Assembly: GCF_002210425.1 (NCBI RefSeq)
Contig: NZ_MWQK01000008.1
Span: forward strand, 1 to 64,000
DNA: 64,000 bases
Direction of reading: 5' to 3'
Origin: Fibrobacter sp. UWB2
GTDB lineage: Bacteria; Fibrobacterota; Fibrobacteria; Fibrobacterales; Fibrobacteraceae
Made by a program: the position numbers and the translations under genes. Numbering within the stretch: position 1 is the first letter of the stretch; each line of letters begins with the position of its first letter. Positions 1 to 64,000 of this stretch are shown in pieces. The notes under the pieces were generated by a model. It ran no database searches. It had not been told where the DNA came from and saw nothing but the letters and a program-made list of their open reading frames with translations.

Positions 1-527
1 GCATGAACTCCGAATACGCAAACCAGAACAGCTACGACTGTATCCAGGTTCACGGCGGTTCGGGCTACATGCTTGAATACGCTTGCCAGCGCCTCTACCG
101 CGACGCTCGTATCACCTCCATTTACGAAGGTACGACGCAGCTCCAGACGGTTGCAGCACTTCCGCACATCACCACCGGCAGCTACGGCCTCATGCTCGAA
201 GAACTCGAAGCCATGGACGTTCGCCCGGAATACGAAAGCCTCAAGGCTCGCGCCAAGGCTATGGACGAAAAGTACAACGAAGCTATTGAATACGTGAAGT
301 CCGTTGAAAACAACGAATTCACCGACCTCTGCAGCCGTCACTTGTACGAACTCGCCGCAAACTGCGTGATGACCCAGTTGCTCCTCCGCGATGCAACCAA
401 GGCACCGGAACTGTTCGACAAGAGCGTGAAGGTGTACTTGAACCTCGCCGAAGCTGAAGTCGCAAAGCACTACAACTTTGTGAAGAGCCTCCGCGTGGAA
501 TCGCTCGAAAGCTACAAGCAGGCATAA
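1..527 (+). CDS. Acyl-CoA dehydrogenase, C-terminal part (5' end outside window)
   Basis: This is the 3' part of an acyl-CoA dehydrogenase, a flavoenzyme that oxidises acyl-CoA thioesters. The reading frame is open to the left edge, so the ATG at position 3 is internal, not a start. The motif CIQVHGGSGYMLEYACQRLY followed by RDARITSIYEGTTQLQ is the conserved C-terminal FAD and dimer-contact segment of the family. About 90 residues of a C-terminal helical extension follow, as in the longer anaerobe-type enzymes. The same 3' end recurs almost unchanged at 2577-3106, and a 5' fragment of such a gene lies at 1113-1242. The family is clear; the substrate cannot be told from this part. Confidence 0.9.
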   Translation, partial: MNSEYANQNSYDCIQVHGGSGYMLEYACQRLYRDARITSIYEGTTQLQTVAALPHITTGSYGLMLEELEAMDVRPEYESLKARAKAMDEKYNEAIEYVKSVENNEFTDLCSRHLYELAANCVMTQLLLRDATKAPELFDKSVKVYLNLAEAEVAKHYNFVKSLRVESLESYKQA

Positions 528-530
528 GCC
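1..530. repeat. Direct repeat, left copy (acyl-CoA dehydrogenase 3' end)
   Basis: Positions 1-530 match 2577-3106 base for base except for five substitutions, all within the last 180 bases (one changes Val to Met, four are silent). The similarity stops just after the stop codon, at GCATAAGCC. The left limit of the repeat lies outside the window. The copies are in direct orientation and enclose about 2 kb. Confidence 0.95.
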
Positions 531-538
531 CTGCAGGA

Positions 539-566
539 TGTCATCCCCGCGAAGGCGGGGATCTCC
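539..566. repeat. GC-rich intergenic palindrome with TGTCAT foot
   Basis: TGTCAT is followed by CCCCGC-GAA-GGCGGGG. It belongs to a set of GC hairpins with a TGTCAT/ATGACA foot found between genes across the window (near 1038, 5466, 33750, 54608, 54691, 56403 and 62168). It resembles REP-type elements. Confidence 0.6.
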
Positions 567-577
567 CTTTACAAAAG

Positions 578-606
578 AACCTCGGTGATAAACCGAGGTT
601 TTTTCT
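578..606 (+). terminator. Rho-independent terminator
   Basis: An 8-bp stem AACCTCGG/CCGAGGTT with a 7-base loop is followed by TTTTCTTT. It ends transcription of the left acyl-CoA dehydrogenase copy and lies just before the convergent small gene at 612-764. Confidence 0.85.
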
Positions 607-611
607 TTAAT

Positions 612-764
612 TCACAAATCGGAGAAAACATCTTCCATCGGTTTTCCACGGCTTTCTATAGCATCGGCATAACCGCGTTCCATTTTGCGTTCGAACTCTT
701 CGTCTGTTTCTAATAGAGCATCGCAACGCAGTTCATCGCTTGTATTATTTTCAGCATCACTCAT
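612..764 (-). CDS. Small acidic protein, antitoxin-like C-terminus
   Basis: A 50-residue protein if read from the ATG at 764; an in-frame start at 809 would add 15 residues that look like non-coding sequence. The C-terminal half, EEFERKMERGYADAIESRGK followed by PMEDVFSDL, resembles the toxin-binding tail of RelB/Phd-type antitoxins (a charged helix, then GYAD...GR..P..EVF). No toxin gene lies next to it, so it is either an orphan antitoxin, a remnant, or unrelated. No clear ribosome binding site is seen. The similarity is a reading by eye, not a search result. Confidence 0.4.
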   Translation of the reverse strand: MSDAENNTSDELRCDALLETDEEFERKMERGYADAIESRGKPMEDVFSDL

Positions 765-809
765 ACAACAACTACTTGGGAAAATCCCTAAAATAAAAAT
801 GTCTCCCAC

Positions 810-1112
810 TGGGACACATCAACGAGAGGTGCGGGGAGTCCTGTCGCTACAAATATACCCCCATTTATCATTACACGCAAGAGGGCTTGCATTACGAAAA
901 GGCGCAGACTCAATTGGGGCAGCGTTGTTTCTTTTCTAGGGGCGGGTAGGCCGGGCAAGCCGGGCGTTGCGGGTGCGGCGTTTGAGCACCCGCAGTGGGG
1001 GTAGCGTAAGACCTGGTCGGGGCGGGTTCGGAACAATATTCCCGAAGGGAATGACTATAAGGGCGGGGCCAGGGCTGGAGCGAGGGGGACTCTCCCCCCC
1101 CCCTTTATATAA
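810..1112. other. Gene-free GC-rich stretch with hairpins
   Basis: No convincing gene. From about 938 the sequence turns very GC-rich, unlike the AT-rich cassette that follows. Hairpins are GCGGGTGC...GCACCCGC (about 967-993), ATTCCCGAAGGGAATGAC (1038-1055, one of the intergenic palindromes), and GGGGGA-CTC-TCCCCC just before 1100. It could be repeat-derived spacer or a structured RNA; the sequence does not decide. Confidence 0.4.
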
Positions 1113-1242
1113 ATCGAGCACAAGGAGCGCGGCTACGCAGACAAGGACAACTTCGACTATGCGCCGGAAGATTTTGCCGACGCTATGGACAACTACAACC
1201 GCGTTCTCGAAGTCGCTGGCGACATCACCGCGAACATCGTCT
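1113..1242 (+). pseudogene. Acyl-CoA dehydrogenase 5' fragment
   Basis: The frame beginning at 1113 reads IEHKERGYADKDNFDYAPED then FADAMDNYNRVLEVAGDITA and NIV. This matches the N-terminal helical region of the same anaerobe-type acyl-CoA dehydrogenases whose 3' end flanks the region. A stop (TAA 1110-1112) lies immediately upstream. After NIV the frame runs into AT-rich sequence unlike the family and stops near 1290. About 20-25 codons of a normal N-terminus and the whole middle of the gene are missing. It therefore looks like the left remnant of a second copy whose right remnant is at 2577-3106. The assignment is by motif memory. Confidence 0.6.
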
Positions 1243-1328
1243 TTTACATTTTCAAAAATTTACTTGACAATGTTTCCTTTTTTTTATATTTATGATAAAA
1301 CACAACCGTAGCCCAAAAGGCTGTATTT

Positions 1329-1718
1329 ATGAAAGAAATCATTGTAATATACGGCGACAATAATGTCGGAAAAACAACCGTAATTAATGAAATTTACGAC
1401 GACCTCGTTAAAAAGGGAGCATCCATAAAGAACGCCAAAACACAGCAAGGTGGAAGTCGAATGGATTTCGACGCTGAATTGAACTATAATGGGAAAAACA
1501 TAGCCCTGATGTCCATGGGCGATTCTGTCGGCAGTGTAACCACAGTCATTCGTAAATACAAGCAATCCGATATACTGATAACAGCATACAACACCAAACA
1601 CGCCACATTAAGCCGTGAGTGGTTAAAAAATGCCCAAAAGATAACGATCGTGCGTAAAAGTTCCGCAACCAATTCGGACAACAGCAGCGTCTTGCAACAG
1701 GTTTTAGCTTTAATATAA
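1329..1718 (+). CDS. Small P-loop NTPase of unknown role
   Basis: A 129-residue protein. A Walker A motif, GDNNVGKTT, sits at residues 9-17 directly after a hydrophobic strand (IIVIY), so nucleotide binding is likely. A second strand, NIALMSMGDSVGS, at about residues 57-69 could supply the Walker B-side aspartate, and DILITAYNTKHA follows. It is too short for a full ABC or AAA domain and resembles stand-alone small P-loop proteins of mobile regions. Base composition is clearly more AT-rich than the dehydrogenase fragments around it, suggesting transfer. It is the first of three genes in the cassette; 76 bases separate it from the next. No function can be assigned. Confidence 0.7.
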   Translation: MKEIIVIYGDNNVGKTTVINEIYDDLVKKGASIKNAKTQQGGSRMDFDAELNYNGKNIALMSMGDSVGSVTTVIRKYKQSDILITAYNTKHATLSREWLKNAQKITIVRKSSATNSDNSSVLQQVLALI

Positions 1719-1794
1719 ACAAGTTCATCTCTTTACACTGTAGATGTCCTATGCAATTGTAAAGTTCACTTTTTTAGGACAAAAAGGAAATGAT

Positions 1795-2037
1795 ATGAAA
1801 CAAGTTTGTGCAATGTGCGGGAAGGAACACATATCAAACGGATGCCTCGATACAGATGCTTTTGGAACTTACGGAGCTAGCGTAGGCGTAACGCCTCAAG
1901 CCAAAGTTCCATCAAATTATAGCACATGGGACTTTCTTAGAGACGAAGGCTTTAGCCCTAGCGACTATTTTTGCAAGCACTGTCGCGACCGACTTCTTAG
2001 AAAACATAAAGCTGTGTGCGGATGGACAAGTTTTTAG
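1795..2037 (+). CDS. Small protein with two CxxC pairs
   Basis: An 80-residue protein. The start at 1795 is chosen because AAGGAA lies just upstream; an in-frame ATG at 1744 would add 17 residues without a good ribosome site. Cysteine pairs CAMC (about residues 5-8) and CKHC (about 62-65) could together bind one zinc ion, a zinc-ribbon-like arrangement with a 50-residue insert. It overlaps the start of the following YidD-domain gene, so the two are probably translated together. AT-rich, like its neighbours. I do not recognise the family. Confidence 0.6.
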   Translation: MKQVCAMCGKEHISNGCLDTDAFGTYGASVGVTPQAKVPSNYSTWDFLRDEGFSPSDYFCKHCRDRLLRKHKAVCGWTSF

Positions 2038-2513
2038 CAACGAATTACTTATCGGATGAGGCCTCAGAAGCGGAACGCTATGTCTTGAACAAAAAAATGA
2101 CGCGTCCGCCTATTTCTTATTTTTCCATCGGCATTCACGCATTTATATTTCTGTATATCGTTATAGCCTCATTTTTTTTGATATTTTGCTTATGCCACTT
2201 TTGGGCATTTTTTTCATCTAATTGCCGTTCGTTTTGGACGAGCGAAAATTCAATTGTATTTTACATTGCCGTTACCATAATTTCCTTTTTCATTGCGCTC
2301 TCAATATTCTCTAAACGTATTTTGATTGGACTTATCCATGTTTATCAACGATACGCCCCTGAATCTCGTCGCAGAATGTGCCTTTTCAAGCCAACTTGTT
2401 CGGAATACGCCTTATTAGCGTTGAATAAATATGGTTCTATTCGAGGAACAATAAAAACAATTGACCGGTTAAAAAGGTGCAAAGGTGGCAAGTATCATAT
2501 CGATTATCCATAA
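2022..2513 (+). CDS. YidD-domain membrane protein with N-terminal TM extension
   Basis: A 163-residue protein from ATG 2022 (a GTG at 2016 is also possible; both overlap the previous gene). Residues about 31-62 and 78-98 are strongly hydrophobic and likely cross the membrane. Residues about 104-163 match the YidD family: YQRYAPESRRRMC, then FKPTCSEYALLALNKYGSI, then RCKGGKYHIDYP near the end. Canonical YidD (about 70-90 residues, one amphipathic helix) sits beside yidC/rnpA and aids membrane insertion by YidC. Here it has gained two TM segments and lies in an accessory cassette far from any yidC gene, so its job is probably different. The stop is 65 bases before the second dehydrogenase copy. 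Confidence 0.75.
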   Translation: MDKFLATNYLSDEASEAERYVLNKKMTRPPISYFSIGIHAFIFLYIVIASFFLIFCLCHFWAFFSSNCRSFWTSENSIVFYIAVTIISFFIALSIFSKRILIGLIHVYQRYAPESRRRMCLFKPTCSEYALLALNKYGSIRGTIKTIDRLKRCKGGKYHIDYP

Positions 2514-2576
2514 GCCCAAAACGCTTGTTCAAAAAAAAGCTACTTTATTTGGCGTAAGCCGAACGGTCGTGTGACC

Positions 2577-3106
2577 GCATGAACTCCGAATACGCAAACC
2601 AGAACAGCTACGACTGTATCCAGGTTCACGGCGGTTCGGGCTACATGCTTGAATACGCTTGCCAGCGCCTCTACCGCGACGCTCGTATCACCTCCATTTA
2701 CGAAGGTACGACGCAGCTCCAGACGGTTGCAGCACTTCCGCACATCACCACCGGCAGCTACGGCCTCATGCTCGAAGAACTCGAAGCCATGGACGTTCGC
2801 CCGGAATACGAAAGCCTCAAGGCTCGCGCCAAGGCTATGGACGAAAAGTACAACGAAGCTATTGAATACGTGAAGTCCGTTGAAAACAACGAATTCACCG
2901 ACCTCTGCAGCCGTCACTTGTACGAACTCGCCGCCAACTGCGTGATGACCCAGTTGCTCCTCCGCGATGCCACCAAGGCACCGGAACTGTTCGACAAGAG
3001 CATGAAGGTGTACTTGAACCTCGCCGAAGCCGAAGTCGCAAAGCACTACAACTTTGTGAAGAGCCTCCGCGTGGAATCGCTGGAAAGCTACAAGCAGGCA
3101 TAAGCC
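2577..3106. repeat. Direct repeat, right copy (acyl-CoA dehydrogenase 3' end)
   Basis: The right copy of the repeat at 1-530, with five base differences. Upstream of it the frame is closed by a TAA at 2555-2557, so the copy begins inside the gene. The break with the left copy's flank after GCATAAGCC marks the right end of the repeat. Confidence 0.95.
2579..3103 (+). pseudogene. Acyl-CoA dehydrogenase 3' fragment (truncated second copy)
   Basis: The frame encodes the same 174 C-terminal residues as 3-527 with one change (SVKVY to SMKVY). The catalytic and N-terminal domains are absent: the reading frame is blocked by TAA at 2555-2557 and the sequence before it belongs to the AT-rich cassette. 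With no ribosome site before ATG 2579 it is unlikely to be expressed as a useful protein. It is followed by a strong terminator at 3128-3156, probably the original end of the dehydrogenase transcript. Read with the 5' fragment at 1113-1242, it looks like the tail of a second gene copy whose middle was replaced. Confidence 0.8.
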
Positions 3107-3127
3107 TCGCTAACGCGAAATTGAAGG

Positions 3128-3156
3128 CCCCGACTCTGACGAGTCGGGGTTTTGTT
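3128..3156 (+). terminator. Rho-independent terminator
   Basis: A perfect 9-bp stem CCCCGACTC/GAGTCGGGG with a TGAC loop, followed by TTTTGTTT. It closes the dehydrogenase fragment. Confidence 0.9.
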
Positions 3157-3233
3157 TATATCCCAATTATTTTCTTTCTCATGCGCTATCACCCGAAAAA
3201 TTGTATAGCTTTATAAATAGATGGAGAAATTTT

Positions 3234-4109
3234 ATGGGAGCGAACAACGATTTTCAGAAGATTGATCTGAATGATTACATCCAGACGGGCGAAGGCGGGA
3301 CTGCGCTCGCGTATACGCATAGGAACGGCAAATCGCTTGCAAAGTTGTACAATCCGGATTTTGACGCAAATACAATAAAAAATGAATTTTGGGCATCGCG
3401 GACGGCTTTCGAGTTGGGCATTTCTACACCGGAACCGTTTCGTTTGATTACGGAAGGCAAGCGTTTTGGCGGGGAATACGAGCTCATTCAAGGCAAGCGT
3501 TCTTTTTCGCGAATCATTTCGCAGGAGCCCGAACGGCTAGAAGAGATTTCCTTGGAATTTGCCCGCATGGCACGAGAGCTCCACGCAACAAAAGCAGATA
3601 CTTCGCGGCTCAAGTCTTACAAGCAGATGATTACGCAGTTCTATTCCGAAAAGGATTTCGTACCGGAAGACTACAGAAATCGCATCTTGAAATTTTTGGA
3701 TAAAGTTCCAGATACTGAGACTTGCCTCCATGGCGATTTGCAGATTGGCAATGCCATCACCGACGGAAAGAGGACTTTCTGGATTGACTTGGGTGGGTTC
3801 GGATACGGTGCTCCGGAATGGGACCTTGCACTTATGTGGAACTTGGCGCACATGCCAGATGCAGACAAACTAGACTTTCTTTTCCATCTGCCGTCTGAAA
3901 CGATGAAAGCCCACTGGAACATTTTCTTCACGGCCTATCTCGGCACAAATGATCCGCAGTGCATCGAAGAGGCGACACGCCGACTTCCGCTATTTGCCGC
4001 AGCGAAAATTCCGTACATGTTCGGAATAGCGTTCCATAAAAATGTGCCCGAGGAATTTTTCGCTCTTCTCACTCAGATGTTGGACCAGTCAGACACAGGT
4101 AAGGAGTAA
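3234..4109 (+). CDS. APH-like kinase family protein (TIGR02172-type)
   Basis: A 291-residue protein with the aminoglycoside-phosphotransferase/choline-kinase fold. The Brenner-type motif is CLHGDLQIGN (HGD at 166-168, Asn173) and the metal-binding Asp is in WIDLGGFGYG (Asp185), followed by APEWDLAL. It therefore probably phosphorylates a small molecule, or acts as a kinase-like protein, in the cytoplasm. It resembles a paralogous family first defined in Fibrobacter succinogenes (TIGR02172). The start at 3234 is preferred over one 33 bases upstream because GGAG precedes it at seven bases. The GNAT gene follows two bases after its stop, so the pair is an operon. Antibiotic resistance should not be assumed from the fold. 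Confidence 0.8.
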   Translation: MGANNDFQKIDLNDYIQTGEGGTALAYTHRNGKSLAKLYNPDFDANTIKNEFWASRTAFELGISTPEPFRLITEGKRFGGEYELIQGKRSFSRIISQEPERLEEISLEFARMARELHATKADTSRLKSYKQMITQFYSEKDFVPEDYRNRILKFLDKVPDTETCLHGDLQIGNAITDGKRTFWIDLGGFGYGAPEWDLALMWNLAHMPDADKLDFLFHLPSETMKAHWNIFFTAYLGTNDPQCIEEATRRLPLFAAAKIPYMFGIAFHKNVPEEFFALLTQMLDQSDTGKE

Positions 4110-4111
4110 CC

Positions 4112-4741
4112 ATGAAACTCGAATTCGGTTTACAGACTCGCGAAGAACTCGACGAGGCGAGCGCAATTATGGCCAGGGCATACGAGGATTACGACTATGT
4201 CACACTCTATTTCCGTGATGCAGAAAAAAGCCGAAAGGGGGTGCAGATTTTTATGAACTGCGTCCTAAAAGCAAATTATGGAAAAGCAGATTTACTGGCA
4301 GCGCATCGGGACGGTAAGCTGGTTGCCCGCGCAACACTGGAGGCACCCGGCTTCAAGAAACCTTCCGCATTCCAATACATCATACACGGTTTTTGGCGAG
4401 TATACCTTAACACGAAATGGAGCGAAATCAATGGATTCGTGGCCATGGACGAAGGCGCCAGCAAGCCCTGCCACGATTTTCAGAAATCAGGGCCGGACAT
4501 CTGGTATCTCAGCATGCTCGAAGTAGACCCGTCTGCACAGGGGCAGGGCGTCGGTTCGCAATTTTTAACTTATATAGAAGATTATGTACGAGAACGCGGC
4601 GGCAAGCAGTTGGCGCTATTCACAAATTCAAAAGAAAATCTCGCTTTTTACAGCAAGCGAGGATACGAGGTCTTCCACGAATGTGAAATCGAGCACAACG
4701 GCCGAAAAATCGGCAGCTGGAGCATGAAGAAGACGCTATAG
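4112..4741 (+). CDS. GNAT family N-acetyltransferase
   Basis: A 209-residue cytoplasmic acetyltransferase. The acetyl-CoA pyrophosphate loop (motif A) is visible as LEVDPSAQGQGVGSQFL at about 136-152, and the later ALFTNSKENLAFYSKRGYEV is the usual motif B segment. The substrate is unknown. GTAAGGAG lies just before its ATG, inside the end of the upstream kinase-like gene, so the two are co-transcribed and may act on related small molecules. Confidence 0.85.
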   Translation: MKLEFGLQTREELDEASAIMARAYEDYDYVTLYFRDAEKSRKGVQIFMNCVLKANYGKADLLAAHRDGKLVARATLEAPGFKKPSAFQYIIHGFWRVYLNTKWSEINGFVAMDEGASKPCHDFQKSGPDIWYLSMLEVDPSAQGQGVGSQFLTYIEDYVRERGGKQLALFTNSKENLAFYSKRGYEVFHECEIEHNGRKIGSWSMKKTL

Positions 4742-4812
4742 ACGAAAGAAATGACGACAAGAAAAATCCGATGAGCTTTACCTTTCGCATCTTTTTTGCA
4801 TAAATTTATAGC

Positions 4813-5424
4813 ATGAAACCCGCTCTAAAAATAATTGCAATTTTGCTCATCATTTGCGTTACAAGTGTAACGACTGCGCTTGTCATGAAAAAGCTGTACT
4901 CCGACACAAAACGGACGAGCATCACAAGCGAGTTTGTGGAGCAGCAAATTAGCGAGATTTCGGAGCTTGCGACCCTCCACCACCACTACCGCAAAAATGC
5001 AAACTACCAGGACGCGAAAAAACTCCTCGAATACATGCCCAACTGGAGAATCAACAAATCCATCAAGGAATTTTCGCTTGTTTATGAGGGCGATGTCAAG
5101 CTGGGTTACAATTTGAAGGACATCAAGATTCTTGTCGAGCCGAACACGCAAAGCATTTTTATTTATCTGCCGGAGCCCAGGATTCTAAGCCACAGCATCG
5201 ATTTCGAGAGCATACAAATTCTTTGGGAAAAGCAAGGCTGGTTCAACAACATCCGCTTCGAAGACTTCAAGCAGTTCTTTATTTCTGAACAAAAGAAATA
5301 CGAACAGGAGAACAGCGAGGAGCTCAAGCGCAGAGCACGCGAGCATGCGATGAAGTTAATCCAGTTGCGGCTCGGGACAACCATAGAACACGGCTACAAG
5401 GTCAATCTGGAGCAGCGCGAATAA
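4813..5424 (+). CDS. DUF4230 family membrane-anchored protein
   Basis: A 203-residue protein. Residues about 5-24 form one hydrophobic segment (IIAILLIICVTSVTTALV), an uncleaved anchor, leaving about 180 residues probably outside the membrane. The body (SELATLHHHYRKN, then EFSLVYEGDVKLGYNLKDIK) matches DUF4230, a family of unknown function common in Bacteroidetes and relatives. The C-terminal third is a charged helix rich in Glu, Lys and Arg. It has no close operon partner. A TAAATTTATAG sequence directly before the gene (about 4801-4811) could be its -10 region, which would give a very short leader. Confidence 0.75.
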   Translation: MKPALKIIAILLIICVTSVTTALVMKKLYSDTKRTSITSEFVEQQISEISELATLHHHYRKNANYQDAKKLLEYMPNWRINKSIKEFSLVYEGDVKLGYNLKDIKILVEPNTQSIFIYLPEPRILSHSIDFESIQILWEKQGWFNNIRFEDFKQFFISEQKKYEQENSEELKRRAREHAMKLIQLRLGTTIEHGYKVNLEQRE

Positions 5425-5465
5425 AAACTGGCCGCCCCGCGAGGGACGACCAATTTAATTTTCGG

Positions 5466-5502
5466 TCTGGATCCTATCGCCTCTATCGAGGCTCCAGGAT
5501 GA
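5466..5502. repeat. Intergenic palindrome with ATGACA foot
   Basis: An imperfect hairpin GGATCC..GCCTC..GAGGC..GG ending in ATGACA, lying between the convergent DUF4230 gene and tsf. Same family as the element at 539. Confidence 0.5.
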
Positions 5503-5514
5503 CAGCAGGCGAAC

Positions 5515-6396
5515 TTAGTTACCGCGTTCGAAGCGGATGAAGTTCACGACCTTCAAGCTGGTAAGGCCGAGCTGCTTTGCAACGACTTCCTGGAGGTAGT
5601 CCTTGACAGAGAGCTTCTTCGGGTTCTTTTCAGACATGAAGAATTCCTGGTCTTCGAGAACGATTTCCTTAAGGACCTTAGCCACGCGGCCATCAATCTG
5701 GCGCTGCATGAATTCAGGCTTGGTCTGCTTGCCAGAAGCTTCGATCTGAGCCTTGGCAATTTCCTTTTCCTTTTCGATCGTTTCAGCCGGAACTGCAGCA
5801 TCGTTCAATGCAACCGGAGCGAAAGCAGCGGCCTGCATAGCGATGTCCTTAGCAGCCTGCTTGAGAGCAGCTTCGTCAGCAGAGCCTTCGAAAGCGAGTT
5901 CAGTGATAACACCGATCTTGCCCTTCATGTGGCTGTAAACGCCAAACACGGAGTTCGGAACCTTCTTGATTTCTGCAAACTTGCGGAAGTCAATGTTTTC
6001 CTGAATCTTCACGAGGACGTCCTGGAGGCGGTCATTGATCTTGACGCCATCGACGACAGCGTTCTTGAGATCTTCGACGGAAGCGATATCCTGCGTTTCA
6101 ACAGCCTTGGTGGCCATAGCAGCGAGGGCAACGAAGTCGTCGTTGTTGGAAACCGGTTCAGTTTCGCAGGTGAGTTCGAAAGCGGCAGCCTTGTCAGCAG
6201 TTTCGATAAGGTAAACGCGGCCTTCCTTAGCAGCCTTGTCTGCGCGCTTTGCAGCGACAGCAGCACCGTGCTTGCGGAGGAGTTCAACGGCCTTGTCCAT
6301 GTCACCGTCAGTTTCGACGAGTGCCTTCTTGCACTGCATCATGCCGACGCCAGTCTTCTGGCGGAGTTCGTTAACGAGGGAAGCGGTAATCTGCAT
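5515..6396 (-). CDS. tsf: Elongation factor Ts
   Basis: A 293-residue EF-Ts, the guanine nucleotide exchange factor for EF-Tu. The N-terminal UBA-like module (MQITASLVNELRQKTGVGMM then QCKKALVETDGDMDKAVELL) is followed by the signature ELTCETEPVSNNDDFVALA at about 73-91 that contacts EF-Tu, then two core subdomains. The length is normal for the family. It lies one base after the rpsB stop, in the conserved rpsB-tsf operon. Confidence 0.98.
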   Translation of the reverse strand: MQITASLVNELRQKTGVGMMQCKKALVETDGDMDKAVELLRKHGAAVAAKRADKAAKEGRVYLIETADKAAAFELTCETEPVSNNDDFVALAAMATKAVETQDIASVEDLKNAVVDGVKINDRLQDVLVKIQENIDFRKFAEIKKVPNSVFGVYSHMKGKIGVITELAFEGSADEAALKQAAKDIAMQAAAFAPVALNDAAVPAETIEKEKEIAKAQIEASGKQTKPEFMQRQIDGRVAKVLKEIVLEDQEFFMSEKNPKKLSVKDYLQEVVAKQLGLTSLKVVNFIRFERGN

Positions 6397-6397
6397 A

Positions 6398-7138
6398 TTA
6401 CTTGTCCTCGCCGTTGTCGAACTTCTTCACTTCTTCCTTGGATTCCTTCTTGTCAGCAGCGACGCGCGGCTTGACGTTAGCAGCGATGTAGTCCACAATG
6501 AGCTTGAGGGACTTCACAGCGTCGTCGTTTGCCGGAATCGGGTAGTCCACGAGGGTCGGATCGACGTTCGTGTCGCAGATGCCGATGATAGGAATGTGGA
6601 GACGGCGAGCTTCTGCAACAGCGATCTTTTCGTGAGCGAGGTCGGTCACGACGAGAAGGCCCGGGAGGTTCACCATTTCGCGGATACCACCGAACACGTC
6701 GAGGAGCTTGGCGCGTTCACGAGTCTTGTCGAGGACTTCCTTCTTGGAGAAAGCCTGGAAGGTGCCGTCCTGTTCCATGGTGTCGATCTTGTCAATCTTC
6801 TTGATGGACTTGCGGACAGTCTGGAAGTTCGTGAGCATACCGCCCAACCAACGGTTGGTGACGGAGAACTGGTTGCAGGTAGCAGCAGCGTCGAGCACGC
6901 ACTGACGTGCAGTCGGCTTCGTGCCAACGAAGAGCACGGTCTTGCCAGATTCAGAAATCTTGGCAGCAGCCTTAGCAGCTTCTTCGAGGAGGTCACGAGT
7001 CTTGGAGAGGTTGAGAACGTAGATGCCGTTCTTTTCTGCCAAGATGTACGGTTTCATTTTCGGATTCCAGCGCTGAGTCTGGTGACCAAAGTGGGAGCCT
7101 GCAGCAAGCAGATCTTCGACGGAAGGCAAATTAGCCAT
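6398..7138 (-). CDS. rpsB: 30S ribosomal protein S2
   Basis: A 246-residue S2 protein of the small ribosomal subunit. The N-terminus (MANLPSVEDLLAAGSHFGHQ, TQRWNPKM) and the signatures NRWLGGMLTNFQTVRKSIK and PIIGICDTNVDPTLVDYPIP are typical. The start at 7138 is chosen over an upstream in-frame codon at 7237 because it gives the standard S2 N-terminus and is preceded by AAGGAAAA. The last 20 or so residues are a Lys/Glu-rich tail. It leads the rpsB-tsf operon. Confidence 0.98.
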   Translation of the reverse strand: MANLPSVEDLLAAGSHFGHQTQRWNPKMKPYILAEKNGIYVLNLSKTRDLLEEAAKAAAKISESGKTVLFVGTKPTARQCVLDAAATCNQFSVTNRWLGGMLTNFQTVRKSIKKIDKIDTMEQDGTFQAFSKKEVLDKTRERAKLLDVFGGIREMVNLPGLLVVTDLAHEKIAVAEARRLHIPIIGICDTNVDPTLVDYPIPANDDAVKSLKLIVDYIAANVKPRVAADKKESKEEVKKFDNGEDK

Positions 7139-7282
7139 AGTATATTTTCCTTTTCGGTTGTTACTACCCGGACTGCAATTAAGCCACAAAGCGAAGTCAA
7201 TATTAATTGTACCGCGCCACCGAAGCGACTCTTGCAAGCCGGTGATTGTTTATGCCCAGGCGATATTGCTTGGACGGGGGTA

Positions 7283-7311
7283 AATTTAGAAAAAACAAAA
7301 TTTCATGTCTA
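7283..7311 (-). promoter_or_regulatory. Probable housekeeping-sigma promoter of rpsB-tsf
   Basis: On the minus strand TAGACA and TAAATT are separated by 17 bases; the -10 lies in TTTTTTCTAAATTTAC. A closely similar TTTTTCTAAATTTAC lies before ileS at 37018-37032. The leader to the rpsB start would be about 140 bases. Confidence 0.45.
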
Positions 7312-7383
7312 GTCAATTTTTTCGTTTACACCTGCAACTGACATAACGATATGAGTATAGAACAATTCATCAAGGAGTTAACT

Positions 7384-7848
7384 ATGCCGAAGAAAAAGCA
7401 ATACCAAATCGTAAACGCTCGCGTAGAAGTGTTAAGCGGAGGTCCAGGGCCAGGAATCCTCGTTGCTGAGTTGGAACTTCTACCCCAAACCGCAAAAGGC
7501 AAGCCGCTTTTCCTTACCATCGATGAAGTCGACGGCATGCCAGCAATATTCAAGACAGAAACTTCCGTATTCGACTGGTTCATAAACGAGGCCGAACATG
7601 AAAGCGACCTGATTGAACTACAAAACAAAGCCTCGCTGTACGAAGGCGAAAGCTATGCCGAGCTCTTCGAGAATCACGAGGGGATCGAATGCTACGACGG
7701 GCTCCGCTACCTGATTTACGTGACGCGCGCTGAATGGAAGAATCTCAAGTCATTCATCAAGAAGACCAAGGGTAAGCTCCTCAGCGAAATTGAGATTCCA
7801 AAATCTGACGTCGAAGAGGACTGGGAAAACGGAGAAGAGGATTTTTAA
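7384..7848 (+). CDS. Hypothetical acidic protein
   Basis: A 154-residue soluble protein. ATG 7384 has AAGGAG at good spacing; an in-frame ATG at 7351 without one was set aside. The sequence begins with a basic stretch (MPKKKQYQIVNARVEVLSGG) and ends in a very acidic tail (DVEEDWENGEEDF). No membrane segment, signal peptide or known motif was recognised. It is a single-gene unit: a terminator overlaps its stop codon and the neighbour is convergent. Confidence 0.7.
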   Translation: MPKKKQYQIVNARVEVLSGGPGPGILVAELELLPQTAKGKPLFLTIDEVDGMPAIFKTETSVFDWFINEAEHESDLIELQNKASLYEGESYAELFENHEGIECYDGLRYLIYVTRAEWKNLKSFIKKTKGKLLSEIEIPKSDVEEDWENGEEDF

Positions 7849-7863
7849 AATCCTCTTTTTTTT
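7836..7863 (+). terminator. Rho-independent terminator overlapping a stop codon
   Basis: AGAGGATTTT and AAAATCCTCT form the stem and eight Ts follow. The stop codon (7846-7848) lies in the hairpin. Confidence 0.85.
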
Positions 7864-7866
7864 GTA

Positions 7867-7892
7867 CACAAAAAAGGAACGCACCGCGTTCC
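7867..7892 (-). terminator. Rho-independent terminator (minus strand)
   Basis: On the minus strand GGAACGC-GGT-GCGTTCC is followed by TTTTTT. It ends the transcript of the minus-strand pair 7919-9481, which meets the plus-strand gene here. Confidence 0.8.
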
Positions 7893-7918
7893 CTTTTTGC
7901 GTTCTTCAATGTTTTCCA

Positions 7919-8560
7919 CTAGAATCCTAGTCCCTCCTCTCCACATCCGTACTGTTCCGCTTCTTTCGCGGCATCGTACAGAGCGAGTTCATCGAGCGTG
8001 GCGTAAATGCGATTTTCATCCACGTTATCAAGCAAAAAGTCAGCCTGAATCGAGATGGCATCGCTATCCAAGTTACAAATGACATCGCAGACTCGCCGCC
8101 TCTGCTCAAGAGAAAGACAATTAAAGACGACCCCAATAGACGACGAAGTATCGCCTTCCAAACGGGTGAAATTCACCCCCATGCTATTGCAGATTGCCGT
8201 GCGGAGTTCTTCGCGCATATTTGCCAAACGCTTCAAACTTGTTGTCCAGCTCATCTTGGGGAACTGCGAGACATACCGATCCAGACGTTCCCTGATGTAA
8301 GGCACGCTCCAATCAGCGAGTCCGTCTTTCCCGACATAAAATGTTTCTACGGGATAGCCCTCCCGCATGTAATCAACATCCACACTGACGACATCGCGCC
8401 GATAAGGGTCCACGAACATCTTGCCCTCGTTATCGCGGAACGGGAAATCCACAGTTTTCCCGTTAGTCTTGATTTTGACACGGATGTCGTACGCCGGGTG
8501 GAGCGCCAGCAGCATTTGTTCCACCTCGTCGCATATCCAGCGTTTTTTCCCAAAAAACAT
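7919..8560 (-). CDS. Hypothetical protein
   Basis: A 213-residue protein without signal peptide or membrane segment; AAGGAG precedes the ATG. It starts 12 bases after the stop of the FISUMP-like gene, so the two form an operon. Notable stretches are a basic N-terminus (MFFGKKRWICDEVEQMLLAL) and a helical, Glu-rich C-terminus ending GCGEEGLGF. No family recognised. Confidence 0.65.
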   Translation of the reverse strand: MFFGKKRWICDEVEQMLLALHPAYDIRVKIKTNGKTVDFPFRDNEGKMFVDPYRRDVVSVDVDYMREGYPVETFYVGKDGLADWSVPYIRERLDRYVSQFPKMSWTTSLKRLANMREELRTAICNSMGVNFTRLEGDTSSSIGVVFNCLSLEQRRRVCDVICNLDSDAISIQADFLLDNVDENRIYATLDELALYDAAKEAEQYGCGEEGLGF

Positions 8561-8572
8561 AGACTCTCCTTT

Positions 8573-9481
8573 TTACCGATACAGGTACGGCAGTTGCCTC
8601 ATATTATTATAGAACGTCGTCATATTTGATTCCTGGCTATCCATCTTGTGGTTCGGATCGTCAATACGGATGCAGCGGATTGGGTAATAATAATCCTGTT
8701 TCAAGAGGACCCCTCTCATGGTTTCCTTAACCCCTTCCTGTTGCTCTTTCGTGTAATGGTTCGGTACAATCACAGTCGGGAATCCATCACTCGTCCAGAC
8801 GACGCTCAGGGAGTCCACAAATTCCATAGAATCCTTCTCGTTATTGTAAAACCCGGACAGGTTCAGTTCAACCGTATCGACCCACCCATAAGTCTCTTCG
8901 TGCAGGCGAGCTCGCAAACGTTTCAAGCCGCTTGGGTCCAAAGAATCCACAACCTTAGTAGGGCTAAATGTCGGCCAATACATCAAATGCCCCTTTGGGG
9001 AGAAAAACAGCCCCGCATTCTGCTCCGCCGAGGCGATTTTCCAGCCCGCAGGACACGCATTGAGTCGCCCTATAGAAGAATAATAGCGCCCTCGTTCGCA
9101 TGTGGAATCCAGGCAGAAACTGCAATGCGTCTTGTATCGCAAATTTTCCAGCATCAAGTGGAAAGTCACGGTATCACCACCCGCCACAAAGCCCGAATCG
9201 TGTTCCGACATGTCGCAGCCAGTATACCCAGCATACTTCAGCACTATATATTCATTGCTGTCGCGCGGGTCCACAAAGGTCTCGAGCTTCTGAAAATAGT
9301 AGCTATCAATATCCTTTTCAGGGCAATGCGCATAATTACGGGGAGGCTTCCACGAAATTTCCACCCTACTAATAAATATGGAGATTACCCCACCAATGAT
9401 TAAGCCGATAGTAAACCACAACAACCACTCGCCTAAAGATGAGCCAAAGATTTTAAATGAAAGGGGTTTAAAGAGTTTCAC
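8573..9481 (-). CDS. Membrane-anchored divergent FISUMP-type protein
   Basis: A 302-residue protein. The GTG at 9481 is chosen as start because GGAGG stands five bases before it; the ATG at 9508 has no ribosome site. Residues about 18-38 form a membrane anchor. The rest recalls the Fibrobacter succinogenes major paralogous domain: FVDPRDSNEYIVLKYAG corresponds to the DxRDxxxY..V.IG opening, and GRYYSSIGRLNACPAGWKIA to the GR.Y....CP.GW segment. The tryptophan-rich end of the usual domain is not obvious, so this is a divergent or partial member. It leads a two-gene operon with 7919-8560. Role unknown; the family is surface-associated. Confidence 0.6.
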   Translation of the reverse strand: MKLFKPLSFKIFGSSLGEWLLWFTIGLIIGGVISIFISRVEISWKPPRNYAHCPEKDIDSYYFQKLETFVDPRDSNEYIVLKYAGYTGCDMSEHDSGFVAGGDTVTFHLMLENLRYKTHCSFCLDSTCERGRYYSSIGRLNACPAGWKIASAEQNAGLFFSPKGHLMYWPTFSPTKVVDSLDPSGLKRLRARLHEETYGWVDTVELNLSGFYNNEKDSMEFVDSLSVVWTSDGFPTVIVPNHYTKEQQEGVKETMRGVLLKQDYYYPIRCIRIDDPNHKMDSQESNMTTFYNNMRQLPYLYR

Positions 9482-9930
9482 GCGAACCTCCAAAGATGCA
9501 TACACCATGATATCGATTCATCACAATCACATGTAAACACGTCAAACAAAAAATTTTTTGAAAAAAGCTCAACTTTTTCAGTTTACTTTTTTACTTTAAC
9601 AGTCGATATATAACACGGCTATGATTTGGACGTCTACATTCTTCAATCTCAAAAGTTTAAAAAACTTTACAAAGAAAGTTTTCGGCTGTCATATTATGAC
9701 ATACCGGTTTGCTATATTTAGGAATATGAGATTGAATAAGATTTTCTCTGTTTGTTTTTCCTGCGCCTCCAACAGCGCAACATCGGTTTTTGCTTCTATA
9801 GGTCCAGCAAACGGCTTGACCAAATAATCAACATTTTCGCAATTCACGCCATAGTCTTTTGATAAAAAGTTATCAAAGGGCGTTTTGCCGTCTTTCCACA
9901 AGAATTTCACCTTCCCAAAGGAGATTGCTC
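9482..9930. other. Intergenic region with a possible gene remnant
   Basis: Mostly AT-rich. On the minus strand 9689-9910 there is a 73-codon frame (GTG start, no ribosome site) encoding FLWKDGKTPFDNFLSKDYG and VDYLVKPFAGPIEAKTDVAL. This reads like protein rather than noise, perhaps the end of an ankyrin-like or other decayed gene. Its 5' end runs into the leader of the sigma-like gene at 9931. Nothing else was recognised. Confidence 0.3.
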
Positions 9931-10641
9931 ATGCAGCACAACAACACCAAGGCCACCGCAGCCCAGATCAACAACCTCATCGCCATTGCCCAGGCCGCCC
10001 CGAGCGAATATGCCCACGACAAGGCGATTTACGCCCTTTGGGACATTTTCGGGGACTACTTCATGGCACTCGTCGCCAAGAACTCGTTCCTAATCAGCTC
10101 CGACTTTAGCCTCAACGGCTGCAGCCCCAAGGAACGCAAGGCCAACCTGGCCGGCGACGCCTATATGGTCTTCTGCAAGGCAGTGCAGGATTTCGACCCG
10201 ACCTTGAAAGTTCCCTTCGAAGCGTTCTTCGCCCAAAAAATCAGCTGGCACATGGCTGACGAAAAGCGCAAAAACACCAAGTGCGACAAACAAGAAAAAG
10301 CCGAAAGCAGGCTGAAAAAAAACGATGACGAAGCCGACTCCATCATTGACAACGGCGATATGAACCCGTTCACCGGGGAACGCAACGTGCTCGAAAGCGA
10401 CTACGAACAGTGCGAAATCATCGACATCATCAGGCTCCGCCTCGCCAACAGCCCCAAGATGCTCAAGGCATTCGACACCATGTACGAGGTGAGCCGCAAT
10501 TGCGACAAGTACACCGACGTCGAAGTCGCCCAGGCGCTGCACTGCACCCGCGCCAACACAGGCAAGATCAAGAAGAACATCTGCAAGTTTTTGATCGACT
10601 GCGGGCTCGAAGACGAATGCCGCCTCCTCATGGCGGCGTAG
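9931..10641 (+). CDS. Sigma-70-like transcription factor
   Basis: A 236-residue protein; AAAGGAG precedes ATG 9931. Residues about 70-108, with AGDAYMVFCKAVQDFDPTLK then VPFEAFFAQKISWHMADEKR, look like sigma region 2 (compare FDPxxGxPFxxYAxxxIRxAxxDxxR in alternative sigma factors). The C-terminal DVEVAQALHCTRANTGKIKK resembles the region 4 helix-turn-helix. The linker is rich in charged residues. It probably directs RNA polymerase to a small gene set. No anti-sigma gene is adjacent and it is a single-gene unit. It could also be a phage-type or degenerate sigma-like protein. Confidence 0.6.
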   Translation: MQHNNTKATAAQINNLIAIAQAAPSEYAHDKAIYALWDIFGDYFMALVAKNSFLISSDFSLNGCSPKERKANLAGDAYMVFCKAVQDFDPTLKVPFEAFFAQKISWHMADEKRKNTKCDKQEKAESRLKKNDDEADSIIDNGDMNPFTGERNVLESDYEQCEIIDIIRLRLANSPKMLKAFDTMYEVSRNCDKYTDVEVAQALHCTRANTGKIKKNICKFLIDCGLEDECRLLMAA

Positions 10642-10690
10642 TGCCTAGTCGATATCGTAAAATTCCATAGTAACCTCCTAGTTGAAAAAG

Positions 10691-10718
10691 CCCGGTGACC
10701 TTTGCGTCATCGGGTTTT
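10691..10718 (+). terminator. Rho-independent terminator
   Basis: CCCGGTGAC/GTCATCGGG (one G-T pair) with a 6-base loop, followed by TTTTGT. It ends the sigma-like gene. Confidence 0.75.
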
Positions 10719-10741
10719 GTCTTCAGCAAAAAAAATTTTCC

Positions 10742-11551
10742 CTACCCCTTCAAGAACGCCAGAATCCTTGCACGGTAATCCGGGGCTTCGTCATAGGCGG
10801 CATGGCCGTAGTTCTCGTAAACGTAGAGTTCTACCGGCACACCGTTTTGCTTTAGCACTTCTGCAATTTCGCGAGAGGCGATTACGCCCAAGACCTGGTC
10901 AAGTTCGGCGCCCAAAACGAGCGTCGGGCACTTGAGTTTTTCAAGTCCTGCAAAAGCATCGTATTCGAGGCAAGCGCGGGCAAGCACGCAGAATCGAGCC
11001 ATATCCTGTTCAGTCGCATTCGTATTCATGCGCATCAGGCTCTTTTTGTACTTGCGGATTGTTTCGGCAGAAAAAACTTTATCTATAAAATTCGAGCAGA
11101 GGGCTTCGATATCGCGAGCTTCGGCGAGGCGTTTCCATTCCGTCATCACCGCGCGAGACATATCGTTCAAGCGAGCAGCACTGCAACCAAGCGCCAAGCG
11201 TTCGACCTTCTGCGGGTATTGTTCAGCAATGATTTGCGAAATCATGCCACCCTGCGAAATTCCAATGAAGCAGGCGCGTTCAATGCCCAACGCATCCATC
11301 GCTTCGGCAGTATCAGCCGCCATCTGTTCCATCGGATACGATTCACCGAAATTCTTTTTGCGGTCGAACATGTAGACCGTAAAATCGTCTGCAAATATCT
11401 TGTACGAATCCACCACCATCGAGGCAAGGCCCATCGTACTCTTGAGACTCATCCCCGGCAGTAACACGAGCGTACGCGCGCCCGTGCCAAACTTGAGGTA
11501 GTCCATTTCAAAATTGTCGGTTTTTACGGTCTGTACGGTATAATCAATCAT
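10742..11551 (-). CDS. Alpha/beta hydrolase
   Basis: A 269-residue cytoplasmic alpha/beta-hydrolase. The nucleophile elbow is GISQGG (Ser99), the oxyanion region LLPGMS lies near residue 31, the acid is probably the Asp of GAELDQV (about 217) and the base the His of NYGHAAYDEAPDY (about 248). The substrate is unknown; esterase, lyase and related activities share this fold. It lies 12 bases downstream of the AlkD gene in the same direction, so the two may share a transcript. Confidence 0.8.
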   Translation of the reverse strand: MIDYTVQTVKTDNFEMDYLKFGTGARTLVLLPGMSLKSTMGLASMVVDSYKIFADDFTVYMFDRKKNFGESYPMEQMAADTAEAMDALGIERACFIGISQGGMISQIIAEQYPQKVERLALGCSAARLNDMSRAVMTEWKRLAEARDIEALCSNFIDKVFSAETIRKYKKSLMRMNTNATEQDMARFCVLARACLEYDAFAGLEKLKCPTLVLGAELDQVLGVIASREIAEVLKQNGVPVELYVYENYGHAAYDEAPDYRARILAFLKG

Positions 11552-11563
11552 ATTTTAAAGATA

Positions 11564-12262
11564 CTATAATTTTAAGGTCTTCAGATATGCTTTTTGCTCA
11601 TCCGTGATGCGATAGCTTTCAATCGCCTTCTGGATAGTCTTGTTGTGCGTCCATGCATTGAGCACGCGTTTTTCAATGAACGGGAGCGTCGCCTCGTACT
11701 GCTTTGCAAGTGCCGTCGCAAAGAACCACGCCACCATCATATTGAGGTAATATTCCTCACTGCGGATTTTCGAAACCCATTTCAAAAATTTCGGATCAAA
11801 GTCATCATCCAAAAAGAACGACATCAAAGTTTCGATACCAAAGCGGACAGTGTAAACGTCCGTCACGGGAGCTTTCATCCAGCGTTCGACATCTTTCAAA
11901 AGTCGCTTGCGGTTCGCGGCCTTTGCAAAAACTTTCGGGCGCATCTGGTCGCAAGTTGCCCAGTTATCCACATACGGCAAGAACGCATCGATGTGCGACA
12001 CGCAATCATCATAGTCCTTAATTAAAGACAAAATAAACGCATGGATTTGATTTTCGTCGTAATACTTGTGCGGGAGCGTGGTCAAAAATTTTTCCACGTC
12101 AGGATGGTTTGCAAATTCCTTTGCGATGGCTCGCAAATCGGGAGTGCGCACGCCGATAATCGACTTTGCATCCGTCGTCGGGATTAGCTTGCTATGGAAA
12201 GCCTTGAACTTCAAATCCTGTTTTGCGAAAAGCGCTTTTTGAATTTCGTTGATGATAGACAT
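11564..12262 (-). CDS. DNA alkylation repair protein (AlkD-like)
   Basis: A 232-residue all-helical protein of the AlkD HEAT-repeat glycosylase family, which excises bulky or cationic alkylated bases such as 7-methylguanine. Seen: GVRTPDLRAIAKEF at about 37-50 and DNWATCDQMRPKVF at about 98-111, the segment that carries the catalytic Trp-Asp region in the family, then FGIETLMSFFLDDDF. Length is normal. No signal peptide. It is upstream of the hydrolase gene in one direction. Confidence 0.85.
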   Translation of the reverse strand: MSIINEIQKALFAKQDLKFKAFHSKLIPTTDAKSIIGVRTPDLRAIAKEFANHPDVEKFLTTLPHKYYDENQIHAFILSLIKDYDDCVSHIDAFLPYVDNWATCDQMRPKVFAKAANRKRLLKDVERWMKAPVTDVYTVRFGIETLMSFFLDDDFDPKFLKWVSKIRSEEYYLNMMVAWFFATALAKQYEATLPFIEKRVLNAWTHNKTIQKAIESYRITDEQKAYLKTLKL

Positions 12263-12365
12263 AAAAATACCTGATTAAAAAATAGTCACAAACATTGATA
12301 AAGGAATCGCAGAACACCTCGCGTCGCGCCAATCTTTTACATTTTCTTGTTTTAGAGAAAATTGC

Positions 12366-12399
12366 TTTACACAAAATGTAACAGTACAAAAATTGTTAC
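12366..12399. promoter_or_regulatory. Dyads of the TTTACA-N5-TGTAAA type upstream of pyrG
   Basis: TTTACACAAAATGTAAC (12366-12382) matches 11 of 12 specific bases of the dyad seen at the sigma-54 promoters. A weaker AGTACAAAAATTGTTAC follows at 12383-12399. No GG-N10-GC promoter was found at the expected distance, so a role at pyrG or at the divergent AlkD gene is open. Confidence 0.4.
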
Positions 12400-12452
12400 A
12401 AAAAATTTCAAGGTTATTCTTGCCCACCGACACTTTTTTACTACATTATAAG

Positions 12453-12624
12453 TCCGATGAAAATATCGGACACCATCGAAGCTCACCTGTATTCAGCCGT
12501 TGCAACGATTTCGCAACGTCATCAGGCGACCCCCTCCGAACAAGCTATTAAGCACCCGATTTTTCCCCTCTTTAACTGTCTTTATCGTTTGGCAAAAGCT
12601 ACTGGCTTTTGCCTTTATTTTTAT
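12453..12624 (+). promoter_or_regulatory. Putative pyrG leader with attenuator
   Basis: The leader begins with a small hairpin, TCCGAT-GAAAAT-ATCGGA (12453-12470), just after a TACATTATAA sequence that could be a -10. A perfect 9-bp hairpin follows, GGCAAAAGC-TACTG-GCTTTTGCC (12591-12613), then TTTATTTTTAT: an intrinsic terminator only 50 bases before the pyrG ribosome site. As no upstream gene runs in this direction, the terminator most likely attenuates pyrG transcription. CTP synthase is regulated by attenuation in Bacillus, though its sequence elements differ. Confidence 0.55.
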
Positions 12625-12673
12625 ACAAACTTTATAACAACCCCCGGCACAGTGGCCGGCAAGGAGACGCTAC

Positions 12674-14365
12674 ATGGCTAAGGCAACCGCAAAGAATTCG
12701 GCAAAGCAGCCTAAGTACATTTTTATCACGGGCGGCGTCGTAAGCTCGCTCGGCAAGGGAATCACCTCGGCATCGCTCGCGCTCCTCTTGAAGAGCCGCG
12801 GCTACAAGGTGTTCATGCAAAAGCTCGACCCGTACCTGAACGTGGATCCGGGTACGATGAGCCCTTACCAGCATGGCGAAGTTTTTGTGACTGACGATGG
12901 CTACGAAACCGACTTGGACCTTGGCCACTATGAACGTTTTGCAGGTGTGCAGTGTTCCAAGGCATCGAGCTACACATCGGGCCGTATTTATTCTTCCGTA
13001 CTTTCTAAGGAACGTGCAGGCCATTACCTGGGCGGTACGGTACAGGTCATTCCGCACATCACGAACGAAATCAAGGATGCATTCCGCTCGGCAGCCGAAA
13101 GCGGTGCAGATATTATCTTGTGCGAAATCGGCGGTGTGGCAGGCGATATCGAATCGCTCCCGTTCCTCGAAGCAGCAAGACAGTTCCGTTTCGAAGTCGG
13201 TGTCGAAAACACCTGCTTTATCCACTTGACTTTGGTGCCGTACCTCAAGGCTGCAGGTGAACTCAAGACCAAGCCTTCGCAGCACTCCGTCGCCGAACTC
13301 CGCAACATCGGTATTTTCCCGGACATTCTCGTGTGCCGTACCGAAATGCATATTCCGCAGGAACATCTCGACAAGCTCGCACTTTTCTGCAACGTGAAGC
13401 CCGAATGCGTCATCGAAGAGAAGGACGTGAAGGATTCCGTTTACGCCGTGCCGCGCGAACTTTCCAAGCAGGAACTCGACTTGCGCGTTTTGGAACAGCT
13501 TCATTTGAGCGTTCACCCGATTGTACATTCTGAATGGGATAGCCTCGTCAAGAAAGCCACGCAGCCCAAGTACGAATGCACCATCGCACTCGTCGGCAAG
13601 TACATCGCCATTCGCGATGCCTACAAGTCCGTGCACGAAGCTTTGCAGCACGCCGGCATGGCCAACAACGCCAAGGTGAATGTGGAATGTATCGAAGCCG
13701 AAGAACTCGAAAAGAATCCGAAGCTCATCAAGAAGGCTGACGGCATTTTGATTCCGGGCGGTTTCGGAAGCCGCGGTGTCAACGGCAAGTGCACTGCCAT
13801 CCGCTACGCTCGCGAAAACAAGGTTCCGCTGCTCGGCATCTGCCTCGGCATGCAATGCTGCGTGATTGAATTTGCGCGCGACGTTCTCGGCTGGAAGGAC
13901 GCCAACTCCACCGAATTCGACGAAAATACAACGCACCCGGTCATCGACTTGATGGACGAACAGAAGAACGTCACGGAAAAAGGCGGCACCATGCGCCTGG
14001 GCGCTTACCCCTGCAAGCTCGCCAAGGATTCCAACGCGGCCAAGCTTTACAAGAGCGAAAAGATCAGCGAACGCCATCGCCACCGTTACGAGTTCAACTA
14101 CAATAGCGAATTCCGCAAGGAACTCGAAAAGGCGGGACTCAAGATTGCAGGTACATCGCCCGACGGAAAGCTCGTCGAAATGGTCGAACTCAAGAATCAC
14201 CCATACTTTGAAGCTTGCCAGTTCCATCCGGAATTCAAGAGCCGCCCGACAGATCCGCACCCGCTGTTTACAGGTCTTGTAAAGGCTGCCCTCGAGCAGA
14301 AAAAAGCGAACGGGAAAAAGCCTGCAGCGCCATCCGAAAAAGCGAAAAAGGCTAAAACAAAGTAA
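12674..14365 (+). CDS. pyrG: CTP synthase (glutamine-hydrolysing)
   Basis: A 563-residue CTP synthase that makes CTP from UTP, ATP and glutamine. The N-terminal synthase domain opens with [20 protein letters not shown] (P-loop) and carries [20 protein letters not shown]. The C-terminal class I glutamine amidotransferase has the nucleophile Cys in GICLGMQ and the His-Glu pair in FHPEF. It ends in a Lys/Ala-rich tail. AAGGAG precedes the ATG. It stands alone between its leader attenuator and a terminator, at the edge of the glutamine-using gene block. Confidence 0.97.
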
Positions 14366-14379
14366 TACAAACATGCTCA

Positions 14380-14410
14380 CGAGACGCCCAAAAGCGTCTC
14401 GTTTCTTTTT
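14380..14410 (+). terminator. Rho-independent terminator of pyrG
   Basis: An 8-bp stem CGAGACGC/GCGTCTCG with a 6-base loop, followed by TTTCTTTTT. Confidence 0.9.
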
Positions 14411-14442
14411 ACATTTTGTGAATTTAACGCAAAAATTGTAAA
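14408..14442. promoter_or_regulatory. Candidate activator sites upstream of glnK
   Basis: TTTACATTTTGTGAATT (14408-14424) and the half-site AACGCAAAAATTGTAAA (14426-14442) resemble the TTTACA-N5-TGTAAA dyad. The centre of the second is 108 bases before the -12 GC of the glnK promoter, the same distance as at gltB, glnN and dapF. The match here is weaker than at those genes. Confidence 0.4.
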
Positions 14443-14527
14443 TCTAAAATTTGTAATCGCGGCCAGCTCGGTTGCGATTTTTCTTTTACTTTTGGCGATT
14501 TTGAACGAATTTCGCCATTTTGATTTT

Positions 14528-14544
14528 TTGGCACGGGCTTTGCA
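14528..14544 (+). promoter_or_regulatory. Sigma-54 promoter of glnK-amtB
   Basis: TTGGCACGGGCTTTGCA: the GG and GC are separated by exactly ten bases and match the -24/-12 consensus TTGGCACRNNNNTTGCW. It lies 48 bases before the glnK start. Confidence 0.9.
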
Positions 14545-14591
14545 TTAGGGGTAGCGAACAAAAATTAAAAACCTCAAAAAAGGATACAAAC

Positions 14592-14933
14592 ATGAAGCTC
14601 GTCACAGCTTACATTCAACCAGAACGGCTTAACTTCGTAAAGCAAGCCCTTTACGAAAATAAGATTTACAAGATGTCCGTCACTAACGTACTTGGCTGCG
14701 GCCAGCAGAAGGGTTACAACCAACGTTTCCGCGGCGTTGTTACCGAAGTTAATTTGCTGAAGAAAATTTGCCTCAAGATTGCAGTGAACGACGAATTCGT
14801 AAAGCCATGCATCGACGCCATCATCAAGGGCGCACGCACGGGAGAAATCGGCGATGGAAAGATTTTCGTCACGTCGCTTGAACAGTGCGTTCGCATCCGC
14901 ACGGGCGAAACTGGCCCGGAGGCGATTGGTTAA
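14592..14933 (+). CDS. glnK: P-II nitrogen regulatory protein
   Basis: A 113-residue P-II signal protein, the trimeric sensor of 2-oxoglutarate and ATP/ADP that gates ammonium transport. It aligns without gaps to E. coli GlnB: the T-loop is [20 protein letters not shown] and the C-terminal signature is [11 protein letters not shown]...RIRTGE. The uridylylated Tyr51 of enterobacteria is Thr51 here, and Tyr46 is Phe, so control by GlnD-type uridylylation is unlikely. The start is ATG 14592 with AAAGGA before it; a longer in-frame start at 14520 would run through the promoter. amtB follows after 55 bases. The amtB linkage supports the name glnK. Confidence 0.95.
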
Positions 14934-14988
14934 TTCGGAATCAGGAATTCAGAATTAGAAACTAAAATTTTCAAAAAGGATTTAACAA

Positions 14989-16254
14989 ATGAACGAAGTA
15001 GCAACAGTCGCAACCGTCAACGACGCCATCTTTATGACGGAAAACATTTGGATCATGATCAGCGCCATGTTGGTGTTCATCATGGGTCTCGGATTTGCAT
15101 GTGTCGAAGCAGGCCTCGTGCGTGCTAAGTGCTCTGCAAACGTCGCCTTCAAAAACATCGCCGTGCCGGCAATCGGTATCACGATGTACGCTCTGCTCGG
15201 CTTTGGCCTTATGTACCCGGGCACATTCAACGGAATTCTCGGTTTCGCAGGCTTCGGCATTGGCGACTGGGCAAATCCGGCAAACTTTACCGCCGCTTAC
15301 AACGGACACTTCACCCTGTTCACGGACTGGCTCTTCCAGGCAATGTTTGCTGCAACCGCCGCAACGATTGTGTCTGGTGCCGTTGCTGAACGTGTGAAGC
15401 TCAACTCCTTCCTCGTCTTCACCATCGCCTACGTGGCTCTCGTCTACCCGGTTGTCGGTAGCTGGACATGGGGCGGCGGCTGGCTCTCCACCTTCGGTGC
15501 TCACGGTTTCCACGACCTCGCCGGTTCTACCCTCGTCCACTCTGTAGGTGGTTGGGCAGCTCTCGCTGGTGTGATGATTCTTGGACCGCGTATCGGTAAG
15601 TATGTCGGTGGCAAGGTTCACGCTATCCCGGCTCACAACATTCCGCTTGCAACAATCGGTGTGTTCATGCTCTGGTTCGGTTGGTGGGGATTCAACGCCG
15701 GTTCTGCTCTTAACGGCGACCCGAAGGCTACTAGCTGGATTCTCGTGACCACGAACCTCGCTGCTGTCGCAGGCATCATCACCGCAACGCTTACAAGCTG
15801 GATCGTTTCCAAGAAGCCGGACGCCACCATGGCCCTCAACGGATGCCTTGCTGGTCTCGTCGCTATCACCGCTGGTGCAGACGTCGTGTCCCCGCTTTCT
15901 TCCTGGATTATCGGTGCTATCGCTGGTGTGCTCGTTGTCGGTGCAGTCTTCATGTTCGATCGCTTGCACTTGGATGACCCGGTCGGTGCTCTCTCTGTCC
16001 ACCTCGTCAACGGTGTCTGGGGTACGCTCGCTGTCGGTATCTTCGATATCACTGGTGACTACACGCTCGGTACTCAGGCTGTTGGCGTCCTCGCCTACGC
16101 TGTCCCGTGCTTCGCCGCCGCAAGCCTCATCTTCTTCGTCATCAAGAAGACCATGGGTCTCCGCGTGACTGAAAAGCAAGAAATGCGTGGCCTTGACCAA
16201 GCTGAACACGGTCAAGAAGCTTACAGCGGATTCCAAATCTTCAGCAACATGTAG
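14989..16254 (+). CDS. amtB: Ammonium transporter
   Basis: A 421-residue Amt/Rh-family channel for ammonium in the inner membrane, with about 11 hydrophobic segments. The twin pore histidines are in STLVHSVGGWAAL and ALSVHLVNGVWGTL, and the periplasmic Trp/Phe-rich gate region is FTLFTDWLFQAMFAATAATI. It lacks a long cleaved signal. Downstream of glnK under the same sigma-54 promoter, it is the expected target of the P-II protein; the C-terminal tail (about 25 residues after the last TM segment) is the family's P-II-contact region. A terminator follows. Confidence 0.97.
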   Translation: MNEVATVATVNDAIFMTENIWIMISAMLVFIMGLGFACVEAGLVRAKCSANVAFKNIAVPAIGITMYALLGFGLMYPGTFNGILGFAGFGIGDWANPANFTAAYNGHFTLFTDWLFQAMFAATAATIVSGAVAERVKLNSFLVFTIAYVALVYPVVGSWTWGGGWLSTFGAHGFHDLAGSTLVHSVGGWAALAGVMILGPRIGKYVGGKVHAIPAHNIPLATIGVFMLWFGWWGFNAGSALNGDPKATSWILVTTNLAAVAGIITATLTSWIVSKKPDATMALNGCLAGLVAITAGADVVSPLSSWIIGAIAGVLVVGAVFMFDRLHLDDPVGALSVHLVNGVWGTLAVGIFDITGDYTLGTQAVGVLAYAVPCFAAASLIFFVIKKTMGLRVTEKQEMRGLDQAEHGQEAYSGFQIFSNM

Positions 16255-16295
16255 TTGCGCTCCCGCTTAAAAAGGTATCTCTGTTGACTAAAGTA

Positions 16296-16322
16296 CCCCG
16301 GAATGAAAATTCCGGGGTTTTA
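16296..16322 (+). terminator. Rho-independent terminator of amtB
   Basis: CCCCGGAAT-GAAA-ATTCCGGGG followed by TTTTAC. It is preceded by CTCTGTTGACTAAA, the same 14 bases that precede the purF terminator at 17925. Confidence 0.9.
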
Positions 16323-16335
16323 CGTTTTCTGTAAA
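16319..16335. promoter_or_regulatory. Candidate activator site upstream of purF
   Basis: TTTACGTTTTCTGTAAA matches 11 of 12 bases of the TTTACA-N5-TGTAAA dyad. Its centre is 84 bases before the -12 GC of the purF promoter, closer than the 108 bases seen elsewhere because the amtB terminator occupies that position. Confidence 0.5.
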
Positions 16336-16396
16336 CCATAAAACGCACTTTTTCAGGAAACGCCTTTTCTAGTCCAAAAACGCCATCCATCTCTAT

Positions 16397-16413
16397 TTGG
16401 CACATTTTTTGCT
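16397..16413 (+). promoter_or_regulatory. Sigma-54 promoter of purF
   Basis: TTGGCACATTTTTTGCT, with GG-N10-GC spacing and a full -24 element. It lies 88 bases before the purF start. Nitrogen-type control of purF is unusual. Confidence 0.85.
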
Positions 16414-16500
16414 ATTAAAATTCGTCCGTTTCCTCGCTTGCACCCGTCCGGGTGGGCTATGACCAAAAGGTAAGGGAAACATCCATTCATAAGAGGCATT

Positions 16501-17886
16501 ATGCTCGAAGAATTACATGAAGAATGCGGCGTTATCGGCATCTATAACGGCGATAACGTGGCACGCAACGTCGCTATGGGTCTCTACGCATTACAGCACC
16601 GCGGCCAAGAAAGCGCAGGCATTGCTGTTACAGACGGCGATAAAATAAGAATCCGAAAATCCATGGGGCTTGTTTCCACGCTCTTGCGGGAACACAATAT
16701 CGACGAATTACAAGGTTTTTCTGGCATAGGCCACGTACGTTACAGTACCACAGGCGCATCCACACTCGCAAACGCACAACCGATTCTCGTGAGCTGCAAA
16801 TGGGGACAAATTGCCGTTGCACACAACGGAAACATCACCAATGCCAACGAGCTTCGCGCCGAAATGGAAGCTGACGGACATATTTTCCAGACAACGTCTG
16901 ACTCCGAAATCCTCCTCCACGAAATTGCACGTACCCACGCAGATACTTTGGGCGAAGCAATCAAAAAAGCGATTACAAAATTCACAGGAAGTTTTTGCCT
17001 AGTCTTTATCAGCAAGGACACCATGTACGTTGCCCGCGATGGCTTCGGTTTCCGCCCGCTCTCCATCGCCCGCATGGGAAAATCCTGGTGCGTCGCTAGT
17101 GAGACCTGCGCATTCGACTTGCTCGGCGCCCATTACGTTCGCGACATCCAGCCAGGCGAATTCCTGACAATTTCACAGAACGGGCTCCACTCGGAACGAT
17201 TCACGCAAAAAGACAGACTCGCACACTGCATTTTCGAATACATCTATTTCAGCCGCCCTGATTCCAAGATTTTCGAACAAAGTTGCGACAAAATCCGCCG
17301 CAAGATGGGTAAGCAGCTCGCCAAGGAATGCCCCGTCGATGCAGACATCGTGATTTCCGTGCCCGACAGCGCCACAACAGCAGCGCTCGGCTACGCACAG
17401 GCTAGCGGCATCCGATTTGAAATCGGCCTTTTGCGCAATCACTATGTTGGCCGCACATTTATCGATCCCACGCAAAACGTCCGCGAACAAAAAGTCAAGC
17501 TCAAGTTCAACCCCATCGTAGGCGTTCTCAAGAACAAGCGCGTATGCGTCGTCGAAGACTCGATCGTTCGCGGCACCACGCTTAAGATTTTGTCCAAAAT
17601 GCTCCGCGATGCAGGCGCACTCGAAGTCCACATCCGCATTGCATCGCCTCCTGTAGCGCACCCCTGTTTCTTCGGCATGGATTTCCCGAGCCAGGGCGAA
17701 CTTGCCGCAAGTTCCATGACTCCAGACGAAATTGCCAAAATGCTCGGCGTCGAGAGCCTCGGCTACTTAAGCGTCGAAGGCATGAAGGAATGCACGGGCG
17801 AGGGCGAAAATTACTGCGCCGCCTGTTTTGACAACAACTATCCAGACTACATCGGGATTGATACGAACAAGACCCGTTGCGGCTAA
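16501..17886 (+). CDS. purF: Amidophosphoribosyltransferase
   Basis: A 461-residue enzyme for the first committed step of purine synthesis, moving the glutamine amide to PRPP. The N-terminal Ntn amidotransferase nucleophile is Cys9 (ECGVIGIYN) after a short propeptide. HRGQESAGI, RYSTTG and HNGNITNA are the glutaminase signatures. The C-terminal phosphoribosyltransferase has the PRPP loop VCVVEDSIVRGTT. Cysteines in HPCFFG and ENYCAACF may bind an Fe-S cluster, as in the Bacillus-type enzymes. It is a single-gene unit with its own sigma-54 promoter and terminator, away from other pur genes. Confidence 0.95.
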   Translation: MLEELHEECGVIGIYNGDNVARNVAMGLYALQHRGQESAGIAVTDGDKIRIRKSMGLVSTLLREHNIDELQGFSGIGHVRYSTTGASTLANAQPILVSCKWGQIAVAHNGNITNANELRAEMEADGHIFQTTSDSEILLHEIARTHADTLGEAIKKAITKFTGSFCLVFISKDTMYVARDGFGFRPLSIARMGKSWCVASETCAFDLLGAHYVRDIQPGEFLTISQNGLHSERFTQKDRLAHCIFEYIYFSRPDSKIFEQSCDKIRRKMGKQLAKECPVDADIVISVPDSATTAALGYAQASGIRFEIGLLRNHYVGRTFIDPTQNVREQKVKLKFNPIVGVLKNKRVCVVEDSIVRGTTLKILSKMLRDAGALEVHIRIASPPVAHPCFFGMDFPSQGELAASSMTPDEIAKMLGVESLGYLSVEGMKECTGEGENYCAACFDNNYPDYIGIDTNKTRCG

Positions 17887-17924
17887 AGCGCAAACGCAAA
17901 AAGAATTCTCTGTTGACTAAACAA

Positions 17925-17950
17925 CCCCGGAACGAAAGTTCCGGGGTTTC
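17925..17950 (+). terminator. Rho-independent terminator of purF
   Basis: CCCCGGAAC-GAAA-GTTCCGGGG followed by TTTC. Nearly the same element as at 16296, with the shared CTCTGTTGACTAAA before it. Confidence 0.85.
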
Positions 17951-17984
17951 ATGTATTACGGCAAAAATTTAAGGATTCTCTTTC

Positions 17985-19976
17985 TTAAAGCCAGTCCGCA
18001 AAACTTGCGTCACTTGGCATGCGCCAGTCCGCACGGGGCGAAAGTGAAATCGTTCCGACCTTCGGACCATCCGGAATGCAGCTTCGCTTGAACTGTTGCG
18101 TAAAGAATCGACGCACAAAGACCGTAAGCGCCTTTTCAATTTCTTCATCCGTAAACTTGCCCGCAAATGCGTACTTCGCAAGGAACAAAAGTTTTTGCGG
18201 AGCCGCACCGTACTTGGCAAAATGATAGAGGAAGAAATCGTGGATTTCGTACGCGCCCAAAATGCTTTCGGTCTTCTGCGCAATTTGTCCGTTATTATCG
18301 GCAGGCAAAAGTTCCGGCGACACAGGCGTATCGAGAATGTCGTACAAGACCTTCTTCAATTCCATAGCCGTTTTTGCATCGGCGCTAAACTTCAGCGAAT
18401 TGTCCGCATACCAGTGTACGATATGGCGCACAAGCGTCTTGGGAATATCGCAGTTGACTGCATACATCGACATGTGATCGGCATTGTACGTACTCCAGCC
18501 AAGCGCAATCTCGGAAAGGTCGCCCGTTCCAATCACAATTCCGCCTTCGCTATTCGCAACATCCATCAGAATCTGCGTGCGCTCACGCGCCTGGACATTC
18601 TCATAAGTCACATCAAGCTTTTGCGGGTCATGGCCGATATCCTTGAAATGCTGGAGGCACGCATCCTTGATGCTTACAGTCCGCAGTTCAACGCCCAAAA
18701 GTTCCGCAAGCAAAACAGCATTGTTCTTCGTGCGCTTCGTCGTTCCAAATCCAGGCATCGTGAGCGACAAGATTTCCAACGCAGGGCGTTTCAGCAACTT
18801 GAATGTTTCTGCAACAACAAGCAATGCAAGCGTCGAATCAAGACCGCCCGAAAGTCCAATCACAGCACGCTTGGAGCGCGAAGCTTCCAGACGTTTCGCA
18901 AGACCTGCACACTGGATATTGAAAATCTCAGTGCAAGACTGATCGCGAGATTCTAGAGAGCCCGGCACAAATGGCGTCGGAGAAACAAATCGATATTGCA
19001 GTTTTTCGACAGCACGCAGGCCATCAAAACTTGCGGCACGCGCTACAATTTCTCGGCTATCGAAATCCTGGAACGAGCCTTCGCTCAGGCGTTGCATATT
19101 CAAGCGTTCGACATCGACATCTGCATAGACGATTTCCGTTTCGCGCGAGAACGGCTTACTTTCGGCAATCAACGAACCGTTTTCGGCAATCATCAAGTGA
19201 CCGCTAAAGACCATATCCGTTGTCGATTCGTGAACGCCTGCCGATGCATACACATAGGCAGCCATGCATCTTGCCGACTGATTCAATACAAGATTCCTGC
19301 GGTAATCGCGTTTACCCACGAGAGCATCGCTTGCCGACAAATTCACAATTACATTTGCACCGGCAAGTGCAAGTTCACCACTCGGCGGTACAGGCGTCCA
19401 CAAGTCCTCGCAAAGTTCAACGCCAACGCGAACTTCGGAACCCGCGCATTCGCTGCCGTTTTGACCAAGCGCACCACACTTTACGGTAAAGTAATTTGTC
19501 ACCGGCACTTCGCCAACGCCATCGAAATAGCAACGGATTGCTCCAACAGAGCCGCCAACGGCACCACGCAACAAGTCGCGACCGCTCGAGAAATGGCGTT
19601 TCTCATAGAATTCACGCTGGTTCGGCAAATGAATCTTGGGCGTCACAGCAACGAGCTTGCCATGCTGCAAGAACGCAGCACAGTTGTACAAGCGCCCGAA
19701 CATCCGCAACGGAAGCCCCACGGCAAGAACAACATCGCTATCGGCAAAAGCACCCGCGATTTTCAACAAAGCGTTAAAGCTATTTTGCAACAGCAGTTCC
19801 TGATGGAACAGGTCGCTACACGTGTAACCCGTAATGCACAGTTCCGGGAATACGACAAAAGCCGCCCCGTTAGAGGCAGCTTCCTTCGCACTTTTGATGA
19901 TTTCCTCGGTATTGTAGGCCGTATCAGCCACCTTCAAGACCGGGGAAACGCTCGCAAATCGATAGAATCCAAACAT
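17985..19976 (-). CDS. nadE: NAD+ synthase (glutamine-hydrolysing)
   Basis: A 663-residue two-domain enzyme that amidates deamido-NAD+ with glutamine and ATP. The N-terminal nitrilase-like glutaminase carries Glu in VVFPELCITGY, Lys in VTPKIHLPN and the nucleophile Cys in GVELCEDLWTP. The C-terminal synthase domain has the ATP loop GLSGGLDSTLAL and GTGDLSEIALGW. It is the last gene of a gltB-gltD-nadE run, 24 bases after gltD, so it is probably under the same sigma-54 promoter. Confidence 0.93.
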   Translation of the reverse strand: MFGFYRFASVSPVLKVADTAYNTEEIIKSAKEAASNGAAFVVFPELCITGYTCSDLFHQELLLQNSFNALLKIAGAFADSDVVLAVGLPLRMFGRLYNCAAFLQHGKLVAVTPKIHLPNQREFYEKRHFSSGRDLLRGAVGGSVGAIRCYFDGVGEVPVTNYFTVKCGALGQNGSECAGSEVRVGVELCEDLWTPVPPSGELALAGANVIVNLSASDALVGKRDYRRNLVLNQSARCMAAYVYASAGVHESTTDMVFSGHLMIAENGSLIAESKPFSRETEIVYADVDVERLNMQRLSEGSFQDFDSREIVARAASFDGLRAVEKLQYRFVSPTPFVPGSLESRDQSCTEIFNIQCAGLAKRLEASRSKRAVIGLSGGLDSTLALLVVAETFKLLKRPALEILSLTMPGFGTTKRTKNNAVLLAELLGVELRTVSIKDACLQHFKDIGHDPQKLDVTYENVQARERTQILMDVANSEGGIVIGTGDLSEIALGWSTYNADHMSMYAVNCDIPKTLVRHIVHWYADNSLKFSADAKTAMELKKVLYDILDTPVSPELLPADNNGQIAQKTESILGAYEIHDFFLYHFAKYGAAPQKLLFLAKYAFAGKFTDEEIEKALTVFVRRFFTQQFKRSCIPDGPKVGTISLSPRADWRMPSDASFADWL

Positions 19977-20000
19977 ATCTTTTTTGGTTATAAAACTCCG

Positions 20001-21365
20001 CTACTTAATTGTAGCAACTTTTGCCTTGGCATCGGCCATGGCGCGCACCACAAGGGAGGCTCCATTGGCACAGTCGCCAACTGCATAGATATGTCGGGCC
20101 GGATCCTGGATAATCGCCGTACGCGGAGTGAGCGAAAGTCCGAGATCGTTCACGATACCTTCGGCAGGCACACCGGTAAAGCCCATGGCGAGCACCACCA
20201 AATCTGTATCGATGACTTCGGTCGAATTCGGAACTTCGTTCGGCTTGAGCGGACGACCCTGTGGGGACATTTCCCATTCCACGCGAACCGCTTCGACACC
20301 GGCAACGCGACCGTCTTTCACAATAAACTGCTTAGACGACACATTCCAGCGACGTTCACCACCTTCATGCTGTGCATAGCTTGTACGCAACATATATGGC
20401 CAATCCGGCCACGGAGTGGACGGAGAACGTTCCTCAGGCGGCTTCGGCATGAATTCTACCTGCAAAACGCTTTCGCAACCTTCACGAATGGCCTTACCGA
20501 CGCAGTCGTTACCCGTATCGCCACCGCCAATCACGAGCACCTTGCGGCCCTTGGCAGAGAACTTTTCCGGATTCGTCTCGCCCGGCTTTTCGGCACCATG
20601 CAAGAAGTCGAGAGCAAGGAAAATGCCTTCGGCATCGCGGCCCGGGATTTTAAGGTCACGGGCATTCGGTGTACCAATTGCAAGGAAGACTTCGTCAAAA
20701 TTCTTGTGTATGTACTCCGCAGCAATATCCTTACCGATTTCGGTATTATAGACAAACTTGATTCCAGCAGCTTCAAGCAAAGCCACGCGGCGGTCAATCA
20801 CAGACTTGTCGAGTTTCCAGTTCGGAATACCATAGCGCAACAGGCCACCGGCCTTTTCACGCTTTTCGTAAACCGTGACAGCAAAGCCCTTACGACGCAG
20901 CGCTTCGGCAGCAAAGAGCCCGGCAGGGCCAGAGCCAATCACTGCCGCTGTCTTGCCATTCGGTTCCGCTTCGGGGAGCACCACACGGCCTTCTTCAAAA
21001 GCGGTCTCGATAATGAACTTTTCAATCTGGCGGACCATCACCGGATCATTATGGACATTGCCCGTGCAAGCAGATTCGCAAAGTGCGGGGCAAACACGAC
21101 CCGTAAATTCCGGGAAGAACGCGGTCTTACTGATAATGTCATAAGCACGTTCCGCATTCCCTAAAGCGACTGCAGCATTGAATTCCGGCACAAGGTTACC
21201 AAGCGGGCAACCAGCGCCATGGCAGAACGGAATGCCACAGCTATGGCAACGTTCCGCCTGGTTTACTATTTCAATCGAAGTGAGTTTACGTTCAACTTCC
21301 TTGTTGTCCTTGACGCGCTCTTCAACAGGGCGGTAGACATCTTGTATGCGTTTCACCTGTTCCAT
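20001..21365 (-). CDS. gltD: Glutamate synthase, small subunit
   Basis: A 454-residue GOGAT beta subunit that passes electrons from NAD(P)H through FAD to the large subunit. N-terminal cysteines (QAERCHSCGIPFCHGAGCPL and CPALCESACTGN) bind 4Fe-4S clusters. The FAD fold is at AAVIGSGPAGLFAAEALRRK and the pyridine-nucleotide fold at VLVIGGGDTGNDCVG. Its ATG overlaps the gltB stop by one base (TAATG), so the two are translationally coupled. Confidence 0.95.
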   Translation of the reverse strand: MEQVKRIQDVYRPVEERVKDNKEVERKLTSIEIVNQAERCHSCGIPFCHGAGCPLGNLVPEFNAAVALGNAERAYDIISKTAFFPEFTGRVCPALCESACTGNVHNDPVMVRQIEKFIIETAFEEGRVVLPEAEPNGKTAAVIGSGPAGLFAAEALRRKGFAVTVYEKREKAGGLLRYGIPNWKLDKSVIDRRVALLEAAGIKFVYNTEIGKDIAAEYIHKNFDEVFLAIGTPNARDLKIPGRDAEGIFLALDFLHGAEKPGETNPEKFSAKGRKVLVIGGGDTGNDCVGKAIREGCESVLQVEFMPKPPEERSPSTPWPDWPYMLRTSYAQHEGGERRWNVSSKQFIVKDGRVAGVEAVRVEWEMSPQGRPLKPNEVPNSTEVIDTDLVVLAMGFTGVPAEGIVNDLGLSLTPRTAIIQDPARHIYAVGDCANGASLVVRAMADAKAKVATIK

Positions 21366-24300
21366 TATGCCTTCCCCTGTAATGCGTTACGGTAATCCAC
21401 CGGGAATATTTTCACAAATTTCGGACGTTCGCTATTCCAGTTTTCAAGAATGCGCTTGCCCTTTTCACTGCCTGTAGCCTTCACATGCTGACCGATGATA
21501 TCGAGCAATTCCTTTTCGCTATCGGTACCCGGGAGCACGCTTTCAAGGTCCACAGAATCTACGTTACAGCTCAAGTCGAAGTGACCCGTTTCGTCGTACA
21601 CGTAAGCAAAGCCACCCGTCATACCGGCAGCGAAGTTCACGCCCACGCGGCCGAGCACAACCACACGGCCACCCGTCATGTATTCGCAACCATGGTCGCC
21701 AACACCTTCCGAGACGAGGAGCATACCGGAGTTACGGATACCGAAGCGCTCACCAGCAAGACCGTTGATGAAGATCTTACCAGAAGTTCCACCGTAACCG
21801 ATAACGTTACCGGCAATGACGTTGTCTTCAGCCTTGAAGCTTGCATTGCTAGGCGGGCGGACGATAATCTTACCACCCGAGAGGCCCTTACCCATAAAGT
21901 CGTTTGCTTCACCTTCGAGGTCAAGCGTTACACCCGGAGCAAGGAATGCACCGAAGCTCTGGCCTGCCACACCGTGCAAGTGAACCTTAATCGTATCTTC
22001 AGGGAGACCCTTCACGCCAAAGTGTTCATCGACTTCACCGGAAAGTTCCGTACCCACCGTACGGTCGGTATTGTGAACAACCGTGCAGAGTTCCACATTG
22101 GCACCGCTCTTGAGCGTATCGCTAACGAACGGCAAGAGTTCACGACGGTCGAAGTTTTCGAGAGCTTCCTTCACGTAGTTCTTGTCGTAAGACTTGATGC
22201 CGCCATTGACGGTTTCAAAAATCTTCGAGAAGTCAAGGTTATGAGCCTTGTAGAAGGCGATAGCTTCATCGCGTTCGAGCAAGTCGCTACGGCCGCATGC
22301 TTCTTCGAGAGAACGCAGGCCAAGACTTGCCAAGATTTCACGGACTTCGTCTGCAATGAAGTAGAGGAAGTTTTCAACGTATTCCGGCTTACCGGCAAAG
22401 CGCTTACGGAATTCCGGATCCTGCGTTGCAATACCCATCGGGCACTGGTTCGTGTGGCACTTTCTATCCATCACGCAGCCAAGGCTAACGAGCAAGTTCG
22501 TTGCAAAGCCAAATTCTTCGGCACCGAGGAGGGCAGCGACCACCACGTCACGGCCCGTCTTGAGCTGGCCATCGACCTGGAGTTTCACGCGGCCACGCAA
22601 GTCATTGAGGACAAGCGTCTGTTCCGCTTCGGCAATACCGAGTTCCCACGGAAGACCTGCATGCTTAATGGAAGTAAGCGGAGAAGCACCCGTACCGCCA
22701 TCATGGCCAGAAATGAGCACCACGTCGGCATGAGCCTTTGCGACACCGGCAGCAATCGTACCCACGCCCACTTCAGAAACGAGCTTCACAGAGACACGAG
22801 CCTTCGGGTTTGCATTGCGCAAGTCGTAAATGAGCTGAGCCAAGTCTTCGATGGAGTAAATGTCATGGTGCGGCGGCGGAGAAATCAAGGACACGTTCGG
22901 AATCGAGTGGCGTATTCGTGCCACAAATTCGTTCACCTTGTGAGCCGGCAGCTGACCGCCTTCACCCGGCTTTGCACCCTGAGCCATCTTGATTTGCAAA
23001 TCCTTTGCATGGCGCAAGTAGTCAATCGTCACACCAAAGCGGCCCGAAGCAATCTGACGAATGGCAGAGCTACGGATATCACCGTTTGCGGCAGGAGTAT
23101 TGCGGTCCGGATCTTCACCACCTTCACCGCAGTTGCTCATGGCACCGATGCGGTTCATGGCAATAGCAATCGTTTCGTGGGCTTCCGGGCTCAAGGAGCC
23201 AAGGCTCATTGCGCCAGCCACAAAGTGGTGGATAATGGATTCGCGGGATTCGACTTCAGAAATATCAATCGGAGTCGTCTGCTTGAACTTGAAGAGACCA
23301 CGCAATGTTGCCTGACGTTCAGACTGGTCGTTGATGAGCTTGCTGTAGGCCTTGAACTTTTCGTAATCGCCACCCTGCACAGCCTGGCGGAATGTAGCGA
23401 GCGACTGCGGAGTCCACAAGTGCTTTTCGCCTTCCTTGCGGAAGCTGTACTGGCCACCCGACTGAAGAACCTTGCTTGCATCGGCAAATGCAACATTCTG
23501 GCGTTCACCCACTTCGCGGGCGATTTCTTCAAGACCGATACCTTCGATGCGGCTAGCCGTACCCGGCAAGAACTTTTCGATAAGTTCCTTGTTCAAGCCG
23601 ACGGCTTCAAAAATCTGAGCACTGCGGTAGCTACGGAGCGTCGAGATACCCATCTTCGACATAATCTTCAAGAGGCCCTTGTCCACAGCCTTGACGTAGT
23701 TTGCAGCAGCCGTCACCGGATCGACATCCAAGTCGCCGCTATGGCACATGCTGGTAAGGCTCTGGAACGCAAGGTACGGGTTGATGACCGTTGCACCGTA
23801 ACCGAGCAACAATGCAAAGTGCATGACTTCGCGGACTTCACCGGACTGTACAATCAAACCGATTTCCGGACGAACACCAGCTTCGACCAAGGTGCGGTTC
23901 ACGCAAGCCGTTGCCAAAAGCGAAGGCATCGGCACATAGCCCCAATCCACGTTCTTATCCGAAAGCACGATGATATCAAAACCGTCGCTCACAGCACGCA
24001 CAGCATCACCTGCCAAATTCTGTAAAGCGGCTTCGAGTACTTCGCCGTTTCCACCCAGCGGGAACTGCATCTTGAGCACCTTAGCCTTGAAGCTCTTGTC
24101 ACCGATGTTTTCAAAGCGGCGGATTTCGTCTTCGGTCACGATCGGGCGCGGGATCTTGATGAGGTGCGCCTGTTCCGGAGTTTCTTCAAGAATATTGCCG
24201 TGGTTACCGATGTAAGTCGTAAGGCTCATCACGAGCTCTTCACGAATCGGGTCAATCGGCGGGTTCGTCACCTGGGCGAACAACTGCTTAAAGTAGTTGA

Positions 24301-25783
24301 ACAGCGGCTGCGGCTTGTCCGAAAGCACGGCCAAAGCGGCATCGTTACCCATGGAGCCGATCGGTTCTGCACCGTTTTTGGCCATCGGCTTCAAGATGAC
24401 AGACAAATCTTCGGCAGAATAGCCAAAGCGCTTCTGCTGCACGAGCAAGTCATCCGGAACATCAGAGGGATTGATTTCGCTAAAGAGGCCACGCACGCTC
24501 ATCTTGTTTTCGGCAACCCAGCGTCGGTAAGGCTTGCTACGGGCAACCTGAGCCTTCATTTCGGCATTCTTCAAGATGCGGTGATTTTCCAAATCGAGGT
24601 AAATGATTTCACCCGGTTTGAGGCGGCCCTTTTCTTCGACTTCGTCATCGCGCAAGTCAAGCACGCCCGTTTCAGAAGCCATCACGAAGAGACCGTCTTT
24701 ACATAAAGTGTAACGTGCCGGACGGAGGCCGTTACGGTCGAGGATTGCACCAGCGTTAATACCATCGGAGAATGCGACAGCGGCCGGGCCATCCCACGGT
24801 TCCATGAGCATGGATTCATATTCAAAGAAACCACGCACATCGCGGCCGAGGTAATGCTTCTGGCCCCAGGCCTGCGGCATGAGCATCATCATCGCATGCG
24901 GAAGGCTACGGCCCGCAGCGACGAGAAGTTCAAACATATTATCAAGGCTAGCCGAGTCACTCTGACCACCCGGAACTAGCGGCAAAAGCTTCTTCAAGTC
25001 ATCACCGATAACAGAGCTCTTCAAATGCGGTTCACGAGCGCGCAAGCTGTTGAGGTTTCCACGCAACGTATTGATTTCGCCGTTATGAGCAAGGTAACGG
25101 AACGGATGGGCCAAGGGCCAAGTCGGGAACGTATTCGTAGAATAACGCTGGTGGACAAGCGCAATCGGGGATTCAAAATCAAGATCGTTCAAGTCCTTGT
25201 AGAAGCCTTCAATCTGGCTTGCAAGCAAAAGGCCCTTGTACACGATGCTACGGCGGCTGCAGCTGCAGACGTAAAGACCTTTGCAAGCCTTTTCAATCAA
25301 GCGGCGCACCACATACAGCTTAATATCAAACGCGCCGTCGTTTTCAAAAGCGGAACCGTCAAAGAACACCTGACGAATATGCGGCAAGGTTTCGCGAGCC
25401 GTATGGCCAATCTTAGTCGGGTTTACCGGAACTTCGCGGAACTGGAGAACCTTCACGCCTTCAGCTTCAGCAATTTCACGAATCTTAGCGTCAAAGGATT
25501 CCGCTTCAAGCGTATTTTCGACAAAGAACATGCCAACGCCATAGCGTGCCGGAAGCGTCGGATAAAGCTTGCGGAAGAACTTGTGCGGCATAGAAAGTAA
25601 AAGGCCAGCGCCATCACCCGTTTCCGGGTCGCCACCAGCCGCACCGCGATGCATAAGTCTTTTCAAGACCGTGATACCCTGCAACACTATCTGGTGCGAG
25701 GCAACATTATTAATATTAGCGACCAGGCCGACACCGCAGGCGTCGTGTTCGTTGGCCGGATCGTAAAGTGCTTGAGCGTTCAT
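21365..25783 (-). CDS. gltB: Glutamate synthase, large subunit
   Basis: A 1472-residue GOGAT alpha subunit that makes two glutamates from glutamine and 2-oxoglutarate. The glutaminase nucleophile is Cys16 (DACGVGLVA) after a 15-residue propeptide, with QRYSTNTFPTWPLAHPFRYL and HNGEINTLRGN following. The central and FMN domains include SGHDGGTGASPLTSIKHAG, and the 3Fe-4S cysteines lie in LGCVMDRKCHTNQCPMGI. The C-terminal beta-helix shows its Gly-rich repeats (YGGTSGKIFINGLAGERFGI). First gene of gltB-gltD-nadE, with a sigma-54 promoter and two upstream dyads. Confidence 0.96.
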   Translation of the reverse strand: MNAQALYDPANEHDACGVGLVANINNVASHQIVLQGITVLKRLMHRGAAGGDPETGDGAGLLLSMPHKFFRKLYPTLPARYGVGMFFVENTLEAESFDAKIREIAEAEGVKVLQFREVPVNPTKIGHTARETLPHIRQVFFDGSAFENDGAFDIKLYVVRRLIEKACKGLYVCSCSRRSIVYKGLLLASQIEGFYKDLNDLDFESPIALVHQRYSTNTFPTWPLAHPFRYLAHNGEINTLRGNLNSLRAREPHLKSSVIGDDLKKLLPLVPGGQSDSASLDNMFELLVAAGRSLPHAMMMLMPQAWGQKHYLGRDVRGFFEYESMLMEPWDGPAAVAFSDGINAGAILDRNGLRPARYTLCKDGLFVMASETGVLDLRDDEVEEKGRLKPGEIIYLDLENHRILKNAEMKAQVARSKPYRRWVAENKMSVRGLFSEINPSDVPDDLLVQQKRFGYSAEDLSVILKPMAKNGAEPIGSMGNDAALAVLSDKPQPLFNYFKQLFAQVTNPPIDPIREELVMSLTTYIGNHGNILEETPEQAHLIKIPRPIVTEDEIRRFENIGDKSFKAKVLKMQFPLGGNGEVLEAALQNLAGDAVRAVSDGFDIIVLSDKNVDWGYVPMPSLLATACVNRTLVEAGVRPEIGLIVQSGEVREVMHFALLLGYGATVINPYLAFQSLTSMCHSGDLDVDPVTAAANYVKAVDKGLLKIMSKMGISTLRSYRSAQIFEAVGLNKELIEKFLPGTASRIEGIGLEEIAREVGERQNVAFADASKVLQSGGQYSFRKEGEKHLWTPQSLATFRQAVQGGDYEKFKAYSKLINDQSERQATLRGLFKFKQTTPIDISEVESRESIIHHFVAGAMSLGSLSPEAHETIAIAMNRIGAMSNCGEGGEDPDRNTPAANGDIRSSAIRQIASGRFGVTIDYLRHAKDLQIKMAQGAKPGEGGQLPAHKVNEFVARIRHSIPNVSLISPPPHHDIYSIEDLAQLIYDLRNANPKARVSVKLVSEVGVGTIAAGVAKAHADVVLISGHDGGTGASPLTSIKHAGLPWELGIAEAEQTLVLNDLRGRVKLQVDGQLKTGRDVVVAALLGAEEFGFATNLLVSLGCVMDRKCHTNQCPMGIATQDPEFRKRFAGKPEYVENFLYFIADEVREILASLGLRSLEEACGRSDLLERDEAIAFYKAHNLDFSKIFETVNGGIKSYDKNYVKEALENFDRRELLPFVSDTLKSGANVELCTVVHNTDRTVGTELSGEVDEHFGVKGLPEDTIKVHLHGVAGQSFGAFLAPGVTLDLEGEANDFMGKGLSGGKIIVRPPSNASFKAEDNVIAGNVIGYGGTSGKIFINGLAGERFGIRNSGMLLVSEGVGDHGCEYMTGGRVVVLGRVGVNFAAGMTGGFAYVYDETGHFDLSCNVDSVDLESVLPGTDSEKELLDIIGQHVKATGSEKGKRILENWNSERPKFVKIFPVDYRNALQGKA

Positions 25784-25816
25784 ATATATCCTTTCCTAAT
25801 TTTTGCGCTTCCTATT

Positions 25817-25833
25817 TGCAAAATCCGTGCCAA
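25817..25833 (-). promoter_or_regulatory. Sigma-54 promoter of gltB-gltD-nadE
   Basis: Read on the minus strand: TTGGCACGGATTTTGCA, GG-N10-GC, a full consensus match. It lies 34 bases before the gltB start. Confidence 0.9.
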
Positions 25834-25917
25834 TTTTTGGAAAACCGCTCATAAAATGTAAAACAGGCGTTTTTTGGGGCTTTTCATATTTATATCGGAG
25901 CATTAAAGAGTATTCTT

Positions 25918-25964
25918 TTTACAAAAATTGTAAAGAAATATCGTAATTTTACACAACATGTAAA
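25918..25964. promoter_or_regulatory. Two perfect activator dyads upstream of gltB
   Basis: TTTACAAAAATTGTAAA (25918-25934) and TTTACACAACATGTAAA (25948-25964) are perfect TTTACA-N5-TGTAAA dyads with centres 30 bases apart. Their centres are 107 and 137 bases upstream of the -12 GC of the gltB promoter, where enhancer-binding activators normally bind. Confidence 0.65.
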
Positions 25965-26035
25965 CATCACTTGGCAGCACGAAAATTTTCATAATCTTCG
26001 GAAATTTTTCTACACAACCTTTCAGCCCACTAAGT

Positions 26036-26081
26036 TTTACACTTTATGTATTTTCGATTAAAGTTTTTCATTTATTGTAAT
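26036..26081. promoter_or_regulatory. Two activator dyads upstream of the glutamine synthetase gene
   Basis: TTTACACTTTATGTATT (26036-26052) and TTTTCATTTATTGTAAT (26065-26081) each match 10 of 12 dyad bases. Their centres lie 137 and 108 bases upstream of the -12 GC of the promoter at 26167, repeating the gltB geometry in the other direction. Confidence 0.55.
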
Positions 26082-26166
26082 TTTTACAACTAAGTAAAAA
26101 TCAAGTGTAATCTTTTACATTTTCGAAATCACGCAGATTTCGCCATTTTCTGGTTCGCCTCCCCTT

Positions 26167-26183
26167 TTGGCACACTTTTTGCA
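26167..26183 (+). promoter_or_regulatory. Sigma-54 promoter of glutamine synthetase
   Basis: TTGGCACACTTTTTGCA, GG-N10-GC, 36 bases before the start codon. Full consensus. Confidence 0.92.
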
Positions 26184-26218
26184 TTTGGCAGACCGAAAAA
26201 TTCAAATAGGAGATTGCC

Positions 26219-28339
26219 ATGAGCAACGAATACAGATTAAAAGCTATCAAGGAAATCGCAAGTGAAAACGCAACGGGCGTAATGCCGGCAGCACCTGCAA
26301 ACATCGACTTTTACGGCGAAGATGTTTTCAACGCCGAAGCGATGCGCACCTACCTTCCGAAAGACATTTGCAAAAAGCTCTTCGCTACTATTGATGACGG
26401 CGCACCGCTCGACCCGAGCATCGCAGGCGAAGTTGCACACGCTATGAAAAAGTGGGCCATCGATCGCGGCGCCACTCACTTTACTCACTGGTTCCAGCCC
26501 CTTACCGGTTCTACTGCAGAAAAGCACGACTCCTTCCTTGAACCCGAAGATGGCAAAGCCATCCTCGCGTTCAGCGGCAAGAACTTGATCGTCGGCGAAC
26601 CGGACGCATCTTCCTTCCCGAGCGGCGGCCTTCGCTCTACGTTTGAAGCCCGCGGCTACACCGCCTGGGACCCGACCTCTCCGGCATTCATCAAGCGTCA
26701 CGGCAACGGTGCAACGCTTTGCATCCCGACTGCATTCTGCAGCTATACTGGTGAAGCACTCGACAAGAAGACTCCGCTCCTCCGTTCCATCCAGGCTTTG
26801 CAGAAATCCGCCGACCGCCTCATGGGCCTCTTCGGTGTCGCTCCGCAGAAGGTCACCGTCACGCTCGGTGCCGAACAGGAATACTTCCTCGTCGACAAGC
26901 GTTTCTACCTCCAGCGCCCGGACCTCTACCAGGCAGGCCGCACCTTGTTCGGTGCCGCTCCGGCTAAGCACCAGCAGATGGAAGACCACTACTTCGGTAG
27001 CATTCCGTCTCGCATTTTGAACTTCATGAACGATGTGGAAAAGGAACTCTGGAAGCTCGGCATTCCGGCAAAGACCCGCCACAACGAAGTCGCTCCGGCT
27101 CAGTTCGAACTTGCTCCGATGTTCGAAGAAGTGAACCTCGCTTGCGACCACAACATGCAGATTATGGAAGTCCTCCGTCAGGTTGCTGACCGCCACGGAC
27201 TCGTCTGCCTCCTCCACGAAAAGCCGTTTGCAGGCATCAACGGTTCTGGTAAGCACAACAACTGGTCTGTGAACTATGGTAAGACCAACCTCTTGAACCC
27301 GGGCAAGGACCCGCACCAGAACGCCATCTTCCTCACCACGCTCTGCGCTGTCATTTACGCCGTCGATACTCACGCTGACCTGCTCCGTATGGCTGTTGCA
27401 AGCGCTGGTAACGACCACCGCCTTGGCGCAAACGAAGCTCCTCCGGCAATCATCTCCATGTACCTCGGCGACCAGCTTGCTGACGTCGTCGACCAGCTCG
27501 AAAAGGGCGATCCGAAGTCCAGTAAGCAGGCTGGCGCACTCAAGCTCGGTTCCGACACTCTCCCGCCGCTCCCGCGCGACGCTACGGACCGCAACCGTAC
27601 TTCTCCGTTCGCCTTCACCGGCAACAAGTTCGAATTCCGCGCACCGGGCTCCAGCCAGAGCTGCTCTGAACCGAACGTTATCCTCAACACGATCGTTGCC
27701 GAAGCATTCGACATCATCGCAGACAAGCTCGCCAACGTTCCTGCAGAAAAGTTCCACGAAGAACTCCAGAACCTCTTGCAGAAGATCGTCAAGGAACACA
27801 AGCGCGTTATCTTCAACGGCAACGGTTACACGGACGAATGGGTCGAAGAAGCTGCAAAGCGCGGCCTCCCGAACACCCGCACCACTATGGAAGCCCTCCA
27901 GGCACTCAACAAGAAAGAAAACGTCGCCCTCTTCGAAAAGTACGGCGTGTTCAACAAGCGCGAACTCGATTCCCGCTACGAAGTCAACATGGAAGACTAC
28001 CACAAGAAGATTCACATCGAAGGTGAAATCGCTCGCGACATGGCCAAGGACATCATTCTCCCGCAGGCTATCGAAGCTTACTCCGCCGCTCTCAAGGCAA
28101 ACGAAATGGCTCTGAACCAAGGTTTCCCGGCTCTCGATTCTTACGCCAAGCCGCTTGGCGAAGGCATCAAGAAGCTCCTCGCTGCAATCGAAGTGATGGA
28201 AAAGGCCCTCGCCGGGAAGCACGAAGACATCTTGAACGGTATGCTCGACCTCCGCTTGGTTGTGGACTCTCTCGAAAAGATCGTCCCGGACGAAAAGTGG
28301 CCGCTTCCGAAGTACCGCGAGATGCTCTTCATCTACTAA
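26219..28339 (+). CDS. glnN: Glutamine synthetase, type III
   Basis: A 706-residue GSIII, the large hexameric or dodecameric form found in Bacteroides, Fibrobacter and some cyanobacteria, which joins ammonia to glutamate with ATP. Seen: the GSIII N-terminal region, [20 protein letters not shown], the metal-site segment [30 protein letters not shown], and [20 protein letters not shown] with the ATP-site residues. The length fits type III (about 700-730) and excludes type I (about 450). AGGAGATTGCC precedes the ATG. It is monocistronic between a sigma-54 promoter and a terminator and divergent from gltB. Confidence 0.96.
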
Positions 28340-28381
28340 TGACAAACTTCTAATTTAAGCACATCAAAACCGAAGACAAGT

Positions 28382-28407
28382 CACTCGCCATTGGCGAGTG
28401 GCTTTTT
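28382..28407 (+). terminator. Rho-independent terminator of glnN
   Basis: CACTCGCC-ATT-GGCGAGTG followed by GCTTTTTT. Confidence 0.88.
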
Positions 28408-28481
28408 TGCATCCAGCCAACACCGCATTGGTCCCCAACAGCACCCTGCCACACACAAAAGAACGCACTTCCAGCATACAA

Positions 28482-28516
28482 AAAAGGCTGTACGCCATAA
28501 AACGTACAACCTTTTT
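28482..28516 (-). terminator. Rho-independent terminator of the activator gene
   Basis: On the minus strand AGGTTGTACG pairs with CGTACAGCCT across an 8-base loop and is followed by TTTTT. The A-run on the other side could let it act in both directions. Confidence 0.75.
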
Positions 28517-28535
28517 ATCTATAAAATAACTAGCG

Positions 28536-30065
28536 CTATCGTCCGGATTTAATCCCGAGCTTATTCATGCGGTAATTCATCATACGCGGAGAGACACCCA
28601 GATCGCGCCCTGCCGCAGAGATGTTTCCATCATTGCGCTTAATCGCTTCGGTAATGATCTCACGTTCGTAATTTTCCATCATCACTTCAAGAGGCGCAAT
28701 CTTGTCGTTCGGGGCTCCACCCACAGAGCCAACGCTTAGGCTCGTCTGGAGTGAAGGCGGCAAGTTATAGCTATGGATGCAATCGTCCGTTGCCGTAAGC
28801 ACTGCACGTTCAATGCAGTTTTCCAGCTCACGCACGTTGCCCGGCCAGTGATAGCTCATAAGCAAATTAATTGCCGTCGTCGAAAGTCGAGCCACCTTCT
28901 TGCCGTAACGCAAATTCATCTTTTCGATAAAGTGTTCCGCAAGCAAGATGATATCGGACTTACGCTTTGCCAAGTCCGGCATCGTGATCGGGAAAATATT
29001 CAGACGGTAGAAAAGGTCTTCGCGGAACTTGCCCTGAGCAATGAGCTCTTCGAGATTACGGCTAGTCGCCGCCAAGAAGCGCACATCAGAATGGAGTTCT
29101 TCGTTGCTACCGACACGGCTAAAGGTACGTTCCTGCAAAAAGCGCAAGAGTTTCACCTGAGTCTGTATCGTCAAATCGCCAACTTCATCCAAGAAGAGCG
29201 TACCCCCATCAGCCGCTTCAGCACGGCCAACACGGCGGTTCAAAGCACCCGTAAAGGCGCCCTTTTCATGACCGAAAAGTTCACTTTCAACAAGATTTTC
29301 TGGGAGTGCCGCGCAGTTAAGCGTAATGAACGGCTTATCCTTTCTCGCAGACAAGTTCACAATCGCACGGGCAATCATTTCCTTACCCGTACCGCTACCA
29401 CCGCGAATCAAGACCGTAGCATCGCTAGGAGCCACTTGGCGCACTTGTTCGTACACCTGGCGCATTTCACGGCAGTTACCCACCAGTTCGCCGGGGTTAT
29501 TCGAAAGCATATCGCGGAGTTTGCGGTTTTCTTCGAGCATCGCCTCACGTTCGCCGTGAAGCTCAATGCATTCGTTCGCCGCATCACCCGTGATATTTGC
29601 AATAATTTCGAGCAACGCCACATCGCGATCCAGGTCGGTCGAGCCGTCCACCGGGCGGTCAATCGAGAGCGTTCCAATCACCGAACCATCATGAATCAGG
29701 GGAACACAGATAAACGCCACCTGGCTTTCGTAATGGCGGCTACCCGTACGGTTCAAGAATCTGGAATCCTTACGCAAGTCCGGAATCACATGGCTCAAGC
29801 CACGTTCGGCCACGTGCCCCGTAATGCCTTCACCCATACGGTAAAGGCCACGCTGCTTTTCGGATTCATCTAGCCCGCGCGAAGCCTCGATTTTCAGCGT
29901 ATCGCCAAAGAGCAGCGCAAAAGTTCCGCGCAGCATTCCAAGTTCAGTTTCCAAAATGCCAAGCACATTCTCGAGCAGCTTTTCAACATCGCGCTCGTGA
30001 ATAATCGCAACGCTAATCTTCTGGATGACCGAAATTTCAGGACCGATAGAAGAGGGCATGGACAT
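28536..30065 (-). CDS. Sigma-54-dependent activator (GAF-AAA+-Fis, NifA-like)
   Basis: A 509-residue enhancer-binding protein. Residues about 10-165 are a GAF sensor domain, and there is no receiver domain, so it is NifA-like rather than NtrC-like. The AAA+ domain has Walker A GGSGTGKE (222-229), the sigma-54-contact loop GAFTGA (269-274) and Walker B FLDEVG (291-296). The C-terminus (GNISAAGRDLGVSPRMMNYR) is a Fis-type helix-turn-helix. It sits 79 bases after dapL in the same direction and next to five sigma-54 promoters, so it is the natural candidate activator for them. GAF domains of NifA proteins can sense 2-oxoglutarate or P-II; which applies here is unknown. Confidence 0.92.
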   Translation of the reverse strand: MSMPSSIGPEISVIQKISVAIIHERDVEKLLENVLGILETELGMLRGTFALLFGDTLKIEASRGLDESEKQRGLYRMGEGITGHVAERGLSHVIPDLRKDSRFLNRTGSRHYESQVAFICVPLIHDGSVIGTLSIDRPVDGSTDLDRDVALLEIIANITGDAANECIELHGEREAMLEENRKLRDMLSNNPGELVGNCREMRQVYEQVRQVAPSDATVLIRGGSGTGKEMIARAIVNLSARKDKPFITLNCAALPENLVESELFGHEKGAFTGALNRRVGRAEAADGGTLFLDEVGDLTIQTQVKLLRFLQERTFSRVGSNEELHSDVRFLAATSRNLEELIAQGKFREDLFYRLNIFPITMPDLAKRKSDIILLAEHFIEKMNLRYGKKVARLSTTAINLLMSYHWPGNVRELENCIERAVLTATDDCIHSYNLPPSLQTSLSVGSVGGAPNDKIAPLEVMMENYEREIITEAIKRNDGNISAAGRDLGVSPRMMNYRMNKLGIKSGR

Positions 30066-30144
30066 AAGATAGTAATTCGTATTTGCGCCTTCGGCGCAGT
30101 TACTAGTTAATAGTTATCAGTTACTAGAATTTTTAAGACCTATT

Positions 30145-31353
30145 TTACAACCTTTCTCTGATTCTTCTCAGGGCTTCGCAGGTGCGTTCATAGTCGCCGA
30201 AGGCCGTCAAGCGGAAATACCCTTCGCCACACGGACCAAAACCACTTCCCGGAGTACCAACGACTTCGCAAGTTGCAAGCAGGCGGTCAAAGAAGTCGAA
30301 CGATTTTTCGCCATCCGGAATCTTCCACCAAATGTACGGAGCATGTTCACCACCGAACACCGTGTAACCGGCCGCACTCAATTCCTTACGAATCACGCCA
30401 GCCGTGCGCATGTAGCCCGCAATCACTTCCTTTGTCTGTTGCCAGCCCACCGGCGAATAAATCGCTTCGGCCGCACGCTGCGTCACATAGCTCACACCGT
30501 TAAACTTCGTGCACTGGCGACGGTTCCACATCGCATGGAGTTTCGAAAGCTCATGCGGAATCACCGTATAAGCGCAACGCACGCCCGTAAAGCCAGCCGT
30601 TTTGCTAAAGCTGCGGAACTCAATCGCACAAGTACGAGCACCCGGAATTTCAAAAATCGAATGCGGGAGCGTTTCGTCCTGAATGTAGCAGTTGTAGGCG
30701 CCATCAAACAAAATCAGCGCTCCGTTTTCGTTTGCGTAGTTGACAAACTTCTGGAGCGTTTCGCGACTAAGCACCGTACCCGTCGGGTTGTTCGGGCTGC
30801 AAAGGTAAATCAGCTGCACCGGGTTCTTCGGCAAGTCCGGCTGGAAATCGTTTTCCGCAGTCGAGGCAAGGTAAGTCACTTCCGAGAAATGACCGTCCGC
30901 CTGGAGCGTTCCGGTACGTCCTGCCATCACGTTCGAGTCCAAATAAACCGGATAAACCGGGTCCGGAATCGCAATCTTTACATTTTCTGAAAAGAGTTCC
31001 TGAATGTTCGCCACATCGCACTTGGAACCATCGCTCACAAAGATGTCGTTCGGATCCATTTCAATGCCACGGGCCGTATATTCGCCACGGACAATCGCCT
31101 CGCGTACAAAATCATAGCCCTGTTCCGGACCATAACCGCGGAAAGTACCCTTCACCGCCATTTCGTCAACAGCGGCATGCATGGCCTTGATGACCTCGGG
31201 AATCAAAGGAGTCGTCACATCGCCAATGCCCAAACGAATGATATCCGCATTCGCATGCGAGCCCTGATATTCCTTGATTTTCTGGGCAATCGTAGAGAAA
31301 AGGTAGCTGCCTGGCAGCAAGTCGTAATTGGTATTTACAATTGATTCGTTCAT
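30145..31353 (-). CDS. dapL: LL-diaminopimelate aminotransferase
   Basis: A 402-residue PLP-dependent fold type I aminotransferase that converts tetrahydrodipicolinate directly to LL-diaminopimelate with glutamate as donor, for lysine and peptidoglycan. Seen: NTNYDLLPGSYLFSTIAQKI near the N-terminus, GTFRGYGPEQGYDF, CSPNNPTGTV and the PLP lysine in SFSKTAGFTGVRCAY. The length is typical of DapL. Its ATG overlaps the dapF stop (TAATG), so the two are coupled; together they cover the route from tetrahydrodipicolinate to meso-diaminopimelate. Confidence 0.95.
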   Translation of the reverse strand: MNESIVNTNYDLLPGSYLFSTIAQKIKEYQGSHANADIIRLGIGDVTTPLIPEVIKAMHAAVDEMAVKGTFRGYGPEQGYDFVREAIVRGEYTARGIEMDPNDIFVSDGSKCDVANIQELFSENVKIAIPDPVYPVYLDSNVMAGRTGTLQADGHFSEVTYLASTAENDFQPDLPKNPVQLIYLCSPNNPTGTVLSRETLQKFVNYANENGALILFDGAYNCYIQDETLPHSIFEIPGARTCAIEFRSFSKTAGFTGVRCAYTVIPHELSKLHAMWNRRQCTKFNGVSYVTQRAAEAIYSPVGWQQTKEVIAGYMRTAGVIRKELSAAGYTVFGGEHAPYIWWKIPDGEKSFDFFDRLLATCEVVGTPGSGFGPCGEGYFRLTAFGDYERTCEALRRIRERL

Positions 31354-32153
31354 TAGATTGTTCCTTTAAATACTTCCTGTGCAGGGCCAGTCATAAGCAC
31401 CGGGCCACCTTCTTCATGCTTGATGTGGAGCGTGCCGCCATCCAAGATGACATCGGCTTCGACGCCCACTCGGCCTGTACGCTGGGCCGCCACGAGAGTT
31501 GCACAGCTACCAGTTCCACAAGCCATCGTCACACCGCAGCCGCGTTCCCAAACGCGCATACGGATCTTGCCGGGAGCAATTACCTGTGCAAATTCAATGT
31601 TGCAACGGTCAGGGAACTGCCTATCGACTTCGAGAATGCGCCCCCAATTTTCAAGCTGAATCTTTTCAATATCATCCACAAAAATCACAGCGTGCGGATT
31701 GCCCATAGAGACCGTCTCGGCCGTAAAATCATAGCAGTCAGCAGTGAGCTTGATCGAGCCCAGGAACGTCCTCGGGAGCCCCATATCCACGCACACACGG
31801 CCATCATCCAGGAGCGCCGGGCGCACAAGCCCGCTCTTCGTATGCAAATTGAAAACCTTGGTAGCAGCATCTTTTGCAAGACCGCGAGTCTGGATGTACT
31901 TTGCCACACAGCGCGTCGCATTCCCGCACATCGCCGCCTCGGAACCATCGGCATTAAAGATGCGCATTTCAAAATCCACGCCGTTATTGTTTTCCATCGG
32001 AGTCACAACAACTACGCCATCGGCACCAATGCCAAAACGACGGTCGCAAAGTTTAATGATACGCTGTTCAAATCCGCTGCTAAAATCCAGCGACTCACCC
32101 GGTTCAAGGAGCACGAAATCGTTGCCCAACCCGGTCCATTTTGAAAAATTCAT
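31353..32153 (-). CDS. dapF: Diaminopimelate epimerase
   Basis: A 266-residue cofactor-independent epimerase that turns LL- into meso-diaminopimelate. The two catalytic cysteines are in MCGNATRC and ACGTGSCATL. MNFSKWTGLGNDFVLLEPGE is the usual N-terminus; ATG 32153 is preferred over a GTG two codons upstream. First gene of dapF-dapL, with a sigma-54 promoter 43 bases upstream, which places this step under nitrogen-type control. Confidence 0.95.
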   Translation of the reverse strand: MNFSKWTGLGNDFVLLEPGESLDFSSGFEQRIIKLCDRRFGIGADGVVVVTPMENNNGVDFEMRIFNADGSEAAMCGNATRCVAKYIQTRGLAKDAATKVFNLHTKSGLVRPALLDDGRVCVDMGLPRTFLGSIKLTADCYDFTAETVSMGNPHAVIFVDDIEKIQLENWGRILEVDRQFPDRCNIEFAQVIAPGKIRMRVWERGCGVTMACGTGSCATLVAAQRTGRVGVEADVILDGGTLHIKHEEGGPVLMTGPAQEVFKGTI

Positions 32154-32195
32154 AAGCACAATCCATTGAAGGCGGTTAATTTATCGCCCCCAATA

Positions 32196-32212
32196 TGCAA
32201 AGAACGTGCCAA
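32196..32212 (-). promoter_or_regulatory. Sigma-54 promoter of dapF-dapL
   Basis: Read on the minus strand: TTGGCACGTTCTTTGCA, GG-N10-GC, full consensus. Confidence 0.9.
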
Positions 32213-32213
32213 T

Positions 32214-32230
32214 TTTACAGAAATTGTTAA
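32214..32230. promoter_or_regulatory. Dyad next to the dapF promoter
   Basis: TTTACAGAAATTGTTAA matches 11 of 12 dyad bases and lies directly upstream of the -24 element. A protein bound here could block the polymerase. Confidence 0.4.
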
Positions 32231-32297
32231 AAATGCCGATTTTGCGCTAAAATCAGCATTTTTAAGGAATTTTAACGGATTCTCTCACTTTTTAAGT

Positions 32298-32345
32298 TTT
32301 ACATAAATTGTAAATCACAACTTTGAGTTTTACATTTTATGTAAA
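32298..32345. promoter_or_regulatory. Two perfect activator dyads upstream of dapF
   Basis: TTTACATAAATTGTAAA (32298-32314) and TTTACATTTTATGTAAA (32329-32345) are perfect TTTACA-N5-TGTAAA dyads, centres 31 bases apart. Their centres are 108 and 139 bases upstream of the -12 GC of the dapF promoter, the same arrangement as at gltB. Confidence 0.65.
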
Positions 32346-32374
32346 AGATTAAACAAGAAAGTGTAATACATAGC

Positions 32375-32929
32375 CTACTTCGCGTTAGACTCTTCAAGTT
32401 CCAATAAATGTACAACATCTTCAATGGGGAGGCTTTCATCATCCATGCTTCCTAGCCCCGCATTTGAGCTGTTGATCGCTGCAATCAGGGATCTCCCAAA
32501 GGCAATCGCATTCTTATCCGCCTTCGTTGCCGAAGTCGTAAACCGATGACCACACGAACCACAGGTCATAGCAACGCTCTTCGCCCCCGAAAGAGGACTC
32601 CCGCCACCACCGGTACAATAGGCAGTTTCGTGACACTTCGGGCATTCCGCCTGAAACATCGGCTTTTCCCACAAGCGAAGCAACCCGCCCAAGAAAGCCA
32701 CCGGCACATTCCATTCTCCAGAATAAGCTAGCCCAAAACGAATGCAGTCTATATGGCAACGCGCCATCTTACCATCAGCAAGAATGCGCTCCCTGTTACG
32801 AATAAATAGAGGCACATTCTCGCGAAGGATGCGTCTACGGCGTTCCTTACGGGCCCTGTAAATATCAGCAATGGCACGTTCTTCCATGTGCAACGCCTGC
32901 TGGTCATCGCTGATTGTCGACTTTTCCAT
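32375..32929 (-). CDS. Hypothetical zinc-ribbon-like protein
   Basis: A 184-residue protein; AAGGAATTTT precedes the ATG. The middle has two cysteine pairs, CPKC and CGSC, about 28 residues apart with a Gly-rich insert, a likely zinc ribbon. The N-terminal part is very basic (RARKERRRRILRENVPLFIR) and could bind nucleic acid; the C-terminus is acidic. It overlaps the 3' end of the upstream frame at 32749-33249 and ends beside the dyads of the dapF operon. Family not recognised. Confidence 0.65.
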   Translation of the reverse strand: MEKSTISDDQQALHMEERAIADIYRARKERRRRILRENVPLFIRNRERILADGKMARCHIDCIRFGLAYSGEWNVPVAFLGGLLRLWEKPMFQAECPKCHETAYCTGGGGSPLSGAKSVAMTCGSCGHRFTTSATKADKNAIAFGRSLIAAINSSNAGLGSMDDESLPIEDVVHLLELEESNAK

Positions 32930-33249
32930 AAAATTCCTTCACTAAGGTTCACCAGCCCATCAATCCAAGTATAGTGAATGACATTGTGGACACGAATTAG
33001 ACTATCGACAGTAGCACGAGGAACTCTCGAAAAATCAAAAGGGCGGCACCCCGACTCAATTCGCTTTTCAAAATAGAGCAATGTATCGCCTTTTCTTTCA
33101 AACTTGTCTGTAGTTTCAAATTCAGTGTTTTCCCAACTGGTAAATCCATCAGGGCATTTGCTCGTATACTCCCTCAAGAAATTTTCTCGTTCTCTATTGA
33201 TTTCAATAATCAACTCTGTGACAAACGTGGATATAAAAAAAAACAACAC
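32749..33249 (-). CDS. Hypothetical protein, possibly frameshifted at its 3' end
   Basis: A frame of 166 codons from GTG 33249. The first 105 or so codons read as protein: a hydrophobic N-terminus (FFFISTFVTELIIEI), then TSKCPDGFTSWENTEFETTD and IRVHNVIHYTWIDGLVNL. From there the frame runs through the ribosome site and 180 bases of the next gene, where its sequence (RQSAMTSRRCTWKNVP) looks like out-of-frame reading. A TAG in another frame lies right after GLVNL, so a one-base shift may have removed the original stop. No good ribosome site is seen. Function unknown. Confidence 0.4.
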   Translation of the reverse strand: MLFFFISTFVTELIIEINRERENFLREYTSKCPDGFTSWENTEFETTDKFERKGDTLLYFEKRIESGCRPFDFSRVPRATVDSLIRVHNVIHYTWIDGLVNLSEGILWKSRQSAMTSRRCTWKNVPLLIFTGPVRNAVDASFARMCLYLFVTGSAFLLMVRWRVAI

Positions 33250-33312
33250 TCGCCCAAAACCAAAAATTGTTAAGCGTTGATTTCAAATCTTGTATAATCA
33301 TTCTACCCACTT

Positions 33313-33474
33313 TTATATTTCGTCATCCCTCAGCATGTTCGAAGCAGCCGATCTAAAAAGTCTCCTCATGAACGCGTCGTAACCGGGATCGCCTTTCTTT
33401 GGAGGAAGAACGATTTTGTTAGTTTCAGGTTTGTTGTTCTGGTTCTGAACATTTTCAATTTGTTTTTCTTCCAT
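33313..33474 (-). CDS. Small hypothetical protein (53 residues)
   Basis: A short gene: ATG 33474 with AAGGAG at six bases, stop at 33313. The first 20 residues are polar and rich in Gln, Asn and Lys (MEEKQIENVQNQNNKPETNK). The middle, IVLPPKKGDPGYDAF, and the end, MRRLFRSAASNMLRDDEI, look like a short linear motif and a basic helix. The strong ribosome site and sensible composition make it credible despite its size. It may be the first gene of the small minus-strand group 32375-33474. Confidence 0.55.
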   Translation of the reverse strand: MEEKQIENVQNQNNKPETNKIVLPPKKGDPGYDAFMRRLFRSAASNMLRDDEI

Positions 33475-33668
33475 ATTGGACTCCTTTTTAAATAAAAACG
33501 CCGTTTTTCCATCATAATCGGCAATTTCACCATTTTCGACGATGCTCCCCCAGGTCCCCTAAAATCAGGCCCCTTCCACGCACGTCGGGCGCATATATGC
33601 TAATACATGCATAATTATTATCGTAAAACAAAAAGAAAAAGTAAAATGATTTGAAAATCTGAACAAAA
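33475..33668. other. Intergenic, nothing recognised
   Basis: It holds the ribosome site of the 53-residue gene and AT-rich sequence with short ATATGC/GCATA repeats near 33590-33615. No further gene or RNA seen. Confidence 0.5.
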
Positions 33669-33700
33669 AAAACGCCCTTTCGCAAGGAAAGAGCGTTTTT
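33665..33700 (-). terminator. Bidirectional terminator after ileS
   Basis: AACGC and GCGTT form the lower stem, CTTTC/GAAAG the upper stem with one mismatch between, loop GCAAG; an A-run and a T-run flank it. It probably ends the ileS transcript. Confidence 0.65.
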
Positions 33701-33749
33701 CATAGAATCTTAGAACCTTCGGCTTCGAGACTACGCCTCGGAGTTTACC

Positions 33750-33779
33750 CTGAGCCAGTCGAATGGGCTCAGAATGACA
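33750..33779. repeat. Intergenic palindrome with ATGACA foot
   Basis: CTGAGCC...GGGCTCAG followed by AATGACA, directly after the ileS stop. Same family as at 539. Confidence 0.5.
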
Positions 33780-36700
33780 CTAAGCGCGGACGGTCGTGAA
33801 AGCGAATGCCTCGCCGTCGGCGTCATTCGCTTCCAAGCCATCGGCAGCGGCAGCCCACTTGATGGAGACTGCTTGTGTCTCGCCAGCAATGTAGGCTTCA
33901 TTCTCCGCGACGGCCTGCTTGAACACGTCGCTTGCAGAGAACAGCGTCACTTCGATCTTGTCGGTGATGGCGTAGTTCTGGTCCTTACGGCGGTTCTGGA
34001 TGCGGTTCACGAGTTCGCGTGCCACGCAGGCGCGGCGGAGTTCGTCCGTAATCTTCAAATCCAGAGCCACGGTGAAGTGCTGGTTGGCTTCCACAGCCAT
34101 GCCATCGGCCACGATGCGGTTGAGCATCAAGCAGTCGGCACCGACTTCACCGAAGTCGAACTTAATCGTCTCACCATTCTGCAGAGCCTTGATTTCATCG
34201 ACCGAGAGGCTGTTGAGCTTAGCGGAAATCACCTTCATGTTCTTTGCATAATCCGGCCCCTTTGCCTTAATAGCGAGGAAGTTCGGCTTAGCAGAAAGCT
34301 TCACGAGCTTGGTTTCGTCTTCGAGGAACTTCATTTCGCGAACGTTGAGTTCTTCGAGGATCAAGTCCTTCATCGTTTCAGCAACATTCTTTTCTTCGTT
34401 GCCGTGAGCAACGACCGTCATGCTAGCAATCGGCATACGGTTCTTTACGTTGTTCGTTGCACGAATCACGCGGCCCATTTCGACCATGCCACGCACCATG
34501 GCGATGCGTTCCACGAGCTTTTCGTCCATCAAGGACTTGTCAGCACTCGGGAATTCGCAGAGATGCACGCTCACCGGAGCGTTGGCATCGACTTCGCGAA
34601 CGAGAATCTGATAGATTTCTTCGGCGAGGAGCGGGAGGAACGGAGCGAGAATCTTGGAGAAATCCACCAGCACCTTGTACATGGTTGCGTAGGCGGCGTT
34701 CTTGTCGCCATCGTTTTCGGACTTCCAGAAACGACGACGGCTGCGGCGCACGTACCAGTTCGTGAGGTCATCAACTGCGGCAATCACAGCAGGCACAACG
34801 TTGTACAGGCGGTAAGCCTTCATTTCCACTTCAACCTTGGCAGCCAAATCCTGCAAGGTTGCAAGCATCCAGCGGTCAAGTTCATTGTCGCTCTTGACTT
34901 CTTGACCCGGCTTCCACGTGAGCTGGCCCTTGGCGGCGTCGGCGTTGTGGTTCGAGACAAAGAATGCCACAGCGTTCCAAAGCGGCAGCATCACCTGCTT
35001 CACGATGCCCTTCACACCTTCTTCACTGAAGCGGAGGTCTTCAGCCTTCAAAGCGGCGGAGTTGATCATGAACAAGCGAATGGCGTCGGCACCCGTGCGT
35101 TCAATGAGGTCGTTCGGGTCCGGGTAGTTGCGCTTGGACTTACTCATCTTGGAACCGTCTTCGGCCAAGATAATACCGTTCACAATAACGTTCTTGAACG
35201 CCGGCTTCTGGAACAAAGCGTTAGAAAGCACGGTCAGCGTGTAGAACCAACCACGAGTCTGGTCAAGGCCTTCGGCGATGAAGTCAGCCGGGAAGCTGCG
35301 TTCCACGAGTTCCTTGTTTTCGAACGGGTAATGGCGGCTGGCATACGGCATGGAACCGGATTCGAACCAGCAGTCGAAAACTTCCGGCGTACGGCGGTAA
35401 ACCTTGCCGTTCTTTTCAATCGTGAGCTTGTCCACAAAGTGCTTGTGCAAGTCATCGAGCTTCACGCCGGTGAGCTGCTGGAGTTCTTCGATGGAACCCA
35501 CGGCAATCATGTCGCCGTCGTCAGAGAGCCACACCGGAATCGGCGTACCCCAGAAACGGTTACGGGAAAGGTTCCAGTCGCGGGCGCCTTCGAGCCACTT
35601 GCCGAAACGGCCGTTCTTGATGTGGTCCGGGACCCAGTTCACAGTCTGGTTGTTTTCGACCATCCATTCCTTCAAAGTCTTGGTCACGCCGTCCTTGCTT
35701 GTGACAGGCGCGTCAATCTTCAAGAACCAAGTCTTGAGGGCACGGTAAATCAGAGGAACGCCGGTACGCCAGCAGTGCGGGTAGCTATGCACAATCGTGT
35801 CCTGCTTGAACACGCGGCCCTGTTCCTTGAAAAAGCGGATAATTTCCTTGTCAGCTTCCTTCGCGCCAAGGCCCTTCCACATCGGGACCTTGTCCGTGAA
35901 CTTGCCTTCGGTATCGAGCGGGTCGAAAAGGCCGAGGTCGAGTTCAGCACCCTTCTGGAAGTCTTCTTCACCGAAGGAAGGAGCGGTATGCACGGCGCCA
36001 GTACCGTCTTCGGTACTCACGTAGTCGGCGGGGTAAATCTTGTAGTGGCGGGACAGCTGGTCCGGCGTCACGAATGCATCGGAGATACGGGAAAGCGGTT
36101 CGTAGTCCTTGCCCACGAGTTCAGAGCCCTTGCAGGTATCAACGATGTTCGGGTTCTTGAAGTAAGCAGCGGTACGGCTTGCGGCAATCCAGTACTTCTT
36201 GCCATCCTGTTCCACAAGGTTGTAGTCCATATCCGGGCCAACAACAATGCAGAAGTTGGAATAAAGTGTCCACGGGGTCGTCGTCCACACGAGGATGCTC
36301 GTGTCCTTGAACTTGGCTTCGTCCGTGTTGAGCGGGAAGATGAGCGTCAGAGACGGGTCCTGACGGTCCTTATAGCCCTGATTCGTTTCGAAGTTCGAAA
36401 GCGGAGTCGCGAGAGCCGGGCTGTACGGCTGGATGCGGTAGCCCTGGTAGATGAGGCCCTTGTCGAAGCACTGCTTGAACACCCACCACACAGATTCCAT
36501 GAAGTTCTTGTCCATGGTCTTGTAGCCCTTGTCGAAGTCGACCCAGCGGCCCATGCGGCGCACAGTCTTCTTCCATTCGCTGGTGTACTTGAGCACCTTG
36601 CCGCGGCAAGTTTCGTTGAACTTGTCGACGCCAAGCTTCTGGATTTCGGCAACGCCAGCGAGACCGAGTTCGTTCTGCACGAGAGATTCAATCGGGAGGC

Positions 36701-36965
36701 CGTGGCAGTCCCAACCGAAACCGCGCGGAACCTTCTTGCCCTTCATGGTCCAGTAACGCGGAACGATGTCCTTGATGGTACCGGCAAGCAAGTGACCGTA
36801 GTGCGGAAGGCCCGTTGCAAACGGAGGGCCATCGTAGAAAGTGTACGGTTCGGTTTCCGGACGGCTGTCAAGCGACTTCTTGAAGCTTTCGTCCTTGTCC
36901 CACAGGCCGAGCACGCGCTCTTCGATCTGCGGGAAGGTCTCTTCTTTCTTTACTTCACGGAACAT
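33780..36965 (-). CDS. ileS: Isoleucyl-tRNA synthetase
   Basis: A 1061-residue class I synthetase that charges tRNA-Ile. The HIGH-type motif is PHYGHLLAGT in FATGLPHYGHLLAGTIKDIV, and the KMSKS loop is KMSKSKRNYPDPND. The editing (CP1) domain is in between, with GTGAVHTAPSFGEED. The length and the absence of an obvious C-terminal zinc finger fit the longer, eukaryote-like class of bacterial IleS, some members of which tolerate mupirocin; tolerance here is only a family inference. It is a single-gene unit. Confidence 0.96.
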   Translation of the reverse strand: MFREVKKEETFPQIEERVLGLWDKDESFKKSLDSRPETEPYTFYDGPPFATGLPHYGHLLAGTIKDIVPRYWTMKGKKVPRGFGWDCHGLPIESLVQNELGLAGVAEIQKLGVDKFNETCRGKVLKYTSEWKKTVRRMGRWVDFDKGYKTMDKNFMESVWWVFKQCFDKGLIYQGYRIQPYSPALATPLSNFETNQGYKDRQDPSLTLIFPLNTDEAKFKDTSILVWTTTPWTLYSNFCIVVGPDMDYNLVEQDGKKYWIAASRTAAYFKNPNIVDTCKGSELVGKDYEPLSRISDAFVTPDQLSRHYKIYPADYVSTEDGTGAVHTAPSFGEEDFQKGAELDLGLFDPLDTEGKFTDKVPMWKGLGAKEADKEIIRFFKEQGRVFKQDTIVHSYPHCWRTGVPLIYRALKTWFLKIDAPVTSKDGVTKTLKEWMVENNQTVNWVPDHIKNGRFGKWLEGARDWNLSRNRFWGTPIPVWLSDDGDMIAVGSIEELQQLTGVKLDDLHKHFVDKLTIEKNGKVYRRTPEVFDCWFESGSMPYASRHYPFENKELVERSFPADFIAEGLDQTRGWFYTLTVLSNALFQKPAFKNVIVNGIILAEDGSKMSKSKRNYPDPNDLIERTGADAIRLFMINSAALKAEDLRFSEEGVKGIVKQVMLPLWNAVAFFVSNHNADAAKGQLTWKPGQEVKSDNELDRWMLATLQDLAAKVEVEMKAYRLYNVVPAVIAAVDDLTNWYVRRSRRRFWKSENDGDKNAAYATMYKVLVDFSKILAPFLPLLAEEIYQILVREVDANAPVSVHLCEFPSADKSLMDEKLVERIAMVRGMVEMGRVIRATNNVKNRMPIASMTVVAHGNEEKNVAETMKDLILEELNVREMKFLEDETKLVKLSAKPNFLAIKAKGPDYAKNMKVISAKLNSLSVDEIKALQNGETIKFDFGEVGADCLMLNRIVADGMAVEANQHFTVALDLKITDELRRACVARELVNRIQNRRKDQNYAITDKIEVTLFSASDVFKQAVAENEAYIAGETQAVSIKWAAAADGLEANDADGEAFAFTTVRA

Positions 36966-37019
36966 GGGTTACCTCAAACCCCGCGGCACCAAGCCACGGG
37001 CATTAAATTTTCGGGCGTA

Positions 37020-37048
37020 AATTTAGAAAAAGACGAGGGGGACGGCAA
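37020..37048 (-). promoter_or_regulatory. Probable housekeeping-sigma promoter of ileS
   Basis: On the minus strand TTGCCG and TAAATT are 17 bases apart; the -10 is in TTTTTCTAAATTTAC, as before rpsB. The leader would be about 50 bases. Confidence 0.45.
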
Positions 37049-37062
37049 CTTGGATTTTGTTT

Positions 37063-37755
37063 TTACAATCTCGTTGCCAGCCAATCATTGAAAAAATTAC
37101 GGGCGGACAAATCTTTGGGACGCAAATGCCATTTGTCCCGCCAATATTTCACAGGCATCAGGGAATCCCAGCTACGGGAAGGATGATTTGTATAGCAATA
37201 TTCGATTTTTTTCGATTCCGCCCAATTCCAAAAATCTTTATACCCCAATTTTAAGGAGGGATAGTTCCCCTCCGCAGACTCTGCCGCTTTTTTGCTCAAA
37301 AAAACAATTCTGTCGGGGATTAAAATATCCACAACTTGAATCAGATTTTTAACAGCCAATTCCGCATCCTTTTTGCCTACCTTAAACTCTTTACCTTTTG
37401 GCGCCGGACGGAGAAAATAGTTGAAAAAAGCGACATGTTGCCACGGATCGTTACATTTAAAAATAAAGTTCAGGCTTTCTCGAACATTGTGGTGAAAAGG
37501 ACTTGCACCTCCTACCCAAGTATTACGGGTATTGCAATAATTGTAATCTTCGCCTTTCAAGTCAATCTTTTTATCGTACCATTCTTTTTCATCAAAACAT
37601 ACCGATGTCTTTTTAGGCAGGTAATGGCTCTCGCCAAGCAGCAAAAGCTTTTTGTGACTTTTTTGTTCGTAGTAATCACCTACAAAAGGCATCATATAGT
37701 CATGCTTACTATAGAAATCAATTTGTAGAAATTGCCGATCAAATTTCTTTTCCAT
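37063..37755 (-). CDS. Hypothetical protein, UDG-fold-like
   Basis: A 230-residue soluble protein. Several stretches recall the uracil-DNA glycosylase superfamily layout: KLLLLGESHYLPKK (strand plus motif A position), FFNYFLRPAPKGKEF, a central helix and strand DILIPDRIVFLSKKA, and YCYTNHPSRSWDS with the late His-Pro-Ser. The catalytic Asp or Asn of classical UDG is not obvious, so any glycosylase activity is doubtful. It lies between ileS and the FISUMP lipoprotein gene, in the same direction as both. Confidence 0.5.
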   Translation of the reverse strand: MEKKFDRQFLQIDFYSKHDYMMPFVGDYYEQKSHKKLLLLGESHYLPKKTSVCFDEKEWYDKKIDLKGEDYNYCNTRNTWVGGASPFHHNVRESLNFIFKCNDPWQHVAFFNYFLRPAPKGKEFKVGKKDAELAVKNLIQVVDILIPDRIVFLSKKAAESAEGNYPSLKLGYKDFWNWAESKKIEYCYTNHPSRSWDSLMPVKYWRDKWHLRPKDLSARNFFNDWLATRL

Positions 37756-37808
37756 TAATCACCTCAAAATACGATGGAAACACGAATCCAAAATTATTAC
37801 ATTATATG

Positions 37809-40712
37809 TTAATTCGAGTCCTTGACGCAACGAACGTTATATCCATAGTTCTCACTTTGAAAGTTGCTTATCAACGCATAGTTAGAGTTGTAACGCAAGT
37901 AACTAACATACGCATAATTGTCATTATCCACAGAAGAACTCCAAAAATAAGTTCGTTCTCCTATTGAATTAAAGCTGCGACCACCAGATACATAGCCTGC
38001 CGGCAATGCGGAGAAGCCATAAATATCAGTACCTTTGTAACTGCTGCTTTTCCAATCCGTGGCCGATTTGAGTACTCTCCCCGCATTTGTTGTTCCACCT
38101 ACAGCAACAAACAAGGCGTTCCATTCCGTAGAATCCGGCAAATGCCAACCATCTGGGCAAATTCCCTGAACTTTTGTGGGGAGTTCACAGGTTTTACCGT
38201 AACCACAATTCACGCCATTTCCATCATCATAAAGTTTCACGGAATCGATTGCCGCCGCCCATGTATAAAGACGCCCATACTTGTCACAATTATCCAAGCT
38301 ATTTTCGTAACACCAATTTCGTTTCAACATACTCGGATAATTAATGCTATCTGCGTAGTTTAGGTTTTCCGCCATCCAAGTTTGCTCTCCGATAACAATC
38401 GTTTTGTACATTTGATCGTCACGATCATCGGTTAACGTTCCATATTCAAAAATTGGTGTAAATTCCCAACTACCACTTTTACAAACATAGTACCATTTCG
38501 TAGTTGAATACACGTCCTTATACAAAATAGAAAGTCTTTCATTTTTATCGACACACCCCTTATTGAGTTCTATCTCCAAAGTATTAGCAACCCTGAAAGT
38601 GTCGGCATCACACACATAAAAAGCACCTTCCTTTTGAACTAATTTACCTTCCTGACTTAAGGAACAACTTCCTATAACCGTAAATATTGATGAAATACTA
38701 GCATCATCGTAGCGTGCTGTAATTTCATAGGCCCCCACATCCCGCGGAATATAAATCTTAAGAGTAATTATAGAATCATTATTATAACGGCGAGTCGCTT
38801 CATATTTTAAAGTATCAATAATCTCGTAGTCCTTGCTAAATATCAAATTCAATGCGGAAATATCAAGCCCGGCCTTTTCAAAATTTTTTCCAGCCAAGGT
38901 CGCATTAACATAGCTATCGACATTGTCAATGGACGCATCAGGAATAGAAAAAGATGTAAAATACGGATTCTTATGAACTATGAAGGAATATTTTTTTGTT
39001 CCGTATATTTCACCATCCACAAACAATATCAAATCATAGGTCCCTTCCTTTTGAGGAATTGGAATCCAAGTGGAAACCTTCTGTAAATTTTTACAAGTAT
39101 CACTAAGCCACTGAACAGGAGTCAAATCAACACTTACAGTGTCACCCAGTTGATTCATTTCACCATCCATGACAATGATTTGCACTTTGTTTACAAAATC
39201 AATGTTATATCCTTTCACCCATACAGAGAACGAATCCGTTGTCGCCTTATCTAAGTTAATTCTAGATGGAGTACTTATAGCGATATTATAATACGAATCA
39301 CTTACATTGAATTTTGTGTTCGTATTTTTGAAAACCTGTTCACCAACTTTTAGACGCACCATATATTCTTTACCATTATAGGAATAGCTATCCAATATAG
39401 GAGCTGAAATAGTAGCCCTTATTGTATCCTGCGATATTGCTACAGCCCTGAAATTGATAACAGTATCCTGATTTGAATTCGTCACCTGAATAAAAATACC
39501 TTCACTAGTATCAATGAGCGAAATATCGTTTACAAGAACCGTTGCCAAGATATTTCGATCAGTCGACAATCCCAACACATGGTATCTGTCAAGTGTGATG
39601 GATTTAACATCGAATAAACTCGTTTCATTCGAGTCTTTCACAGAGGAGCAATCTTCTGTAATTTGGGTATTTTCTATCGCCGCCAAAACTACGGAGGAAC
39701 CTGTCGACAAAGCTTTTCCATTTTCATCATATTCTGTAGCTGTAAGTAGTTTATTCCCCTGATATTGTGCGTAATAATGAACAATACTTGAAGATGGATA
39801 ATAAACATAAATTATTTTTATTTCAGTATTAAGAGAATACATCATTTGCGTAGTTGAAGTTACATAACCAGTTTTCGAATAAGTTTTAACATAAGACGAC
39901 TCACCACAATCATTCTCGGTAAAATCTAAATAGGAAACTTGTTTAGAATTCATATTTGCAGCATTGTGATAGCATACATACGATTTGGCAAGATTGTTGC
40001 TTACAAAGAAAAATTTATAATACATATAGAAATAAGGATTTCCCGCTTCTAATTGAGCGTACGATTTAACATCATAAGCAACTCCATCGCTAATTTCCTC
40101 AGTACTCCTTACGAAAACAAACCCATCTTCACCATCTTTTCCATCAACACCGTCCCGACCATCGATGCCATTTTTCCCATCAATACCGTCTTTTCCATCT
40201 TTACCATCTTTACCATCTTTTCCGTCTATACCATCTCGACCATCGTTGCCATTTTTCCCATCAATACCATCTTTTCCATCTTTACCATCAACGCCATCCT
40301 TACCATTGGCTCCATTCAAGCCATCTTTTCCATTAATACCATCTCGACCATCCGCACCATTTTTTCCATCGATGCCATCATGACCATCAATAGTCGTTGC
40401 ATTACTCTCATTATTAACGTTTTTTGCTCCACTAGCAAATAAAGTCCACCCCGAATATGTATAGATGTAAGAACAGCCATCCGTAGTGTTGTAATACACC
40501 CATAAATAAGCAGGATTATAAATTTCTTCTGGTCCAGCAAAGGAACCTGCCCAATAAATGGAAGACGGCCTTTCTACTGCTACTGCAGCCACAGGTTCTG
40601 AAGACGTATCGTCGCCACAAGCGGCAAGAAGAAGCGTGAAAAAGACAGCTATACCAACATTCAGCAAGCCCACCACGAATTCATTTATTTTCGCATTTTG
40701 ATTCAAAGCCAT
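37809..40712 (-). CDS. Collagen-like FISUMP-domain lipoprotein
   Basis: A 967-residue surface lipoprotein. ATG 40712 has GGAG at six bases. The signal peptide ends in the lipobox LLLAAC (lipidated Cys32). Residues 108-197 are 30 uninterrupted Gly-X-Y-type triplets, mostly KDG, IDG, KNG and RDG, a bacterial collagen-like region probably forming a trimeric stalk. About 580 residues of beta-rich, Ig-like repeats follow (for example FKNTNTKFNVSDSYYNIAIS). The C-terminus, from about residue 790, is a full FISUMP domain: TDDRDDQMYKTIVIGEQTWM, AENLNY, CPDGWHLPDSTEWNALF, FWSSS and YNVRCVKD. The family is specific to Fibrobacter and relatives; its function is unknown. An adhesin or wall-binding role is inferred. 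Confidence 0.9.
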   Translation of the reverse strand: MALNQNAKINEFVVGLLNVGIAVFFTLLLAACGDDTSSEPVAAVAVERPSSIYWAGSFAGPEEIYNPAYLWVYYNTTDGCSYIYTYSGWTLFASGAKNVNNESNATTIDGHDGIDGKNGADGRDGINGKDGLNGANGKDGVDGKDGKDGIDGKNGNDGRDGIDGKDGKDGKDGKDGIDGKNGIDGRDGVDGKDGEDGFVFVRSTEEISDGVAYDVKSYAQLEAGNPYFYMYYKFFFVSNNLAKSYVCYHNAANMNSKQVSYLDFTENDCGESSYVKTYSKTGYVTSTTQMMYSLNTEIKIIYVYYPSSSIVHYYAQYQGNKLLTATEYDENGKALSTGSSVVLAAIENTQITEDCSSVKDSNETSLFDVKSITLDRYHVLGLSTDRNILATVLVNDISLIDTSEGIFIQVTNSNQDTVINFRAVAISQDTIRATISAPILDSYSYNGKEYMVRLKVGEQVFKNTNTKFNVSDSYYNIAISTPSRINLDKATTDSFSVWVKGYNIDFVNKVQIIVMDGEMNQLGDTVSVDLTPVQWLSDTCKNLQKVSTWIPIPQKEGTYDLILFVDGEIYGTKKYSFIVHKNPYFTSFSIPDASIDNVDSYVNATLAGKNFEKAGLDISALNLIFSKDYEIIDTLKYEATRRYNNDSIITLKIYIPRDVGAYEITARYDDASISSIFTVIGSCSLSQEGKLVQKEGAFYVCDADTFRVANTLEIELNKGCVDKNERLSILYKDVYSTTKWYYVCKSGSWEFTPIFEYGTLTDDRDDQMYKTIVIGEQTWMAENLNYADSINYPSMLKRNWCYENSLDNCDKYGRLYTWAAAIDSVKLYDDGNGVNCGYGKTCELPTKVQGICPDGWHLPDSTEWNALFVAVGGTTNAGRVLKSATDWKSSSYKGTDIYGFSALPAGYVSGGRSFNSIGERTYFWSSSVDNDNYAYVSYLRYNSNYALISNFQSENYGYNVRCVKDSN
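40122..40391 (-). repeat. Gly-X-Y triplet repeat DNA
   Basis: 30 nine-base units (one Gly triplet each) encoding the collagen-like stalk, with runs such as ACCATCTTT repeated. Repeats of this kind can change length by slippage or recombination. Confidence 0.9.
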
Positions 40713-41274
40713 AACAATCTCCATCAATCAAAAAAACTATAGAGTTTACCCTCATTCGGAAAGCTAACACACGCCCCCAAAGGGCCGTTGCCTTTGACCA
40801 TACAATCAAAGACCGACTCAAAAAGTCGGCATAGCAAACTAAAACACACCGCAATAACGGCATATCTGCGTAAGCGTTTGTCTCGCTCTCATGTATGTGA
40901 GACTTCGAGATTTCGACTAAAGGGCAAGAGCAAAAACTCTTTTTTCAATCAAAAGATAACAATATTTTTCAAATCACCATAGCAAAAAACATCGTTTTTC
41001 ACGTGTTTTCGCATACAATTCAAATTTTCCACCTCCCCAATACTCCAAAATAAATTCACAAAAAAAATGCAAAAAGTTCGTCCGCTGTAAGAAAATTATA
41101 TATATCTATTTATAAATAGGGCGGGAGCAATAATACTCGTCTTTCGACTTATGTAAGAAAAACGTTAGTCCTTTTTGGACTATCGAGATCAATTGTAAAC
41201 CTTGAATTTACAATTTCTTGATAGCTATATTAGCGGCTAATCCATTTGACAAAATCAAAAACAGAGGTACGAAA
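40713..41274. other. Long divergent intergenic region with palindromes
   Basis: No gene found in about 560 bases. Structures: CCGACT-CAAAA-AGTCGG near 40814-40830; nested TCTCG..TCTCA..TGAGA..CGAGA near 40884-40914; AGAG-CAAAAA-CTCT before TTTTTTC near 40927-40945; a perfect palindrome CTATTTATAAATAG (41106-41119); the hairpin AGTCC-TTTTT-GGACT (41167-41181); and the dyad at 41191-41215. It must hold both divergent promoters and may contain a structured leader. Confidence 0.45.
41191..41215. promoter_or_regulatory. Perfect 25-bp dyad before the sugar transporter
   Basis: AATTGTAAA and TTTACAATT separated by CCTTGAA, ending 59 bases before the transporter ATG. The half-sites are those of the nitrogen-block dyad but in the opposite order, so it may bind a different regulator, such as a sugar-responsive repressor. 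Confidence 0.5.
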
Positions 41275-42669
41275 ATGGCAGTAGAAGACAATTACAAAGT
41301 TGGACATGTCGTCATGATAACCCTTTCCGCCGCCATCGGAGGGTTCCTATTCGGCTTTGACTCGTCCGTGATTAACGGTGCAAACGTGGCCCTTAAGGGT
41401 TACTTCAACTGTAACGACATGCAGCTTGGTCTTGCGGTTTCTCTCGCATTGATCGGCGCTGCCATCGGTGCATATTTCGCCGGCCGTCTGGCCGATAAGT
41501 TTGGACGTGTGCGTTGCATGCTTGCAGCCGCCGTCCTTTTCTTTATCAGTGCAATCGGTTCTGGTCTCCCGTTCACCATCTATGATTTCATCGCTTGGCG
41601 CGTGATTGGCGGTATCGGTATCGGTGTGGCATCCATCATCGCCCCGATTTACATTGCCGAAACTTCACCGGCGCATTTGCGTGGGCGTCTAGGTTCCATG
41701 CAGCAGTTCGCCATCGTTATCGGTATCTTCGTGGCACTCCTTTCGAACTACATCATCGTCCGCATTTCGGGTTCCGCAAGCAACTTGATTATGGGCATTG
41801 AATCCTGGAAGGTGATGTTCTGGGTCGAAGCTATCCCGGCATTCCTCTATGGTGTCGCCGCCTGGCAGCTCCCGGAATCCCCGCGTTTCCTCGTGAGCAA
41901 GGGCCGCATGGAAGAAGCTCAGAAAGTGCTTTCGATGATTGCATCCGTCGGCATCAAGGAAAAGGCTCAGGAAATTGAAGACACCTTCAAGACTCACAAG
42001 CCGGCTAAGCTTTCTGACCTTCTCGAAACGGTCGCTGGTAAAAAGCGCATCGCTCCGATTGTCTGGGCAGGTCTCAGTATCGCCATCCTCCAGCAGCTCG
42101 TGGGTATCAATGTGATTTTCTATTACGGTTCCATGCTTTGGCAGAGTGTCGGTTTCGGTGAAAGCGATGCATTCCTTACGAGCGTGATTTCCAGTGTTAT
42201 CAACTTGACCATGACTATCGCTGCTATTCTCCTTATCGATAAGATTGGTCGAAAGCCGCTTTTGCTCATCGGTTCTGCTGGCATGACCGTTACGCTTGGC
42301 ATTCTCGCATGCTGCTTCCTCTTCGGTTCCGATGCAAGCGGTAACCTCACAGGCAATAGTGGTATTTTCGCCCTCCTCGCTGCAAACTTCTACGTGGCAT
42401 TCTTTGCCGCAACATGGGGCCCGGTGATGTGGGTGATGCTCGGCGAAATGTTCAACAACCGCATCCGCGCCGTGGCAATCGCAATATGCGGCCTTGCCCA
42501 GTGGGGTGCAAACTTCTTGGTCAGCTGGTCTTTCCCGGTTCTCGTCGGCAAGGACGGCATCGGCATCGGCCCGACCTACTTGATTTACACGACATTTGCG
42601 GCAATAAGCTTTGTGTTAGTCGCCAAGCTGGTGAACGAAACCAAGGGCAAGAAACTCGAAGCCATGTAA
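41275..42669 (+). CDS. MFS sugar:proton symporter
   Basis: A 464-residue inner-membrane transporter of the major facilitator sugar-porter family (12 TM segments). Seen: GGFLFGFDSSVINGA in TM1, RLADKFGRVR and DKIGRKPLLL (the paired D-x-x-G-R loops), the sugar-porter motif PESPRFLVSKGR, and QQLVGINVIFYYG in TM7, where sugar binds. Glucose, xylose or arabinose are the likely substrates; the sequence does not decide. GAGG precedes ATG 41275; an upstream in-frame ATG at 41218 abuts the dyad and is not favoured. Single-gene unit with a terminator. Confidence 0.92.
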   Translation: MAVEDNYKVGHVVMITLSAAIGGFLFGFDSSVINGANVALKGYFNCNDMQLGLAVSLALIGAAIGAYFAGRLADKFGRVRCMLAAAVLFFISAIGSGLPFTIYDFIAWRVIGGIGIGVASIIAPIYIAETSPAHLRGRLGSMQQFAIVIGIFVALLSNYIIVRISGSASNLIMGIESWKVMFWVEAIPAFLYGVAAWQLPESPRFLVSKGRMEEAQKVLSMIASVGIKEKAQEIEDTFKTHKPAKLSDLLETVAGKKRIAPIVWAGLSIAILQQLVGINVIFYYGSMLWQSVGFGESDAFLTSVISSVINLTMTIAAILLIDKIGRKPLLLIGSAGMTVTLGILACCFLFGSDASGNLTGNSGIFALLAANFYVAFFAATWGPVMWVMLGEMFNNRIRAVAIAICGLAQWGANFLVSWSFPVLVGKDGIGIGPTYLIYTTFAAISFVLVAKLVNETKGKKLEAM

Positions 42670-42699
42670 TCACAAGATTTGCTATAAATCAGCCCATCA

Positions 42700-42727
42700 A
42701 AGGTCTCGGATTTTCCGGGACCTTTTT
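42700..42727 (+). terminator. Rho-independent terminator of the transporter gene
   Basis: AAGGTCTCGGA and TCCGGGACCTT pair with one mismatch and are followed by TTTT. Confidence 0.85.
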
Positions 42728-42833
42728 TCTTTTTGTAGCCCAAAGACTTGTGCATTATTCCGATTAGGACGATTTGGCCTATGATTTTTTAAAAATATGT
42801 GATTATTTTTATTAGCTGAAGGGGAAGAAGTCT

Positions 42834-44090
42834 ATGAACTGCAATCATTCAAATAGGTCCACATTTATCGCATTATCGTGCGGTATTGCTCTTGGGCTTG
42901 CAGGAATCAGCACAGCAGCCCCCTTAATAACTGTACCCTGGAACGGCCACGTCGGTGCCGTGAGCTTTACCTTTGATGACGCCCTCGAAACTCAGGTGCT
43001 GAACCTGAAGCCTTTGCTGGACGCTATGCCCGATGTGCACGTCACATTCTTCTTGACGGCATTCCAGGACCGCTTAAAAGATAACGCGGCCGGTTTTGCG
43101 GCTCTCGCGAACGCCGGACACGAAATGGGCAACCATACCATATCGCATTGGCACCTGACTGATTACACCTATGCCGAGCTGAACCAGGATGTTGTCGAAT
43201 TTGCAGACACCATCGAAGCAACAATGGCAAAGTACGGCGCCGATGTCAAGGTCGTATCGTTTGCCACCCCATTCTGCGAAAACAACGACAAGGTCAAAAG
43301 CGTCATCGACAAGCGCCACATGATCAACCGCGACTGTACCTATGACGGAGCACGAACATTCTGGGACGAAGAACCCGAATGGATGAGCTTGCCTGCCAAA
43401 ATATGGTCCCGTTCAGGCGCCACCGTAAACGAAATGCTCAACGCGCTCGACACGGCTGCATACATCGGCAAGTTCGACAACTCAATTCCGCTAGAACATC
43501 CAATAACCGATGGTTCGTGGCTCATTGTTTTGCAGCACGACGTTTCTGAAAGGATGATTGACAACTACGCCATCAACCCGGACGATATCAAGACTCTTTT
43601 CGAGCGCGCCGTCAAAAACGGCCTATGGGTAGCCCCGCTCGGGACTGTCGCCGCCTACCAGCGTGCCCATTTTGTGCTTGACAAGGCTATTTTCAACAAA
43701 ATCGACAACGGCTATTCCGTGACATGGAAGCTCCCCCACGAGCACATGCCTAAAAGCGTCCCGCTCCGAGTCAAGCTCGACACGACGCGAGTTAGCAGCA
43801 AGACAACCATCGAGCAAAATGGTAAAACCATCACGCCCGAAAGCGACGGTTCTTTCATTATCGAGTTCATGACGAAAAGCCTCACCATGCGAAACACGGG
43901 AACCATATCCCTCCCGAAACCGCAGCAAAGCATCAAGGCTTACACTAGGTTCACTATTTTCGACCTGCATGGGAAAAGGCTCGGGATAACAAACAGTTTT
44001 GCCATCCCGGAAACCTACCCCAAGGGCGTTTATATCATCCGCGCCGAGGCCAAGGGGCTCATGCCCTTAACCAAAAAGATTAGCAGGTAA
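42834..44090 (+). CDS. Secreted polysaccharide deacetylase (CE4)
   Basis: A 418-residue exported enzyme with a signal peptide (about 1-29, ending ISTAA). The NodB/CE4 fold is shown by VSFTFDDALE at about 43-52 (metal Asp and catalytic Asp), GHEMGNHTISHWHLT (the HxxxH metal pair) and VSFATPFCENN. It removes acetyl groups from chitin-, peptidoglycan- or xylan-type polymers; acetylxylan would suit the neighbourhood. The last 50 residues (FTIFDLHGKRLG, then YPKGVYIIRAEAKGLMPLTK and KISR) resemble the C-terminal sorting or anchoring domain of secreted Fibrobacter and Bacteroidetes proteins. AAGGGGAAGAAG stands before the start. Confidence 0.85.
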   Translation: MNCNHSNRSTFIALSCGIALGLAGISTAAPLITVPWNGHVGAVSFTFDDALETQVLNLKPLLDAMPDVHVTFFLTAFQDRLKDNAAGFAALANAGHEMGNHTISHWHLTDYTYAELNQDVVEFADTIEATMAKYGADVKVVSFATPFCENNDKVKSVIDKRHMINRDCTYDGARTFWDEEPEWMSLPAKIWSRSGATVNEMLNALDTAAYIGKFDNSIPLEHPITDGSWLIVLQHDVSERMIDNYAINPDDIKTLFERAVKNGLWVAPLGTVAAYQRAHFVLDKAIFNKIDNGYSVTWKLPHEHMPKSVPLRVKLDTTRVSSKTTIEQNGKTITPESDGSFIIEFMTKSLTMRNTGTISLPKPQQSIKAYTRFTIFDLHGKRLGITNSFAIPETYPKGVYIIRAEAKGLMPLTKKISR

Positions 44091-44194
44091 CCGCTTAAAC
44101 GCAACACGAAAGCCCCGCCTTCGCGGGACCTGATAAGCAGAGAGGCTAACCTAGCACGGGGCCAACAAGTCAAAAGATTTACGAGACAAGCGAC

Positions 44195-44227
44195 AAAAAA
44201 AGCCGGGGCGAACGCCTCGGCTTTTTT
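44195..44227. terminator. Bidirectional terminator between CE4 and GH8 genes
   Basis: AAAAAAGCCGGGGCG pairs with CGCCTCGGCTTTTTT with one mismatch, so it works for both convergent genes. A smaller hairpin CCCCGC-CTTC-GCGGG lies at about 44113-44127. Confidence 0.85.
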
Positions 44228-44250
44228 GCAATTTCGTTTTGTAACGCGGA

Positions 44251-46437
44251 TTACTTCACGTTGACACGGTTCATTTCAGAACCAACGCGAACGATGTAGG
44301 AACCAGCACTCGGAACGTTAACCGTGAGGTTGCTGTTCATGAGCATGCCACCAGCAATTGCCTTGCCCTGCATGTTGTAGACCATGAACACGTTACCAGC
44401 CTTAGCACCGCTGATCTGGAGCTTCATGCCATCGGCACGAACGCTGAAGCTCGGAGCAAAGGTAACCTTGTAGAGGCCAATGGTCGGTCCCTTGATTTCC
44501 ATACCGGTGAGCTTGACCGGATCGACAGCCTGCTTGGAAGCATCGAGGAATTCGACAGCGCTGATGGTGAGTTCACCGAGGCCGCCCTTAGCATCCTTGA
44601 CTTCCCACTTGAGGCCCTTGATGCAGGCGAGGATTTCGCCGCCTTCCGGAGCGTTGTTCTTGCTAACCCAGTCAAGGATATTGATTTCCTTGCCATCACC
44701 CAAGCCCTTGAAGCCGTATTCATACGGAGTCATGTCATAGGTCACAGCCTTGAATTCTTCGGAGTTGTCAACATAGATACCCGGTTCAGAACCTGCACCT
44801 GCGTTTTCAACTTTCTTTTCTTCGTTTTCGTCGGTGATGGTGTTGAGGATAGCCATGCGGATCGGGCCAGAAGTCTTAGCCGTCACGCGGATGTACTGGA
44901 TGCCGAGAGTCTTGAAGTTGACACCGCAGCTCTTGTCTTTCTTGCAATCGTCCTTTTTGAAGGAAACAGCGATACCAGCAGACGGATACTTGAGGAGGCC
45001 TGCCTTAGCAGCAGCTTCGGTCCATTCCGGTTCCGGACCGATTTCCATAGAAGCGCGAGCAACGATAGAACCATCATCAAGTCTGTAGAGCGGAGATGCG
45101 CCAGAATCCGGGACCATCTTGGTGCCGATACCGAGCTTGTCGTGGTATGCACCCCAGTTCCAGAGACCAGAAACAGCAACAGTCGTATCACCGAATTCCA
45201 AGTGTGTACCTTCGCCTTCGCTGATGGACGGAGCCTTAGACGGATCCGGAGTGAACGGAGTGAAACCAGTGGTATTGTAGAGGTTCGGCATGTTACCCGT
45301 CACGAGGAGGAGGTAGATCATGTTCAAAGTAGCCGGATAGTACTTTTCACCTTCGACAGAGCCTTCGCCGCAACCCTGAGCCTTAGCGCAGCTCTTCTTT
45401 TCCTTGAGAACCTTGTAAACGGTACCGAGGTAGGTTTCAGCTTCCTTGCTATCGATAGAGGAAGTTGCAAGGCCGAGACCGCCGGAGAAGGTAGAAGAAA
45501 CAAAGCGACGGATATCGCTGTTGTCGATATGATAAGCACCACCTTCGTACTTATAACCGGAGTTCACGCCACTAGCAGTGCGGGTTTCCGGGATGAGCCA
45601 GCTAACAACTTTCTTGTTGAAAGCCTGAGCCTTGGTATCGCCGTACCAGTAGTAAGCCATAGCCATACGCCACGGAGTACGGGCAGCGTCATCGTAGAAA
45701 CCGATGTCGTTAGAAACGGCAGCAGACGTCAAAATCGGCTTGTGAGAGTTCCAGTCGCACCAGTCCGGAACAAGACCTGTCTTGGAATCCTGGCAAGCGT
45801 TCAAGTCCGTATAAGCCTGGGAAATCACACTAGACCAAGAACCACCGGCAACGTCCTGGAAAAGCTGGAAGTTGGCTGTCGTTGCATAGCTCGGGTTGAA
45901 ACCGTCATTCCACTGGTTACCCGGCTTAATCTTGTTGCTAGCGATATCGTTAGAAGCAATCCAAGAAATGAGGGACTTGCCTGCAGAGAGGTAAGAAGCG
46001 TCATTCCACTGCTTGGAAGCCATCACGAGAGCAAGAGCGGCGTCGAAGTCAGCGTCAGATGCGGTACCCGTACCACCGCTGCAACCGATACGCCAGTTCA
46101 TACCACCATTGGCACCAGCGCTGTTGCCAGTCCAAGTCTTATAAAGATTCTTGAAAACATCCTGATCGTCCATGTACACGGAAATCAACATACCGTATGC
46201 AATAGCTTCAGAAACGGTAGAACAAGTTCCTTCCGGAGCGAGCACCCAACCATTGCTAGCCTGGTACCAAGCCTGTTTCCACAGCTTGTAATGATCCTTG
46301 ATCATATCCGTATCGGCATATTCAATGATCTTGCCATGCGGATACTTCATGTTCTGCGGGAACGGGAACTGCCCAGCAGAAGCCGTTACTGCAGCAACAG
46401 CAGCAACGCCAAACATAACTTTTGCCAAATTCTTCAT
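44251..46437 (-). CDS. Secreted GH8 endo-glucanase
   Basis: A 728-residue secreted glycoside hydrolase of family 8, which cuts internal beta-1,4 bonds of cellulose or related glucans with inversion. The signal peptide is about 1-21 (AAVAAVTASAGQ). The GH8 domain, about 25-420, shows TCSTVSEAIAYGMLISVYMD (general acid Glu), TASDADFDAALALV and NDIGFYDDAARTPWRMAMAY (substrate and base Asp region). An additional beta-rich domain of about 200 residues follows, and the end (FMVYNMQGKAIAGGML, then SAGSYIVRVGSEMNRVNVK) is a C-terminal sorting-type domain. AAAGGAATTC precedes ATG 46437; the longer frame upstream lacks a signal peptide. Confidence 0.9.
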   Translation of the reverse strand: MKNLAKVMFGVAAVAAVTASAGQFPFPQNMKYPHGKIIEYADTDMIKDHYKLWKQAWYQASNGWVLAPEGTCSTVSEAIAYGMLISVYMDDQDVFKNLYKTWTGNSAGANGGMNWRIGCSGGTGTASDADFDAALALVMASKQWNDASYLSAGKSLISWIASNDIASNKIKPGNQWNDGFNPSYATTANFQLFQDVAGGSWSSVISQAYTDLNACQDSKTGLVPDWCDWNSHKPILTSAAVSNDIGFYDDAARTPWRMAMAYYWYGDTKAQAFNKKVVSWLIPETRTASGVNSGYKYEGGAYHIDNSDIRRFVSSTFSGGLGLATSSIDSKEAETYLGTVYKVLKEKKSCAKAQGCGEGSVEGEKYYPATLNMIYLLLVTGNMPNLYNTTGFTPFTPDPSKAPSISEGEGTHLEFGDTTVAVSGLWNWGAYHDKLGIGTKMVPDSGASPLYRLDDGSIVARASMEIGPEPEWTEAAAKAGLLKYPSAGIAVSFKKDDCKKDKSCGVNFKTLGIQYIRVTAKTSGPIRMAILNTITDENEEKKVENAGAGSEPGIYVDNSEEFKAVTYDMTPYEYGFKGLGDGKEINILDWVSKNNAPEGGEILACIKGLKWEVKDAKGGLGELTISAVEFLDASKQAVDPVKLTGMEIKGPTIGLYKVTFAPSFSVRADGMKLQISGAKAGNVFMVYNMQGKAIAGGMLMNSNLTVNVPSAGSYIVRVGSEMNRVNVK

Positions 46438-46581
46438 ATGAATTCCTTTTAAAAAAAAGATTTCACCCATCCAACCTAAAAGATAGTTTGATAGCATATC
46501 AAAAATCAACCCTTCTTTTGTAAAAGGATTGACATAATGCGGTAAATCACACAAAAAATGTTCTTAAAATGTTCCTATGCA

Positions 46582-48840
46582 TCAACTTACGTTAACTTTT
46601 CTTTGCATTAAGGAACACATTGTGGAAAGGACCTTTGCAACGACAAACGGTTTTGCCAGATGTTCGTCCATTCCGGCGGCAAGGGACTTTTGCCGATCCT
46701 CTTCAAACGCATTTGCCGATAGCGCAATAATGGGGATGCGCGCATGGGGATAGGTCTTTCGGATAGCACGAGTCGCCTCGTAGCCATCCATCACGGGCAT
46801 CTGAACATCCATCAAAATGCAGTCATAGTAATCCGGAGCATGGTCGCAAACTTTCGTCACGGCCTCAAGCCCATTTTCTGCAACTTCCACAATCATCTGG
46901 TGGTCATGCAACAAGTCCTGCGCAATTTCCCTGTTGAACTCGTTATCTTCGACAAGCAATATACGCTTTTCCTTTAAGCAATCTTCATCGTAGGCGGTGT
47001 TCACAGTGACCGGGTCTACATCGTTCTCGGTTGCAATCTTGAATTGCGTACGCACATGGACCGTTGTTCCAAGGCCAATTTCGCTCTGGATATCAATTTC
47101 GGCCCCCATCATGTCGGCAAGGCGCTTTACGATAGTCATGCCAAGCCCAGTCCCCATCACGCCGCTCTGAGTCGAGGACTGCTCGCGGGCAAATTCGTCG
47201 TAAATATGTTCCAGGAACGCATGGGACATACCAAGTCCATTATCGCTGATTTCAAAATCAAAAACGGCATAGCCATCCACTTGGCAGGGGCGTTCTTCAA
47301 TGGTAAACATAACGCGGCCACCGTACGTCGTGAACTTCTGCGAATTGGAAATAATGTTGTATAAAATTTGACGGAGGGCGTTCACATTCGCCATGACAAA
47401 CTTGTTCTTCACTTCTGAAAATTCCCATATGAACGAAATATTCTTCTGTTTCATCATGGGTTCGCAAGATTCGCAAAGTTCTGCCATGTACGAGGTGAGA
47501 TTCACCATGCGCTCCTTAAGCGTAATCTGGCCCGACTCGATTTTTGCCATGTCCAGAACTTCTTCTATCAGCTGGAGCAAGTAACCACCCGACATACGGA
47601 TTTTCCGAAGCGCATCCAATATATCTGCGCGGTTGTCGATATGGCGTTCCGCCCTTTCTGTATAACCGATAATCGCATTCATCGGAGTTCGGATATCGTG
47701 GCTCATGTTGAGCAAAAACTTCGATTTGGCCTCTTTTGCCTCGGCGGCAAAGGCGTTCGCCTCACGCAATCTAGAGTCCAGTTCATCCTCACGGTTTTTC
47801 AGCTTGCGCCTAAACGCAATCCACACCAGGGAGCCTACAAGCACAATCCCGAGAAGCCCTAGAATAGAACCAAAGACAACTGCGATACGGGATTGTTCAT
47901 GCATGAGTTCACCGGCATAATCGGGCATGCGGAAACCGGCATACTTCGTAATTTTCGCACGGACGACATTCGGCGGGATGGAGAGAATACCCTTTGTCAA
48001 AATGGACGCAAGTTCACGCGGATATTCACGAGGAACGGCAACGCGCATCCCATACAGCAGGCTATCATAACCCGCAAGGACCTGTTCGTGCAAGTACTGC
48101 GGCGTAAACACCCAGGATTCATCACCGCCTTTCATACCGTAAGATCCATCAAGCACAATTAAAGGCTTCTTTGTATCGTAAGTCTTGACAAATTCATATT
48201 TGAGCCCATTATGGAGCGCAACTTCGGCAAAGATGTCAAGCAGGATTCCACGCGGGACGCCCTGATCGATATAGGCATACGGGAACACGGCATCGCGGAC
48301 CGTCACCTTGAGCATTTTATCCTTGCTGCGGAAATCCTGCAAAAAGGCAAGCTCGCGAGCCGAAAGGGCAGACACATCCAAGGCGTCCTCGCCAAAATGC
48401 TTGCGATACAGCTGATTTTTCCATGCCGGTTCCGTCAGGTCCATCTCGCGAATAGCTTGGTCGATTTCAGCAAGCAGAGACGAGTCTGACTTCCGGAGGA
48501 TGATGTAATCCGGATACAGTCCAACGGGCCTAGAAAAGGCAAAACGTTCTTCTAGTTCCTTAGTCCGAGTCGCCGGAGAAACCATATCGATTTCACCATT
48601 TTCAAGCATCTTCAGCATGTCGTCCCACGACTTATCGAAACCGACGAATTGGAAGTTCAAATTCGCGTAGCGGGAAAGCCCCCGGTACATTTCATAGTCG
48701 TACCCGCTCTTTTCACCCTTTGGGGACATTTCGTGATAGCCGGAATAGGCGAAAAAGCCCACTTTAACATTTAGTGGACCCGCGTAGGCTACCCCTCCTA
48801 GCAGCAGAAAAAACAAAAACATCCATTTTTTCGCAAGCAT
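46582..48840 (-). CDS. Hybrid histidine kinase with periplasmic solute-binding sensor
   Basis: A 752-residue membrane sensor. Signal peptide about 1-20. Two stretches of periplasmic amino-acid-type binding fold follow (VKVGFFAYSGYHEMSPKGEK... and VTVRDAVFPYAYIDQGVPRG), a BvgS/EvgS-like layout. One TM helix lies at about 320-343. The HisKA domain has the phospho-His in NMSHDIRTPMNAIIGYTE, the ATPase shows GTGLGMTIVKRLADMMG, and a C-terminal receiver has its Asp in DCILMDVQMPVMDGYEA. ATG 48840 is preferred over a TTG six codons upstream. It probably passes phosphate to an Hpt protein, perhaps the one at 50582. The ligand is unknown. Confidence 0.9.
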   Translation of the reverse strand: MLAKKWMFLFFLLLGGVAYAGPLNVKVGFFAYSGYHEMSPKGEKSGYDYEMYRGLSRYANLNFQFVGFDKSWDDMLKMLENGEIDMVSPATRTKELEERFAFSRPVGLYPDYIILRKSDSSLLAEIDQAIREMDLTEPAWKNQLYRKHFGEDALDVSALSARELAFLQDFRSKDKMLKVTVRDAVFPYAYIDQGVPRGILLDIFAEVALHNGLKYEFVKTYDTKKPLIVLDGSYGMKGGDESWVFTPQYLHEQVLAGYDSLLYGMRVAVPREYPRELASILTKGILSIPPNVVRAKITKYAGFRMPDYAGELMHEQSRIAVVFGSILGLLGIVLVGSLVWIAFRRKLKNREDELDSRLREANAFAAEAKEAKSKFLLNMSHDIRTPMNAIIGYTERAERHIDNRADILDALRKIRMSGGYLLQLIEEVLDMAKIESGQITLKERMVNLTSYMAELCESCEPMMKQKNISFIWEFSEVKNKFVMANVNALRQILYNIISNSQKFTTYGGRVMFTIEERPCQVDGYAVFDFEISDNGLGMSHAFLEHIYDEFAREQSSTQSGVMGTGLGMTIVKRLADMMGAEIDIQSEIGLGTTVHVRTQFKIATENDVDPVTVNTAYDEDCLKEKRILLVEDNEFNREIAQDLLHDHQMIVEVAENGLEAVTKVCDHAPDYYDCILMDVQMPVMDGYEATRAIRKTYPHARIPIIALSANAFEEDRQKSLAAGMDEHLAKPFVVAKVLSTMCSLMQRKVNVS

Positions 48841-48966
48841 AAGCAAACATCCTGCCAAACAAGCTTACATTTATATTACAGAATATATACGATTTTTATA
48901 AAAACGGCAATATTGAACATTTTAGCACAAAAAAAGTGTTGTGATTATGAACACAAATTGACGGAA

Positions 48967-48981
48967 GTTACATTTTTCTTA
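48967..48981 (+). promoter_or_regulatory. 15-bp element shared by both REC-HD-GYP genes
   Basis: GTTACATTTTTCTTA, 65 bases before the start of the gene at 49047. The identical 15 bases lie 55 bases before the paralogue at 54878 (54808-54822). Probably part of a common promoter or regulator site. Confidence 0.45.
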
Positions 48982-49046
48982 CGTTTGAAATTCAAAATTA
49001 TATACATTTATTACGTATTGTATTCGGGTTTTAAAGGAATGCTTTT

Positions 49047-50567
49047 ATGGATGAAAAACGTCCGCTTATACTGATTGTTGACGATGTGGCCATGAACAGA
49101 GCCCTGTTATCCGACGTACTCAGTGATAAGTACAATATCATCGAAGCGGAAAACGGCAACGAAGCGTTGCTTTTGCTTAGGGAGCGGACATCCGAAATTT
49201 CGCTTGTGCTCCTCGACATGGTGATGCCCGAAAAAGACGGCATGGAAGTCCTTGCCATCATGAACAAGAACGGATGGATTAACGAGATTCCGGTCATCAT
49301 GATTTCTGGGGAAACAGCACACGCGCTCATCGAAGGCGCCTACATGCTCGGCGTCACGGACTTTATCGGACGCCCGTTCGACGAAATGGTGCTCAAGAAC
49401 CGCGTGAACAATACCATCCGCCTCTATAAAAAGCAAAAGAGCCTTTCGGACCTCGTCTTAAACCAGATTTACGAAAAGACCCGCAACAATAGCATGATGG
49501 TGACCATGCTGAGCCACATCGTGGAATTCAGAAACGGCGAAAGCGGCATGCACGTGCTGCATATCAACACCATCACCGAAATGCTTTTGCGCGAGCTTTT
49601 GCACCGTACCAAAAAGTACACCATAAACAAGAATGATATCGGCGTCATCTGTACGGCATCATCCATGCACGATATCGGAAAAATTACTATCCCCGACGAG
49701 ATTTTGAACAAGCCCGGCAAGCTTACGCCCGAAGAGTTCAACATCATGAAGGGACACACCGTCAACTGCGCCCAGATGCTCAACGCCGTGCCCGTCGGAA
49801 AAGACGAGCCGCTGATGAAATACGCCTACGAGATTTGCCGCTGGCATCACGAACGCTGGGATGGCCGCGGCTACCCCGATGGCCTCAAAGGGGACGAAAT
49901 CCCCATAGCCGCACAAATCGTTTCGATTGCTGACGTTTACGATGCGCTCACGAGCGAACGCTGCTACAAGCATGCCTTCACTCACGAGAAAGCGCTCGAG
50001 ATGATCCACAACAACGAATGCGGCGTATTCAACCCGCTTTTGATTGAATGCCTCGATGCCATTGCAGACAAGCTCGTCATCTCGCTACAGACTTTTGACT
50101 GGAGCAAGCAGGCCGATAAGGACTTTTTCTACATCGCAGACGCCATGATGAACGACCAGAAGCACCCCATTTACAACCAGGCCTTCAGGCAGTTCATCGA
50201 CGAGCGCAAAAAGAGCCACTTCTTCGAAACGACTCTGGACGGAATTCTTTTTGAATACACATTTAACCCGGCCGTGATGAAGCTTACCACGAAAGCCGCT
50301 ACAAAGCTTGGGCTCCCGCGAACAATCGTCGACGATTACAAGCCAGGCGATGACACACATGGTGCCGCCGAAAACCTTGAAAAAATCAAGAAGATTTTGA
50401 AGCGCCATTCGGCGCCCAAGGATAAGCCGTTCCTTATCAAGCAAACATTCAACATCGACGGCAAGAGCACTCCCTGCAATGTCAAGGTGCTCCAAATTTG
50501 GGCCAAAGGCCAAAACGAAGCTCCCGTGCTCGCCTCTGTTTACGGGCACATCGACGTTATACACTAA
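49047..50567 (+). CDS. Response regulator with HD-GYP domain
   Basis: A 506-residue cytoplasmic protein. The receiver domain (1-125) has the acidic pair Asp12-Asp13 and phospho-Asp57 (LVLLDMVMP). The HD-GYP domain (about 150-345) has HD at 208-209 (SSMHDIGKITIPDEIL), HHE at 267-269 and GYP at 275-277 (WDGRGYPDGLKGDEIP), so it should hydrolyse cyclic-di-GMP. About 160 residues of unknown fold follow. It has the same length and layout as the paralogue at 54878. AAAGGAATG precedes the start; the Hpt gene follows after 14 bases, forming an operon. Confidence 0.92.
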   Translation: MDEKRPLILIVDDVAMNRALLSDVLSDKYNIIEAENGNEALLLLRERTSEISLVLLDMVMPEKDGMEVLAIMNKNGWINEIPVIMISGETAHALIEGAYMLGVTDFIGRPFDEMVLKNRVNNTIRLYKKQKSLSDLVLNQIYEKTRNNSMMVTMLSHIVEFRNGESGMHVLHINTITEMLLRELLHRTKKYTINKNDIGVICTASSMHDIGKITIPDEILNKPGKLTPEEFNIMKGHTVNCAQMLNAVPVGKDEPLMKYAYEICRWHHERWDGRGYPDGLKGDEIPIAAQIVSIADVYDALTSERCYKHAFTHEKALEMIHNNECGVFNPLLIECLDAIADKLVISLQTFDWSKQADKDFFYIADAMMNDQKHPIYNQAFRQFIDERKKSHFFETTLDGILFEYTFNPAVMKLTTKAATKLGLPRTIVDDYKPGDDTHGAAENLEKIKKILKRHSAPKDKPFLIKQTFNIDGKSTPCNVKVLQIWAKGQNEAPVLASVYGHIDVIH

Positions 50568-50581
50568 TCAAGGATGATATT

Positions 50582-50932
50582 ATGACACTTTCTGAATTTT
50601 ACAGCTCTCTCGGTGAATCATTAGACGAAGTTCTTGAAAGACTCCGCATGGAATCTCGTGTAGCAAAGTACTTGGGACTTTTTTTGAATGATCCGAGTTT
50701 CAGTGAACTCAAGGCCGCCTTTGCAGCAAATGACGCGAAGACGGCATTCCGCGCTGCGCACACGCTTAAGGGCGTTGCTGCCAATCTCGGGCTGAACAAG
50801 CTCTCTGCATCGAGCAGCGAACTCACTGAAGACTTGCGCCCGGAAGCATTCACTGCCAACTCGCAGGCGCTCCTGGAAAAAGTCGAAGCAGACTACGTTG
50901 CAGCAGTGGCTGGAATCAAGCAACTTTCTTAA
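50582..50932 (+). CDS. Hpt phosphotransfer protein
   Basis: A 116-residue four-helix histidine phosphotransfer protein. The phospho-His lies in AAHTLKGVAANLGLNKLSAS, the standard Hpt signature. ATG 50582 has AAGGATG before it. Co-transcribed with the REC-HD-GYP gene upstream, it probably relays phosphate between the receiver of a neighbouring hybrid kinase and the REC-HD-GYP protein. Its stop shares the TTAA with the stop of the convergent kinase gene. Confidence 0.9.
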   Translation: MTLSEFYSSLGESLDEVLERLRMESRVAKYLGLFLNDPSFSELKAAFAANDAKTAFRAAHTLKGVAANLGLNKLSASSSELTEDLRPEAFTANSQALLEKVEADYVAAVAGIKQLS

Positions 50933-53313
50933 CGCTTGAGATACTTCTTCAGCGAATCTTCGAGCTGGGCAATGACGATGGGCTTTGCCAAGTGACCATC
51001 CATGCCCGCTTCAAAGGACTTGCGGCGGTCTTCATCAAAGGCATTTGCCGAAAGGGCAATAATCGGAATCCGCTTGTCCGGGAACATCTTGCGAATTTCA
51101 CGAGTCGCTTCAAAGCCATCCATTACAGGCATCTGGATATCCATCAAAATGCAATCGTAATAGTCCGGGCCTTTTTCTTTTAAACGTTCCACCGCAATGG
51201 AACCATCTTCGGCAGATTCCACGACAACGCCAGCACTCTCGAGAATATCCTTAGAAATTTCGAGGTTCAGCTCGTTATCTTCGACGACGAGAACCTTGAA
51301 GCCCTCGAACGAAATCGATTCCTGTTCAGAATGCGCGAAGCGCACCTGTTCCACCGCTTCAGGATTTTCCTGAATGCGCATCGGGATGCGGATGGTAAAC
51401 TTGGACCCCTCACCCACCTTGCTTTCAACGTCGATGGAGCCTTCCATCATATCGACAATGCGCTTGGTAATGGCAAGCCCAAGACCTGTCCCCTGCTGCT
51501 TACTGACCGTAGATGTCCGCTCGCGGGAGAATTCATCAAAGAGGTGCTGCTGGTATTCGGCACTCATGCCAATTCCCGTATCCTTGATGACAATCTGATA
51601 CAGGCCATAACCTTCGCGTTCTGACGGAATCTGGGTGATATCCACCGTCACCGAGCCACCCGAAGGTGTGTACTTTACCGCATTCGAGACAACGTTGATG
51701 ACCACCTGATTCAAACGCAAGAAGTCTACATAAACGTAGCGGTTCTGGATATCGTGATGCACAAATTCAAAGTGTACGTTTTTCTTCTCGGCTAGGGAAC
51801 GGAGCATCGGCACATAATCTTCGCTATTTTCATCCAAATTAACAGGATTCAAGTCCAGTTCCACCTTACCACTTTCAATGCGCGACATGTCCAGCACATC
51901 GTTGATCAAGGACAAAAGATGTTCACTCGAAAGTTTCGACTTGCTGAGGCAATCAAGCGCCTTGGCCTTGTCGTCAATATTCTTGACCGCCATATCGGTA
52001 AAGCCAATCATCGCATTGAGCGGCGTGCGGATGTCGTGCGACATGTTGAAAAGGAACGCGCTCTTTGCCTTGTTTGCAAGTTCCGCCTTTTCGAGGTTTG
52101 CCATTTCGCGTTTGGTCTCGGCATCGACGCTATGGAAACCGGCAATCACGTGATTCTTGAAGTTTTCGTCCTTGACGAACTTAATTTGGTAGTAAATATC
52201 TTCGCCACCGACCTGCAACCTGAAGTTGACAAAGTACATGTGTTCCCGATCCACCATGTCGAGAACCTTCGTAGGTTCAGTCGCTGCGCAGAATGATTCA
52301 CGGTCACTCGGATGAACCACCGTATCGACAAGCACTTTTAGACGTTCGCCAAAGTTGTCAATCTTAGACCAGCCAGGAACCATCTCGTCAAACATCGGGT
52401 CAAAGCGGTAGTGCACCTCGGAAAGCGTCTCGTAATCCACGTACACGACGCATCCAAAGTCATCGGACAGGCCAGAAATCACAGCCATGTCGCGGTTTGC
52501 AATGGCCTTGCGTTCGGCCTTGGCGGATTCCTCTTCATCGACGTTTTCAAGCGTCACGACGATGTGGTTCTCGGAATCGGGAGTCTTGGCCGCCTTTAAA
52601 CGGTAATACACCAGGCGCCCGTCAAAAGAAAAACGGAACGAGACCGAAACAGCGCGGTCTTTTTCCAGACCGTGAAGCAATTTTTCCTTGTCGACAAAAT
52701 TCTTGACCGCATCCCAGTCTTCTCGGAAAACGACCTTTTCGAGCGCCTGTTCAAAGCCTTCGAAAAAGTCTTTACAGTTCTTGGCATCGAGAGTCTTCAC
52801 AACCCCCTGAGCGTTAAACTCAATGAAAGAGTTGTCATTGATGTCGACGTAATAAATATTATCAAAGCCGTCACCAAGTGTGTTCGCGATATCGGAATAC
52901 TGGTCGAGTTCACGCACGTGCATCTTGAATTCGACCTGTTCCGTCACATCGGTGCAGCACCCTTCGAGGCGCATGCCGCGCGTGTACGCTTCATTGCGCT
53001 TACCGTGATTTTGCAAGAAAATGATTCCACGAGACTGGTGGTTCCAGGCATACTCCAGTTCCGACATTTCGCCGCGGGTCATCTGGTCCACAAACTCGGC
53101 ATAAGCCTCGTAATACGAGATGTCTACATTGTTGCACCACAAATTGTAGAGGTCTTCGGGGAGCGTTTCTTCGGGGAATCCTAAAATCTGGAGGAGGGCC
53201 TTGTCGGCATACATTCGTGGAGGGTGGCCTTCATCTACTTCGATGACCCACAAGCCGACGCCTGCACTCGATAGAATCGCATGAGTCAAGTCTGACGATT
53301 CAAGACAATCCAT
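50929..53313 (-). CDS. Cytoplasmic hybrid histidine kinase with PAS-like sensors
   Basis: A 794-residue kinase without TM segments. The N-terminal 400 residues hold a PAS domain and two units of the repeated sensor module seen in the kinase at 56465 (NIYYVDINDNSFIEF and CVVYVDYETLSEVHY openings). HisKA: NMSHDIRTPLNAMIGFTDMA. ATPase: GTGLGLAITKRIVDMME. Receiver: phospho-Asp in DCILMDIQMPVMDGFEATRE. ATG 53313 follows GGAGG at some distance; a TTG seven codons upstream (53334) is the alternative. Convergent with the Hpt gene, and probably a partner of it. Confidence 0.9.
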   Translation of the reverse strand: MDCLESSDLTHAILSSAGVGLWVIEVDEGHPPRMYADKALLQILGFPEETLPEDLYNLWCNNVDISYYEAYAEFVDQMTRGEMSELEYAWNHQSRGIIFLQNHGKRNEAYTRGMRLEGCCTDVTEQVEFKMHVRELDQYSDIANTLGDGFDNIYYVDINDNSFIEFNAQGVVKTLDAKNCKDFFEGFEQALEKVVFREDWDAVKNFVDKEKLLHGLEKDRAVSVSFRFSFDGRLVYYRLKAAKTPDSENHIVVTLENVDEEESAKAERKAIANRDMAVISGLSDDFGCVVYVDYETLSEVHYRFDPMFDEMVPGWSKIDNFGERLKVLVDTVVHPSDRESFCAATEPTKVLDMVDREHMYFVNFRLQVGGEDIYYQIKFVKDENFKNHVIAGFHSVDAETKREMANLEKAELANKAKSAFLFNMSHDIRTPLNAMIGFTDMAVKNIDDKAKALDCLSKSKLSSEHLLSLINDVLDMSRIESGKVELDLNPVNLDENSEDYVPMLRSLAEKKNVHFEFVHHDIQNRYVYVDFLRLNQVVINVVSNAVKYTPSGGSVTVDITQIPSEREGYGLYQIVIKDTGIGMSAEYQQHLFDEFSRERTSTVSKQQGTGLGLAITKRIVDMMEGSIDVESKVGEGSKFTIRIPMRIQENPEAVEQVRFAHSEQESISFEGFKVLVVEDNELNLEISKDILESAGVVVESAEDGSIAVERLKEKGPDYYDCILMDIQMPVMDGFEATREIRKMFPDKRIPIIALSANAFDEDRRKSFEAGMDGHLAKPIVIAQLEDSLKKYLKR

Positions 53314-53429
53314 GATTTGCAGTTCCTCCGACAAGATATCCCTTCCAACGGGCGTCTCCAGTCGCCCTATGGTATAAAATACACTTATTTTTCGGACTTG
53401 TTTGAGAAAAGACGAATAAAGTCTCGGAT

Positions 53430-54578
53430 TTAGGCCTTCGCTTTCGCTTTTTTGCGGCGCCAGACTTTAAATTCCATGTAAAGCGTGCTGACCGTGTAAA
53501 TGAAGATGAGCAAAAGGATGGTATTCTTCGGACGGTTCAGGTTGCAGATGCCCCATGCAAACGTGATGATGGGCAGATGGATCAAGTACGGGTAGAACGA
53601 GGCGCGACCGATATGGCGCACAAGCGGGATGCAGAAGAACTTCGCCAAGAATCCCTTGCCCGAAAGCAGACTTACCACGAACATGCCGTAAATGAAAATC
53701 GGAAGGCTATGATGGATAAAATAATTATAGCCAGGATTGGCATCCGGACGCATGAGGAAGAGGCTCCCGTAAAGTGCGAGGAGCAAAAGCGCCTGAGTCA
53801 CACCGCTCACAAAGTCCTTCTTGAAAACGTCAAAGACGCCCTCGTTGTAAAGGCGGTAAAGCACCATGCCAAAGATGTATTCAAAGACGCGCACCGGAGC
53901 AAACATGTGGAAGAAGCGATACTTGGCATCGAATCCATCAAACCATAAATTGCCCGTTTTGCCATACACGATAGCCCAAAGGAGTCCCGGAACGAACACA
54001 CCGCCGAACAGAATCCAGAGCGTACGACGGTTCTGCTTGATAAGCCAACGGCTGAACCACGGCGTAATCGCATAGCAAAGGAAGAAGCTCGTGAGTGACC
54101 AGGACGGTTCATTCAGCTTCATGCCGAGATCGGGGACAATCGACCACGTGAGCGTGAGGTGCATGATGAGGCTACGCCACGGATGGAACATCTTTGCTAG
54201 CCCAGCCGAAGCGCAATCGCCAATCTCAGAGAATGCAGGCAAGTGCGTATAGCCGCTCATCTTGAACACAATCAGCACGAACATGAGGAGCGTCATAAAG
54301 AAGTGCAAGCGGTAAAGCTTTGCAATGCGGCTGAACATGAACGGGATGACCGGGATACTGCGGTCCGGGTCGCTGTACTTGCTTGCGAAAAGAAAACCGG
54401 CCAGCACATAGAAAATCCCCGCGGCAAAGGCAGGCGCAGAGATAATGGGCATCACCCACTTGCAATCAGCCATGTACATGAGGGCGTTAGAACTGCCCAA
54501 ATGGAGCATGACAATATTCAGGCTTGCGAGGAGACGGAGACCGTCAATAGCGGGGAAATAATTTGCTGGTTTCGGCAT
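53430..54578 (-). CDS. Membrane acyltransferase (acyltransferase 3 family)
   Basis: A 382-residue integral membrane protein with about ten hydrophobic segments. The N-terminus IDGLRLLASLNIVMLHLG carries the family's R-(x)-H region, and WSLTSFFLCYAITPWFSRWL is a second typical segment. The OafA/NodX family moves acetyl or other acyl groups onto sugars of surface polysaccharides. It ends in a basic tail (KVWRRKKAKAKA). TTTTTTCTAAATTTTC stands just before the gene, resembling the -10 region of rpsB and ileS. It stands alone inside the signalling island; the acceptor sugar is unknown. Confidence 0.85.
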   Translation of the reverse strand: MPKPANYFPAIDGLRLLASLNIVMLHLGSSNALMYMADCKWVMPIISAPAFAAGIFYVLAGFLFASKYSDPDRSIPVIPFMFSRIAKLYRLHFFMTLLMFVLIVFKMSGYTHLPAFSEIGDCASAGLAKMFHPWRSLIMHLTLTWSIVPDLGMKLNEPSWSLTSFFLCYAITPWFSRWLIKQNRRTLWILFGGVFVPGLLWAIVYGKTGNLWFDGFDAKYRFFHMFAPVRVFEYIFGMVLYRLYNEGVFDVFKKDFVSGVTQALLLLALYGSLFLMRPDANPGYNYFIHHSLPIFIYGMFVVSLLSGKGFLAKFFCIPLVRHIGRASFYPYLIHLPIITFAWGICNLNRPKNTILLLIFIYTVSTLYMEFKVWRRKKAKAKA

Positions 54579-54607
54579 TTCGAGGAAAATTTAGAAAAAA
54601 CAGGGAG

Positions 54608-54633
54608 ATTCCCGCTCGGAGGCGGGAATGACA
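54608..54633. repeat. Intergenic palindrome with ATGACA foot
   Basis: ATTCCCGC-TCGGAG-GCGGGAAT followed by GACA. Same family as at 539; a second copy lies 60 bases further on. Confidence 0.55.
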
Positions 54634-54690
54634 ACTGAGCCGAGCGATGCAGAAAAATGCTTGCATGTTTCTATATCCGAGGCGAATAAG

Positions 54691-54714
54691 TCATGCCCCG
54701 TTAGGGGAATGACA
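54691..54714. repeat. Intergenic palindrome with ATGACA foot
   Basis: TCATGCCCC-GTTA-GGGGAATGACA: the TCAT/ATGA foot is present on both sides. No gene was seen in the whole 54579-54877 spacer; it holds these two palindromes and the promoter region of the next gene. Confidence 0.55.
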
Positions 54715-54807
54715 AGAGTTTTGAAGCAAGCTTAGCAATTCAATATGGTGATTTTGCGCAAATGGACGGGGTATTTTGATTTTTCGCGGACCAAAACGCT
54801 CTTTTTC

Positions 54808-54822
54808 GTTACATTTTTCTTA
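54808..54822 (+). promoter_or_regulatory. 15-bp element shared by both REC-HD-GYP genes
   Basis: GTTACATTTTTCTTA, 55 bases before the start at 54878, identical to 48967-48981. Confidence 0.45.
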
Positions 54823-54877
54823 AATTAAAGAGGTACAACCACTTAAGAACGAGAAAATAAAAATTGGTGTTTCGACC

Positions 54878-56398
54878 ATGAGCAACGAACGTGCAAAAAT
54901 TTTGATTGTCGATGATGACGCCATGAACAGAGTCGTACTTTCGGACCTGCTCTCTGACGAATATGATATCATCGAAGCAAAAGACGGTGACGAGGCCATC
55001 GGGATTCTTGAAACAACGGCAAAAGACATTACGCTCGTCTTGCTAGACATGATTATGCCAGGACGAGACGGTCTCCAAGTTCTTGAAGTCATGAACGAAA
55101 AAGGGTGGATCAAGGGAACCCCGGTCGTGATGATTTCGGCAGAAACATCTACCCCACAAGTTGAAAAAGCTTTCTCGCTCGGTGTAACAGACTTCATCTA
55201 CCGCCCGTTCGACCAGATGGTCGTGCAGACCCGCGTCCGCAACACGATTAATCTTTACGTGAAGCAGATGCAGCTTTCGGAACTCGTGACCGACAAGATT
55301 TACGAGAGGACCCGAAACAGCGATATGCTGATTTCCATCTTGAGCCACATCGTGGAATTCCGTAACGGCGAAAGCGGTCAGCACGTTCTGCACATCAAAA
55401 AGATTACCGATATCCTTTTACGCGCACTGCTCAAGCGCACTAGCGAATACAGCATCACCGAAGAAGAAATCGGCACCATCGCTACAGCATCTTCGATGCA
55501 CGACATCGGAAAGATTACAATCCCCGACGAGATTTTGAACAAGCCCGGCAAGCTCACGAAAGAAGAATTCGACATCATGAAGCAACACTCCATGAACGGC
55601 GCCAAGATGCTCGACGCCATCCAGTTCTTCAAGAACGAGCCGCTGATGAAATTCGCCTACGACATTTGCCGTTGGCACCATGAACGCTGGGACGGCCGCG
55701 GCTACCCCGACGGCCTCAAGGGTAATGAAATTCCCATCAGTGCGCAAGTCGTCTCTGTTGCCGACGTTTACGACGCACTTACTAGCGAACGTTGCTACAA
55801 GAAGGCGTTCAGCCACGAGAAGGCTCTTGAGATGATCCGCAATAACGAATGCGGCGTCTTCAACCCGCTCCTCCTGGAATGCCTCGGCGATGTCGCCGAC
55901 ACGCTCCCGAAAGAACTGAACGACAACCAGCCAAGCAAGCTGAGCGATGCCGACTTTGCTAAAATTGCCCGATCCATTTTCGAGAGCGACGAAGACGACT
56001 CCGACAATATCATTTACGAACAGTACATGATAGAACACCGGAAAAGCCAGTTCTTTGCCTCAATACACCGTGGCGTTACGTTCGAATATACATACGAGCC
56101 TTCGCTCTTAAAGCTCGAAGCCAAAAATGCAAAGGCATTGAGTTTCCCGAAGACTATGGTCGAGCCCGAAAACAACAGCGAATTCTGGAATATCTTTGGG
56201 CGCGAGAACTGGGATGAATTTGTAAAACTGCTGCACGACCCGCAATTGAACAACGATTCGTTCACGTTCAACAGCGAGATGCTCGTCAAGGGCGAAAAGC
56301 GCCCGTGCAAGATTAGGGTCCAACAGTGCTGGAACAGACGCGACCCCGAGAACCCGGAACTCATTTCCGTGTACGGGTGCGTGGAATTTTTCAAGTAA
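54878..56398 (+). CDS. Response regulator with HD-GYP domain (paralogue)
   Basis: A 506-residue paralogue of 49047-50567. Receiver: Asp12-Asp13, phospho-Asp57 (LVLLDMIMPGRDG). HD-GYP: SSMHDIGKITIPDEIL, then WHHERWDGRGYPDGLKGNEI, all metal and GYP residues kept, so an active cyclic-di-GMP phosphodiesterase is likely. The C-terminal 160 residues are the least conserved between the two copies. There is no Hpt gene behind it; instead the large hybrid kinase at 56465 lies convergent to it, 66 bases away. Confidence 0.92.
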   Translation: MSNERAKILIVDDDAMNRVVLSDLLSDEYDIIEAKDGDEAIGILETTAKDITLVLLDMIMPGRDGLQVLEVMNEKGWIKGTPVVMISAETSTPQVEKAFSLGVTDFIYRPFDQMVVQTRVRNTINLYVKQMQLSELVTDKIYERTRNSDMLISILSHIVEFRNGESGQHVLHIKKITDILLRALLKRTSEYSITEEEIGTIATASSMHDIGKITIPDEILNKPGKLTKEEFDIMKQHSMNGAKMLDAIQFFKNEPLMKFAYDICRWHHERWDGRGYPDGLKGNEIPISAQVVSVADVYDALTSERCYKKAFSHEKALEMIRNNECGVFNPLLLECLGDVADTLPKELNDNQPSKLSDADFAKIARSIFESDEDDSDNIIYEQYMIEHRKSQFFASIHRGVTFEYTYEPSLLKLEAKNAKALSFPKTMVEPENNSEFWNIFGRENWDEFVKLLHDPQLNNDSFTFNSEMLVKGEKRPCKIRVQQCWNRRDPENPELISVYGCVEFFK

Positions 56399-56402
56399 TA
56401 CC

Positions 56403-56428
56403 GATTCCGGCACAGAGGCCGGAATGAC
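56403..56428. repeat. Intergenic palindrome with ATGACA foot
   Basis: GATTCCGGC-ACAGAG-GCCGGAAT followed by GACA, between two convergent genes. Confidence 0.55.
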
Positions 56429-56464
56429 AATGTAACGAGCTCGAGCATGACAATGCGCGAGAAT

Positions 56465-59400
56465 TTATCCTAAGAATTTGCGAAGGACTTTCTTGAGTTT
56501 TTCGACGTCAATGGGTTTTGCGACATGTTCGTTCATACCGGCATCGAGTGCGGCCTTGCGGTCTTCTTCAAACGCATTTGCGGTCATTGCCACAATCGGG
56601 ACTTTCTTGAAGTAATCATTGCGCATTGCTCGAATGCGCCTAGTCGCTTCGAGGCCATCCATCACAGGCATCTGCATATCCATCAAAATCAAGTCATAGG
56701 CGCCCGGCTTAGCCTTTTCTAGCACGTTCAAGGCAACACGGCCATCTTCGGCACAGTCCACCCCAAAGCCCATTTCACCAAGAACACTTTGTGCGATTTC
56801 ACGATTAAGCTCATTGTCTTCGACGAGAAGAATTTTCTTCCCGGCAAAGCAAGAAGTATCATCAACCTCAATTTTCACTTCGTCCTTTAAAACGCCTATG
56901 GCACGTGCCAAGACATCATGCATTTCCGTGAGGAATAGCGGTTTGCTTATAAACGCAGTCACACCCGCTTCGCGCGCACTTTTTTCAATGTTTGCACAGT
57001 CATAGGACGCCATGACGATAATCGGATTATCGCTCCCCGGAATCATGTGCAACTGCTCCACCGCTTCGACACTTTCCATATCAAGCAACAGGTCGTCAAG
57101 GATAATCACAGAATAGCATTCGTGACGGTCAACAGCTTCCTTGGCACGCAATACCGCTTCGCGGCCATACATAGTCCATTCCGCACGCATTCCCAAACGG
57201 CGCAGAAGATTCGTGGCACTGGAGCACGCATTGTAATCACTTGCGACAACAAGGGCGCGGGCATTTTGCAAAGCATCAAGATTCGTCAAGTTCGCAGAAG
57301 TATCCTGAATTTTCAGTTTCAGATGAATGATGAATTCCGTTCCCTGATTAGGCGCACTGACGACATCTATAGAGCCTCCCATCATATCAACAATTTTCTT
57401 GGTGATAGACATTCCAAGCCCAGTCCCTTGCGTCTTGGAAATCGTTGAGGTGCGTTCGCGTTCAAACGGTTGGTACAGGACTTTCAAGAATTCCGGACTC
57501 ATGCCGATGCCATCGTCCTTGACATGGAACTCATACGTTCCCGTATTTTCGTCGCTAGCCGTCTGGCGAACAAACACATGAATGTTCCCGCCCACCGGCG
57601 TAAACTTGACCGCATTTGAAAGCAGGTTGATCAGCATCTGGTGCAAGCGCAGCTTGTCACAAATAACAAGTTCGTTCTCGATATTGAACGTATCCATGTA
57701 AAGGTTTTGCTGTTTTTCACTCGCCTGACCTAAAACAATCGTATTCAGGTCATGCATGATTTCGGACAAGTTGCAGTTTACCTCTTCAAGGCGAATCTTG
57801 CCCGACTCAATGCGGCTCATATCGAGAATATCATTGATGAGCGAGAGCAAATGCGTACTCGAAACGACAGTCTTGTTCAAATAATTCTTGACCAGCACAG
57901 GATCATCCAAATTATTCAGCGCAAGGTTTGTAAAACCGATAATGGCATTCATCGGCGTGCGGATGTCATGCGACATGTTCGAAAGGAACATCGTCTTTGC
58001 ATTGTTCGCCTTTTCAGCCTGCACAAGAGCCTGTTCCAGAAGTTTCTGCTGTTTCTCAAGTTCCCGCTTCTGTTCCGCAATCTTTGCATCCAGTTCCATC
58101 TTTTGAGCGGTTATATTGTCAATGAACATGAACGCCATAATAAAGGTCACAGGCACGCCATTTCTACGTTCCAGGACAAACGTCGTCACGCGACGCCATT
58201 CACCCTTGAGCGCACGGTAGCTGTACTCGCGCTTATCGACATCGGCCAAGTATGAACGCATAAAATCAACGTTCGCCATGTTTTCCCAAGTTTCGCGGAA
58301 CTCCGGCAAGACCTCCTTGCTGAACTCAAGAATAGCGTTACTGTACTTGATAAAGCCGCCATAAGTTTTACCTTTCTCGTAAACCGTCGATTCACGGATA
58401 CTGCGGACAGTATCGTCTTCGAGATTCACAAAATAAACGCCAAAATAATCTTCATAAAGTTTGCTATCAACATAGCGGTTTAGAATTTCGGCATCCTTGT
58501 CGGCAAAACAAACAACAACAGCACGCGGCGTTTCATTTTGCGAACCGACTTTCACGAACTTTATCTCGCTAAAACGGGTTCCTCCAGTATCGTATTTTCT
58601 GTAGTGCGCTATAAACGATTTTTGGCCTTCAAGCAATTTCTTGATATGTTCAATAGAAGCAAAATCACCAATTCTTTTCTTATCGAGTTCATGGACAAAT
58701 CCGTTGACATACGCCTTGAATACTTTAGAATAACATTTATCGTGTTGATACAGCTTTCCGTAATTGACTTCAGCATAGTCGCTCACCGTGTAAGGCGTAA
58801 ACGTATCCGTATCAAGATCGACATAGTAGACCGAGGTGAATTCCGTCGCAAGCACATTGATAATGTCGAAGTTGCGTTCCATGTTGCGTTCGCGCTCTTT
58901 ACGGGCAAGGACTTCCTTGTGGATATTGGCAACAGCGATAATAATATGATCGTCAGCGGCCTTGGACCAAAGCGCCTTGAGGCGGTAGTATTGAGGCTCG
59001 CCATTGACCATAAGCCTGTATTCGATTGAAAAGGTTTTGTCGCCCTCAAGCTGAGAGAGCAAAAAATCCTTATTCATGACCGAAGTCAACCGTTCAACAT
59101 CTTGCGGGTAGATAATCTTCTTGATGTCTCTCGAACATTCTTCGAAAAAGTTTTGGCGGCTCATCAGGAGCTTGAGCTTGATATAGCTACTTTCCTGGTT
59201 GAACACGTCGTACGAATTGTCATTCAAGTTCACATAGTAAATAATTTCGTACTCAACGCTCAACGCATTTGCAATCTCGGAAAATTCGCGGTTCATCACG
59301 TCCGAACGTTTTTCTTCGTCGCGGTCTGCAATGCCAAGCACTACCACAGGCGATTTTTCATCGGAAACCCGAACGAATTTCATCTGGAAATAGCGGCCAT

Positions 59401-60100
59401 CGCGATTCTTGTAGTCCACCTCGAAGTGGCTCTGCCTCGAAAATCTTTCACGAATGCTCTCGATTGACGCCAACGTCAAGACTCGCTTGGCATCTTCGCT
59501 AGATACAATTTCAGTAGCGTATTTTTTTAACGCCTCGGAATAAAACATTTCGCCGCGAAGCTCTTTTTCAAAAATGCGTGCCGTCTGCGACTTGACATAG
59601 GAATGCATTTTTTCCGAATCAAGATCGATGCGGTAAAGTGCATTGAATTCCATGGCAAGGGCCTGGATAACGCGGTAGCCTTCCTCGACCTTCATGCGTT
59701 TGCGGATTTCGTCATCGACATTCAAGAAGCAGATGGCCATGTGGTCTTCATCGCGGCCACGGGTCACCTGGAGCTTGCAATAGCGTTCCTTGCCTGTTAC
59801 AATCTCACGCACCACAAACGAGAAACTGCTTTCTTTTTTAAGGCGGCCACGGACATAAGCTACAGATAGCATATCCTTCAGCACATCGCGGTCATCGGGA
59901 TGGACATCTTCGGAAATAAACTTCTGGAGGGCAGATACGGCGTTAACGCCATTGCCATACTTTTTTTCAAGGCCCTTTTTGCGATAGTAAACGACATACG
60001 AGAAATCCAGCAAATTCACATAATATGCGGAAATGAACTGTTCGTAAAATATTTCCGAGAACAGTTCAGCGTATGCAACCTGATTTTCACTATCACTCAT
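56465..60100 (-). CDS. Large hybrid histidine kinase with five repeated sensor modules
   Basis: A 1211-residue cytoplasmic kinase. About 680 N-terminal residues consist of five related modules of about 130 residues, each opening with a strand like AYYVNLLDFSYVVY, ALYRIDLDSEKMHSY, IIYYVNLNDNSYDVF, SVYYVDLDTDTFTPY or GVYFVNLEDDTVRSI and closing with a FSxxYR...YxxLK...VxxxADxxxE pattern. These look like PAS-type sensors. A coiled coil (about 685-725) leads to HisKA (NMSHDIRTPMNAIIGFTNLA), the ATPase (GTGLGMSITKKIVDMMG) and two receivers; the last has DLILMDMQMPVMDGLEATRR, the first a less typical VIILDDLLLD. AAGGGAGCG precedes the ATG. Confidence 0.9.
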   Translation of the reverse strand: MSDSENQVAYAELFSEIFYEQFISAYYVNLLDFSYVVYYRKKGLEKKYGNGVNAVSALQKFISEDVHPDDRDVLKDMLSVAYVRGRLKKESSFSFVVREIVTGKERYCKLQVTRGRDEDHMAICFLNVDDEIRKRMKVEEGYRVIQALAMEFNALYRIDLDSEKMHSYVKSQTARIFEKELRGEMFYSEALKKYATEIVSSEDAKRVLTLASIESIRERFSRQSHFEVDYKNRDGRYFQMKFVRVSDEKSPVVVLGIADRDEEKRSDVMNREFSEIANALSVEYEIIYYVNLNDNSYDVFNQESSYIKLKLLMSRQNFFEECSRDIKKIIYPQDVERLTSVMNKDFLLSQLEGDKTFSIEYRLMVNGEPQYYRLKALWSKAADDHIIIAVANIHKEVLARKERERNMERNFDIINVLATEFTSVYYVDLDTDTFTPYTVSDYAEVNYGKLYQHDKCYSKVFKAYVNGFVHELDKKRIGDFASIEHIKKLLEGQKSFIAHYRKYDTGGTRFSEIKFVKVGSQNETPRAVVVCFADKDAEILNRYVDSKLYEDYFGVYFVNLEDDTVRSIRESTVYEKGKTYGGFIKYSNAILEFSKEVLPEFRETWENMANVDFMRSYLADVDKREYSYRALKGEWRRVTTFVLERRNGVPVTFIMAFMFIDNITAQKMELDAKIAEQKRELEKQQKLLEQALVQAEKANNAKTMFLSNMSHDIRTPMNAIIGFTNLALNNLDDPVLVKNYLNKTVVSSTHLLSLINDILDMSRIESGKIRLEEVNCNLSEIMHDLNTIVLGQASEKQQNLYMDTFNIENELVICDKLRLHQMLINLLSNAVKFTPVGGNIHVFVRQTASDENTGTYEFHVKDDGIGMSPEFLKVLYQPFERERTSTISKTQGTGLGMSITKKIVDMMGGSIDVVSAPNQGTEFIIHLKLKIQDTSANLTNLDALQNARALVVASDYNACSSATNLLRRLGMRAEWTMYGREAVLRAKEAVDRHECYSVIILDDLLLDMESVEAVEQLHMIPGSDNPIIVMASYDCANIEKSAREAGVTAFISKPLFLTEMHDVLARAIGVLKDEVKIEVDDTSCFAGKKILLVEDNELNREIAQSVLGEMGFGVDCAEDGRVALNVLEKAKPGAYDLILMDMQMPVMDGLEATRRIRAMRNDYFKKVPIVAMTANAFEEDRKAALDAGMNEHVAKPIDVEKLKKVLRKFLG

Positions 60101-60204
60101 AATCGCTCCCTTTCTGCAATTAATTAAAATACATCAATTTTATGGATTAAGGTACAACAATCCCTATAAAAACCCTATTTTTCGTTTTTTTTGATTTTTC
60201 GCAC

Positions 60205-60237
60205 AAAAAAGAACCTTCGAGGGGGGTACCTCGAAGG
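60205..60237 (-). terminator. Terminator after the first xylanase gene
   Basis: On the minus strand CCTTCGAGG-TACCCC-CCTCGAAGG followed by TTCTTTTTT. A second hairpin (CTCCC/GGGGAG) lies closer to the gene. The 62217 terminator is a near copy. Confidence 0.88.
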
Positions 60238-60289
60238 CCTTTGGGTGTAATAGGCTCCCTATTGGGGAGTTATGGATTAGGAATTCTAG

Positions 60290-62056
60290 TTAGCGGGCTA
60301 CACGGACCGACTTGACTTCACCCGTTTTGACGGAGCGGAGCATATACAAGCCCTGGACCTTGATGGCGCTCGTATTCTTAAGAGTTGCCACGGCTTCGTC
60401 CATAGTGTAGGCGCTCATGCGACCGATGCGTACCCCGTTCACGTCAAAGACGTAGTAGTCACTCACTTCCGGATATTCGTAGCGGACCTGGGTCTGGATG
60501 GAGATAGGCGGTTCTTCATCGCCCTTCGTGAAGTTGATGTAATCGATATCGAAATACTGTGCTGTCACGTCCATACGGAGGGTATGCTTACCGGCCGGGA
60601 GCGTCACTTTCTTCTTCACGTCAATGAAATCGTCCCAGCTAGAGCCTGTCACATCGAATTCACCAACAGACTTTCCGTCAATGGAGAGCTTGAAGGAACC
60701 AGAACCACTCGCAGCGACAGAAGCTGTTGCCGTGTAGTCACCTGCTTCGGCAATGTCGACAGAGTATTCGAGCCAGTCACCGGTCGTGTTATAGCCGACA
60801 ATGTATCCGGTCGCCTTCTTGTAGATATCGACATCGGAAGCATCGCTCTTGCGGTAGTCGGAATCACCGTGGTTTTCTGGGTCGCCATCGCTGTAAGACA
60901 CATTGCTTACGCCATCCGTTTCACCGACGCCGGTAATATCAAAGTCTTCGACTTCAATCTTGCCCGGGATTACCAAAGCAGAGCCCTTGAACGGCTTGCG
61001 CGGCACCGGCTCAGGCGGGACATATGGAGCAAAAAGGCCCGTATTGTCCTTACCGTCCTTGAGGTGTTCCTTGAAATACTGCTTGAGCCAGGTCATTGCC
61101 GGACGGTCGCTACCATTCTTGATAAGACCGGAGTTTCCGTTCGTAGTCCAGGTAGCACCGTAGATGTAGCCCCAGAGGGTAATGCCCGCGACCTGCGGAG
61201 ATTCCCAGAATGCCGGAATCTGTTCGGAGTAGCGCTGTTTCTGCTGGCTGTCGTTATCCGTACCGATATCGTATTCGGTAATGAAGAGTGGCATCGGTTC
61301 GCCCTTGGCATTCTTGACGCTATTCTGGATTTTGTTCAAAGCACTCTTAAAATCGTTGGCGTTCATATCGGTCAAGTCATGAGCCTGCTGACCATAAGCA
61401 TCGACCGGAGCCCCCTGCTTGACGAGCTTGTTCACGAGGTCGATACCTTCGTTAATCTGCCACCTGAACGTGTTGTAGTCGTTGTAGATAAGGATTGCCT
61501 TCGGCCAACGTTCGCGCGCCATCTTGAATGCAGTCGCCACGAATTCGTAGTTGCCGTTATCGCCACCGAGAGCCGGGATAATATTATTGTTTCGGCCATA
61601 ACCGGAGTGGTAGCTGCCACCCGACTTGATGGCTTCATTCACCACGTCAATCATTTCAAGATCGGGGTAATGGGCGGCAACGGCATCGAACCATGCGGTA
61701 ATCGCCTTCTTGGTTTCGTCCGTGCTAAGGCCATTGAGCCAGTTCGGGTACTGGGAGCCCCACACAAGAGCGTGGAACTTGAACTTGCCACCATTCTTTT
61801 TTGCCCAGTTATAGCAAGCATCGCAGCCCGACCAATTGTAACGACCGCGAGTGCCTTCGATGGACGCCCACTTGCATTCGTTTTCGGCGGTAATCTGGTT
61901 CCAGTAAGTCCCGAAATCGGACTGAACCTGGCCACGAGTTGTAATGTTTCCTAGGAATTTTGCACCGCCATCGGCCATGCCGGGGCCTGCAAACGAATTA
62001 ACTGCTCCACCCATAAGTGCAGCATACAATATACCCTTAATGAAATTTGATTTCAT
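60290..62056 (-). CDS. Secreted GH10 xylanase with CBM6 and basic C-terminal domain
   Basis: A 588-residue secreted endo-beta-1,4-xylanase. Signal peptide about 1-24. The GH10 domain, about 30-345, shows WASIEGTRGRYNWSGCDACY, ALVWGSQYPNW, the acid/base Glu in MIDVVNEAIKSG and the nucleophile Glu in PLFITEYDIGTD. A family 6 carbohydrate-binding module follows (KIEVEDFD ... GYNTTGDWLEYSVDIAEAGD ... YFDIDYINF). The end (YYVFDVNGVRIGRMSAYTMD then MLRSVKTGEVKSVRVAR) is the basic domain found on many Fibrobacter wall-degrading enzymes. ATG 62056 is preferred to a TTG two codons upstream. Tandem paralogue of the next gene. Confidence 0.95.
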   Translation of the reverse strand: MKSNFIKGILYAALMGGAVNSFAGPGMADGGAKFLGNITTRGQVQSDFGTYWNQITAENECKWASIEGTRGRYNWSGCDACYNWAKKNGGKFKFHALVWGSQYPNWLNGLSTDETKKAITAWFDAVAAHYPDLEMIDVVNEAIKSGGSYHSGYGRNNNIIPALGGDNGNYEFVATAFKMARERWPKAILIYNDYNTFRWQINEGIDLVNKLVKQGAPVDAYGQQAHDLTDMNANDFKSALNKIQNSVKNAKGEPMPLFITEYDIGTDNDSQQKQRYSEQIPAFWESPQVAGITLWGYIYGATWTTNGNSGLIKNGSDRPAMTWLKQYFKEHLKDGKDNTGLFAPYVPPEPVPRKPFKGSALVIPGKIEVEDFDITGVGETDGVSNVSYSDGDPENHGDSDYRKSDASDVDIYKKATGYIVGYNTTGDWLEYSVDIAEAGDYTATASVAASGSGSFKLSIDGKSVGEFDVTGSSWDDFIDVKKKVTLPAGKHTLRMDVTAQYFDIDYINFTKGDEEPPISIQTQVRYEYPEVSDYYVFDVNGVRIGRMSAYTMDEAVATLKNTSAIKVQGLYMLRSVKTGEVKSVRVAR

Positions 62057-62167
62057 TTCCAACCATCCTCTTAGGTTAGTACTCTAACACCACTATAAAC
62101 TTATTCTCATTTTTCTCAGTTTATCCAAAGAGGAGAAAATTTATCATTGCCAAAATGTCTAGATGGA

Positions 62168-62192
62168 GATGCCCGGTCAAGCCGGGCATGAC
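62168..62192. repeat. Intergenic palindrome with ATGACA foot
   Basis: ATGCCCGG-TCAA-GCCGGGCATGACA in the spacer between the two xylanase genes. Same family as at 539. Confidence 0.55.
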
Positions 62193-62216
62193 AATGTTCG
62201 CAAGCATGACATTGGA

Positions 62217-62250
62217 CAAAAAAAAGAACCTTCGAGTGTTACCTCGAAGG
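62217..62250 (-). terminator. Terminator after the second xylanase gene
   Basis: On the minus strand CCTTCGAG-GTAACA-CTCGAAGG followed by TTCTTTTT. It shows that the two xylanase genes are at least partly separate transcripts. Confidence 0.88.
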
Positions 62251-62310
62251 CCTTTGGGTATTTAAGGCTCCCCCGTTTTGGTTGAGGGGAGTTATGGATT
62301 AGGATTCCTT

Positions 62311-64000
62311 TTAGCGAGAGATACGCACGGACTTCACAGCACCACTTTGGACAGAGCGGAGCATGTAAATGCCGTTGTTCTTGACATCGTTAGAGCTTCT
62401 GAGAATCTGGGCGGCTTCGCTCATAGAGTAAGCGTTCATGCGGCCAAGACGGACACCATTTGCGTCGAAGACGTCGTAGCTGCCGATTCTCGGAGCCTGG
62501 TACTGAACACTTGTCTTAATACCGACACCCGGACCCGGTTCATCGCCACCACCCGGATTGTCATTACCACCCGGATTATCGGCAACTTCGCCCTTCACAA
62601 AGTTGATGTAGTCGATGTCGAAGTACTGCTGGGTCACATCGAGGCGGAGCACGTGCTTACCGGCCGGGAGCGTCACCTTCTTCTTCACGTCGGAGAAGTC
62701 GTCGTAGCTTGTGCCAGTGACTTCGAATTCAGCGAGAGACTTGCCATCGAGAGAGAGCGTGAATGCGCCCGTGCCTTCGGTAGCAACAGAAGCGATTGCG
62801 GTGTAGTCGCCAGCTTCGGCAATGTTGATGGTGTATTCGTACCAGTCGCCCGTAGTGTTGTAGCCGAGAGCAACGCCAGTAGCCTTCTTGTAAAGGTCTG
62901 CACCGGTATCCTTGCGGTAGTCAGAGTCGCCATGGTTTTCGGAATCGTCGCCATAGGATTCGTTGCTCGTACCGTCTTCGTTCTTGCCCTGGCCCGGCTT
63001 ATCGAAATCTTCGACTTCAATCTTGCCCGGAACAGCGAGAGCTTCGCCCTTGAACGGTTCCTGCGGAACAGGGTCAACCGGAGTGAGAACACCAGTATTG
63101 AGGCCAGTCGTGTTCACGCCCTTGTTGCTCTTGAGGTACTCCCTCATCCACTTCAAAGCGGCGCGGTCCTGGCCATTCTTGACAATGCCGGAGCAGCCAC
63201 TCGCAGTGCCGTTACAGTCGAGCCAAGTGCGACCATAAATGTAGCCCCAGATGGTAATGCCGGCAATGTGTTCGTTTTCCATGAAGTGAGAAATCTGTTC
63301 GGAGTAGCACTGCTTCTGGATATTGTCGTCGGTAGTTGCAATGTCGTATTCGCTGATGAACATCGGGGTCTGGGTCTTGTCCCAAATTTCCTTGAGAACA
63401 CTCTTAAGGGTGTTGATGTTCAAGCAGACGCCGCCGCCACCGGTACCGCCCTGGCCACCGCCCTGGCTCATCATGTCGTGAGCCTGCAAGCCGTATGCGT
63501 CAACCGGAGCACCGTTTTTCTTGATGGTCTGGATAAGCTGAATGCCCTGATCCTTGTTCCACTGAACCGTGTTATAGTCGTTATAAATGAGGATAGCCTT
63601 CGGCCAACGTTCGCGCGCCATCTTGAAGGCGGTCGTTACGAACTGGTAATTGCCACCATTATCGCCACCGAGTGCCGGAATGATGTTGTTGTTCTTGCCA
63701 TAAGGAGAATGATAGCTGTTGTTGCCCGTGCGGATAGCTTCGTTCACCACGTCGATCATTTCGAGATCGGGGTAATGTTCCTTGACCGCATCGAACCAGG
63801 CGGTAATCGCCTTCTTCGTTTCGTCTGTGCTAAGGCCATTGAGCCAGTTCGGATACTGGGAGCCCCACACCAAAGCGTGGAACTTGAAGTGACCCCCGTT
63901 CTGCTTTGCCCAGTTATAGGCAGCATCGCAGGCACCCCAGTTGTAACGGCCACGAGTACCTTCGACGGAACCCCACTTACAGCCGTTTTCGGCCGTAGCC
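62311..64000 (-). CDS. Secreted GH10 xylanase with CBM6, 5' end outside window
   Basis: 563 codons of a second endo-xylanase. The frame stays open to the right edge (TAENGCKWGSVEGTRGRYNW, GACDAAYNWAKQNGG), so the start and signal peptide lie outside. GH10: acid/base Glu in MIDVVNEAIRTG, nucleophile in PMFISEYDIATT. A Gly-rich insert (QGGGQGGTGGGGVCLN) absent from the neighbour lies between them. CBM6: KIEVEDFDKPGQG ... GYNTTGDWYEYTINIAEAGD ... YFDIDYINF. A Gly/Asn/Pro-rich linker leads to the basic C-terminal domain (YDVFDANGVRLGRMNAYSMS). It is closely similar to 60290-62056 along its length, a tandem duplication. Confidence 0.95.
   Translation of the reverse strand, partial: ATAENGCKWGSVEGTRGRYNWGACDAAYNWAKQNGGHFKFHALVWGSQYPNWLNGLSTDETKKAITAWFDAVKEHYPDLEMIDVVNEAIRTGNNSYHSPYGKNNNIIPALGGDNGGNYQFVTTAFKMARERWPKAILIYNDYNTVQWNKDQGIQLIQTIKKNGAPVDAYGLQAHDMMSQGGGQGGTGGGGVCLNINTLKSVLKEIWDKTQTPMFISEYDIATTDDNIQKQCYSEQISHFMENEHIAGITIWGYIYGRTWLDCNGTASGCSGIVKNGQDRAALKWMREYLKSNKGVNTTGLNTGVLTPVDPVPQEPFKGEALAVPGKIEVEDFDKPGQGKNEDGTSNESYGDDSENHGDSDYRKDTGADLYKKATGVALGYNTTGDWYEYTINIAEAGDYTAIASVATEGTGAFTLSLDGKSLAEFEVTGTSYDDFSDVKKKVTLPAGKHVLRLDVTQQYFDIDYINFVKGEVADNPGGNDNPGGGDEPGPGVGIKTSVQYQAPRIGSYDVFDANGVRLGRMNAYSMSEAAQILRSSNDVKNNGIYMLRSVQSGAVKSVRISR

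Follow-up and report, generated by a model that had tools for sequence, protein, structure and literature searches.

The outer ~50 residues of the FISUMP (Fib_succ_major) domain are the variable regions of diversity-generating retroelements (DGRs) in sister Fibrobacter genomes, collagen-stalked genes included, and we interpret the 967-residue lipoprotein studied here as a frozen relative of these DGR-diversified, stalk-displayed lectins. Its gene lies at 37809–40712 on the reverse strand of the window, by which we mean the whole 64,000-nucleotide stretch of Fibrobacter sp. UWB2 DNA that was analysed (contig NZ_MWQK01000008.1, positions 1–64,000). Fibrobacter genomes contain very many copies of FISUMP, and its role has so far rested on a guess that it is a cohesin analogue; the retroelements now reduce the likely binding face to about 20 codons and predict variant-specific ligands.

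The open reading frame starts with an ATG at 40712, upstream of which lies a ribosome-binding-like GGAG (40719–40722). The signal peptide predicted from the sequence pattern (residues 1–32; 40617–40712) ends in the lipobox LLLAAC with Cys32 and is followed by GDD. An N-terminal module without a Pfam match (residues 33–109; 40386–40616) leads into the collagen-like region (residues 110–199; 40116–40385), recognised by Pfam Collagen (PF01391; E 2e-13, 50.2 bits against a cut-off of 27.2), and then into a β-rich body of ~560 residues (200–758; 38439–40115), for which searches with Pfam and NCBIfam/TIGR profiles returned no family match. The full-length model, built from a two-row alignment, has a mean pLDDT of 26.6, so the missing fold match for the body is uninformative. 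The FISUMP domain (residues 759–965; 37818–38438) completes the protein and is matched by both TIGR02145 (E 2e-58, 197.9 bits against a cut-off of 41.65) and Pfam Fib_succ_major (PF09603; E 7e-34, 118.2 bits against 33.9); its variable tip, which corresponds to the DGR variable region of the sister genomes, comprises residues 907–956 (37845–37994), all features being on the reverse strand. An earlier, sequence-only reading had described a genuine gene with a lipidated N-terminus, thirty unbroken glycine triplets in which Lys-Asp-Gly is prominent, and a C-terminal FISUMP domain, and on these points it was borne out: there are exactly 30 triplets in succession, with GKD the commonest (9/30). Its description of FISUMP as Fibrobacter-specific was wrong, the domain also being present in the Bacteroides ihuae control and in loci labelled Bacteroidetes. 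Judging from the lipobox, the protein is probably located at the cell surface, and we consider it reasonably probable that it is an outer-membrane lipoprotein which holds FISUMP away from the cell on the collagen-like stalk and β-rich body.

Of 80 Fibrobacter genomes, 18 have reverse transcriptases. Inspection of 20 of the 28 listed reverse-transcriptase places gave 13 loci, in nine of the 80 genomes, in which a reverse transcriptase is accompanied by a template repeat and a FISUMP target. In the 12 loci counted, which supply 13 template/target pairs, 288 of the 300 mismatches fall at a template A, with adenine making up 51–73 of the 181–206 template bases. Such adenine-specific mismatches are the mark of DGRs. 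The 288 mismatches at A are distributed over codon positions 1, 2 and 3 as 179, 102 and 7, placing 281 in the first two, and the templates code for runs of Asn at the variable positions of FISUMP. Not included in this count are the gapped pair of L208 (20/26 at A), a second L192 target (29/40) and a third L201 target (31/42). Four of the FISUMP targets are collagen-stalked: a 956-residue frame with a collagen match above the Pfam cut-off as well as FISUMP (L193; 28/28 mismatches at A), a 907-residue protein (L194; 27/27), and two with Gly-X-Y runs of 8 (L200; 21/22) and of 10 (L208, with the mismatches given above). The collagen-like stalk is now linked to DGR variable proteins, and natural template/target pairs are at hand for testing recognition by FISUMP.

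Several further arrangements were observed among the reverse-transcriptase places. Four loci (L202, L203, L204 and L205) carry an adenine-biased, template-like repeat whose target lacks a FISUMP frame, their mismatches at A being 16/16, 17/17, 19/20 and 17/20, respectively; the 904-residue frame of L203 has no Pfam match. No template repeat was seen near the reverse transcriptase in L206, L209 or L210. At L195 (5943–7256), L207 (5353–6855), L201 (6105–7496) and similar loci, the template immediately precedes the reverse transcriptase within a continuous open frame, so that a FISUMP-tip fragment and the enzyme have a single stop-to-stop frame in common. In L193, a 240-residue frame without a significant family match (3903–4625, reverse strand) is located between the reverse transcriptase and the template, and possibly encodes an accessory factor.

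The DGR templates define 20 mutable codon positions in the FISUMP tip, and we compared substitution at these with the remainder of the domain in 34 independent domain pairs, picked by synonymous divergence; the domains analysed come mostly from loci retrieved through their similarity to the window protein and are not a random sample. The dN/dS ratio is 1.39 at the 20 mutable codons, 0.25 at the other tip codons and 0.23 in the proximal part, with the tip pN exceeding the proximal pN in 26 of the 34 pairs. Nine pairs show a third-base signature and have a dN/dS of 4.42; for the 25 pairs without a recent signature the values are 0.84 versus 0.23, a result which none of 20000 permutations reached. 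A test on 50 pairs gave a higher dN in the tip than in the proximal part in 45, although these pairs were picked on proximal identity, which biases the comparison towards a quiet proximal part. Several other pairs have variable codons that differ in their first two bases with the third kept, neighbouring codons being unchanged, as expected where AAC/AAT codons undergo adenine-specific mutagenesis. A pair of adjacent collagen-stalked genes in L048 differs at 16 mutable codons and keeps the third base in 15. The pairs bearing this signature include genomes without a reverse transcriptase match (L128 in G024, L134 in G009, L140 in G057 and L141 in G055), so it seems that the retroelements acted there and were afterwards lost, or that they were missed.

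The tip is hypervariable in the lineage of the window protein as well. Against its syntenic ortholog (L038), the tip has 62–68% DNA identity and nonsynonymous changes in 27/50 codons, compared with 25/146 in the proximal part (Fisher p 1.4e-6); the enrichment at mutable positions in this single pair is weak (p 0.04). The third base is kept in just 1 of 11 changed mutable codons, so the divergence of the two proteins is not due to recent DGR action. A search of the window's genome with RVT_1, a profile which does find the sister enzymes, detected no reverse transcriptase, and the same genome yielded neither a second copy of the tip nor a match to a sister-genome template. An active DGR in this genome was therefore rejected: the combination of a reverse transcriptase and a template with adenine-specific mismatches, by which a DGR target is recognised, was found in 13 sister loci and not here. 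As neither a reverse transcriptase nor a template copy was found, the window tip is not being rewritten now.

These same results bear on whether the window protein was ever a DGR target. It is quite possible, only a little short of an even chance, that it never was, its tip having diverged through ordinary diversifying selection or exchange among ~60 paralogs, and that DGRs adopted some FISUMP genes later. The missing retroelement and the single conserved third base favour this explanation, as does the occurrence of FISUMP-targeting DGRs in only nine of the 80 genomes (with 20 of the 28 listed reverse-transcriptase places inspected). Against it stands an excess of pyrimidine-ending codons at the mutable positions, as templates of AAY codons predict, to which amino-acid make-up contributes: 16/20 mutable codons of the window protein end in C or T, compared with 106/185 elsewhere (p 0.04), the corresponding figure in L038 is 17/19 (p 0.004), and in 17 FISUMP domains of the window's genome the proportions are 249/334 at mutable codons and 1738/3005 elsewhere (p 1e-9). 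This excess is possibly a weak relic of AAY templates, with amino-acid composition accounting for part of it. Reading the window protein as a frozen relative of DGR targets, the most likely history would be one in which DGRs diversified the FISUMP tips of some lineages, and the tips were then passed on in fixed form once the retroelement had been lost.

Modelling offers a view of the structure on which this variation is borne. An AlphaFold2 model of residues 690–967, from 70 sequences, has a mean pLDDT of 82, with values of about at least 90 over most of FISUMP. In Foldseek the top row for the FISUMP model is the C-terminal domain of Lcl (PDB:8q4e; E 0.09, probability 0.82), and no row has an E below 0.001. 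VIA-align superposes FISUMP on 8q4e, which is 131 residues long, with a Z of 8.3 and an rmsd of 4.9 over 112 aligned residues, and scores PvdO (Z 9.3) and CarF (8.9) as high as Lcl, a Z of 8–9 being about the level which is reached by models without a clear match. Formylglycine-generating enzymes follow Lcl; next are two DGR variable proteins, TaqVP (Z 7.1; rmsd 3.3 over 147 aligned residues) and Mtd (Z 7.0; rmsd 4.1 over 139), and after these come snake-venom and mammalian C-type lectins. We take all of these matches to belong to one C-type-lectin-like superfold. At the sequence level, all four matches of Pfam Lcl_C in the window's genome overlap FISUMP stretches, none of them above cut-off; Lcl_C also matches the FISUMP region of L244, a further collagen and FISUMP protein of this genome (E 1e-4, below cut-off). 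No match was found between the FISUMP profile and PDB sequences. A relationship between DUF1566 and Fib_succ_major by HHsearch is given in the available text of Ye 2014 (PMC4159848). Overall, a C-type-lectin-like fold for FISUMP and a sequence relationship to the C-terminal domain family of Lcl are both supported but not proven.

The sequence-only reading had suggested testing the FISUMP domain for binding to plant-wall polymers; the idea of such fixed binding is weakly motivated in view of the C-type-lectin-like predicted fold and the DGR-variable tip in sister genomes. Its more general form, in which FISUMP binds plant walls in a fixed manner or acts as a cohesin-like scaffold, the stalk simply positions it on the fibre and tip variability reflects relaxed constraint, is in our judgement unlikely. 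The available text of PMC4704652 and PMC3625147 does place TIGR02145 among putative cellulose-binding proteins and suggest that in Fibrobacter it may be a cohesin analog, and the high copy number of FISUMP in a fibre degrader (60 stretches by profile search in the window's genome) suits such a role; nevertheless, retroelements which target the tip (288/300 mismatches at A) and a dN/dS of 1.39 at those codons only, next to codons at 0.25, argue for variability under selection rather than for relaxed constraint or an invariant polymer ligand. A changeable recognition domain is accordingly a likelier description of FISUMP than a module with fixed binding to cellulose. In the recognition model, the lipidated anchor, stalk and body would provide reach and the variable lectin-like tip recognition, with the tip binding a changing ligand which may be a glycan, a phage, or the surface of a neighbour or host. 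Changing ligands such as phages, neighbours, and host or plant glycan variants fit a diversified binding face better than does an invariant polymer.

In the stalk, Lys occupies the X position in 12 of the 30 triplets and Asp the Y position in 23, whilst proline is present at none of the 60 X/Y positions, and the stalk is not rich in imino acids in the sense used for collagen-like proteins. The Fibrobacteraceae stalk is unusually proline-poor, with Pro at 54 of 2712 X/Y positions in 39 collagen-like frames. With proline so scarce in the stalk, formation of a stable triple helix is not assured. If one forms, the stalk would trimerise the tips, giving avidity; it is also conceivable, though on balance doubtful, that the stalk is a flexible, charged and possibly cation-binding linker and the protein a monomeric tether. 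The abundance of Asp at Y positions and the scarcity of proline point towards such a linker, as does the presence of Pro in the Lcl repeat consensus given in the available text of PMC11162425. A linker would not, however, need the unbroken, perfectly phased runs of 30 and 40 triplets found in the window protein and L038, and the Pfam Collagen match is above its cut-off.

The sequence-only reading had also suggested that the repeat could vary in length between strains. L038 has 40 triplets, likewise without interruption, to the window protein's 30, so repeat length varies between close relatives. The DNA of the repeat region has an 81-bp near-duplicate period with 90% matches. L038, the only ortholog found, is on a 7.7 kb contig of a metagenome-assembled genome labelled Bacteroidales; its protein is 81% identical overall, and both loci have a neighbouring MFS sugar-transporter gene (83% DNA identity). 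Identity between the two is uneven, with residues 181–450 (window 39360–40170) mostly at 90–97% in DNA, compared with the transporter at 83% and the FISUMP tip at 62–68%, a mosaic pattern suggestive of recombination or of strong constraint acting on the body.

Collagen stalk and FISUMP together are a recurrent Fibrobacteraceae architecture which is not unique to the window protein. Of 111 Fibrobacteraceae genomes, 92 have collagen matches, and we sampled 33 stretches, around 29 of the top-ranking matches and four other frames of the window's genome, with a collagen-like frame defined as a run of at least 8 triplets. FISUMP is present in 23 of the resulting 39 frames (five of which touch a stretch edge) and absent from 16, and 31 pass a simple lipobox pattern. 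The window's genome contains 7 collagen stretches in 5 frames, three of which include FISUMP (the window gene, L242 and L244). The earlier proposal that the domain is displayed on a lipidated stalk accordingly fits the sequence and recurs in the family, though it missed the nature of the domain.

Collectins also combine a collagen stalk with a C-type-lectin head. Their likeness to the window protein would lie in the stalk and the predicted fold of the head, the latter protein being lipid-anchored and bacterial, with a different stalk chemistry. As a tentative proposal, Fibrobacter may possess a large repertoire of stalk-displayed, trimeric C-type-lectin-like receptors, a bacterial counterpart of the collectins whose binding face would be adaptive, with tips which retroelements rewrite in some lineages and which are fixed in others, and of which the window gene would be a frozen allele. 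Among bacterial proteins, Legionella Lcl, as described in the available text of PMC11162425, is similar in that its N-terminus is anchored and the number of its collagen-like repeats differs between strains, and its C-terminal domain has the C-type-lectin-like fold that is predicted for FISUMP; the additional β body, lipobox, proline-free repeat and DGR-related tip are features of the window protein. The latter scores 28.6 bits against a cut-off of 500 for the Lcl adhesin family (NF046116), of which it is not a member, and 65.4 bits against 325 for the streptococcal Scl adhesins (NF038329), from which it also differs in having a lipobox rather than a C-terminal LPXTG.

That DGRs in gut metagenomes have Fib_succ_major among their target domains is already in print (PMC4159848 and PMC8934634, in their available text). 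The DGR variable proteins with Fib_succ_major/DUF1566 of Ye 2014 (PMC4159848) have in common with the window protein a C-terminal position of the domain, a variable tip and, in one example, a lipoprotein; they are from human-microbiome genes, the available text makes no mention of a collagen stalk, and in the window's genome it is the retroelement that was not found. The available text of PMC4704652 reports 54 TIGR02145/FISUMP copies in F. succinogenes S85, the same domain at high copy in the same genus, interpreted there as cellulose-binding or cohesin-like and here as variable and lectin-like. Literature searches, with subscription papers outside their scope, returned nothing on collagen-stalked FISUMP proteins or on comparable DGRs in Fibrobacter.

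Some more distant relatives were also observed. The window itself encodes a 311-residue protein (8573–9508, reverse strand) in which one stretch weakly resembles FISUMP (E 6e-4), and the same genome contains a collagen-like protein with a histidine-phosphatase match and no FISUMP (L243, 3280–6354). Distant FISUMP-like domains, with 31–32% identity, are present on IMG/VR viral contigs at two loci only (L246 and L247).
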